36,383 bases of DNA from Bacteroidaceae bacterium. GTDB taxonomy: Bacteria > Bacteroidota > Bacteroidia > Bacteroidales > Bacteroidaceae. The stretch is from contig JAFQVS010000097.1 in the NCBI GenBank assembly GCA_017407905.1, positions 1-36,383 of the forward strand, written 5' to 3'. The position numbers and the translations under genes are program-made. Positions 1 through 36,383 of the stretch are shown one piece after another (within the stretch, counting starts at the first letter, position 1; each line of letters opens with the position of its first letter). The notes under the pieces were generated by a model. That model was not told where the DNA came from. It ran no database searches and worked only from the letters and a program-made list of their open reading frames with translations.

Positions 1-1
1 G

Positions 2-154
2 AAAAAAGCATATAACACCCCGCAGATTGAGATACTGAGCTTCGACGCACAACTAATGGCAACATCCGTTGACGAAGTACCCGTAAAGCCCGGAGGCTCG
101 GGCAGCCTCGACACAAAAGAGAAGCGAAACGATTGGGAAAACATCTGGAATTAA
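2..154 (+). CDS. C-terminal tail of an unidentified protein (5' end outside window)
   Basis: An open frame enters from the left edge and runs 50 codons to TAA. The readable tail contains EILSFDAQLMATSVDE, then a Gly/Ser/Pro stretch (PGGSGS), and ends in WENIWN. It is acidic and low in complexity, with no recognisable domain. Short Bacteroidales proteins with a Gly/Ser-rich, Trp-containing end are common, but I cannot name a family. A strong hairpin terminator follows about 80 bases downstream, which fits this being the last gene of its transcript. The evidence that it is coding is the uninterrupted frame and sensible codon use only. Confidence 0.5.
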   Translation, partial: KKAYNTPQIEILSFDAQLMATSVDEVPVKPGGSGSLDTKEKRNDWENIWN

Positions 155-232
155 AAAACAGCCAAAATCACGAAAGGGCATCTATTAGTCAACATTTTCC
201 ACACTCCGACACATTAAAAAAGAGCCTTTCAT

Positions 233-284
233 AAAACACAGACGCGGCCAAAAGTAAAAAAACTTTTGCCCGCGTCTGTGTTTT
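233..284. terminator. Long bidirectional intrinsic terminator
   Basis: AAAACACAGACGCGG pairs with its complement ending at 284. After one C/C mismatch the stem continues CAAAAGT/ACTTTTG around an A-rich loop, about 22 pairs in all. The stem starts with an A run and ends with a T run, so it can work in both directions. It lies downstream of the partial plus-strand gene. Confidence 0.85.
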
Positions 285-501
285 CCGTCCACCCCAAAAA
301 AGGCGCAACCGTCCCGCGGACAAAAAGCGAAGGAATCAGCCATTAAAAGGGGAGAAAATCGCCCCCCCGCAACAGAGAGCAAATGGCACAGAGCCACGAC
401 ATTTTAAGTATAAAAACAAGGGAGGCTCACATAAAATATTAGTCCGCCCAACAACAACTCGGCAGTATCCGCACCCACCAATGGCACCGCCAATAAAAAG
501 T

Positions 502-530
502 CTCCCGACCACTTTTCGAGTGGTCGGGAG
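502..530 (-). terminator. Terminator of the acyl-CoA synthetase gene
   Basis: CTCCCGACCACT (502-513) is perfectly complementary to AGTGGTCGGGAG (519-530), leaving a five-base loop. Read on the minus strand the stem is followed within a few bases by a T run (complement of 495-499). It lies about 50 bases past the stop of the gene at 578-2485. Confidence 0.9.
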
Positions 531-577
531 TGTTTATCCATCCGCAGCGGCGCACAAACAGACGCCGCTACTCATAT

Positions 578-2485
578 TTACTTAAGCGAATCGAGATTCT
601 TCTCGTTGAGGATAATCTTACCCTCGGGAGTATAAAGATGGTCGATGCGGTCTTTGTAGAATTTCTCGACCTTACCGCGCACCACCTTCATAGTGCTGTT
701 CATCATACCATTCTGCTCGGTGAAAGCCTCGGGCAGCACAGCGAATGTGCTGGGCAACCAACGCTCGGGGAACATACCCTCGTGCTCGCCACCCTTCTTG
801 AACATATCCATATCAGCCTTAACAAGCTCGATGGCAGCCTTGCGTCCCTCCTCGGTCGAAAGGTCGAGGTTCTTTGCGGCAAGCGCACGCTTGATATTAT
901 CCTTATTGGGCACGATGAGTGCAATTGTATAAGGCGATTGGTTATTGTACAAGATAACTTGGTCAACAGTGCTGCAAAGGCTCACAAATGCCTCCTCGAT
1001 GCCCTCGGGGCTGTATTTCTCGCCGTCGCTCGAAATAAGAAGGCTCTTGAAGCGGCCCTTAACGTAGAGCAGTCCCTCGGCAGTCATATAACCGAGGTCG
1101 CCGGTGTAAAGATAGCCGTCGCGCACAGTCTCGGCAGTCGATTTTGGATTCTTCCAATATCCGGCCATCACATTCTCGCCCTTAACCACAATCTCGCCCA
1201 TCTCGCCAAGAGGAAGCTCTTTGCCCTTGTCGTCGCATATTTTCAGTTCGATGGGCTTAACCAATTTACCGCTCGAACCGAAGCGATACTTCTCGGGGCC
1301 GTTCGATGAGATAACGGGAGTAGCCTCGCTCAGGCCATAGCCCTGAAACATAGGCATTCCAACGCCGATGTAGAAATTCTGAAGGTCTTTGTCGAGCAAT
1401 GCGCCACCGCCCACAAAGAAACGAAGCTCGCCACCAAAATTGGCACGAATCTTATCGAAGATAATCTTATCGAACAACCACACGACGGGCTTGAGAAGCG
1501 CACGCAACCCCTTCGGGTCGAGATTACTCTCGCCAAAATAGCACTGACGCACTTTCATACCCATATTAAAGAGTTTCTCGGTTGTTGCACCCTTAGCGCG
1601 GATGGCACCCTCGATATTCTTTTTAAAGGTCTTTGCAAGCGAGGGAACCGACAGGATAAAGTGCGGACGCACCTCTCTAATGTTGCCGGGTATATTCTTC
1701 AGCGTCTCAAGCGGAGTGCGGCCCACCTGAACAGTGGCAGCCGTTGCACCCTTTGACATCATAATGTAGAAGCCCACAACGTGTGCAAAGCAGTGGTCGA
1801 GAGGCAGGATGATGAGTGTGCGCCACGTCTGGTCGATGTGAACAAGTGTCAAGGCCTGCTCGACATTGGCCGTGTAGTTGCGGTGTGTCAGCACAACGCC
1901 CTTAGGCTCGGCTGTCGTTCCGCTTGTATATGTGATTGTGGCAATATCGTCATTCTGAATAGAACGTGCTATGCTCAAAAACTCCTCCTCGGTGTGCGAC
2001 GAGAGAAAATCGTCGCCCATCTTAAGGACATCGGCCAAGAGAATCTCGCGCTCCTCGCACTGATGCTCACCATTGAGAATGATAATCTTCTCGACGGCAG
2101 GAATCTGCTCCTTAATCTTGCGCACCTTCTTCAGCTGCTGCTCCGATACCATTATATATTTTACATCGCCGTGTATGAGACGGAATGTAAGGTCGTTGCT
2201 CTCTTCGAGCTTAATTGAGAGGGGCACATTCACCGCGCCCGCATAGAACATTGCAAGCTCGCCGATAACCCACAAATTACGTCCCTCGCTCAGAAGCGCC
2301 ATATTATCGCCCTTCTTCACGCCCAGCGCCTGAAGGCCGGCACCCAAACGATAGACCTGCTCCTTTACCTGCGCATAGGTGGTGGGCTCGAAGCCCCTCT
2401 TTTTGTCTGTTTTCTCCAAGAGGAAAGTGTTATTGGCATACAGCCTTACCGACTCCTCAAAAAGATCTACAAGTGTTTTCTTCAT
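578..2485 (-). CDS. AMP-forming long-chain fatty acid--CoA ligase
   Basis: A 635-residue member of the AMP-binding (ANL) family. It activates a fatty acid with ATP to acyl-adenylate and transfers it to CoA at the cytoplasmic membrane. The ATP/AMP-binding signature YTSGTTAEPKGV is at about residues 186-197. Further motifs are GYGLSEATP (adenylate core) and the hinge YTGDLGY, and a normal C-terminal lid domain follows with no extra domain. Length is typical of bacterial FACS proteins of the long-chain class. It is a single-gene transcript, with a promoter about 110 bases upstream and a hairpin terminator just downstream. Substrate chain length is inferred from family resemblance only. The neighbouring acetyltransferase relic and the propionate cluster are on separate transcripts. 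Confidence 0.92.
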   Translation of the reverse strand: MKKTLVDLFEESVRLYANNTFLLEKTDKKRGFEPTTYAQVKEQVYRLGAGLQALGVKKGDNMALLSEGRNLWVIGELAMFYAGAVNVPLSIKLEESNDLTFRLIHGDVKYIMVSEQQLKKVRKIKEQIPAVEKIIILNGEHQCEEREILLADVLKMGDDFLSSHTEEEFLSIARSIQNDDIATITYTSGTTAEPKGVVLTHRNYTANVEQALTLVHIDQTWRTLIILPLDHCFAHVVGFYIMMSKGATAATVQVGRTPLETLKNIPGNIREVRPHFILSVPSLAKTFKKNIEGAIRAKGATTEKLFNMGMKVRQCYFGESNLDPKGLRALLKPVVWLFDKIIFDKIRANFGGELRFFVGGGALLDKDLQNFYIGVGMPMFQGYGLSEATPVISSNGPEKYRFGSSGKLVKPIELKICDDKGKELPLGEMGEIVVKGENVMAGYWKNPKSTAETVRDGYLYTGDLGYMTAEGLLYVKGRFKSLLISSDGEKYSPEGIEEAFVSLCSTVDQVILYNNQSPYTIALIVPNKDNIKRALAAKNLDLSTEEGRKAAIELVKADMDMFKKGGEHEGMFPERWLPSTFAVLPEAFTEQNGMMNSTMKVVRGKVEKFYKDRIDHLYTPEGKIILNEKNLDSLK

Positions 2486-2595
2486 TTTTGATTATAGTTT
2501 TTGCCGCCACGTAACCCATTGTAAAGGCTTAACAGACAGCTGTTAGACTAAAAACAGGAAAGGCATCCTAATGCCTGCTCCCGCTAAAAACGGTG

Positions 2596-2628
2596 CAAAG
2601 TTAACGAAAAACTTTTTACTCGGCAACA
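2596..2628 (-). promoter_or_regulatory. Bacteroidales promoter for the acyl-CoA synthetase gene
   Basis: On the minus strand TAACTTTG (2603 to 2596) fits the -7 consensus TAnnTTTG. TGTTG (2628 to 2624) lies 20 bases upstream as the -33 element. This predicts a leader of about 100 bases before the ATG at 2485. Confidence 0.75.
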
Positions 2629-2745
2629 GTTTTCACATTGTTCCGCATTATTAGTGTTTTTCGACACTCAATAATTACATTTTGTACCATCTTTTTAAAG
2701 AGACGTCCGATTGTCGCGTGCCAAAGAGAAAGCGTCTCCGAGACA

Positions 2746-2948
2746 TTATCTGTTCCACGACTTTTGCTTATCGGCCTCGGTTATTGCCCTTAGCACGCGG
2801 CAGGGATTGCCCACTGCAACAACATTGTCGGGAATATCCTTAACCACCACTGCCCCGGCGCCTATCACCACATTAGAGCCGATGGTAACGCCCGGCAGAA
2901 CCTGCACTCCCGCACCTATCCACACATTATCGCCCATTTTTCAGTCAT
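2746..2948 (-). pseudogene. Maltose/galactoside O-acetyltransferase remnant with internal deletion
   Basis: The 63-codon frame at 2937-2746 encodes only the C-terminal left-handed beta-helix of a sugar O-acetyltransferase (Maa/LacA family, usually about 185 residues). It shows [27 protein letters not shown] and the tail [15 protein letters not shown]. Immediately upstream, in another frame, is ATG ACT GAA AAA (2948-2937), which matches the usual MTEK start of this family and has a promoter ahead of it. The simplest reading is that roughly 120 codons between start and C-terminal domain were deleted and the ends joined out of frame. Reading the C-terminal frame backwards meets TGA two codons before its first ATG. 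The N-terminal substrate domain and the catalytic His region are gone, so no activity is expected. Confidence 0.8.
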
Positions 2949-2969
2949 AGTGCATCAATTATTTTTGAG

Positions 2970-3000
2970 CAAAGATAGCGATTTTAAGAAAATTATTCAA
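2970..3000 (-). promoter_or_regulatory. Orphan promoter of the acetyltransferase relic
   Basis: TATCTTTG on the minus strand (2977 to 2970) has TTG (3000 to 2998) exactly 20 bases upstream. It sits just ahead of the leftover ATG at 2948, so the relic may still be transcribed. Confidence 0.65.
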
Positions 3001-3114
3001 ACGAGGATAACGGCAGCAGCAGTAACGGCTCTTTAAATTAGTGCCCCTCGGAGCTGTTTTTCACCCTTTTTTAGTATCACCGGTTGCACATTTTAAAAAT
3101 TTTGTGAAAAAGCA

Positions 3115-3143
3115 TTGAATATCCATTTTAATATGTATCTTTG
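3115..3143 (+). promoter_or_regulatory. Promoter of the methylmalonyl-CoA cluster
   Basis: TATCTTTG at 3136-3143 fits TAnnTTTG and TTG at 3115-3117 is 18 bases upstream. The start codon of the epimerase is 55 bases downstream. No hairpin separates it from the operon. Confidence 0.7.
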
Positions 3144-3197
3144 CGCTTAAGTGCGAAAAAAATAAAAAGTATTTAACCTTAATTTAATTTAAGTACT

Positions 3198-3602
3198 ATG
3201 AAAATTTCAAGAATCGAACACTTGGGCATTGCAGTGCCCAGCATCGAGGAGGCACTACCCTACTACGAGCAGGTGCTTGGCCTTGAGTGTTACAATATAG
3301 AGACCGTCGAGGAGCAGAAAGTGCGCACGGCATTCCTGCGTGTCGGCGAGACAAAGATTGAGCTTCTTGAGCCCACATCACCCGAGAGCACCATCGCAAA
3401 ATTCCTTGAGACACGCGGAGCAGGCATCCACCACATTGCTTATAAAGTAGAGGACGGCGTTGCAAACGCCCTTGCCGAGTGCGACGAAAAAGGCGTGCGC
3501 ACGATAGACAAAGCCCCCCGAGGCGGAGCCGAAGGCCTGCACATTGCTTTCCTGCACCCCAAAGCCACACAAGGCGTACTCACCGAGCTGTGCGAAGAGT
3601 AA
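3198..3602 (+). CDS. mce: Methylmalonyl-CoA epimerase
   Basis: A 134-residue vicinal-oxygen-chelate protein. It interconverts (2R)- and (2S)-methylmalonyl-CoA in the cytoplasm, linking succinyl-CoA to propionate formation. Two beta-alpha-beta-beta-beta modules are visible, starting at IEHLGIAV and GIHHIAYKV. Likely metal ligands are His8, Glu55 (in IELLEP), His79 and Glu130 (in VLTELCEE), by position relative to known epimerases. Length is normal. It is first in the cluster, with a promoter just upstream and the carboxyltransferase 40 bases downstream, which is the pairing expected for the succinate-to-propionate route of Bacteroidales. Confidence 0.95.
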
Positions 3603-3642
3603 TCACCCCCCCCTGCTAACAATCAACAAAAAACATAAGAAT

Positions 3643-5196
3643 ATGAGCAAGCAATTTGAAAAAATCAAAGAGCTGGTAGCAATGAGAACCAAGGCCCGCT
3701 TGGGCGGCGGCGAAAAAGCCATTGAGAAACAGCACGAGCGCGGCAAATACACCGCTCGCGAGCGCATAGAAATGCTGCTCGACAAAGGTAGTTTCGAGGA
3801 GTTTGATATGTTCGTAACCCACCGTTGCACCAATTTCGGCCAAGAGAAGAAACAATTCCTCGGCGACGGCGTCGTAACCGGCTGCGGTACAATAGAGGGA
3901 CGTATCGTATATATATTTGCACAAGACTTTACCGTAACAGGCGGCTCGCTGTCCGAGACGATGGCGCAGAAAATATGCAAGGTAATGGATATGGCAATGA
4001 AGGTGGGCGCGCCCGTCATAGGCATCAACGACAGCGGAGGCGCACGCATTCAAGAGGGAATAAACGCCCTTGCCGGATACGCCGAGATTTTCGAGCGTAA
4101 CATTCTTGCATCGGGCGTTGTTCCGCAAATATCGGGCATATTCGGCCCGTGCGCAGGCGGCGCAGTATATTCGCCCGCACTCACCGACTTTACCATAATG
4201 ACCGAGGGCACATCATATATGTTCCTCACAGGCCCCAAAGTAGTAAAAACCGTGCTGGGCGAGGTTGTAACACAAGAGGAGCTTGGTGGCGCCAGCGTAC
4301 ACGCAAGTAAGTCGGGCGTAACACACTTCACAGCACAAAGCGAGGAGGACGGGCTGCTGCTCATCCGCAAGCTATTCAGCTATATACCACAGAACAACCG
4401 CGAGACAGTGCCCGAGGTTCCCTGCACCGACCCCATCGACCGCAAGAGCGACCTTCTGAACAGCATCATCCCCGACAACCCCAATCAGGCCTACAATATG
4501 TACGACGTAATTGGCGAGATTGTCGATAATGGCGAGTTTCTTGAGGTTCACCGCGACTATGCCCAAAATATCATAGTGGGCTTTGCACGAATGAACGGAA
4601 AATCGGTGGGCGTCGTAGCCAACCAGCCCTGCCGCTACGCAGGCGTTCTCGACTGCAACGCATCGCGCAAGGGCGCACGCTTCGTACGCTTCTGCGACGC
4701 ATTCAACATACCCCTTGTAACCCTCGTCGATGTTCCCGGCTTCCTTCCCGGCACCGCACAAGAGTACAACGCCGTCATTCTGCACGGAGCAAAATTGCTC
4801 TATGCCTACGGCGAGGCAACAGTGCCCAAAGTAACCGTTACGCTGCGTAAGTCGTACGGCGGTTCGCACATTGTAATGGCCTGCAAGCAGCTGCGTGCCG
4901 ACCTCAACTACGCTTGGCCCAGCGCCGAGATTGCCGTAATGGGCGCCGCCGGTGCCGCCGAGGTTCTCTATGCCAAAGAGGCCAAGGAGGCAGCCGACCC
5001 CAAAGCCTTCATTGCCGAGAAAGAGGCCGAGTACAACAAACTATTTGCCAACCCCTATCAGGCAGCAAAATATGGTTACATCGACGACGTCATCGAGCCG
5101 CGCAACACCCGCTTCCGCGTGATACGCGCCCTTGCACAGCTCGAAAGCAAGCGTCAAGGCCTGCCACAGAAGAAACACGGAAACATACCTCTCTAA
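3643..5196 (+). CDS. mmdA: Methylmalonyl-CoA decarboxylase alpha / propionyl-CoA carboxylase beta (carboxyltransferase)
   Basis: A 517-residue acyl-CoA carboxyltransferase with two crotonase-like halves. It moves the carboxyl group between methylmalonyl-CoA and the biotin carrier encoded downstream. Family signatures are the N-terminal [23 protein letters not shown], the oxyanion region [13 protein letters not shown] in the N-domain, and DVPGFLPG in the C-domain. The start at 3643 (MSKQFEKI) is chosen because it begins where family members begin. The same frame stays open upstream into the epimerase gene, but that extension has no family resemblance. Direction in the cell cannot be told from this subunit alone: Na+-pumping decarboxylase and ATP-driven carboxylase share it, and neither a membrane beta subunit nor a biotin carboxylase is next to it here. 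Confidence 0.93.
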
Positions 5197-5208
5197 AATA
5201 CCACGCTT

Positions 5209-5349
5209 ATGAAAGAGAAAAACGACGCTGCAATGGCAGCAATCGCAATGGCTCTGAGCAGCTATCTTGGCGATAATATCCACGACGAAGAGAGCGGCAT
5301 TCTCACCATCCGCTACGTCAACAAACATTGGAACAATTTGTGTAACTAA
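5209..5349 (+). CDS. 46-aa putative epsilon-type (MmdE / OadG C-terminus-like) subunit
   Basis: A short frame starting MKEKNDAAMAAIAMALSSYL, 12 bases after the carboxyltransferase stop and 15 bases before the biotin carrier start. It is therefore tightly embedded in the operon. The Ala/Met-rich amphipathic helix followed by a short polar tail resembles the C-terminal piece of OadG/MmdD delta subunits. In Veillonella a 55-residue MmdE matching that C-terminus is encoded as a separate small protein beside the biotin carrier and helps hold the complex together. No transmembrane helix is present, unlike a full OadG/MmdD. The assignment is inference from position, size and helix character. Confidence 0.65.
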   Translation: MKEKNDAAMAAIAMALSSYLGDNIHDEESGILTIRYVNKHWNNLCN

Positions 5350-5364
5350 GAAGCCACCAACATT

Positions 5365-5796
5365 ATGAAAGAGTATAAATATACCATCAACGGCGATAAA
5401 TACCAAGTAACAATAAACGAGGTAGCCGACACAACAGCAAAAGTAACAGTAAACGGAACAGAATACACCGTCGAGTGGGAAAAGCCCGAGGTTAAGAAAC
5501 CCGCGGCAGTGGTAAAGCCCGTTGTCAAGCCTGCCGCTGCGGCAGCAGCCCCGGCAGCGCCCGCAGCAGCAGCCCCCGTAAACGGGCACCCCATTAAGAC
5601 CCCTCTGCCCGGAGTAATCATCGACGTTAAAGTAAACGTAGGCGACACGGTAACAAAAGGCCAGACAGTAGTTCTTCTCGAGGCAATGAAAATGGAGAAC
5701 AACATCAACGCCGACCGCGACGGAAAAGTTGCATCAATCGCCGTAGCCAAAGGCGACACAGTAGCCGACGGCGCAGTGCTTGTAGTGCTCGAATAA
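5365..5796 (+). CDS. mmdC: Biotin carboxyl carrier protein of the decarboxylase/carboxylase
   Basis: A 143-residue protein. Residues 1-45 form a small beta-rich N-terminal domain, 46-72 a Pro/Ala-rich flexible linker, and 75-143 a biotinyl/lipoyl hammerhead domain. The biotinylation motif EAMKMEN places the attachment lysine at residue 109, with the usual 34 residues after it. It swings the carboxyl group to and from the carboxyltransferase active site. It is the last gene of the operon and is followed directly by a strong terminator. This architecture is shared by MmdC and GcdC-type carriers. The symbol reflects the neighbouring mmdA-like gene. Confidence 0.92.
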   Translation: MKEYKYTINGDKYQVTINEVADTTAKVTVNGTEYTVEWEKPEVKKPAAVVKPVVKPAAAAAAPAAPAAAAPVNGHPIKTPLPGVIIDVKVNVGDTVTKGQTVVLLEAMKMENNINADRDGKVASIAVAKGDTVADGAVLVVLE

Positions 5797-5808
5797 AGCC
5801 ACAATAAC

Positions 5809-5861
5809 AACGTCAATATTGCTACAATCTTGAAAAAAAGATTGCAAGCAATATTGTCGTT
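5809..5861 (+). terminator. Terminator of the mce-mmdA operon
   Basis: AACG, one mismatch, then CAATATTGCT (5814-5823) pairs with AGCAATATTG (5847-5856). After a small asymmetry CAATCTT pairs with AAGATTG around an A-rich loop, about 20 pairs in all. A modest T-rich stretch follows. It ends the operon, so no beta subunit is co-transcribed. Confidence 0.8.
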
Positions 5862-5985
5862 TATAGCCCTTTCGAGCGGCTCACTCCCCTGTAAAATAAG
5901 CAATCGGGCACAACACATCGACAACGAATCAAAAGAAAAAAGTTCGTCCATATACATTTATTGCAAACCCATAAAATTCAGTATT

Positions 5986-6708
5986 ATGAAAAAGATTGTC
6001 ATTTTATCATTGCTATTTTTATTCTCAGTGGGTTCATACTCGCAAAGTTTTAATCTGAAAAAAGGGCTGAAAAGCATTGCAAAAAAAGTACTCACAACCG
6101 AGCAAGAGACAACAAATGAGACAGCCGACGCACAAGCCGTCGAGGAAGCCGAGCCGTTCATTCCCAACAAGGACCTCACATTCACCCCTGCCGAAGCCAT
6201 CGACCTTGGCCTGCCCAGCGGCACAAAATGGGCCTCATATAATATTGGAGCATCAAAGCCCGAAGAATTCGGCGGTTACTATGCTTGGGGCGAGACCGAG
6301 GTAAAAGAGGTATATAGCGAGGCGACCCATACATTCAAAAGCGAAAAAACAGACCTCGACCTTGAAGATGACGTTGCAAACATCAAGTGGGGCGCCGGCT
6401 GGAGAATACCCACAAGAGAAGAAATACAAGAACTCTTAGACAAGTGCGAATGGACATTAGACACACTAAACGGAGTTAAAGGACAGCAAGTAACAGGCCC
6501 AAACGGCAACAGTATCTTTCTGCCCGCAGCAGGCGAATACATAGATTCCGAAGTTACCGAAATAGGAATAAGAGCCTCATTTTGGTCGAGCACACGCAAC
6601 AGATACACATACAACGCCGTTTTACGTTTATATCTTGAGAATAGTATGGAGGGCTGTGCACACTTTAACCGTTGGAACGGCAGCACAATACGCCCCGTAA
6701 CAAAATAA
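5986..6708 (+). CDS. Secreted FISUMP-domain protein
   Basis: A 240-residue protein with a signal peptide (MKKIVILSLLFLFSVGSYSQ) and a charged, probably helical segment to about residue 65. A Fibrobacter-succinogenes-major-paralogous (FISUMP) domain follows. Its hallmarks are AIDLGLPSGTKWASYNIGA, GGYYAWGET, GWRIPTREEI, GNSIFLPAAG and the closing FWSST...TIRPV. The fold is shared by many Bacteroidales outer-surface proteins and is often described as carbohydrate- or surface-associated, but no activity is known. The start at 5986 is chosen because it opens the signal peptide. An in-frame codon at 5830 lies within the preceding terminator hairpin. The GH20 gene follows 50 bases downstream with no terminator between, so the two may share a transcript. 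Confidence 0.85.
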   Translation: MKKIVILSLLFLFSVGSYSQSFNLKKGLKSIAKKVLTTEQETTNETADAQAVEEAEPFIPNKDLTFTPAEAIDLGLPSGTKWASYNIGASKPEEFGGYYAWGETEVKEVYSEATHTFKSEKTDLDLEDDVANIKWGAGWRIPTREEIQELLDKCEWTLDTLNGVKGQQVTGPNGNSIFLPAAGEYIDSEVTEIGIRASFWSSTRNRYTYNAVLRLYLENSMEGCAHFNRWNGSTIRPVTK

Positions 6709-6758
6709 CAATGAACAACAACATTATTTTCTAAGCAATATTAAAAACAAACAAAAGT

Positions 6759-8762
6759 ATGAGAAAAACACTTTTCCTTCTGCTGGCAGCAATGGGCCTG
6801 TTCATAGCATCGCCCGCATTTGCCGCAGCAGACAAAAACGAAAAACCCTTCGTGATTCCCGAGTTGCGCGAGTGGCGCGGCGGTAACGGCACATTCGCCA
6901 TTGGTGATGCCACACGCATCGTCTATCCCAAGAATAACCCCCAGCTCGAACAGATTGCCAAGCAGCTTGCATCCGACTACAACGAGATGTTCGGCAAGGA
7001 GCTTGCCACAGCCGAGGGCAGCGCAAAGAAGGGCGACATCTCACTCGCCATCAAGAAAGACAAAAAATTGGGCGACGAGGGCTATCAGATTGTAATTGGC
7101 AGCAAGGTACAGATTACCGCGCCCACGGTAACCGGACTTTTCTGGGCCACACGCACCATCCTTCAGATGGCCGAGCAGAGCGAGGCACGCGAGCTTGCCT
7201 GCGGTACAATCCGCGACTGGCCCGACTACCCCCTTCGCGGCTTTATGCTCGACTGCGGACGTAAATTCATCCCCCTGCACTTTCTTCAGGACTACGTTAA
7301 ATTTATGTCGTACTACAAGATGAACACACTCCAGATTCACCTTAACGACAACTCATTCAAGCAGTACTTTAACAACGATTGGAACAAGACACAGAGCGCG
7401 TTCCGCCTCGAAAGCGAGTACTTCCCCGGCCTCACGGCACGCGACGGCCACTACACAAAGAAGGAGTTTATCGAGCTTCAGAAGCTGGCCGAGGGTCTGT
7501 GCGTCGAGATTATCCCCGAGATTGACGCCCCCGCACACGCATTGGCATTCACAAAATTCCGTCCCGAGCTCGGCAGCAAGGAGTATGGAATGGATCACCT
7601 CGACCTCTTCAAGCCCGAGACCTACTCATTCATCGACTCACTCTACGACGAGTATCTCAAGGGCGACGAGCCCGTGTTCCGCGGCAAGCGCGTACACGTT
7701 GGTACCGACGAGTACTCGAACCGCGACAAGGCAGTAGTAGAGAAATTCCGCTACTTTACCGACTACTGCATCCGTCTGGTCGAGAAATACGGTAAGCAGG
7801 CCTGCGCTTGGGGCGCACTGACACACGCCAAAGGCGAGACACCCGTAAAGGTCGAGAATGTGCTTCTTGGTGCTTGGTACAACGGCTACGCCAACCCCAA
7901 AGATATGATTGACCTCGGCTACGACCTCATCAGCATCCCCGACGGCTATCTGTACATTGTACCTGCCGCAGGCTACTACTACGACTACCTCAACTGCAAA
8001 TTCCTGTACGAGTCGTGGACACCCGCACAGATTGGCGACCAGAAATTCGAGGAGCGTCATCCCCAAATTAAGGGAGGAATGTTCGCCGTATGGAACGACC
8101 ACGCAGGCAACGGTATCAGCTATCAGGATATTCACTACCGCGTATTCCCCGCAATGCAGACAATGGCTGTCAAGATGTGGACAGGCGCAAAGCCCACGGT
8201 GGCATTTGAGCAGTTCGACAAGGCACGCGTTGCAATAAGCGAGGCTCCCGGCGTGAACGTCGCAGGCCGTCAGGTGAGCAAGGGTCAAGAGCCCATCCTC
8301 GCGCTTGCCGAGGTTAAGCCCGGACAAAAGACCGACGTCGAGGAGATTGGTTGGGACTACAGCGTATCGTTCGATATTGAGGCCGCTGCCGAGAGAAAAG
8401 GCGCAGCGCTCTTCCGCTCGAAGAACGCCACATTCTATCTGAGCGACCCCGTTGAGGGCAAATTAGGCTTCGCACGCGACGGCTATCTGAACACGTTCAA
8501 CTACAGTTTCTTCCCCGGCGAAAAGGCTAAGGTAACAATCAGCGGTAACCAGAGCGTAACCCGTCTGTACGTGAACGGTAAGCTCGTCGAGGAGCTCGAC
8601 AAGCAGACACAGTATCACCACAACAGCGCAAGCGACAAATACGACAAGATGTACTACGTGCGCACACTCGTATTCCCCTTGAGCAAGGCAGGACGTTTCA
8701 ACAGTAAGATTAAGAACCTCACTGTTTATCCCTTTATGGAGACACCCGTTATGCCCCGCTAA
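6759..8762 (+). CDS. Beta-N-acetylhexosaminidase, family GH20
   Basis: A 667-residue secreted glycosidase. The signal peptide ends near residue 22 (ASPAFAAA). A GH20b alpha/beta domain follows at about 30-150, and a TIM barrel at about 160-480 starts with LRGFMLDCGRKFIPL. The catalytic motif HVGTDE (residues 313-318) gives the Asp317-Glu318 pair of substrate-assisted catalysis. A beta-sandwich module fills about 510-665. It removes terminal GlcNAc/GalNAc from glycans in the periplasm or at the cell surface, as expected for mucin or peptidoglycan-derived sugar use. It is not inside a SusC/SusD polysaccharide locus here. Transcription stops at the hairpin at 8783. Confidence 0.93.
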   Translation: MRKTLFLLLAAMGLFIASPAFAAADKNEKPFVIPELREWRGGNGTFAIGDATRIVYPKNNPQLEQIAKQLASDYNEMFGKELATAEGSAKKGDISLAIKKDKKLGDEGYQIVIGSKVQITAPTVTGLFWATRTILQMAEQSEARELACGTIRDWPDYPLRGFMLDCGRKFIPLHFLQDYVKFMSYYKMNTLQIHLNDNSFKQYFNNDWNKTQSAFRLESEYFPGLTARDGHYTKKEFIELQKLAEGLCVEIIPEIDAPAHALAFTKFRPELGSKEYGMDHLDLFKPETYSFIDSLYDEYLKGDEPVFRGKRVHVGTDEYSNRDKAVVEKFRYFTDYCIRLVEKYGKQACAWGALTHAKGETPVKVENVLLGAWYNGYANPKDMIDLGYDLISIPDGYLYIVPAAGYYYDYLNCKFLYESWTPAQIGDQKFEERHPQIKGGMFAVWNDHAGNGISYQDIHYRVFPAMQTMAVKMWTGAKPTVAFEQFDKARVAISEAPGVNVAGRQVSKGQEPILALAEVKPGQKTDVEEIGWDYSVSFDIEAAAERKGAALFRSKNATFYLSDPVEGKLGFARDGYLNTFNYSFFPGEKAKVTISGNQSVTRLYVNGKLVEELDKQTQYHHNSASDKYDKMYYVRTLVFPLSKAGRFNSKIKNLTVYPFMETPVMPR

Positions 8763-8782
8763 TTAAAGGCTGATGCAAAAGA

Positions 8783-8831
8783 GACACAAAAAAATGTACG
8801 CCTTTTTTTCAGGCGTACATTTTTTTGTGTC
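8783..8831. terminator. Bidirectional terminator between GH20 and panD
   Basis: GACACAAAAAAATGTACGCCT (8783-8803) is perfectly complementary to 8811-8831 with a seven-base loop, giving 21 pairs. A and T runs within the arms serve both the plus-strand GH20 gene and the convergent pan operon. Confidence 0.92.
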
Positions 8832-8846
8832 CGTTACAAATATTTC

Positions 8847-9203
8847 TTACACGAGCCTGTTTGTTCCGCGCTCGGGAATAACCACTCGAGGCTTGTAGGC
8901 AGCAGCCTCCTCGGGTGTCATCATTGCGTATGCCATTACAATGGCAACGTCGCCCGGCTGGAATTTTCGGGCTGCGGCACCGTTTAGGCATATTACGCCC
9001 GAATTGCGCTCGCCACGGATAATATAGGTTACAATGCGCTCGCCGTTATTATTGTTGACAACGTGCACCATCTCGCCCTCCAAGAGGCCGGCAGCCTCCA
9101 TAAGCGCCTCGTCAATTGTGATACTGCCCATATAGTTAAGGTTGGCCTCGGTAACAGTAACGCAATGTAGTTTCGACTTCATCATCTGCAATAGCATAGG
9201 CAC
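8847..9203 (-). CDS. panD: Aspartate 1-decarboxylase proenzyme
   Basis: A 118-residue PanD that converts L-aspartate to beta-alanine for pantothenate. Residues [21 protein letters not shown] carry the self-cleavage site between Gly26 and Ser27, which forms the pyruvoyl cofactor. The double-psi barrel continues through [13 protein letters not shown] and [10 protein letters not shown] take GTG at 9203 as the start. A perfect AAGGAGG lies 10 bases upstream, and the extra N-terminal MPMLLQMM matches the length of other PanD leaders. ATG at 9197 is 16 bases from that site. It lies two bases after panC, so it is translationally linked. Its substrate product feeds the PanC reaction next door. Confidence 0.95.
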
Positions 9204-9205
9204 AA

Positions 9206-10057
9206 TTATTTCACCTCCTTATATTTTATGTTATCTATCAGACGGATTTTTCCGCAGAAGAGGGCGATGCAGCCGACGATATAATCGCTGTCGTCCCACT
9301 GTTCGACGGGTTGCAGGGTGCGACCATCGACAATCTGATAATACTCCAATTTAAAGCCCTCGGTGGCATTTATGGCCTCCTCGACAAAAGCCTTTGTCTG
9401 CTGCAAGGTATTCTCTTTGGCATATTCGAGGCTTGCAAAAAGCGTGCGCGATATTTTAAGGGCGCGGGTGCGCTCCTCGGGCGTAAGCAGCATATTGCGA
9501 CTGCTCATTGCAAGGCCGTCGGCCTCGCGCACGATGGGACAGCCGACAATTTCGAGCCTCAGCCCCAACTGACGCACCATCTCACGTATTATAGCCAACT
9601 GCTGAAAATCCTTCTCGCCAAAATAGGCGCGGTGAGGCTCTACGGCATAGAAGAGCTTGCTCACAATCTGCGCAACGCCGTTAAAATGGCCGGGGCGGAA
9701 AGGCCCCTCCATCACCTCGTCGAGCGGCGCGAAGCTAAAGACGCGAGTGTCGGGCTCGGGGTACATCTCGGCAACCTCGGGAGCAAAAGCAATCTGCGCC
9801 CCCACCCCTTCGAGCAGCGCACAATCGGCATCAAGATTGCGCGGATAATTCATAAGGTCGTTCTTGTCGTTAAACTGAGTGGGATTAACGAATATGCTCA
9901 CAACCGTTATGTCATTCTGCGCAACCGAGCGCTCGACAAGCGACGCGTGTCCCGCGTGCAGAGCACCCATAGTGGGCACAAGGCCTATTTTTTTACCATC
10001 CTTACGATAAACGTCGAGCGCATCACGCAGCTCGACAATAGTACGAATTACTTTCAT
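9206..10057 (-). CDS. panC: Pantothenate synthetase
   Basis: A 283-residue pantoate--beta-alanine ligase that forms pantothenate from pantoate, beta-alanine and ATP. Nucleotidyltransferase signatures are [11 protein letters not shown] (HIGH-type), [10 protein letters not shown], and [13 protein letters not shown] in place of KMSKS. Length is normal. ATG at 10057 is chosen; a TTG two codons earlier is less likely. It is first in the panC-panD operon, diverging from the GT5-like gene. The last codons contain the ribosome binding site for panD. Confidence 0.96.
9211..9220 (-). promoter_or_regulatory. panD ribosome binding site inside panC
   Basis: AAGGAGGTGA on the minus strand encodes the final Lys-Glu-Val of PanC and matches the anti-Shine-Dalgarno sequence closely. 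Its spacing of 10 bases supports GTG at 9203 as the panD start. Confidence 0.7.
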
Positions 10058-10107
10058 TTTCAATGCTTTATACTAAAAGTGGGAGTAAAAACCCACATTT
10101 TAGGGTG

Positions 10108-10115
10108 CAAAGTAA
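10108..10115 (-). promoter_or_regulatory. Possible panC promoter -7 element
   Basis: TTACTTTG (10115 to 10108, minus strand) differs from TAnnTTTG at one base. A weak T-rich -33 region lies about 20 bases upstream. It is placed correctly for panC, about 50 bases ahead of its start. Confidence 0.35.
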
Positions 10116-10233
10116 CAAACATTTGAGCAGATAACGAAATAATTGCAAAAAAATATTTTCGACAAATTGCAATAGTTAATAAGCCCCCAATAATCATAAA
10201 AACCATTTAAAATAAGCTAAAAAGAGGAAACTA

Positions 10234-10265
10234 TTTGCTTATGTACCAAATTTTAAGTAATTTTG
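10234..10265 (+). promoter_or_regulatory. Promoter of the GT5-like gene / DUF4270 operon
   Basis: TTTG at 10234-10237 and TAATTTTG at 10258-10265 are separated by exactly 20 bases. The start codon at 10302 is 36 bases further on. Confidence 0.8.
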
Positions 10266-10301
10266 CACCCGCCACGGAACTACATCCGTCGAGACAATAA
10301 G

Positions 10302-11117
10302 ATGAAAGCAAACAGAATATTATTTATTACCCAAGAAATCACACCCTTTGTACCCGAATCGACTATTGCAAATATAGGTCGCAGTCTGCCACAAGCCATC
10401 CAAGAGAATGGTCGCGAAGCTCGTATATTCACCCCTAAATGGGGCATAATAAACGACCGTCGCAACCAATTGCACGAGGTGCAGCGCCTCTCGGGAATGA
10501 ATCTTATAATAGACGAGACCGACCACCCGTTGATTATTAAGGTCGCATCGCTTCAGTCGGCCCGCATACAGGTATATTTTATCGAGAATGACGACTATTT
10601 CCAGAATCGTCAGATGGTGCGCGACAACAAAGGCGTCGAGTACCCCGACAACGACGAGCGCACCATATTCTTTGCCCGCGGTGTTCTTGAGGCAGTAAAG
10701 AAACAGAGCTGGTGTCCCGACGTTGTACACTGCCACGGCTGGATTACAGCCCTTGTGCCCCTGTACGTAAAGAGCTCTTACCGCGACGAGCCTTCGTTCC
10801 GCGACTCAAAAGTAATCTTCTCGCTCTACGACAGCGAGTTTGGCTTCGAGACACCCTTCCCCGAGAGCTTCGCCCGTAAACTTCTGCACAAGGATATGAC
10901 AACAGAGCTTCTCGGTGATATGCCCCTGCCCACCACCTGCGAAGAGCTCGCAAAATTGGCCATACGTTACAGCGACGCAATAACAATAAACGGCGACAAT
11001 ATCCCCGAGACACTCATCGAGTATGCCCGCTCGCTTGGCAAGCCCATCCTCGAAAAGCAATCGCCCGAGGAGTTTAATGCCGCCTGCAACAACCTCTACG
11101 ATACCATACACAAGTAA
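10302..11117 (+). CDS. Half-length glycogen/starch synthase-like (GT5 N-domain) protein
   Basis: A 271-residue protein that resembles only the N-terminal Rossmann half of GT5 glycogen synthases: RILFITQEITPFVPES, GREARIFTPKWG, PDVVHCHGWITALVP and SDAITINGDNIPE. The C-terminal GT-B half that binds ADP-glucose is absent, and the gene ends naturally in TAA. The KxGGL motif of true synthases near the N-terminus is replaced by ESTIANIG. Catalysis as a glycogen synthase is therefore unlikely. The conserved synteny with a DUF4270 gene suggests a role tied to the envelope protein downstream. ATG at 10302 is preferred over an in-frame TTG at 10263 that lies in the promoter. Confidence 0.82.
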   Translation: MKANRILFITQEITPFVPESTIANIGRSLPQAIQENGREARIFTPKWGIINDRRNQLHEVQRLSGMNLIIDETDHPLIIKVASLQSARIQVYFIENDDYFQNRQMVRDNKGVEYPDNDERTIFFARGVLEAVKKQSWCPDVVHCHGWITALVPLYVKSSYRDEPSFRDSKVIFSLYDSEFGFETPFPESFARKLLHKDMTTELLGDMPLPTTCEELAKLAIRYSDAITINGDNIPETLIEYARSLGKPILEKQSPEEFNAACNNLYDTIHK

Positions 11118-11129
11118 CCCCACCCGATA

Positions 11130-12551
11130 ATGAAAAAATTCACACTATACCTATTGACAATTTTTTCACTATTTGCATTTGCAGGATGCGATGATGAAAC
11201 AGCCGGAATAGGCGGCAGCATTGTACCCGAGAATGACAAGATTAAAATAGACACGCTCACAGTATATGCCAAGAGCCGTTCAATCCTTGCCAACGACTCG
11301 ATATTGGCCAACACAAGCAACGTCTATTTGGGACGATACACCGACCCCGAAACAGGCACAATATTCTCGTCCGATTTTATAGCGCAATTCAACTGCGTCG
11401 AGAATTACGGCTTCCCCTCTGAGGGCGTTGTTGGCGACACCACCATAAGCGTCGAGCTCAAGCTCTTCTTCAACAGCTATTTTGGCGACTCGCTTAACAC
11501 TATGCAGTGTCAGGTATATGAGCTCGACCGCACACTCGAAGAGGGCGAGCCCTACTACACAAACATCGACCCCTCACTCTTCATCGACGAGGGCACAGCG
11601 CCCATAGCCACCAAAAGCTACTGTGCAACAGACATCACAGTCCCCGACAGCATACGCCTAAGCGACGACTACACACGCAACGTAACCATCGCACTGCCCA
11701 ACAGCATCGGCAAACGCTTCCTTAGCAAATTCTACGAGACCGACGCCAATGGCGACTCCATCGGCAAGATAAATTTCTCAAATTCCGAAGAGTTTATAAA
11801 CAACGTCTTTAAAGGCCTATACGTAAAAAGCACACAGGGCGACGGCACTGTGCTCTACATAACAATGGCCCGTCTGAACGTATCATTCGGATACTATGTC
11901 AAAAGCAGCAGCGGTGCCAAAGACTCAATTGCCACGGGAATTGCCACATTCTCATCGACAAAAGAGGTGCTTCAGGTGAACAAATTCAGCAACAGCAACG
12001 TACAAAAATTGGTCGATGACAACAGCTGCACCTATCTAAAGACCCCCGCAGGAATATTTACCGAGGTCGAGCTGCCCATAAACGAAATAATAGAGAGCAC
12101 CGACACAATAAACTCGGCAAAAATAGTCTTTACACGCTACAACCAAGAGAGCAGCGCACAATTCGGCTACACAATCCCCGGCACACTGCTTATGGTACGC
12201 AAAAAAGATATGTACGACTTCTTCATAAAGAACAAGCTCTACGACGATATAACATCCTACTGCGCCACATTCACACAAGCCGGCAACGAGTATCGTTTCA
12301 ACAATATCTCGCGCCTCATAAACTACTGCGCCAACGAATACCGACAAGGCACCGACAGCGACCCCGATTGGGAAGCAAAAAATCCCGATTGGAACAAAGT
12401 TGTACTAATCCCGATAACCCGAACAACCGACAACAACTTTGGAAACGCAATATCAGTATCGCATAATCACGGAATGACAAGCGCACGCCTGCGTGGAGGC
12501 AAAGACCCCATCGCAATAAGCATAGTAACAAGCAAATTCAACAACGAATAA
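11130..12551 (+). CDS. DUF4270 family lipoprotein
   Basis: A 473-residue predicted lipoprotein. The signal peptide ends in the lipobox FAGC (Cys at about residue 20), followed by acidic residues typical of Bacteroidales surface lipoproteins. The rest is beta-rich with the DUF4270 features GGSIVPENDKI, a region of NVYLGRYTDPETG, and a C-terminal RLRGGKDP segment. Function is unknown. It starts 12 bases after the GT5-like gene and shares its promoter. A hairpin terminator follows 10 bases after the stop. Confidence 0.85.
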   Translation: MKKFTLYLLTIFSLFAFAGCDDETAGIGGSIVPENDKIKIDTLTVYAKSRSILANDSILANTSNVYLGRYTDPETGTIFSSDFIAQFNCVENYGFPSEGVVGDTTISVELKLFFNSYFGDSLNTMQCQVYELDRTLEEGEPYYTNIDPSLFIDEGTAPIATKSYCATDITVPDSIRLSDDYTRNVTIALPNSIGKRFLSKFYETDANGDSIGKINFSNSEEFINNVFKGLYVKSTQGDGTVLYITMARLNVSFGYYVKSSSGAKDSIATGIATFSSTKEVLQVNKFSNSNVQKLVDDNSCTYLKTPAGIFTEVELPINEIIESTDTINSAKIVFTRYNQESSAQFGYTIPGTLLMVRKKDMYDFFIKNKLYDDITSYCATFTQAGNEYRFNNISRLINYCANEYRQGTDSDPDWEAKNPDWNKVVLIPITRTTDNNFGNAISVSHNHGMTSARLRGGKDPIAISIVTSKFNNE

Positions 12552-12561
12552 CACCAAAGAC

Positions 12562-12593
12562 TGAGGGCGACTGACAACAAAAAGTCGCCCTCA
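12562..12593 (+). terminator. Terminator after DUF4270 gene
   Basis: TGAGGGCGACT (12562-12572) pairs perfectly with AGTCGCCCTCA (12583-12593), and a T-rich stretch follows. Only 18 bases separate it from the response regulator start, so it may also tune expression of that gene. Confidence 0.8.
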
Positions 12594-12611
12594 ATCATTT
12601 TTACAAGCACA

Positions 12612-13151
12612 ATGAGCCGATACAACTACCACATAATAGCCATAGACGACAATATAGCGCTGCTGCAAACACTGAAAGTAGTGCTTGGAGCACATTTCGA
12701 GCGCGTAGCCACAATATCCGACCCCAAGATGATACAAGGCATCCTTGCAGGCGGAAGCATCGACGCCGTGCTGCTTGATATGAATTTCGACAACAGCCGC
12801 CTCGACGGCAGCGACGGCCTCTTCTGGCTGCAACGAATAAAAGAGCACGGCAACGCCCCGGCAGTGATACTAATCACCGCATTCGGCGATATAAATTTAG
12901 CAGTAGAGTCGATGAAAAAAGGCGCCGACGACTTTATCACAAAGCCGTGGGACAACAACGAGCTTATAGAAAAAATCGTCGCAGCAATAGAAAAGCACTC
13001 GCCGCAGCAGGCAAACACCCTCGAACAGAAAGAGAAAGAGCAGATAATGGAAGCCCTTTCGGCCGCAGGTAAAAACATCTCGCAAGCAGCCAAGAAACTC
13101 GGAATATCGCGTCGCACCCTATACAACAAAATAGCAAAATATGGACTTTAA
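12612..13151 (+). CDS. Response regulator, receiver plus Fis-type HTH (no AAA+ domain)
   Basis: A 179-residue regulator. The receiver domain (about 5-125) has acidic pocket Asp12/Asp13, phosphoacceptor Asp56 (LLDMNF), Thr89 and Lys111. A short linker leads to a Fis/NtrC-type helix-turn-helix (about 142-179: ISQAAKKLGISRRTLYNKIAKYGL). The sigma54-activating AAA+ domain that normally sits between these parts in Bacteroidales NtrC-type regulators is absent. The layout equals the RegA/PrrA/ActR type. It overlaps the histidine kinase gene by 11 bases, so the two form a pair. The pair converges on the ABC export operon, a likely but unproven target. Confidence 0.9.
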   Translation: MSRYNYHIIAIDDNIALLQTLKVVLGAHFERVATISDPKMIQGILAGGSIDAVLLDMNFDNSRLDGSDGLFWLQRIKEHGNAPAVILITAFGDINLAVESMKKGADDFITKPWDNNELIEKIVAAIEKHSPQQANTLEQKEKEQIMEALSAAGKNISQAAKKLGISRRTLYNKIAKYGL

Positions 13152-14124
13152 AAGCCACTCATCGTCCCCCATTCTGCACATAATGGCAACCGTGATACTA
13201 ACGGCCGCAGTAACAGCCTCGGCAGTGAGCAGCTGCCCGGCGGCACTAACCACGACAATCGCCCTCCTCCTGTGCTACACACTGCTGAGGCTCATAAAAA
13301 CAGTGCGCTACCCAATAGAACAAGTGCAATACTTTCTTTTGTCGTTGCGCTGCGGCGAGAGGATGATACGCTTCCCCAAAAGCAACGACCCCCGGCTTGG
13401 TGCAATGTACAACCAAATGAACGAAATTATCAAACTCTACTACAACAACAAAATAGAGATTGAGACAAAAAAAGACTACTACGACCGCATACTGCGCATA
13501 ATGACACACGAGATTCGCAACACCGTAACCCCCATAATATCCCTTACCGACCATTACATCAACCTACCGTCCGACATTGCGCAGGACGAAATAAGAGAGG
13601 GGCTTAAAATAATAAACTCCCAGAGCCACAATCTGAAAGCCTTTCTCGACTCGTACCACACACTGACGCATCTGCCCGAGCCCACCTTCTCGTCCATAAG
13701 CACCTCGCAGCTATTCAGCGACACGGTGAGCCTGCTGCGCGGCGAGCCCGGCGGCAACCGCATCGAGATACTACACACCAACGTCAGCATAAACGCCGAC
13801 CCCGTACAGATGCAACTACTGCTGAGCAACCTATTGCGCAACGCCATACAAGCCATCGAAGGGTACGACGATGGCAAAATAGTGCTACAAGCCAGCCTCA
13901 GCGACTTTCAACCCTTTATCACCGTAACCGACAACGGCTGCGGCATTGCCCCCGAGCGCATAAAAGATATATTTCTGCCCTTCTACACGACAAAAGAGAA
14001 AGGCTCGGGCATTGGTCTGAGCCTGTGCCGACAGATAATGCTTCTGCACCGTGGCGAGCTGAGCGTCGAGAGCGACCCCAAGAAACGCATCACTACATTT
14101 ATAATGACATTCCCCGCCGCATAG
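13141..14124 (+). CDS. Membrane-anchored sensor histidine kinase
   Basis: A 327-residue kinase partnered with the preceding regulator. Two hydrophobic helices at about 13-30 and 34-52 form a short membrane anchor without a sizeable extracytoplasmic sensor domain. The phosphoacceptor is His123 in RIMTHEIRNTVTP. The ATPase domain has the N-box LLRNAIQA (Asn234), G1 DNGCG (264-268), the F-box FLPFYTTK and G2 GSGIGL (288-293). With so little outside the membrane, the signal is probably sensed in or at the membrane. The start ATG lies within the end of the regulator gene. Confidence 0.92.
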   Translation: MDFKSHSSSPILHIMATVILTAAVTASAVSSCPAALTTTIALLLCYTLLRLIKTVRYPIEQVQYFLLSLRCGERMIRFPKSNDPRLGAMYNQMNEIIKLYYNNKIEIETKKDYYDRILRIMTHEIRNTVTPIISLTDHYINLPSDIAQDEIREGLKIINSQSHNLKAFLDSYHTLTHLPEPTFSSISTSQLFSDTVSLLRGEPGGNRIEILHTNVSINADPVQMQLLLSNLLRNAIQAIEGYDDGKIVLQASLSDFQPFITVTDNGCGIAPERIKDIFLPFYTTKEKGSGIGLSLCRQIMLLHRGELSVESDPKKRITTFIMTFPAA

Positions 14125-14223
14125 AGCCCAAAGGCCCCACGCCGCGGGAAACAAAACACAATTACCTTTATTTATACCTTTTGCAATAACACTCCGAGCC
14201 TCCCGAAAAGGCTGAGCCGTGCG

Positions 14224-16644
14224 TTAGTCCTTATTAAGTACCTCGACAGGATTATAATTCGCGGTGCGCCACGCACTCGACACAACAACAGCCACCGTCA
14301 GCAGAGCAATCGAAGCAAAAGCAAGCATATAGACCCACAAATAGAGCGGAGTTTTATAGGCGAACCCTTGCAACCACTCAACCACAAAATATGTGGCAAC
14401 AGGAACCGCAAGCAGATAAGCCACCACCACAACGCCCAAATACCTAACGCACACAAGACGCAGAATATCGGCTACGTATGCACCATTCACCCTGCGCAGA
14501 GCAATCTCGCGCTCCATATAACGCACCTCGAAGAGCACCGAGGCAAAAAGCCCAATCAAGGCCACCAAGCAGGCAATGACAGTGAACACAAGCACCTGCG
14601 AGGCACTCTTCTCCTCCTTCTTATAAAAGCCCTTCAACTTCTTGTCATAAAGCTCCACAACAATATCCTCGCCGACGCCTCTCGATGCAAAAGAGGCAAT
14701 AACCTCTTTCAGCCTCGGCACAAGAAGCCGCACATTGCAATCGGGCACTATTCTAATAAAGAGTTTATTCATTCCACTATTGCCATCCGAAAAGCGCAGC
14801 CCCATCGCAGTGCGGTCGTCGCTGTTCATCGGGCGCGACACAAAATCATCGCAAAAGCCCACAATATCCCAATCGGTGCCATTGATGGGAATAATATTAT
14901 CGCAGGTTATCTTATACCTCTCTTTTGCCGCCTTGTTCAATATTATAGCATAAGCAGCGGCGTCGGTGTTACACTCCTTTTCGACCATAGATATTCCCAT
15001 CACATCAAGGAAATTCCTCGACACCGCGGTAGGCCTGAGGCTTATTACACGCTCGGCACCCTCGGGCTGCTCTCCTTTAATTTCGCTTCTTTTCACCCAC
15101 GCTTCCGAGGTAACAATGTCATTATCAGAGAAAGCAGCATCAACCACCCCGTCAACCGCGCGCAAACGTGCCGCAAGCTCATCGTATGCCGAGGCAGCGC
15201 CCAAAGGATACTCATCGCCCAACTCGACAAAAAGCAGATTTTCACGGTCGAATCCCATACGGGCATTCTTTACACTATAAATCTGCACATAAATAAAAGC
15301 CGAAACAATGATAAGCACACACGACACGGCAAATTGCAGCCCCAAAAGAATGGAGCGCAACGCAGCCCCCCTCTTCGAGTGCATCACCCTGCCTTTCAAG
15401 GCAAATGCCGGCGCAAAAGAGGTTATATAATACGACGGCCACAACGAGAGCCCCGCAGCCACCATAATGGCACAAGCCACAAACAGAGCAACAAGGCCCG
15501 GATGCTTGCCGGGTGTAACATCCGTCAGAAACATCGACGCAAACTCGCTTGCCTCGAACATACGCACAACGACATACGCCACAAACAGAGCGGCGACAAT
15601 CATCAGCACCGACTCGGCCACAAAGCCCAAGCGCAGCCCCGCAAGCCCCGCACCCATAATCTTCTGCGTGTTTACACTGCGCAGACGACGCGGTGCAATG
15701 GAATTTATAAAAATCAGATAGTTTATAAAGCCCACAGCAAGCAGCGCAACGGCAACAGAGAGCAGCGTATAGGTGAGCGCGACGTCCCCACGCGAAATAC
15801 TCGGAGGATACCTCAGCCGCGACATCGAGAAATATAGCTCGCCCAGCGGGACAGCCTCGAACCGCTTTATATTACCCGCCTGAATATCATTCTGTGCAAG
15901 AAGATTCTCAAAAGCCCCTCGGGCGACAGCCTCAAACTCATCGGGCGGGCAGCCATCGTTCAGAGTAACATATACCGTATAGTTCCAATCCAAAAAATTA
16001 TTCTCCTGCCCCTTTCCGTTCAGCAGATGCACAATGTCCAATTTGCCGAGGTCGCTGTTCGATGGAAAATCGCGGTAAAGAGCCACCACCGTCCAAGCCT
16101 TTTCGGGGAGAAAAGGCGGCGCCTCATCAATCCAATACCACTCATTGAAACAGATGCGCGAGCCCACCCTCAGATTATACCTGCGCGCAATCTCATCGCT
16201 CACAGCCACCGTGCGCGCCCCGCGCAACTCCTCGAAATTGCCATCGACAATCTCGAACCCGAACATCTCTAAAGCCGAGTAGGATATTTCGCTGCGCTTA
16301 AGGTCGAGCGGGTCGTCTGTGCCCTCGATTCGGCTTTTGGCATTCACGCCCGTCATATCAATTATGGCCGCCTGTCGCACCATAGGCATCGAGGCCCTGA
16401 GATACTCGTACATACCATAAGGCAAACGTCCGCCTGTCAGATAATCGCCCCGTTGCTTCTCGATATAAACAGCCTGTATATTCTCGTGATTCTTAATGGA
16501 ACAGTTGTAACTAAGTTCGTGATGAACCATCAAAAAAATCATATACGCCACAGCCATTGCAACACCCAACCCGCAGACGTTGAGTGCCACCACAAGCGGA
16601 TAGCTGCGCAGCGTGATTCTAAAATCCCTAAGAATATTCCTCAT
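14224..16644 (-). CDS. FtsX/MacB-type ABC permease (third of operon)
   Basis: An 806-residue permease and the last gene of the export operon. A first membrane helix near residues 18-43 is followed by a large periplasmic MacB_PCD-type domain. A central cluster of helices (about 285-450) and a second periplasmic domain come next, with three C-terminal helices ending in NPVEVLNKD. This double-FtsX layout is the Bacteroidales form in which ATPase and permease are separate proteins. The signature RRLRSVNTQKIMGA resembles the two paralogues upstream. It probably couples cytoplasmic ATP hydrolysis to extrusion from periplasm to the TolC-like channel, by a mechanotransmission mechanism known for MacB. 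Substrate is unknown. Confidence 0.9.
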   Translation of the reverse strand: MRNILRDFRITLRSYPLVVALNVCGLGVAMAVAYMIFLMVHHELSYNCSIKNHENIQAVYIEKQRGDYLTGGRLPYGMYEYLRASMPMVRQAAIIDMTGVNAKSRIEGTDDPLDLKRSEISYSALEMFGFEIVDGNFEELRGARTVAVSDEIARRYNLRVGSRICFNEWYWIDEAPPFLPEKAWTVVALYRDFPSNSDLGKLDIVHLLNGKGQENNFLDWNYTVYVTLNDGCPPDEFEAVARGAFENLLAQNDIQAGNIKRFEAVPLGELYFSMSRLRYPPSISRGDVALTYTLLSVAVALLAVGFINYLIFINSIAPRRLRSVNTQKIMGAGLAGLRLGFVAESVLMIVAALFVAYVVVRMFEASEFASMFLTDVTPGKHPGLVALFVACAIMVAAGLSLWPSYYITSFAPAFALKGRVMHSKRGAALRSILLGLQFAVSCVLIIVSAFIYVQIYSVKNARMGFDRENLLFVELGDEYPLGAASAYDELAARLRAVDGVVDAAFSDNDIVTSEAWVKRSEIKGEQPEGAERVISLRPTAVSRNFLDVMGISMVEKECNTDAAAYAIILNKAAKERYKITCDNIIPINGTDWDIVGFCDDFVSRPMNSDDRTAMGLRFSDGNSGMNKLFIRIVPDCNVRLLVPRLKEVIASFASRGVGEDIVVELYDKKLKGFYKKEEKSASQVLVFTVIACLVALIGLFASVLFEVRYMEREIALRRVNGAYVADILRLVCVRYLGVVVVAYLLAVPVATYFVVEWLQGFAYKTPLYLWVYMLAFASIALLTVAVVVSSAWRTANYNPVEVLNKD

Positions 16645-16657
16645 AACAGTGTGCTTA

Positions 16658-17341
16658 TCACATTCTATCCTTCAGCGAATCGACCACAAGGCCGTCGAAG
16701 AGGTTAATCACCCTGTTGGCATACTGCGCATCCTTTTGCGAGTGAGTAACCATCACAATCGTTGTGCCCTGCTCGTTAAGCGCCTTGAGCGTGGTCATTA
16801 CGTCGCGACCATTCTTCGAGTCGAGGTTACCCGTCGGCTCATCGGCAAGGATAAGCCCCGGCTTTGTAACCACCGCACGCGCAATTGCCACACGCTGCTG
16901 CTGTCCGCCCGATAGTTGATTGGGAAAATGCTTGGCACGATGCGCAATATTAAGGCTCATCATCACCTCATCGACAAGTTTTTTACGCTCGGCCGAGGAG
17001 TATTTCAGATAGGTGAGCGGCAAGGCGATATTCTCCTCGACCGTCATCTCCTCGATAAGATTAAACGATTGGAACACAAAGCCAATCTTCCCGCGACGAT
17101 ACTGCGTGCGCTCCTTCTCCTTAAGATGCGCCACCTCGACCCCATCAATCTGATAGCTTCCTGCGGTGGGATTATCCAGCAGGCCCAATATATTGAGTAG
17201 CGTCGATTTTCCACAACCCGACGGGCCCATCACAGCCACAAATTCGCCCTCATTAACATCAATTGACACACCGTTGAGCGCTACAGTCTCGACCAGCTCG
17301 GTGCGGAATACCTTCTCAAGATTTTCAGTTTTTAGTTTCAT
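16658..17341 (-). CDS. ABC transporter ATPase of MacB/LolD type
   Basis: A 227-residue nucleotide-binding subunit. Walker [10 protein letters not shown] (39-47), Q-loop Gln91, signature LSGGQQQR (143-150), Walker B with catalytic Glu [12 protein letters not shown] (163-174) and the H-loop MVTHS are all intact. It belongs to the LolD/FtsE/MacB-NBD family that works with FtsX-type permeases. It is the only ATPase in an operon with three permeases, so it is probably shared. Spacing is 13 bases to the following permease and 27 from the preceding one. Confidence 0.95.
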
Positions 17342-17368
17342 AATACACTATTTTTTAACGGTTAATAA

Positions 17369-19762
17369 TTATCCTTTATTTAGAACCTCTATCGGGTTAC
17401 GGTTAACGGTGCGCCACGCACTCGAAATTACGATTATGACAGTAAGCAGCGCCACGACAATAAACGCAAGCAAATAGACCCACAGGTGCAACGGAGTTTT
17501 ATAGGCAAACTCCTGCAACCACTCCGATACAAAATAGGTGGCAACGGGCACTGCTATCACAAAACAGGCCAACAGCACCTTTATAAAACGACTGTTAAAG
17601 AGCCACAGAATAGAGCCCACCAACGCCCCGCTGACGCGTCGCAGCGCAATCTCCTTCTGCCTATACTCCGTCTCGAAAAAGACAAGCCCAAAGACACCCA
17701 ACAACGATATTATTATAGAAATTGCCGAGACACAGGCAATGATAAGCATCTGCCCATTCTCCTTCTTGTAAAAATCCTCCTCGATAATCTCATCGAGCAA
17801 GCGCGGCGGCTCGTACTCTATACTCTCGTTACGTCCCAAGCGCTCGGTAATATCCTTAATTTGTTGCTGCACCAGCGCAAGGTCGCTTCCCCGCTGCACC
17901 CTTATGTAACAAAGAGACATTCTCACACCGGGGTGAACAAAAAAGGCAAACGGCTCTACAGCGTGCTGCATACTGCGTTCGTTAAAGTCGATGCAGAATC
18001 CCTTAATGTCAAACCACTCACGGCTTTCCTTTATCTTATCGCCAATCTCCATAGAATACCTCTTTTTTGCCGCCGCGTTAAAGACAAAGAGCCCCTCCTC
18101 GCCATTAGCCTCAATGCCCTCGGTAACAGCAATTCCCATCGTCTCAAGGAATCCCGGTTCAACCGGCAACACTCTGAAATTTATATTCTCCTCGCTACGC
18201 GACCATTCACGTCCCCAACCACTCTTTGTATCACCGACAATTTCACGTTCGCTGAAAGTAACCGCCTCGATATAAGGCGAAGTAAGAAGAGCATTGCGCA
18301 GTGTCCGGCGCTGCTCACTATCAATAGAATTCTGAGGATAGACATTATATACAGGATATTGCAAAATACAATCGCGGTCGAATCCCATATCGTGATTCTT
18401 CATAAACATATTCTGCACGGCAACAAAAACAGCAATGATGATAAAGACAAACGACAGCACAAACTGCACACCGATTAGAGCATTGCGCAGCGCCCGCCCC
18501 TTAGCGGTTGCGCCGAAACTACCTTTCAGCACAAAGGCCGGAGGAAAAGAGGTCAGATACCACGCAGGATACACCGCCGCGAGCAGCGTAAGCACTGTGG
18601 CCGACGCCACGACAATGAGCGCCACCCTCATATTCTCGGGTGCAAACAACGACACCGACAGCAACTCCCTCAGAGCACTCTTCTCGATAACATTTACAAG
18701 CAACAGAGCAACGGCCACGGCAATCGTCAGCAGCAAGAGAGCCTCGAAAAACACCCCTGCACGCAGCGCCCCACTCTGCGCTCCCAAAATCTTCTGCGTG
18801 TTTATCGAGCGTATGCGCTTGGGAATAAGCGCCACAAAAAAATTAAAGAAATTTATAATGGCAATAAGCAGCGTAACAACAGCAATGGTAAGCATCGTCA
18901 GTGTGGTTGCACGGTCGCCCACTTTAAGGTCGAAATGCCGCATATCAGTGGTAAAATAGGTCTCGGTAAAGGGCGTCAGACGCACCACCTTTTTAAGGTC
19001 GTCGAGCGTTTTTATCCCTTTAAAGCGGTCAACATCTTCGAGCAGAAGTATCTGTGCAAGCGTATGCTGCAAGAAGGCCTCGACGTCATTTTTATCCCTC
19101 AGACGCACGTAAAGCGGGTCGTTCCAATCGCTCCAACTATTACTCTCCATCTTATTATAATAGGGGCCATAGAAAGCCTCAAGCCCCGCAATGTCGCTGT
19201 TCGCGGGTAAGTCCTCGAATATAGCCCCAACGGCGAGCGAGCCCGACGCCTTATACTCGCGTCCCCAGCAGACACGGTCGCCAATACTCAGATTATACCT
19301 GCGGGCCACCGAACGGCTGAAAGCCATCGCACTGCGCTTGAGCACGGGCTCAAAATCGCCCTCGACAAGCTCTATGCCCATTGCCACAAGGCTGCCCTCG
19401 GTAAGCTCCACGCCCGAGAGCACAATCGGCTCATCGGGGAATTTCTCGAACGTATGATCGACCTCTCTATTTTGGAAACGTCCAAAATGATACCCCTCGA
19501 CAGTGGGATTATCCGTTACCATAATCTTTGCCAACGGCGTCGCCAGAATATAAGTCCAATCCTCATAACCTATTAGCTTATGCTCGACGCGAAAAAGTCG
19601 GTCGGCATCCTTTATGTCGCGATTGTAACAATAGTCAAAGTTTATCTGCACAAACATTGTATAAGCCGCAGCAAGAGCAATTGCAAAGCCCGCGACATTC
19701 AGCAGCGACGACAATCGGTAGCTGCGCAACGTTACCCCAAAATTACGTAAAATATTTTTCAT
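17369..19762 (-). CDS. FtsX/MacB-type ABC permease (second of operon)
   Basis: A 797-residue permease with the same architecture as its two operon paralogues. It has an N-terminal helix (about 19-38), a periplasmic domain, a central helix cluster (about 285-445), a second periplasmic domain and C-terminal helices. It closes with SSAWRTVNRNPIEVLNKG. The conserved segment RRVSGALVGSI precedes the last helices, and RIRSINTQKILGA marks the start of the central cytosolic loop. Start and end segments are close in sequence to the other permeases and to the relic immediately upstream, indicating descent by tandem duplication. It sits between the relic and the ATPase gene. Confidence 0.9.
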   Translation of the reverse strand: MKNILRNFGVTLRSYRLSSLLNVAGFAIALAAAYTMFVQINFDYCYNRDIKDADRLFRVEHKLIGYEDWTYILATPLAKIMVTDNPTVEGYHFGRFQNREVDHTFEKFPDEPIVLSGVELTEGSLVAMGIELVEGDFEPVLKRSAMAFSRSVARRYNLSIGDRVCWGREYKASGSLAVGAIFEDLPANSDIAGLEAFYGPYYNKMESNSWSDWNDPLYVRLRDKNDVEAFLQHTLAQILLLEDVDRFKGIKTLDDLKKVVRLTPFTETYFTTDMRHFDLKVGDRATTLTMLTIAVVTLLIAIINFFNFFVALIPKRIRSINTQKILGAQSGALRAGVFFEALLLLTIAVAVALLLVNVIEKSALRELLSVSLFAPENMRVALIVVASATVLTLLAAVYPAWYLTSFPPAFVLKGSFGATAKGRALRNALIGVQFVLSFVFIIIAVFVAVQNMFMKNHDMGFDRDCILQYPVYNVYPQNSIDSEQRRTLRNALLTSPYIEAVTFSEREIVGDTKSGWGREWSRSEENINFRVLPVEPGFLETMGIAVTEGIEANGEEGLFVFNAAAKKRYSMEIGDKIKESREWFDIKGFCIDFNERSMQHAVEPFAFFVHPGVRMSLCYIRVQRGSDLALVQQQIKDITERLGRNESIEYEPPRLLDEIIEEDFYKKENGQMLIIACVSAISIIISLLGVFGLVFFETEYRQKEIALRRVSGALVGSILWLFNSRFIKVLLACFVIAVPVATYFVSEWLQEFAYKTPLHLWVYLLAFIVVALLTVIIVISSAWRTVNRNPIEVLNKG

Positions 19763-19777
19763 ACTATCCCTTATTAT

Positions 19778-19894
19778 TTAACCTTTGTTAAGAATTTCAA
19801 TCGGATTACTATTGGCCGTGCGCCACGCAGTGAGCGTTACCACAAGCGGATGGCTGCGCAGCGTTATAAAGAAATTTTGTAATACATTTTTCAT
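19778..19894 (-). pseudogene. 38-codon relic of a fourth FtsX permease
   Basis: A complete small frame begins MKNVLQNFFITLRSHPLVV, which is the N-terminus of the operon's permeases. It continues directly into TLTAWRTANSNPIEILNKG, which is their C-terminus. About 750 codons are missing, and the join is in frame. The breakpoint falls on ACCACAA (19839-19845), a 7-base word present at both the 5' end (23492-23498) and the 3' end (21233-21239) of the intact neighbour. That fits deletion between short direct repeats in a tandem permease copy. It keeps normal operon spacing: 14 bases from the adaptor stop and 15 bases to the next permease. It could be translated as a 38-residue peptide, but a function is not expected. 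Confidence 0.88.
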
Positions 19895-19908
19895 TATCCG
19901 AACCTTTT

Positions 19909-21159
19909 TCAGTTAAGAATCAGACGCTCGCTCTCGCCAAAATTATCGTACGACGATGTAACAACCTTCTCGCCGGGTTGCAGCCCCTCGACAACCTCGT
20001 AATAGAGCGGATTCTGCCGTGCAATTTTTATCTCGCGTCGGACAGCCTCGCTGCCGTCGGCCGAGAGCACATAGACCCATTTTCCGCCCGTCGAGGCAAA
20101 GAAACTGCCGCGCGGGATGAGCACTGCCTCGGTAGGCTCGCCTAACTGCAAATTTATATAGTATGTCTGTCCCACACGTATGTTACGGGGTGTCTCGCCC
20201 ACAAAGGTAAAATCGGCGCGAAATTGTCCGTCCTTAACGTCGGGATAAAGCGTGCTCACCTCGACGGCATACTCGGTGCCCTGACGCTCGAACACACCGC
20301 TCAGCCCCGCCACGATGCGGTCGATGTAACGCTCGTCGATGCTCACCTGCACCTTATACTCGTCGAGAATATTTATAAGACCGATGGTGGCCCCCGAAGC
20401 AATATTCTGCCCCAATTGTATGGCAAACGAGCTCAGCTGCCCGTCGTGTGTGGCGCGCACGTTCAGGTCATCGACGCGTCGGCGGGCAAGCTCGACCTCC
20501 TTGTACATATTATCGAGCGCCTGCGACATTTTCACACGCTGCACCTGTTGGTAGAGCGAATCTTGATAGAGGCGCTTCACAAGCAGTTGCAGATTAGTGC
20601 GGGCAAGCTCGTCATTCTCTTTGGCCCGCAAAAACTCCTCGTGTGTTGTGAGGCCGTCGGCATATAGCGACTGCTGCTGCTCAAAGGTTCGTCGGGCGCG
20701 GTTGGCCTCAATCTTGGCCGCCAAACGCTGCTGCTGCATTGTGAGTTTCTCTTTTTCGAGGCCTATGGAGGCGTCGCGATTGTTATTCTGCTTTTCTATA
20801 TATTGCGCCTCAATGTCGTGCGTCTGCTTCACAAGGTCGGGGTTACGCAGCACAAGCAACGTATCGCCCTCCTTTACGATGGCCCCCTCGTGCACAAGGC
20901 AGCGCTCGACCGTGCCGCCCTCCGGGGCCGACAAGAGGATAGAGGTTTTTGGCTGCACCTGCCCGCTCAGACGAATGTAATCGCCAAACGTCCCCTGCTC
21001 GACTGTGCTCACAATGAGGCTCGCGCTGTTTACGCGCATCTTACTGCTGTGGTCGCCAAACAGTAACCATCCGACGAGAATCAAAAACAACCCTCCGGCC
21101 ACAATAAAAGGGATATGTTTCTTTTTAAGCCCCTTTTTCTGTTCAATTATTCTGTCCAT
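19909..21159 (-). CDS. HlyD/MacA-type periplasmic adaptor
   Basis: A 416-residue membrane-fusion protein. A cytoplasmic basic start is followed by one inner-membrane helix (about 18-36). A split biotinyl-lipoyl domain (APEGGTVERCLVHEGAIVKEGD ... THDGQLSSFAI) flanks a long alpha-hairpin rich in Gln/Glu/Lys (about 115-235). Beta-barrel and membrane-proximal domains follow, with VLIPRGSFF and GLQPGEKVV near the end. It would bridge the FtsX permeases to the TolC-like channel. It lies 12 bases after the first permease gene. Confidence 0.93.
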   Translation of the reverse strand: MDRIIEQKKGLKKKHIPFIVAGGLFLILVGWLLFGDHSSKMRVNSASLIVSTVEQGTFGDYIRLSGQVQPKTSILLSAPEGGTVERCLVHEGAIVKEGDTLLVLRNPDLVKQTHDIEAQYIEKQNNNRDASIGLEKEKLTMQQQRLAAKIEANRARRTFEQQQSLYADGLTTHEEFLRAKENDELARTNLQLLVKRLYQDSLYQQVQRVKMSQALDNMYKEVELARRRVDDLNVRATHDGQLSSFAIQLGQNIASGATIGLINILDEYKVQVSIDERYIDRIVAGLSGVFERQGTEYAVEVSTLYPDVKDGQFRADFTFVGETPRNIRVGQTYYINLQLGEPTEAVLIPRGSFFASTGGKWVYVLSADGSEAVRREIKIARQNPLYYEVVEGLQPGEKVVTSSYDNFGESERLILN

Positions 21160-21171
21160 ATTGTATATTAT

Positions 21172-21239
21172 TTAACCTTTATTAAGAATTTCTATCGGAT
21201 TACTATTGGCTGCACGCCACGCAGTGAGCGTTACCACAA
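21172..21239 (-). repeat. 3'-end repeat shared with the permease relic (19778-19845)
   Basis: The last 68 bases of the permease at 21172 match 19778-19845 with five differences by direct reading. Both encode the VVTLTAWR.ANSNPIEILNKG end. It is coding paralogy and marks the duplication from which the relic arose. Confidence 0.85.
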
Positions 21240-23544
21240 ACGCCGACACCGAGGCCACCCAAAGAAGCACAAGGGCGAAAATCCACGGGCTCAGCGCAGT
21301 CTTATAGGCGAAATTACCGAGCCACTCGTTAACAGCCGACACAGCCACGGGCAGGGCAATAAGAAAACTCAGTGCCACCATACGCAGATATTTTACATTT
21401 ATCAGCCACACGATGCTCGACACTGTTGCACCACTGACGCGGCGCAAGGCAATCTCGCGCTCCATATAACGAACCTCGAAAAGCACCGTCGCCAACAGCC
21501 CCATAAGCGACACAATTATAGCCACAGTGGCAAACGATGAAATTTGCAGAGCCTTCAGCTGCTCGTCCCTATACTCCCGTCGCATAATATCATCAAAAGG
21601 CTCAATCTCCATAAGGCGATTCTCTCCACCACTGAAAAACTTATCCACACAATCGCCAATATATCCTGACACCTCGGCCACATTGCAATGTCGGGCAACT
21701 TTTACATATAACCGCGGGGCTGTATTGCCTTGTGGCTTCCACGGATAGAAACAGACAAACTCGGTTTTATCACGCAGGGGGAAAATATTGATGTCGCGGC
21801 ACACACCCACGATAGGGCTCTGTCCGTGGCGAACACTCTTAAACGTGTTGCCAATGGAAAGTCCGCCCCTACTATGCGCGCTACTGTTTATTATATAATT
21901 TCCCTGCCCGCAATCACCCTCCTCAAAATCTCGGCCTTCAAGAATGTCAATCCCCATCATTCTGAGGAAATTCGGCGAGACAGAGAGCGTGGCAAACGGC
22001 AATTTATCGGGTGCACCATCCGGTCGGGGCCCGCCTATCTCTTTATCGCCATAGACATACGACGAGCTGACCAGAAACTCAAGCGAATAGGCAGCATCTA
22101 TTATGTTAGGGTTGCGTTTAAGAGTTTCAATCAGATGGTCGAATGTCTCGGCAGTTGCAAAAGAGCCCTTTAATGGCGAGGTTACGAGCACACACTCCTT
22201 GTCGAATCCCATATTCCGCTGCATCATATAGCTGTTCTGTTTTTCAATGAAAAGAGCAACCAAAATAAGAACAAACGACGCCACAAACTGCGCCAGCATC
22301 AATATATAACGCAGTCGCGTCCCTTTTCGCACATTGGCAAACGAGCCTTTCACAACCATTGCCGGCGCAGAGTGTGTAACATAAAATGCAGGATAGACAG
22401 CCGAGAGAAACGCAAGACCCATCGCCACGACAAACGTCAGCAGCGCCTCGCGCACATTGTCAACAACAGCCACCGAGGTAGTGAAAAGCCCCTTTACGGC
22501 TCCACCGGAGACAGCCCCAACAATAAGAATTGCAACTACAAGAGCCAACGTAACCATAAGCAACGACTCTAATATAAAATCGAGGCGCAAACGTCCCATA
22601 GTGGCACCCATAATCTTCATAGTATTCGCACTGCGCACACGACGGGGAATAAGCGACAAGAAAAAATTCACGTAGTTTATAAAAGCAATACACACAACAA
22701 CCACCGCTATTGCAATAAGTGTTAAAATATCGCTTACATTGCCGCCCTCGCCCACTTTTGTCGATAAATTATGAAAATACAATTCGCTCAGAGGCACAGA
22801 ATAGAACTCAAATTCATTGTCTGAGGCAGCCTTGTGAACGACACTCAGCAAAGAGTCGAATTGTGCAAAAGAGTAATCCTTGTGCACCCTTGCATAGAGA
22901 GGATTGTAGTGCTGCCGGGCATCGTACCACAGCATCTCAATGTTACCCAAGATAAAGTTTTTAGGTTGATTGCGATAAACGGCAACCACTGTTTTTGCCT
23001 CGTCCGGAGTAAATTTTGGAGTGTCGTGGTCGAGCCCGCCGAAGCATATACGCGTCCCCACCCTAAGATTATGACGTCGGGCGGCACTCTCGCTTACCGC
23101 CACACTGTTCTTCTCGTGTAGTTTATCGGCATCGCCATCAATAAATTCAAATGCGAACATTTCCAATGCGTCTCGGTCGATAAATGCGCAAGTAAGGGGG
23201 AATATTTCATTCGCGTGGTTCGTGATACAGTTTCTCTGAAAATCATAACTAAAGACTGCAAGCTGCTCTATCGCCGGATTGTTCTCCTGAATTTCGATAT
23301 ATTTTCTCTCCATCATATTGAACCACTCGTCGCGCGTGAAACTCAGATGGCTGCCTTTATCCTTGCTGAAAATAACTGCCACCCTGTCGGCATCTTTTAT
23401 ACCTCTGTTATATGACACTTCGTAGTGCACCTGCACGGCAATCATATAAGCAACTGCTATTGCAAAGCCCAAGCCCGTGATATTAAGCGCCACCACAAGC
23501 GGATAGCTGCGCAGGGTTATAAGGAAATTTCTCACACTGTTCAT
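21172..23544 (-). CDS. FtsX/MacB-type ABC permease (first of operon)
   Basis: A 790-residue permease, second gene of the operon. Helices lie at about 17-38, 275-440 and near 680-785, with two periplasmic domains between them. Shared motifs are RRVRSANTMKIMGA and MEREIALRRVSGATVSSI, and the tail TAWRAANSNPIEILNKG is nearly the same as in the relic. It starts 7 bases after the channel gene. The N-terminal LRSYPLVVALN is nearly identical to the start of the 14224-16644 permease. As with the others, substrate is unknown. Confidence 0.9.
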   Translation of the reverse strand: MNSVRNFLITLRSYPLVVALNITGLGFAIAVAYMIAVQVHYEVSYNRGIKDADRVAVIFSKDKGSHLSFTRDEWFNMMERKYIEIQENNPAIEQLAVFSYDFQRNCITNHANEIFPLTCAFIDRDALEMFAFEFIDGDADKLHEKNSVAVSESAARRHNLRVGTRICFGGLDHDTPKFTPDEAKTVVAVYRNQPKNFILGNIEMLWYDARQHYNPLYARVHKDYSFAQFDSLLSVVHKAASDNEFEFYSVPLSELYFHNLSTKVGEGGNVSDILTLIAIAVVVVCIAFINYVNFFLSLIPRRVRSANTMKIMGATMGRLRLDFILESLLMVTLALVVAILIVGAVSGGAVKGLFTTSVAVVDNVREALLTFVVAMGLAFLSAVYPAFYVTHSAPAMVVKGSFANVRKGTRLRYILMLAQFVASFVLILVALFIEKQNSYMMQRNMGFDKECVLVTSPLKGSFATAETFDHLIETLKRNPNIIDAAYSLEFLVSSSYVYGDKEIGGPRPDGAPDKLPFATLSVSPNFLRMMGIDILEGRDFEEGDCGQGNYIINSSAHSRGGLSIGNTFKSVRHGQSPIVGVCRDINIFPLRDKTEFVCFYPWKPQGNTAPRLYVKVARHCNVAEVSGYIGDCVDKFFSGGENRLMEIEPFDDIMRREYRDEQLKALQISSFATVAIIVSLMGLLATVLFEVRYMEREIALRRVSGATVSSIVWLINVKYLRMVALSFLIALPVAVSAVNEWLGNFAYKTALSPWIFALVLLWVASVSAFVVTLTAWRAANSNPIEILNKG

Positions 23545-23551
23545 AATTGCA

Positions 23552-25018
23552 CTACTTTACAATTTTGTCAAAATCGCAATCAATATCGCAGCCCCTGATA
23601 TAGTCGTACAGCGTCAGTCGCTGAATGGTATAATAATAGGCCCAGAAGGTATTGAGCTGCGAGAGATACTGCGCCTGCGCGCTCTCTAATTCGTTGTTGG
23701 CGGTGTTAAAATCGGTTACAGTCATTGCGCCATTCTCGTAGCGTTTATAGGCCATAAGATAGGTCTCCTCGGCCACCTCAAGAGCGCGGCGCGATATTCG
23801 ACACTGCTCGGCCTGATTATTAAAGTACATCACCGTGGTGCGAATCTCCTGTTCAAATTCAATATCATCCTGCTGCGCCTCGATGCCGGCAAGCTCCAAC
23901 TGAGCCTTTGCCACACGTTTTTTACCGCCGCCCAAGCCCCAATCGTATATGGGCAGAGAGAATGTGATTCCTATTATCTCGTTGTCTTTTAGCTTGTTAT
24001 AAGCCCCTTTGAAACTGCCGGCCGACTGCGTCAGGCCTATCTGCGCTTGCAGGCTCACCTGAAGGCCGGTGTTTGCCTTGGCCCACTCTAAATTCTGACG
24101 GGCGGCAAGCAGATTCAACTCACGCGCAAGCGTGTGAGCCGAGTTTTTATAGGAGCGGGCAACAACCTCGTCGCTGCTTATGGTAATTTGCGGCAATGTC
24201 GTGGGGGCCACAAGCTCGATGTTTTTATAATCGGCGATGTTAAGGTAAGAGAAAAGACGGAAAAGAGCATTATCGAGCGTAAGGCGATTGTTGCTTATGC
24301 TCATCTCGGCATTCAGCATCGATAGTTCCAATTGCAGCAGCTCGCCCTTTGTTACAAGGCCAAGCTCCATCTTTTTGCTTGTCTTTGCATAGAGCGTGCC
24401 GAGGTCTTTGTGCTTGGCAAGGCTCTGTTTAAGGTTCGATTGTGCCGAGAGGGCTGCAAAATAGTAGCCCGTTACGTTTATTGTTATATTCTGAAGGTTC
24501 TCTAAATAGTTGCGCTTGGCCCGCTCGAATTGCAGCGGCTGTATGCGTTTGTTCCACTGCATACTACTGTATCGGCGCAGAGGCTGATTGTAGTAGAGCA
24601 ACAGAGGCGTGCTGTTGTAGGTTGTCTGGTCGTAGTCGAATTGGTCGAAACGCGAAAGGTCGGAGCGCAGCGACAATGTACCGTCGGCCCACGGCAGATT
24701 CTGGTTGACCGACACGCGAACCGAGTTATAGAGCGAGTTATTATCGACATACGACACGCGGCCCGTCTCGTAGTCGCGCGCCTCGACTATCGAGCGGTCG
24801 TAATTCATAAGCGTACCCGAGAGGGCCAACGACGGCAGCCATCCTGCCCGATACTGTCGGTAGCTCCAATAGCTGCTCATAAAAGAGAGGGCAGCTGCCT
24901 TCGAGGCATACGACTCGCGCTTGGCAATCTCAATAGCCTCACTGAGCGACAAAAGGCGTTGCGCCCCGACGCTACTAACAAAAAATAGAAACAGCAGTGT
25001 AAAAATAGGCTTTTTCAT
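23552..25018 (-). CDS. TolC-family outer membrane efflux channel
   Basis: A 488-residue outer membrane factor with a signal peptide (FLFFVSSVGAQ). It has two OEP-type repeats of long helices with beta segments, including RLLSLSEAIEIAKRESYASKAAAL at the start and AEETYLMAYKRYENGAMTVTDFNTANNELESAQAQYL near the end, a typical second-repeat signature. It forms the exit duct for the ABC permease/adaptor assembly encoded behind it. It is the first gene of the operon, with a promoter about 55 bases upstream. Confidence 0.93.
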   Translation of the reverse strand: MKKPIFTLLFLFFVSSVGAQRLLSLSEAIEIAKRESYASKAAALSFMSSYWSYRQYRAGWLPSLALSGTLMNYDRSIVEARDYETGRVSYVDNNSLYNSVRVSVNQNLPWADGTLSLRSDLSRFDQFDYDQTTYNSTPLLLYYNQPLRRYSSMQWNKRIQPLQFERAKRNYLENLQNITINVTGYYFAALSAQSNLKQSLAKHKDLGTLYAKTSKKMELGLVTKGELLQLELSMLNAEMSISNNRLTLDNALFRLFSYLNIADYKNIELVAPTTLPQITISSDEVVARSYKNSAHTLARELNLLAARQNLEWAKANTGLQVSLQAQIGLTQSAGSFKGAYNKLKDNEIIGITFSLPIYDWGLGGGKKRVAKAQLELAGIEAQQDDIEFEQEIRTTVMYFNNQAEQCRISRRALEVAEETYLMAYKRYENGAMTVTDFNTANNELESAQAQYLSQLNTFWAYYYTIQRLTLYDYIRGCDIDCDFDKIVK

Positions 25019-25068
25019 AGGGTATTATAACTTTCGGCAGCCGCCATCGACGGCTCTCTTTTTTAGGT

Positions 25069-25100
25069 CAAAGTTATATTTTCCCTGTGCCTACAAACAA
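25069..25100 (-). promoter_or_regulatory. Promoter of the ABC export operon
   Basis: On the minus strand TAACTTTG (25076 to 25069) matches TAnnTTTG, with TTG (25100 to 25098) 21 bases upstream. No sigma54-type GG/GC element is seen, which agrees with the nearby regulator lacking an AAA+ domain. A short AGCCG/CGGCT hairpin lies in the leader. Confidence 0.7.
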
Positions 25101-25130
25101 GAAATTTTTGTTAAATCGGCCTTTTTTGGC

Positions 25131-25159
25131 AAAAAGTGTGCAATTTTTGCACACTTTTT
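25131..25159. terminator. Terminator of the DUF454 gene
   Basis: AAAAAGTGTGCAA (25131-25143) pairs perfectly with TTGCACACTTTTT (25147-25159), giving 13 pairs and a three-base loop with A/T runs at both outer edges. It insulates the DUF454 gene from the export operon promoter. Confidence 0.85.
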
Positions 25160-25172
25160 ATTTTTCGCCACA

Positions 25173-25535
25173 CTACATTTTAAGGGTTTTATAGCGCAGA
25201 ATGTGCACCGATATTCCGCAAGCGAGCAGAATGAAAAAAAGACGCATCCACCACGCCTCGGCCACCGCCACGGCACAATAAGAGAGAGTAATCCAGACAA
25301 GGCTCACGGATACAATTTTCACGCGCAGGGGGATTGCCCTGTGCTCGCGGAAATTCTTTATATAAGTACCCAAACAAGGATGCGCCATCAACCAATCGTA
25401 CAGGCGCGGCGAACTGCGAAAATATAGCGCCGCCGACAGCAGCAAAAAAGGCGTCGTGGGCACAAGCGGCAGGAATATCCCCGCCACCCCCAAAATGAGC
25501 GCCACAGTCCCTAATATTGTCAAGAGAATCCTCAT
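25173..25535 (-). CDS. DUF454 (YbaN-type) inner membrane protein
   Basis: A 120-residue protein with hydrophobic segments at about 3-25, 28-42 and a C-terminal pair (about 75-112). The DUF454 signature is clear: GVAGIFLPLVPTTPFLLLSAALYFRSSPRLYDWL, then HPCLGTYIKNFREHRAIPLRVK. It lies in the inner membrane and its function is unknown. It is the last host gene before the base composition changes. Confidence 0.88.
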   Translation of the reverse strand: MRILLTILGTVALILGVAGIFLPLVPTTPFLLLSAALYFRSSPRLYDWLMAHPCLGTYIKNFREHRAIPLRVKIVSVSLVWITLSYCAVAVAEAWWMRLFFILLACGISVHILRYKTLKM

Positions 25536-25660
25536 ACTCGATAGTTTCGCATTTTCAGCCGCGAATATACTATTTTTTCTTATAAAAACCTTATAATCCT
25601 TTTGAAAACAACGAGTTTCAATAGGTATTATTTTTCTTGCGACAATTTTTAGGAAATAAA

Positions 25661-25924
25661 TTAGAATTTGCGATATGTTGCGGCGTATCTATAATTTTCA
25701 TCTGTCTTAGACTTAAAGAGTGCGACCTCAGCCATTATATACTCTTCGCTTTTATTGTAGATAGTATCGCTCCAACTATCGAGAATATTACCAGAATCCC
25801 ATTTTCCTTTGGAGATAATTGCTTTATTGATTATCCAATCAGGGTCCTCATCTTTGGAGCAAGAAGATAAACCACATAGCGAGATTATACACGTTGCTAT
25901 AAATATTACTTTCTTTATATTCAT
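25661..25924 (-). CDS. Small phage-borne lipoprotein, copy 2
   Basis: An 87-residue protein with a signal peptide and lipobox LSSC (Cys about residue 22). A mature part of about 65 residues follows: DPDWIINKAI, DTIYNKSEEYIMAEVALF and the closing YRKF. It is clearly paralogous to the gene just upstream, sharing DPDWII, DTIYNK, EEYIMAEVALF and YRKF. Its ATG overlaps the upstream stop by one base (TAATG), so the two are translated together. Position in the leftward repressor operon suggests expression during lysogeny. Small lipoproteins in that position are known in other phages to block superinfection, but here this is inference. No family is recognised. Confidence 0.8.
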   Translation of the reverse strand: MNIKKVIFIATCIISLCGLSSCSKDEDPDWIINKAIISKGKWDSGNILDSWSDTIYNKSEEYIMAEVALFKSKTDENYRYAATYRKF

Positions 25925-26184
25925 TAGAATTTCCTATATTCTGCCACATATCTATAATAGCTATTAGAGTTGGATTGAAACAAGGCTACTTCAGCCATTA
26001 TATATTCTTCAGGCTTATTATAGATAGTATCTTTCCAACTCTTAATATCATTGTTGCCACGTCTTTGGATAATATATTTGTGAATTATCCAGTCGGGGTC
26101 TTTATCTTCGGAGCAACTAAACATACTGCAAGATGCAAGCAATATTGTTGCATATAGTAAAAGGCGCTTTTTCATATTATCCAT
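25924..26184 (-). CDS. Small phage-borne lipoprotein, copy 1
   Basis: An 86-residue protein with a basic start, hydrophobic stretch and lipobox MFSC (Cys about residue 24). Its mature part is paralogous to copy 2 (DPDWIIHKYI, DTIYNKPEEYIMAEVALF, YRKF). The ATG at 26184 overlaps the stop of the repressor gene, and an ATG at 26175 immediately after that stop is an equal candidate. The repressor and the two lipoproteins form one overlapping unit. The paralogues differ mainly in the middle loop, which points to duplication followed by divergence. Function is unknown. Confidence 0.8.
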   Translation of the reverse strand: MDNMKKRLLLYATILLASCSMFSCSEDKDPDWIIHKYIIQRRGNNDIKSWKDTIYNKPEEYIMAEVALFQSNSNSYYRYVAEYRKF

Positions 26185-26548
26185 TTTTTTTTACCGTTAG
26201 TTCGGTTTTCAATTTTCGATTTTCTTCTTCGAGCAACTGAATAGTTTTGTTCTTCTCGTTGATAGTTTCCTGCAAGGTTGTTATTGTATCTATTAGTCGT
26301 TCCATTCTGAGTGAGTTTGCATCGGATATGGAGTTGCCAGATTTTATCATATCGCCATTACCTCTAAGTAGCCATTCAGCAGACACATCTTCCCGGAAAG
26401 ATAAAATAGAAATGATTGTTGATAGACTTAATTCACGTTTACCGTTGAGTTGATTAGTAAACGTATTATCCTTAATTCCGCATTGAATGCAAAATGCCCT
26501 ATTGCTTATTCCTAAATAAGAAATAAGTTCTTTAATTCTCTCAATCAT
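26177..26548 (-). CDS. Phage repressor-like HTH protein with coiled coil
   Basis: A 123-residue protein. An N-terminal XRE-type helix-turn-helix (about 5-60: LGISNRAFCIQCGIKDNTFTNQLNGK) is followed by a short segment, SAEWLLRGNGDM, often found in Bacteroidales phage repressors. A C-terminal coiled coil (about 80-118, LIDTITTLQETINEKN onward) probably drives dimerisation. ATG at 26548 is preferred over TTG at 26560. It is divergent from the early genes, with repeated dyad operators between. There is no S24 peptidase domain, so induction would not occur by RecA-stimulated self-cleavage. A separate antirepressor may be used. Confidence 0.85.
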   Translation of the reverse strand: MIERIKELISYLGISNRAFCIQCGIKDNTFTNQLNGKRELSLSTIISILSFREDVSAEWLLRGNGDMIKSGNSISDANSLRMERLIDTITTLQETINEKNKTIQLLEEENRKLKTELTVKKNG

Positions 26549-26580
26549 ACCTTTAATCAATTGTTTTCAAATGTTAAAAT

Positions 26581-26635
26581 TCTCGTTTGAGAGTAATAAT
26601 TCTCTCAAAACGCTTGCATATATTCTCATTTGAGA
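26581..26635. promoter_or_regulatory. Operator cluster for the repressor
   Basis: Two near-identical 12-base dyads are present, TCTCGTTTGAGA (26581-26592) and TCTCATTTGAGA (26624-26635). A further half site CTCTCAAA (26602-26609) also forms a perfect 8-base inverted repeat with TTTGAGAG at 26586-26593. The right dyad lies between the -33 and -7 elements of the rightward promoter, an ideal place for repression. The left one is near the repressor gene and could mediate autoregulation. Confidence 0.75.
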
Positions 26636-26644
26636 CTATATTTG
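26614..26644 (+). promoter_or_regulatory. Rightward early promoter
   Basis: TTG at 26614-26616 and TATATTTG at 26637-26644 are spaced by 20 bases. An operator dyad fills the spacer. The first early gene starts 29 bases downstream. Confidence 0.85.
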
Positions 26645-26672
26645 CACTATCAATCAATATACAAGCAAATAT

Positions 26673-26987
26673 ATGAATAAAAGTCAAGATAAAAAAGAAA
26701 CTATTTCTAAAAGTTTCTATGATATGACGGACTCTGAAAAGTACGACTACTATCAGAAAGAAGTCGAGGAGTTGCAAGAGACTATCTCCACTATCGAAAA
26801 GATGACCGAGCCTGAGGCACAAGAATATCTGAATGCAGGCGATGACAGCAAAGAAGAAATATTAAGCTATCTCAAAGAGGATTTAGAGACTGCCATCCAA
26901 AACAGAGATGAGTACGCTCAAAATGATGATGATTATGATGACTATTACGATGATGAGCCTCCACTCCCTGCATCTTGGTTCCTATAA
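26673..26987 (+). CDS. Acidic early protein, unknown
   Basis: A 104-residue protein and the first gene under the repressed rightward promoter. It is rich in Glu/Asp/Lys with helical segments (EKYDYYQKEVEELQETISTIEKM), then a very acidic Asp/Tyr run (about 86-97) and a closing PPLPASWFL. The family is not recognised. First-gene position in phages often holds a Cro-like factor or antirepressor, but no DNA-binding motif is visible. The acidic stretch could mimic DNA, which is speculation. Confidence 0.75.
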   Translation: MNKSQDKKETISKSFYDMTDSEKYDYYQKEVEELQETISTIEKMTEPEAQEYLNAGDDSKEEILSYLKEDLETAIQNRDEYAQNDDDYDDYYDDEPPLPASWFL

Positions 26988-27019
26988 GATTATCTATTAA
27001 CAATTCAATATTTACAATT

Positions 27020-27253
27020 ATGGAAGGAAAACAACCAAAAGAAGTCGATCTGGAGAACATCACCTTTGAGGATTTAAAAGAAGAGTACAAGATACAACAA
27101 GTTCAATATAAGGCTTTGCAGACTGCATATGAATCAAACAAACAGAGTTTAGAATTTTGGATGGGACAAGATAGTCGCAATAACGCTCGTATAGCCGAAC
27201 TGCGCGGTACCCTTCGCTCTGTTATCAAACTCGCAGAAAGCGAGTTGAAATAA
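27020..27253 (+). CDS. Small coiled-coil early protein, unknown
   Basis: A 77-residue protein starting MEGKQPKEVDLENITFEDLK, with a long predicted helix (EEYKIQQVQYKALQTAYESNKQ) and a basic C-terminal helix. The start at 27020 is preferred because the upstream in-frame extension overlaps the preceding gene. Family and function are unknown. Its last codons form a hairpin (27228-27246). Confidence 0.7.
   Translation: MEGKQPKEVDLENITFEDLKEEYKIQQVQYKALQTAYESNKQSLEFWMGQDSRNNARIAELRGTLRSVIKLAESELK
27228..27246 (+). other. Hairpin at the end of the 77-aa gene
   Basis: AACTCGC and GCGAGTT form seven perfect pairs around AGAAA. No T run follows, so it is not a typical terminator. It may be a processing or attenuation element ahead of the structured region. 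Confidence 0.4.
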
Positions 27254-27262
27254 CCTCTCACT

Positions 27263-27276
27263 GAAAGTCAAACCAA
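27263..27276 (+). repeat. Leader repeat AAAGTCAAACCAA, copy 1
   Basis: Three copies of (A)AAAGTCAAACCAA occur in the phage region, at 27263-27276, 28513-28526 and 30163-30176. Copies 2 and 3 begin 28 and 27 bases before an ATG. Copy 1 precedes the structured intergenic region and a possible GTG-started short frame 29 bases downstream. Confidence 0.65.
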
Positions 27277-27291
27277 ACCACCAGCCTCATC

Positions 27292-27393
27292 GTGCATTGG
27301 GTTGCAGTTGAGGCACAATTAAACAGAGAAGAGTTCTTTGACGTATTGTACCAATTGATATTGATAGGCGTAATGGAAAGTGTATTGCAATAA
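27292..27393 (+). CDS. Possible 33-aa phage peptide (GTG start)
   Basis: A short frame starts GTG and reads (M)HWVAVEAQLNREEFFDVLYQ, ending in an aliphatic helix LILIGVMESVLQ. Composition is protein-like. A leader repeat lies 29 bases upstream, the same spacing as ahead of two other genes. No family or strong ribosome binding site supports it. Confidence 0.3.
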   Translation: MHWVAVEAQLNREEFFDVLYQLILIGVMESVLQ

Positions 27394-27417
27394 GCACTCT
27401 GTGCCGCGCATACATTC

Positions 27418-27683
27418 AGGCCATAGCCTAACGGCAGCTTGGAATGCCGGAGCAGTCCCCTACATTAAGCAATGAAAGCGACGGGACAATAAGAGTAGCG
27501 TCTTTAGTTTCCCCCTTAAAGCGAATAAGGGAAAGATATTCGCAGAGTAGTTAATTTTTAATAGCTCGTTCCGCTTTTCGAAATCTGGTAATTTCTACAA
27601 AAGGCCTTCGCATTGCCCATCATTGTAGAACGAGCAACAATATACCTCGCAGATGAAAGCGCGAGGATAGCCCTTGATGCTAT
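27418..27683 (+). ncRNA. Candidate structured noncoding RNA (consecutive hairpins)
   Basis: No gene fits in 27394-27787, but seven hairpins follow one another. They are AGGC/GCCT (27418-27429), CGGCA/TGCCG (27432-27449) and GTCCC/GGGAC (27455-27487). Next is a two-part stem TCTTT/AAAGA plus CCCTTA/TAAGGG (27498-27543). A three-way junction is closed by GCTCGTTC/GAACGAGC (27564-27571 with 27628-27635) with inner arms GAAAT/ATTTC and TACAA/TTGTA. The last two are CCTCGC/GCGAGG (27645-27666) and ATAGC/GCTAT (27667-27683). The word ATGAAAGCG occurs in two loops (from 27472 and 27653). Strand is assumed from the early transcript. No known RNA family is recognised, and the rest of the gap to 27787 holds only weak GCGC pairing. 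Confidence 0.55.
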
Positions 27684-27787
27684 TGTGATTTGCTAAAATT
27701 TGTAACCTGTAATAACCACATAAATAATCCCAAGCATCGTAAGCGCAACCACCGGAACGCGCAAGGGCACGACTTTAATTATAAGAA

Positions 27788-28033
27788 ATGAGAAAGAACA
27801 TTTTTGTAAACATTTGGGGCGCACAGATGCCCGCAACCCTAACCACGTGGGAAGAGATTAAGAAACTCGGCTTTAAGAAAAGCGACCGTTCATTTGGCAC
27901 CCTCAATGATGGGCGACAGGCTTTATTCTTCAACGGTGGCAAGATGTTTCCGAGAGCAGACGGAACATTGCCAAATGGCGGTGCAGATAAATGGTTTGTA
28001 ACAACCGAGACATTAGAAGAAATTGATGATTAA
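27788..28033 (+). CDS. Small phage protein, unknown
   Basis: An 81-residue protein beginning MRKNIFVNIWGAQMPATL, with WEEIKKLGFKKSDRSFGTLNDGRQALFFNGGKMFPRADGT in the middle. It ends acidic. It follows the structured region and precedes two overlapping small genes on the same strand. No family is recognised. A frame of this length with sensible codon use supports it being real. Confidence 0.7.
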   Translation: MRKNIFVNIWGAQMPATLTTWEEIKKLGFKKSDRSFGTLNDGRQALFFNGGKMFPRADGTLPNGGADKWFVTTETLEEIDD

Positions 28034-28051
28034 CAATAAATATAAAGAACT

Positions 28052-28246
28052 ATGGAGAATAGACCTATTGTGCAGACACTGCGAAATATGCAGATTAATG
28101 ATGTTGAGAAATTCCCCCTTAGGCAGCTCGCATCTATTAGAAATAGTATATACCTATATCTCATTGAAGAGGTTGCAGAGGGGCGCAAATGGAGCCTCAA
28201 GAAAAATACCAAAGAACAGTGCTTAGATGTAAAGAGGGTGAGTTGA
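28052..28246 (+). CDS. 64-aa phage protein, unknown
   Basis: Starts MENRPIVQTLRNMQINDVEKFPLRQLASIRNSIY and is helical and basic towards its end (GRKWSLKKNTKEQC). Its TGA overlaps the next gene's ATG by one base (TGATG), which indicates translational coupling with the DNA-binding-like protein downstream. It may act with that neighbour. No family is recognised. Confidence 0.65.
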   Translation: MENRPIVQTLRNMQINDVEKFPLRQLASIRNSIYLYLIEEVAEGRKWSLKKNTKEQCLDVKRVS

Positions 28247-28575
28247 TGATTTACACACTAAATAACAGGCTTATGACAACGCTAACAGTTCCAACGAATG
28301 AGATTTTACTCGATAATATTATGCGAGTAATGAGTGGTGAATATTTTGGGGTGCGCAAAGCTGCTAAAATTGTCGGTGGTCGTCGAAAACTTGAAAGATT
28401 GATAGAGGCCGGCAAGATTGAATTTGCAAAACCTGTAAACTCTCAAAATGGCAAATGGTATTGCCGAGCCGATCAAGTATTGGCGCATTGCAGAAATATG
28501 CGCCCCAAAACAAAAAGTCAAACCAAACTATATTTGTCCTATGATAAACAAGGAAAAGTTCAACAGAATTGCTGA
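28246..28575 (+). CDS. Putative DNA-binding protein (excisionase-like HTH)
   Basis: A 109-residue protein. Residues about 35-60 (FGVRKAAKIVGGRRKLERLIEAGKIEF) resemble the winged-helix motif of excisionase/MerR-type proteins, in which the GRRKLERLIEAG helix would contact DNA. The C-terminus is basic (MRPKTKSQTKLYL). ATG at 28246 is chosen because it overlaps the previous stop. It could be an excisionase or transcription factor of the phage. No integrase is in view to support one choice. Confidence 0.65.
   Translation: MIYTLNNRLMTTLTVPTNEILLDNIMRVMSGEYFGVRKAAKIVGGRRKLERLIEAGKIEFAKPVNSQNGKWYCRADQVLAHCRNMRPKTKSQTKLYLSYDKQGKVQQNC
28513..28526 (+). repeat. Leader repeat AAAAGTCAAACCAA, copy 2
   Basis: Lies inside the 3' end of the HTH gene and begins 28 bases ahead of the ATG at 28541. 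It is identical over 13 bases to copies at 27263 and 30163. Confidence 0.7.
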
Positions 28576-28774
28576 TAAGATAGGTAATGGAATAACTATT
28601 GCAACAGCAATATTATTTATCATCTTCAGCATCTCGAATGCAATTAGAGCATTTTTTGATAAAAAAAACGCAATAGCAATTATGTTCCTCCTAATATTTT
28701 TCTTATCCATCAAGTTGTATAAGGTTGTAAAAAAAGAGGTAAAACAATATAATAAAAGTGATAAGCTGGATTGA
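28541..28774 (+). CDS. Small two-helix membrane protein
   Basis: A 77-residue protein: MINKEKFNRIADKIG, a membrane helix GITIATAILFIIFSISNAI, a basic turn, a second helix AIAIMFLLIFFLSIKLY, and a lysine-rich tail. It overlaps the HTH gene by 35 bases in another frame and has its own leader repeat. Membrane proteins of this size in phage early regions may affect host membrane functions or exclusion. No family is recognised. Confidence 0.65.
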   Translation: MINKEKFNRIADKIGNGITIATAILFIIFSISNAIRAFFDKKNAIAIMFLLIFFLSIKLYKVVKKEVKQYNKSDKLD

Positions 28775-28804
28775 CGCATATCACTTTTTTCAATTCAACA
28801 TTCA

Positions 28805-28822
28805 GCCGGGCACAAGCCCGGC
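28805..28822 (+). other. GC-rich hairpin before the tRNA-like element
   Basis: GCCGGGC and GCCCGGC pair perfectly around ACAA. No T run follows, so it is more likely a processing or stabilising hairpin than a terminator. It ends five bases before the acceptor stem of the element at 28827. Confidence 0.55.
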
Positions 28823-28826
28823 GCTT

Positions 28827-28944
28827 GCAATCGTGGCAGAACGGCAAAGCGGCCATCAGGAAAGATGGTGCAAGAGGTTACAATGTCAAGTGTACATAGA
28901 TAATGTGTAAATTCTCTTAGGGAGTTCGACTCTCCCCGATTGCG
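28827..28944 (+). tRNA. tRNA-like element 1 with very long variable region
   Basis: The acceptor stem GCAATCG (28827-28833) pairs perfectly with CGATTGC (28937-28943). It is directly preceded by a perfect T-arm, GGGAG TTCGACT CTCCC (28920-28936), whose loop fits TTCRAnY. The 5' half has TG at positions 8-9 and a D-loop-like GAACGGCAAA with the GG pair, as in Leu/Ser-type tRNAs. The anticodon arm CCATC/GATGG has a loop of six bases (AGGAAA) without U33. The variable region is about 50 bases with nested stems AAGAG/CTCTT, TTACA/TGTAA and ATGT/ACAT. Total length is about 118 bases, beyond ordinary class II tRNAs. No CCA is encoded. It may be a degenerate or non-translating tRNA, so no amino acid is assigned. 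Confidence 0.5.
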
Positions 28945-28983
28945 CAAGTAACCCGTGAGGGCGAACAACCTTTAATCAATTGT

Positions 28984-29005
28984 GCCACCGTCGGCGGATG
29001 GTGGC
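28984..29005 (+). other. Hairpin between the two tRNA-like elements
   Basis: GCCACC (28984-28989) pairs perfectly with GGTGGC (29000-29005) around a ten-base loop. The surrounding 28945-29009 has no gene. Confidence 0.5.
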
Positions 29006-29009
29006 TTTC

Positions 29010-29081
29010 GGGCGGTTAGTATTCGTTGGCGAAATCTTGAAAGGCTGTACGAGGAGGCAGGTTCAACTCCTGCACCGCTCA
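29010..29081 (+). tRNA. tRNA-like element 2 with degenerate D and anticodon arms
   Basis: GGGCGGT (29010-29016) pairs with ACCGCTC (29074-29080) with one G-T pair. The T-arm GCAGG TTCAACT CCTGC (29057-29073) is canonical and joins the acceptor directly, and A29081 is the discriminator. Total length of 72 bases fits a class I tRNA. The D region has a TTGG and only a small TTCG/CGAA stem. No standard seven-base anticodon loop forms; the best stem, TCTTG/CGAGG, leaves a ten-base loop. It looks like a tRNA with a decayed or altered decoding half. No CCA is encoded. The 102-aa gene begins 18 bases later. Confidence 0.45.
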
Positions 29082-29098
29082 CAGATAAATTATATATT

Positions 29099-29407
29099 AT
29101 GGAGAAGATTTTTGATAAAGATTTCAGAGACGCTTTAGAAAATGGTTTAATAGAAGCTGGCATAGAAAAGTCAGAAGCGAATAGAATCATAAAGGAGAAT
29201 TATCAAAGACAACTTAAAAAAGTTGCAATAAAACGTTTAGAAGACATCATAGAGTGCTTAAGGTGGGATAATTACAATTCAATACCTATTCAAGAAAGCC
29301 CATCTGGTGATGGATATGGACAGGATAATTATTATATAGATTTCTCTGATATTACAGATTGTGAAGATATTGGCGATATAATAAACAAGCTAAATGATAA
29401 CGATTAA
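29099..29407 (+). CDS. 102-aa phage protein, unknown
   Basis: Begins MEKIFDKDFRDALENGLIEAGIEKSEANRIIKENY. Its N-terminal half is helical, with a lysine-rich helix (RQLKKVAIKRLEDIIECL), and its tail is acidic (YYIDFSDITDCEDIGDIINKL). The start at 29099 is just after the tRNA-like element; an upstream extension would run through that element. Its stop overlaps the next gene by 14 bases. No family is recognised. Confidence 0.7.
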   Translation: MEKIFDKDFRDALENGLIEAGIEKSEANRIIKENYQRQLKKVAIKRLEDIIECLRWDNYNSIPIQESPSGDGYGQDNYYIDFSDITDCEDIGDIINKLNDND

Positions 29408-29633
29408 CGGCAAACCATTCTACGACAAGCCGAGCAGTTGCTATTCTTGTCCTTTTTTTAATTCAGGCTCGACACATCTGCAACCCAACACAGGGAAAGG
29501 TTTATGTATGTTATTCGATGAGGAACACCACTCATACATAAATCCACCTCGCAGATGTCAGAAACTGTTTAACAAAGCATTTAAGATGCCTGAGGGCAGC
29601 AACCTTGTAATAGTATATAAGGATAACGAATGA
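29394..29633 (+). CDS. 79-aa four-cysteine (zinc-ribbon-like) phage protein
   Basis: Cys16, Cys19, Cys38 and Cys55 (SCYSC, GLCML, RRCQK) are spaced as in a small metal-binding domain. The sequence FNSGSTHLQPNTGKGLCMLFDEEHHSY lies between them. It overlaps the neighbouring genes on both sides (14 bases upstream, 4 bases downstream), showing a tight early operon. Zinc binding is inferred and no function is known. Confidence 0.7.
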   Translation: MITINGKPFYDKPSSCYSCPFFNSGSTHLQPNTGKGLCMLFDEEHHSYINPPRRCQKLFNKAFKMPEGSNLVIVYKDNE

Positions 29634-30088
29634 GAGAATTACACCTAAGCGATAGGCAACGCTTGATACTTGAGGGTAAGATTTGCCCATACTGCGGTAA
29701 GCCTACTATTTACGTTGATAGTTCTGTCATATATGGCACATCATACGGTAACATCTATCTGTGTGAAGATTGTGAGGCTTTTGTCGGTGTCCATAAAGGG
29801 ACAGATAAAGCGTTAGGCAGAGTTGCAAAGCGCGAGTTACGACAATTGAAACGTGAGGCGCATAAATACTTTGACCTTTTATGGCAACTGAAATATATGA
29901 CACGTTACGATGCTTACGGGTGGTTGTCGAACATATTAGACTTGCCCAGAGAGTACACTCATATCGGTATGTTTCAAGAGTCCACTTGTGAAACTGTAAT
30001 AACGTATAGCAAACTGCTTTTGAATGATTTTAGAGCATTGGATATTAGCAAAGGTAGAGAGCCTGCAACACCATATTTTGACATATAA
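29630..30088 (+). CDS. DUF3268-type zinc-finger protein
   Basis: A 152-residue protein. A zinc-ribbon with Cys19, Cys22 (ICPYC) and Cys45, Cys48 (YLCEDCEAFVGVHKG) is followed by helical segments (KRELRQLKREAHKYFDLLWQ) and the WLSNILDLPREYTHIGMF region. This combination is characteristic of DUF3268 proteins found in phages and integrative elements. Its role is unknown, perhaps nucleic-acid binding. It overlaps the previous gene by four bases (ATGA). Confidence 0.8.
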   Translation: MRELHLSDRQRLILEGKICPYCGKPTIYVDSSVIYGTSYGNIYLCEDCEAFVGVHKGTDKALGRVAKRELRQLKREAHKYFDLLWQLKYMTRYDAYGWLSNILDLPREYTHIGMFQESTCETVITYSKLLLNDFRALDISKGREPATPYFDI

Positions 30089-30115
30089 AATGGTGTAAAA
30101 ATGGTGAAGTTTCTG

Positions 30116-30147
30116 TTTGCACATATCGCTTATAAACGATAACTTTA
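30116..30147 (+). promoter_or_regulatory. Promoter of the recombination/replication module
   Basis: TTTG at 30116-30119 and TAACTTTA at 30140-30147 (one base off TAnnTTTG) are 20 bases apart. A TATCG/CGATA dyad sits in the spacer region. The Rad52-like gene starts 43 bases downstream, after leader repeat copy 3. Confidence 0.55.
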
Positions 30148-30162
30148 CTAATGTAATCAATT

Positions 30163-30176
30163 AAAAGTCAAACCAA
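30163..30176 (+). repeat. Leader repeat AAAAGTCAAACCAA, copy 3
   Basis: This copy is in the probable 5' untranslated leader of the Rad52-like gene, beginning 27 bases before its ATG. The other copies are at 27263 and 28513. Confidence 0.7.
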
Positions 30177-30189
30177 TAAATTAAGTATT

Positions 30190-30933
30190 ATGACAAAAAC
30201 AAAAGAAACGCCTGCCATTCGTTTGCTCAAAGCAGATGAAATCGAGTGCAGGGTTGGAACAGTTGCCAAAGACAACAAAGGTTGCTCCTTGCTCCTTTAC
30301 AAAGATGCTCGCGTTGATATGCGACTATTAGATGAGTTCTTCGGCCCAAATAATTGGAAGCGCTCACACGAGGTAATTAACGGTTCATTGTTTTGTACCA
30401 TTTCTGTTTGGGATAGCGAGAAAAAAGAGTGGATAAGCAAACAGGACGTTGGAACAGAGAGCAACACAGAAAAGGAGAAAGGTCAAGCATCTGATGCTTT
30501 CAAGCGAGCCGGCTTTAATTGGGGCATAGGTCGTGAACTCTATACGGCTCCTTTCGTTTGGGTAAATCTCAATGCCAACGACTTTAATAGTTTAGGCAAG
30601 GTAAGAACATCGTTCATTGTAGACCACATTGAGTACAATGAAGAGAAACGCGAAATTACAGCGCTAAAAATCGTTGATAAGTCTGGAACTGTTAGATACA
30701 CCTACCCATCATCGACTACACAGGAACAGCAAAGCACATCTGCTCCAAAGCCAACTTTCAATGCCACAAGAGGTGTTTTCACGGGCGCACAACTCAAACA
30801 GGCCATTGCTGAAATGAATGCTTGCACAACAAGAGCTCAGGTGAATGTAGTGTGGAATAAGTATAAAGATTTGCAGAACAATGCAGATTTCAAAACTGCC
30901 TGTATGGTTAAGTGTCAAGAATTTCCCAAATAA
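30190..30933 (+). CDS. Rad52/Rad22-like single-strand annealing protein
   Basis: A 247-residue protein. The core region DMRLLDEFFGPNNWKRSHEVINGSLFCTISVWD followed by EKEKGQASDAFKRAGFNWGIGRELY is the Rad52/22-type pattern of phage annealing proteins. A C-terminal part from about residue 170 is low-complexity then helical. It would anneal complementary single strands during phage recombination. It is paired with a PD-(D/E)XK nuclease and SSB directly downstream, as expected for a Red-like system. The family call rests on these motifs only. Confidence 0.75.
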   Translation: MTKTKETPAIRLLKADEIECRVGTVAKDNKGCSLLLYKDARVDMRLLDEFFGPNNWKRSHEVINGSLFCTISVWDSEKKEWISKQDVGTESNTEKEKGQASDAFKRAGFNWGIGRELYTAPFVWVNLNANDFNSLGKVRTSFIVDHIEYNEEKREITALKIVDKSGTVRYTYPSSTTQEQQSTSAPKPTFNATRGVFTGAQLKQAIAEMNACTTRAQVNVVWNKYKDLQNNADFKTACMVKCQEFPK

Positions 30934-30941
30934 GAATAATT

Positions 30942-31850
30942 ATGATAGAATTAGTAAAATCCCCGGTAGTGTTCATAGAGGACACTCACACCTATCTATA
31001 TGGTGATAAGATATTGATGGGTATAACAGGAATGATAAGCCGACAGTTATTCCCCGATAAATACACGAATATTCCTGAGTTTGTATTGAAACGAGCTGCC
31101 GAACGTGGTAGCCTCGTTCATTCACAATGTCAGTTTGCCGACGTTACAGGCTTTGAGCCTGAAAGCATTGAGGCAAAGAACTATATTGACTTACGCACTA
31201 ATGCCGGTTATTATCCTGTGGCAAACGAATACACAGTTTCAGACCTTGAGTATTTCGCCTCCAACATTGATTGTGTTTGGGGTAAAGAGGGAGTTGATAA
31301 CAGCGTTGCAATAGTCGATATTAAGACAACAAGCAAACTCGATGAAGAGTATCTCAGTTGGCAATTGAGCATATATGCAGACCTGTTCGAGCGACAAAAT
31401 CCCCACATTAAAGTTACCGACTTGTTCGGAGCGTGGTTGCGTGGTGATATAGGGAAATTAGTCCCTGTCAAGCGAAAAACGCCTGCAGAAGTTGCTCGCT
31501 TGCTTGAGTGTGAAATTGCCGGTAAAAAGTACAACGATGGAACAGAACTTGTTTCGCAAAAATCAATGATTGTTGCTCAAAGGGTTGTTGATATGATTAT
31601 CGAGTCAAAAGAATTGGCGGCCTATTACAAGGAGCAAGAGAAAACAATGACAACCACATTGCATAAGGCAATGACTGAACACGGGGTTAAGTCGTGGGAT
31701 ACGGAATTGATGAAAGCGACAATAGTTCCGGCATCGACTTCTACAACCTTTGATACAACAAGATTTAAGGCTGACCACCCAGAACTATATAAACAATATT
31801 TGAAAGAGACAGAGAAAGGCGAAAGCCTGAGAATAACCATCAGAAAATAG
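30942..31850 (+). CDS. PD-(D/E)XK nuclease, putative recombination exonuclease
   Basis: A 302-residue protein. Motifs in order are GSLVH (His60), DLEYFASNIDCVW (Asp110), AIVDIKTT (Asp126, Lys128) and LSWQLSIYADLF (Gln141 and Tyr145). This is the RecB/Cas4/YqaJ-like arrangement of phage exonucleases. It probably resects DNA ends for the adjoining annealing protein. ATG at 30942 lies nine bases after the preceding stop. The upstream extension overlaps the preceding gene and is unlikely. Confidence 0.82.
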   Translation: MIELVKSPVVFIEDTHTYLYGDKILMGITGMISRQLFPDKYTNIPEFVLKRAAERGSLVHSQCQFADVTGFEPESIEAKNYIDLRTNAGYYPVANEYTVSDLEYFASNIDCVWGKEGVDNSVAIVDIKTTSKLDEEYLSWQLSIYADLFERQNPHIKVTDLFGAWLRGDIGKLVPVKRKTPAEVARLLECEIAGKKYNDGTELVSQKSMIVAQRVVDMIIESKELAAYYKEQEKTMTTTLHKAMTEHGVKSWDTELMKATIVPASTSTTFDTTRFKADHPELYKQYLKETEKGESLRITIRK

Positions 31851-31857
31851 TTTCGCT

Positions 31858-32439
31858 ATGAGTATAAATAAAGTTATCCTTATCGGCCACGTTGGAAATG
31901 AGCCGAGGGTATTTGAAAAAGCCGAGACCTTGATAGTCCAATTATCGTTAGCAACGACAGAGAAAGGATATACGTTGCAGAACGGCACACAAGTTCCTGA
32001 CCGCACCGAATGGCACAATATTGTATTGTGGCGCAGAGTTGCAGAGATAGCCCGAAAATATGTGCATAAAGGGGATAAAATCTACATTGAAGGTAAGTTA
32101 CGCACACGCAGTTATGATGATGAGAAGAGCGGACAGAAAAAGTTTGTTACAGAGATTGTTGCTGATGTGATTGAAATGCTTACTCCTAAACAGATCCCTC
32201 AACAGGGAGTACAACAATCTTATCAAGCGCAGCCTCAACAGCAAGTTGCATCACAGCAGGGCATTTATCCACAAGCACAACCTCAACAGCAACAAGCACC
32301 GCAGCAAGGCTATGTACCCACTGCACAACCTCAACAGGTCGTACAGCCTCAACAACAGCAGGCACAGGTATATGACAATCCTTTTGCCCCACCTCAAGCA
32401 CCGCCTTTCAGCCCAAATGGTGATGGATTGCCATTCTAA
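31858..32439 (+). CDS. ssb: Single-stranded DNA-binding protein
   Basis: A 193-residue SSB. The OB fold spans residues 1-108 (MSINKVILIGHVGNEPRV, TEWHNIVLWRRVAEIARKYVHKGDKIYIEGKLRTRSY). A Gln/Pro-rich linker with a 16-residue tandem repeat runs from about 118 to 175, and a short tail ends DGLPF, close to the acidic DxxPF tip that recruits replication partners. It would protect single strands made in recombination and replication. Confidence 0.95.
   Translation: MSINKVILIGHVGNEPRVFEKAETLIVQLSLATTEKGYTLQNGTQVPDRTEWHNIVLWRRVAEIARKYVHKGDKIYIEGKLRTRSYDDEKSGQKKFVTEIVADVIEMLTPKQIPQQGVQQSYQAQPQQQVASQQGIYPQAQPQQQQAPQQGYVPTAQPQQVVQPQQQQAQVYDNPFAPPQAPPFSPNGDGLPF
32233..32337 (+). repeat. 48-bp tandem repeats in the SSB linker
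   Basis: CCTCAACAG recurs at 32233, 32281 and 32329, exactly 48 bases apart, encoding 16-residue units such as QPQQQQAPQQGYVPTA. An earlier, offset copy is at 32197. The copy number may vary between relatives. Confidence 0.75.
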
Positions 32440-32450
32440 TATATAGTTGT

Positions 32451-32870
32451 ATGGATGTTGTTTTTGTAAAGAAAGATGGAGTCGTGAGTATGGATAAATC
32501 GTTTGATTATCTATGCTCACGATTGCGTAACGGGGTTTACACTCTTACCATCAAAAGAAAGGTGGAGCCTCGTACCTTATCCCAAAACTCCCTTATGTGG
32601 CTTTGGTTTGCTTGTATTGAAGAGCAGACCGGCACACCTAAGTTAGATGTTCACGATTACTATTGTGCAAAGTTTCTTCAAAAGGATATTGTTCTCAATG
32701 GTAAGCAAATCCGCGTTGTGCAAGGCACAAAAGACCTCAACACTTTTCAGATGACAAACTTTCTCAACAAAGTGCAAGCCGACGCGGCTACTGAATTAGG
32801 AATAAATCTGCCACTCCCGGCAGATAAATATTATAACGATTTTATAACAGAGTACCAACATCGGTACTGA
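32451..32870 (+). CDS. NinB/YbcN-like recombination protein
   Basis: A 139-residue protein. The segment RTLSQNSLMWLWFACIEEQTG resembles the core of NinB-type proteins (arginine, then QN, then aromatic helix), followed by DVHDYYCAKFL and DLNTFQMTNFLNKVQADAATELGINLPLP. NinB proteins bind single-stranded DNA and assist phage recombination. The position between SSB and helicase genes fits. The assignment is moderate. Confidence 0.6.
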   Translation: MDVVFVKKDGVVSMDKSFDYLCSRLRNGVYTLTIKRKVEPRTLSQNSLMWLWFACIEEQTGTPKLDVHDYYCAKFLQKDIVLNGKQIRVVQGTKDLNTFQMTNFLNKVQADAATELGINLPLPADKYYNDFITEYQHRY

Positions 32871-32895
32871 TTACTAACTAAAAATCAAAGATGAA

Positions 32896-33456
32896 ATGAG
32901 TAGATTGAAAATTTCAAAGGCCAAACTTACCAAGAATGGTTGTTTGGAGGTAAACTACCTCAATGATGATGGCGATGATATTACTCTCAAGGGTAATAAT
33001 CCTGTACATCCTGATTTGAAAAGCAGTTTGAGAGCACTTGTCCCATACCTCGCAGACATCACAGAGCAGCAAGAGGCGGAACTAATTGATTGGGATAATC
33101 CAACATCAGAAGAGAACAGTAATATGTTGAACAGGCTCGATGTAACGGGTTGCTCTGTAAGTGGTGATACATATCAAGTCTGTACGCTCATCGGCAAGCG
33201 TACATTGCAGACAAACAAGGTGCTGAACCTTTGCTGTCCGAGCACAGGCTTTGACCGCGACAATGAGCAGTACGAACGTTGTGAGGATTTCAGAGATGCT
33301 GTTATGGCATTTTTGTACGAGGCAGAACAATATGTAACCAACAAGAAATGGGCAGTCGTTCAGCAAGAGTTTGATTTTGAAAATACAGAGGACCCGTTCG
33401 CTGAAGGTGGTACACCTACCGATGATGTAGATACACAATCAGACACCGCAGCGTAA
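32896..33456 (+). CDS. Acidic phage protein, unknown
   Basis: A 186-residue protein with an N-terminal beta-rich part (MSRLKISKAKLTKNGCLEVNYLNDDGDD), a middle with repeated Leu/Val and three cysteines, and a strongly acidic C-terminus (FDFENTEDPFAEGG). Homologous-looking proteins occur beside phage SSB and helicase genes. No function is known. It starts 26 bases after the NinB-like gene and lies 14 bases before the helicase. Confidence 0.7.
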   Translation: MSRLKISKAKLTKNGCLEVNYLNDDGDDITLKGNNPVHPDLKSSLRALVPYLADITEQQEAELIDWDNPTSEENSNMLNRLDVTGCSVSGDTYQVCTLIGKRTLQTNKVLNLCCPSTGFDRDNEQYERCEDFRDAVMAFLYEAEQYVTNKKWAVVQQEFDFENTEDPFAEGGTPTDDVDTQSDTAA

Positions 33457-33469
33457 AAAGTAAAGAATA

Positions 33470-35206
33470 ATGCGACCTATTTATGTAACTACCACACCTC
33501 GCCTATACAAATTGCAATTTGAGTATCACCCGAAATTGGTAGAAACCATAAAGAGAATACCAAGCAAGCCACGTTGGGATGGAATAGACCGAGCGTGGCT
33601 TGTATCTATCAAAGATGACAGGTACCCAGTTAACAGGAGCGCACAATGGTATGTTGAAGCGTTTGTTCAATGGGCTGTGCAAATGGGTTATAGCAGCAGA
33701 ATTGTACGACGCCAACAAGATGAGGATATAACGTATGATATTCCCGAAATGAAAGAATTTGAGGGAGAGCATTATATGGAACTCAATCCTTATCCATATC
33801 AGTTAGAGGGCGTTCGTTACGGGCTCGACCATAAAAGGTGTATCTATGGCGATCAGCCGGGACTCGGAAAAACGTTGCAGGCCATATGTACGGTAGTGAA
33901 AGCACATCGGGAGGCTGAAAAATACGGTGAGTCTTTTCCTACATTGGTTATTTGCCCGGCTGCTCTTAAAGTGAATTGGAAACGCGAGTTTAAGAAATTC
34001 GCAGGGATTGATGCAATCATACTTGATGACAATAACCGCAACACTTGGCATAGATTTTACGAGGTAAAAAAGAATAACGGTAAACCTCTTTGCGAGGTAT
34101 TCATTACCAACTACGAGAGCCTTAAAAAATTCTTCGTAGTCAAGGTAAAGGAGCATAAGCAGTTCACTTTGAGAAGTATCGTTTTTGATGAACGTATAAA
34201 TCTGTTCAGGTCGGTTATTATAGATGAGTCGCACAAATGCAGATCCTCAAAAACTCAGCAAAGCAAATTTGTAGAGGGTATCTGCGCCGGAAAGAAATAT
34301 ATACTCGCCCTAACAGGAACTCTTGTCGTAAATAACAATACAGACCTTATACAGCAGCTTCGCATACTTGGTAGACTTGATGATTTTGGAGGACATACAA
34401 AGTTTGTAGATGAGTTCTGCGACGGTCCCAAACAAGCCTCTAATGTTAAGAAATTAAATTGGAAACTTTGGAACATTTGCTTTTTCCGTCGAGAGAAAAG
34501 CAAAGTGCTTACCCAGTTACCCGACAAGACACGACAATATATCCTCTGTGATATTACCAACCGCAAGGAGTATGAAGATGCAGAGAATGACATTATCAAG
34601 TATTTGAGACAGTACAAGAATGCTGATGATGAGCGTGTACAACGTGCTATGCGAGGCGCAGTAATGGTGAAAATGGGAATACTCAAGCAGATTGCCGGCA
34701 AAGGCAAGGTAAAGGCTGTAACAGACTTTGTACACGACATCATAGATGGTGGTGAGAAGTTGATATTGTTTGCCTACCTCAAAGATGTTGTTGATGCTTT
34801 GAAAAAGAATTTTCCCGATGCGGTAACTGTTACAGGTTCTGACAATATTGAGCAGAAACAACACGCTGTGGACTCTTTCCAAAACAACCCTGATTGCAAA
34901 CTAATCATTCTCAATTACAAGTCCGGTGGTACAGGATTAACGCTGACAGCCTCAAGTAGAGTTGTTTTTATCGAGTTCCCGTGGACTTACAGCGATTGTG
35001 AGCAGGCAGAAGATCGCGCCCATCGCAACGGACAGAAGAACAATGTAAACTGCTACTATTTCTTGGGTGAAGGTACAATCGACAAATATATGTATGATAT
35101 AATCCAAACCAAGAAAGGTATTGCCGACGGTGTTACAGGTACCACAACGCAGATTGAGGAGGATATGGTAAACATAACGATGAACTTATTTAAGGATAAA
35201 CTATGA
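33470..35206 (+). CDS. SNF2-family DNA helicase/translocase
   Basis: A 578-residue ATPase. Residues 1-60 resemble the small HARP-like segment of SMARCAL1-type proteins (LQFEYHPKLVETIKRIPSKPRW). The first RecA-like domain has Walker A GDQPGLGKT (127-135), the DESH box (252-255) and LALTGT. The second has FLGEGTIDKYMYDII and AEDRAHRNGQ near residue 520, typical of motifs V-VI. This class anneals or remodels forked DNA. The stop overlaps the next small gene by four bases (ATGA). Confidence 0.93.
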   Translation: MRPIYVTTTPRLYKLQFEYHPKLVETIKRIPSKPRWDGIDRAWLVSIKDDRYPVNRSAQWYVEAFVQWAVQMGYSSRIVRRQQDEDITYDIPEMKEFEGEHYMELNPYPYQLEGVRYGLDHKRCIYGDQPGLGKTLQAICTVVKAHREAEKYGESFPTLVICPAALKVNWKREFKKFAGIDAIILDDNNRNTWHRFYEVKKNNGKPLCEVFITNYESLKKFFVVKVKEHKQFTLRSIVFDERINLFRSVIIDESHKCRSSKTQQSKFVEGICAGKKYILALTGTLVVNNNTDLIQQLRILGRLDDFGGHTKFVDEFCDGPKQASNVKKLNWKLWNICFFRREKSKVLTQLPDKTRQYILCDITNRKEYEDAENDIIKYLRQYKNADDERVQRAMRGAVMVKMGILKQIAGKGKVKAVTDFVHDIIDGGEKLILFAYLKDVVDALKKNFPDAVTVTGSDNIEQKQHAVDSFQNNPDCKLIILNYKSGGTGLTLTASSRVVFIEFPWTYSDCEQAEDRAHRNGQKNNVNCYYFLGEGTIDKYMYDIIQTKKGIADGVTGTTTQIEEDMVNITMNLFKDKL

Positions 35207-35382
35207 AAGCATTTAGAAAAGTCGTCGATAAGCGCGGGAATAATCATATTCAAGAGAAACTAAACACCCTCTTCGGCTTGCAATGGACGACTGTTTTTAC
35301 TTTCAACTCAGCCTGCGACAAAGAGTGTAATGAGGTTGTAAAACTATTGAATTTATGCCATAACAAAACGAATAAAAAATGA
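35203..35382 (+). CDS. 59-aa phage protein between helicase and VRR-NUC genes
   Basis: A short frame (MKAFRKVVDKRGNNHIQEKL onward) fills the gap exactly. Its ATG overlaps the helicase stop and its TGA overlaps the next ATG, both as ATGA. Such double coupling is strong evidence that it is translated. It contains two cysteines in CDKEC and a third in LCHN, a possible metal site. The family is not recognised. Confidence 0.72.
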   Translation: MKAFRKVVDKRGNNHIQEKLNTLFGLQWTTVFTFNSACDKECNEVVKLLNLCHNKTNKK

Positions 35383-35828
35383 CTGAAAGTGAGTTGCTAA
35401 TAATAGAAAGCGGGTATTCCGAAACCAAGATACAACATATATGCGTTGAATGGTTCCGGCAAACATTCCCGAATGTGGCGAACCTCTTGTTTGCCATTCC
35501 TAACGGTGGTACTCGCAGTAAAAAAAGTGCCTCAATGAGAAAATACGAGGGTGCTGTTGCCGGAATATCAGACCTTATATTGCTTTACCCCAGCGGTGGA
35601 AAATCATCTCTGTGCATAGAGATGAAAAAACCCAAAATCAAGGGTTGCTCGGCCGGAAAGCAGAGCCAGGAGCAAAAACAATGGCAAAAACTTGTTACCA
35701 CCTATGGTAGTGTTTACGGAGTGTGCCACGGCCTATGTGAGTTTATAAGGCTTGTCTGCTCGTATCTAAAAGCAGACCCTGCACCGTACATAGAACAAGC
35801 ATTAAAACAATTTCCTAATTACCTATGA
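35379..35828 (+). CDS. VRR-NUC domain nuclease
   Basis: A 149-residue PD-(D/E)XK nuclease of the VRR-NUC group. Visible are Glu15 in the first helix, AIPNGG, GISDLILLYPSGG (Asp65), CIEMKK (Glu81, Lys83) and QSQEQKQWQKL, with the Gln/Trp helix. Members are structure-selective nucleases or junction resolvases commonly paired with a phage SNF2 helicase, as here. ATGA overlaps join it to the genes on both sides. Confidence 0.92.
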   Translation: MTESELLIIESGYSETKIQHICVEWFRQTFPNVANLLFAIPNGGTRSKKSASMRKYEGAVAGISDLILLYPSGGKSSLCIEMKKPKIKGCSAGKQSQEQKQWQKLVTTYGSVYGVCHGLCEFIRLVCSYLKADPAPYIEQALKQFPNYL

Positions 35829-36383
35829 TATACATCAAACTAATCGACCATTTTTGGGAACTTGATGAAAGCTGGCAATTCACAGGAACCGAAACGAGGT
35901 TGTATTTTTATTTGCTGAAAATCTCCTATTCTCAAGGTTGGGAATGTTGTATGCGAAGCGATGCTAAAATCTCCTCTGATATAGGTGTTTCTGCCAAGAT
36001 ATTCAAGTCCGCCAGAGGTCGTTTGGTTGAGGCGGATTTAATAGAATATCTGCAAGGAAATGGGCGAGGAAATAAGTCTGGCTACCTCATTAAAGGTATC
36101 CCTAAAGGTAGGCAAAATCTACCTACCTTTTCGCAAAAAGGTGTACCTAAAGGTAGGCAAATTCTACCCACCTTTATTGAAAAAAAAGGTATGCAAAAAT
36201 TACCCACCTTTATTGATGGTGTAGATTGTAGTTCAAGCGATTACGAAAGCAACAATGTAGATAAAGGTATCCCTAAAGGTAGGAAAAATCTACCTACCTT
36301 TTCGAATAATTCCGATAGTACAAAAGAAAACAAAGAAATTCCCCCCAACCCCCCTAAAGAAAATAAAGAAAATACTACCACAC
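35825..36383 (+). CDS. Phage replication initiator-like protein (3' end outside window)
   Basis: The visible 186 residues begin with a winged-helix domain (about 1-88: MIYIKLIDHFWELDESWQF, TETRLYFYLLKISYSQGWECC, ISSDIGVSAKIFKSARGRLVEADLIEY) like that of phage replisome organisers/DnaD-type proteins. From residue 90 a repeated peptide KGIPKGRQNLPTF occurs four times. A polar Lys/Asn-rich linker with PPNPP then runs to the edge. The repeat-coding DNA looks like an origin. Coupled to VRR-NUC by ATGA. Confidence 0.75.
   Translation, partial: MIYIKLIDHFWELDESWQFTGTETRLYFYLLKISYSQGWECCMRSDAKISSDIGVSAKIFKSARGRLVEADLIEYLQGNGRGNKSGYLIKGIPKGRQNLPTFSQKGVPKGRQILPTFIEKKGMQKLPTFIDGVDCSSSDYESNNVDKGIPKGRKNLPTFSNNSDSTKENKEIPPNPPKENKENTTT
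36091..36305. repeat. Iteron-like repeats inside the initiator gene (candidate origin)
   Basis: Four repeat units start near 36091, 36139, 36184 and 36262. Units 1 and 4 share AAAGGTATCCCTAAAGGTAG and both end CTACCTACCTTT. Units 2 and 3 have CTACCCACCTTT or TACCCACCTTT. The paired words GGTAG and CTACC form short inverted repeats around A-rich loops, and AAAGGTA recurs as a direct repeat. Surrounding sequence is A+T rich. A lambda-like phage origin lies within the O initiator gene and carries such iterons. Function here is inferred. Confidence 0.65.

Follow-up and report, generated by a model that had tools for sequence, protein, structure and literature searches.

A gap without genes in the early region of a prophage raises the question of what, if anything, it encodes. 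The gap lies in a contig (C67) of a Bacteroidaceae bacterium whose genome is a bin of 2.30 Mb in 102 contigs (84% complete), and the window analysed here is this whole contig of 36,383 nt. The left part of the window carries a TolC-like gene among others, named by reading of the open reading frames (ORFs). The early region begins at approximately 26.2 kb with a repressor-like HTH gene on the minus strand (26177-26560; HTH_19 at 21.4 bits, under the curated cut-off of 30.2), followed by plus-strand genes that encode Rad52-like, PD-(D/E)XK, SNF2-like and VRR-NUC proteins, among others. Homologues of the repressor-like gene occupy the same position in L182-L186, which are among the closest related early regions. 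Two small plus-strand ORFs flank the gap (27254-27787): one ends at 27253 and the next, of 81 amino acids (27788-28033), has no Pfam match and no relative in viral contigs or in any of the genus's 43 other genomes (1/44, its own). The initial annotation had described seven hairpins in series here, in a gene-free stretch, as a structured RNA of no known family. The stretch is indeed gene-free, as no ORF of at least 40 amino acids crosses 27418-27683 on either strand. The absence of a known family is also borne out: the window has no family match in Rfam 15, the lone hit at E ≤ 10 being a chance microRNA (E 7.8) outside the hairpins. ROOL and GOLLD, large phage RNAs, had been named for comparison together with nearby phage tRNAs. 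The window has no Rfam match to either RNA, and a search with ARAGORN found no tRNA or tmRNA in it.

The stems that had been listed are present in the gap. The 72-nt three-way junction closed by eight perfect pairs was found at 27564-27635, with the stem GCTCGTTC (27564-27571)/GAACGAGC (27628-27635), and a further stem of 8 bp is formed by TTCTACAA (27593-27600) and TTGTAGAA (27623-27630). The stems GCGAATA (27521-27527)/TATTCGC (27537-27543) and CCTCGC (27645-27650)/GCGAGG (27661-27666) and the shorter CGGCA/TGCCG, GTCCC/GGGAC and GAAAT/ATTTC are also there, and the repeated motif ATGAAAGCG was recovered at 27472 and 27653, with a third occurrence in the window at 31710. Complementarity beyond chance was confirmed only weakly. 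The gap holds nine perfect stems of at least 6 bp compared with a mean of 4.8 (s.d. 2.2) in shuffled sequence, an approximately twofold enrichment that 9 of 200 shuffles equal, and two of at least 8 bp compared with a mean of 0.35 (10 of 200 shuffles reach as many). Its three stems of at least 7 bp are equalled or exceeded in 10 of 50 windows of 394 nt from the phage half, which overlap each other and in some cases the gap. The folding energy of the whole gap, in contrast, is like that of shuffled sequence (z of -0.50 and -0.53 in two runs for the plus strand and -0.66 for the minus strand). The gap as one stable RNA unit was therefore rejected, and the seven hairpins stand as individual stems and not as a single RNA. 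Among eight regions folded on both strands the lowest values were obtained for 27560-27645 (z of -2.0 plus, -1.6 minus) and 27640-27700 (z of -2.3 plus, -2.6 minus). The gap (27418-27683) has three plus-strand copies of the hexamer AAAGCG, with which CGCTTT at 27572-27577, within the hairpin, could pair, perhaps by chance.

What the gap does contain is a relative of a host RNA, and this lies on the minus strand, whereas the initial annotation had read the plus strand. A blastn search with the gap against a sample of 150 genomes including its own gave matches in 22 of the 149 others. In 21 of these the match covers the same segment at 27600-27638, spanning 36-57 bases and starting at or next to 27602; in the 22nd it lies elsewhere, towards the right-hand end, where 35 bases (27739-27773) match at 91% (E of 5.2e-7). 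The near-identical stretch at 27601-27638 shares 37 of 38 bases with the host copies L072, L102 and L161, and gives an E of 2.1e-9 against copy L002. A covariance model of the host element (R1) matches the minus strand at 27517-27657 with 33.5 bits (E of 2.4e-6 for the window); the next-best match in the window has an E of 1.7. The three-way junction at 27564-27635 is the P2 hairpin of this element with a rearranged loop, as judged from the fold and from comparison, while no relatives were found for the other hairpins of the gap. The claim of a structured RNA is thus upheld for the junction and not for its neighbours.

The host element is a leader RNA, roughly 300-400 nt long, present in multiple copies in Bacteroidales and apparently uncatalogued; we regard it as a candidate new family. 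No Rfam 15 match was found for it in 20 loci at the gathering score or in five loci at E ≤ 1, and its core and upstream-loop sequence words are absent from the main texts of the literature searched. It may be among the 3161 candidate RNAs that are predicted in PMC8040213. Model R1 covers the 3' part of the leader and was built from an alignment (A1) of 71 of 117 non-redundant copies, two of the others (L035 and L046) being judged false and the remainder dropped for size. A further 36 of 166 core occurrences had been left out for lack of the outer-arm motif, the copy in the window among them, and at least four of these (L018, L097, L126 and L147) look like real copies. The leader copies share a stem P1 (GCGYGGG/CCCRCGC) followed by a U-run, and a stem P2 (GUUGCUCGUUC/GGGACGAGCAAC) with the invariant loop GGGC-AAUGCGAAG-GCC. 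Changes on both sides were observed in 13 of 23 pairs in A1, and 95.9% of cells are paired, whereas shuffles reach 92.3% and slid controls 42-54%. The G-U pairs fit one strand only, which is the minus strand in the window; they occur in 24, 25 and 27 sequences at columns 37-95, 38-94 and 44-87, respectively. The covariation for which a check had been proposed is therefore found in the host family, whereas the phage copy is known from one genome only.

The leader also appears to be folded by long-range contacts. In 100 of 113 copies AACTTCGCA lies in the upstream part. The segments X and Y next to it have their complements, X' and Y', next to the P2 loop of the same copy in 95/101 and 93/101 copies, with mean pairing scores of 20.4 and 18.5 compared with 10.6 and 9.9 for mismatched copies. 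The loop centre changes together with its partner: where the centre is GCGAGAG the partner is TCTCGCA (13/13 copies), and where it is GCGAAGG the partner is CTTCGCA in 132 of 163 copies, TCTCGCA in two and neither in 29. Taken together, the complementarity of the segments and the covariation of the centre show that the P2 loop and a loop further upstream pair with each other; the stem closing this upstream loop pairs weakly (15.3 compared with 13.6, s.d. 0.3). The 3' arm of P1 is complementary to a segment past the U-run, with a score of at least 16 in 85 of 118 copies compared with 31 expected from mismatched copies, and we therefore conclude that the P1 arm pairs with a downstream loop. The promoter motif TAnnTTTG is at no fixed distance just upstream of P1; candidates were seen by eye approximately 250 nt upstream.

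Within the host family, 82 of 121 genomes (the own genome included) match R1, with 1-17 copies each. None of 197 genomes from elsewhere in the phylum does so at an E of 1e-4; blastn detected three matching genomes from other families of the order. Outside the window, R1 finds two good copies in the own genome (E of 5.1e-14 and 5.5e-8), alongside seven weak matches. Three of the weak matches (L173, L174 and L175, on contigs C72, C26 and C73) precede an ATG and differ in their loop (GGTGTTTGGCGATACC or a similar sequence); they are perhaps a second leader subclass. The next ORF lies on the same strand in 117 of 126 located copies, a set in which the false L035, L038 and L046 remain, on the opposite strand in three, and is lacking in six; its ATG is at a median of 70 nt past the U-run (middle half 53-80 nt). 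This orientation and spacing suggest that the element is a cis-acting leader and not a randomly placed repeat. By crude tests, 19 of 115 downstream ORFs have a lipobox pattern and 49 more a hydrophobic N-terminus. In a set of 81 proteins (A2), drawn from 116 downstream ORF references, the commonest Pfam families are the leucine-rich repeats LRR_8 (six) and LRR_5 (five) and OMP_b-brl_2 (three), and the PADLOC models for BrxP, DndC and methyltransferases have one or two members each. The leader thus precedes secreted or surface proteins, methyltransferases and DndC/BrxP-like defence genes.

The phage copy retains the P2 hairpin of this leader. Its P2 stem (GTTGCTCGTTC/GGAACGAGC) and loop GGGCAATGCGAAGGCC, with the conserved loop sequence GGGCAAUGCGAAGGCC, are as in the host, whereas P1, the U-run, the CTTCGCA partner and an adjacent ORF are all missing. 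In place of the outer stem GCGYGGG/CCCRCGC there are several unpaired positions, in which GCGAG and CUCUGC are possibly a degenerate remnant of P1. Neither ACTTCGCAA nor AACTTCGCA, which would mark the upstream loop partner (CUUCGCA), occurs in the window on either strand, and no same-strand ORF lies shortly downstream. The loop has also been altered. Relative to L002, compared by eye and by its stems, the phage copy has a 21-nt insert on the minus strand (27582-27602): the extra bases follow GCC, and behind them the sequence resumes with TCGAAAAGCGG, which L002 and L005, copies from the same genus, also carry. The insert provides TTGTAG, which pairs with CTACAA (Y') across the conserved loop, and most of an AAAT/ATTT mini-hairpin. 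The phage loop is therefore closed on itself through CTACAA/TTGTAG, whereas the host loop is open for its long-range partner. On this comparison of sequences, the prophage gap very probably holds a captured, reversed fragment of the host leader RNA.

The site at which the fragment lies has a character of its own. A boxA-like site, GAGAAGAGTTCTTTGACGTATTGT, is located on the plus strand at 27326-27349, and L182-L186 have it conserved at the corresponding position. Just upstream is a hairpin GCCTCA/TGAGGC (27284-27314, plus strand), and a hairpin is seen by eye in the same position in related prophages. The name reflects our assumption of a correspondence with the antitermination site of rRNA operons. 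The phage sequence TTCTTTGACGTATTG resembles ATCTTTGACATATTG, which is found approximately 150 nt upstream of 23S rRNA in a relative (G190), but the phage site lies in an early operon and not an rRNA operon, and its antitermination role is putative. Two loci of G190 have the motif between 16S and 23S rRNA, one mismatch away from the form used in the search, and in a third locus it follows 16S rRNA and two tRNAs, the bases beyond being masked. An rRNA-linked motif was not found in the seven other genomes searched at one mismatch. Antitermination at rRNA boxA is treated in PMC10250234 and PMC4807359.

Related phages have RNA genes behind this site. Infernal detects a tRNA-like match 136-216 nt past it in L182, L183, L184 and L186, and in L305, L394 and L401 a tRNA-like gene lies 183 nt past it, two of these having inserts and one a two-base anticodon call. 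For the exact ATATTG form, a sense tRNA lies within 900 nt in 18 of 32 contexts compared with 22 of 87 random windows, and for the other forms in 10 of 62 compared with 12 of 177; this tally covers the viral-contig contexts among the matches listed. Of all 28 first tRNAs in these contexts, 16 start 26-37 nt past the first base of the motif. The window shares with these phage tRNA arrays a non-coding slot behind the same boxA-like motif, but has no tRNA and instead has the hairpin at approximately 235 nt past the motif. Some of the tRNA-like genes are unusual: those of L186 (3330-3487) and L184 (3215-3314) have inserts and are 158 and 100 nt long, the insert in L305 and L394 itself has a T-arm-like stretch, and that of L182 (3725-3794) has by eye a three-base anticodon loop. 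A common structured stretch, CAACGAYATAATGCTGTG...CGTTG, was seen by eye between the boxA-like site and the tRNA-like gene in L182, L183, L186, L305, L394 and L401; it shows apparent compensatory changes and is absent from the window.

The explanation that we consider best as a whole, with a probability of about 0.4, is that a boxA-opened non-coding slot carries the reversed leader fragment, which acts as an antisense RNA. The boxA-like site would allow polymerase to continue across the untranslated gap, just as the site seemingly does ahead of phage tRNA arrays, and the early plus-strand RNA would then display the exact complement of GGGCAAUGCGAAGGCC in a hairpin loop. This RNA would resemble the CUUCGCA strand and could take the place of the upstream partner of the host P2 loop, and could thereby disturb many leader RNAs at once. 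The predicted duplex of the plus-strand phage RNA with L002 has an energy of -91.5 kcal/mol, and the mean over 115 copies is -71.7 kcal/mol compared with -31.8 kcal/mol for shuffled sequence; strong duplexes with other copies are expected because homology alone gives them. For the two good copies of the own host, which carry GCGAGAG so that the complement is imperfect, the predicted values are -58.1 and -40.9 kcal/mol. An antisense or decoy function of the fragment is in itself doubtful, and the fullest version, in which the prophage captured, inverted and rebuilt the leader hairpin and its early transcript competes as antisense at the invariant loop of many leaders, is unlikely. If the antisense reading were true, the phage would control many host genes by way of an RNA element that they share.

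The strongest rival, a serious possibility at somewhat less than even odds, is that the fragment is an inert passenger: a piece of host leader taken up by recombination and now decaying, its hairpin persisting because the capture was recent. The loss of outer stem, U-run, upstream partner and downstream gene is as expected for such a piece, and so is its presence in one genome only. Neither the 82 loci collected around the closest early gene (neighbours of the Rad52-like gene; best E of 0.18) nor the 92 tested of 120 boxA loci contain the fragment, and no phage relative was found in a phage collection with the gap as the query. Phage relatives with the same fragment, which the comparison proposed in the initial annotation would need, were not encountered among the loci searched, and there is therefore no sign of selection on the fragment; the remaining hairpins of the gap, moreover, barely exceed chance. 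However, the insert leaves both flanks paired, with CTACAA/TTGTAG and the 8-bp GCTCGTTC/GAACGAGC both perfect, which random decay need not do, and the fragment sits where relatives have RNA genes. The function that we weakly favour remains an antisense action of an early phage RNA on the host leader loop, and we infer that this is about as likely as an inert fragment. Even an inert fragment would have led to a widespread Bacteroidales leader RNA with strong covariation and long-range loop-loop pairing, and the slot points to a boxA-like site that would open non-coding slots in these phages.

Less probable is a decoy in the sense orientation, in which a minus-strand RNA shows the leader loop and titrates a binder, either a protein or the upstream loop of the leader, or is a leftward antisense RNA; the OOP RNA of lambda is a leftward antisense RNA of this kind. 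The host RNA strand is the minus strand, and a promoter-like match on that strand (27719-27749), approximately 80 nt before the copy, suggests that it could be the one used. The predicted pairing of the phage minus-strand RNA with host upstream loops averages -31.0 kcal/mol compared with -22.6 kcal/mol for shuffled sequence (s.d. 4.3, n = 101). However, this pairing follows from the homology, the promoter-like match is weak (one mismatch per box, against a background of 13 such matches in 1.7 kb of both strands), the early genes are on the plus strand, and the only terminator candidate past the copy is GCGAATA/TATTCGC followed by just three T. A working cis leader for a leftward phage gene is very improbable, since the next credible minus-strand gene downstream, the repressor-like one, is approximately 1 kb away compared with the median of 70 nt in host copies, two early genes on the opposite strand intervene and half of the leader is absent.

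Among known RNAs, the FopS sRNA family of Bacteroides (PMC11697453) is multicopy with a U-rich terminator, and its sequence is reported to occur also in a Bacteroides phage. The host leader shares the multiple copies and the U-rich end, but the published description gives FopS a 5' single-stranded seed and a terminator, whereas the leader is pseudoknotted and precedes genes, and the two are set apart on these descriptions. In viral contigs the exact core of the leader occurs in 21 stretches, of which only L043 and L050 were judged to hold the element. Both are IMG/VR contigs with full leader copies in a virus or host flank, and the ORF behind the leader in L043 resembles a PAPS-reductase/DndC-type gene. 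The 121-nt host element also has matches in two 'Bacteriophage sp.' records without annotation, both from human faeces (MT839469.1 and MT836080.1; H21 and H22).
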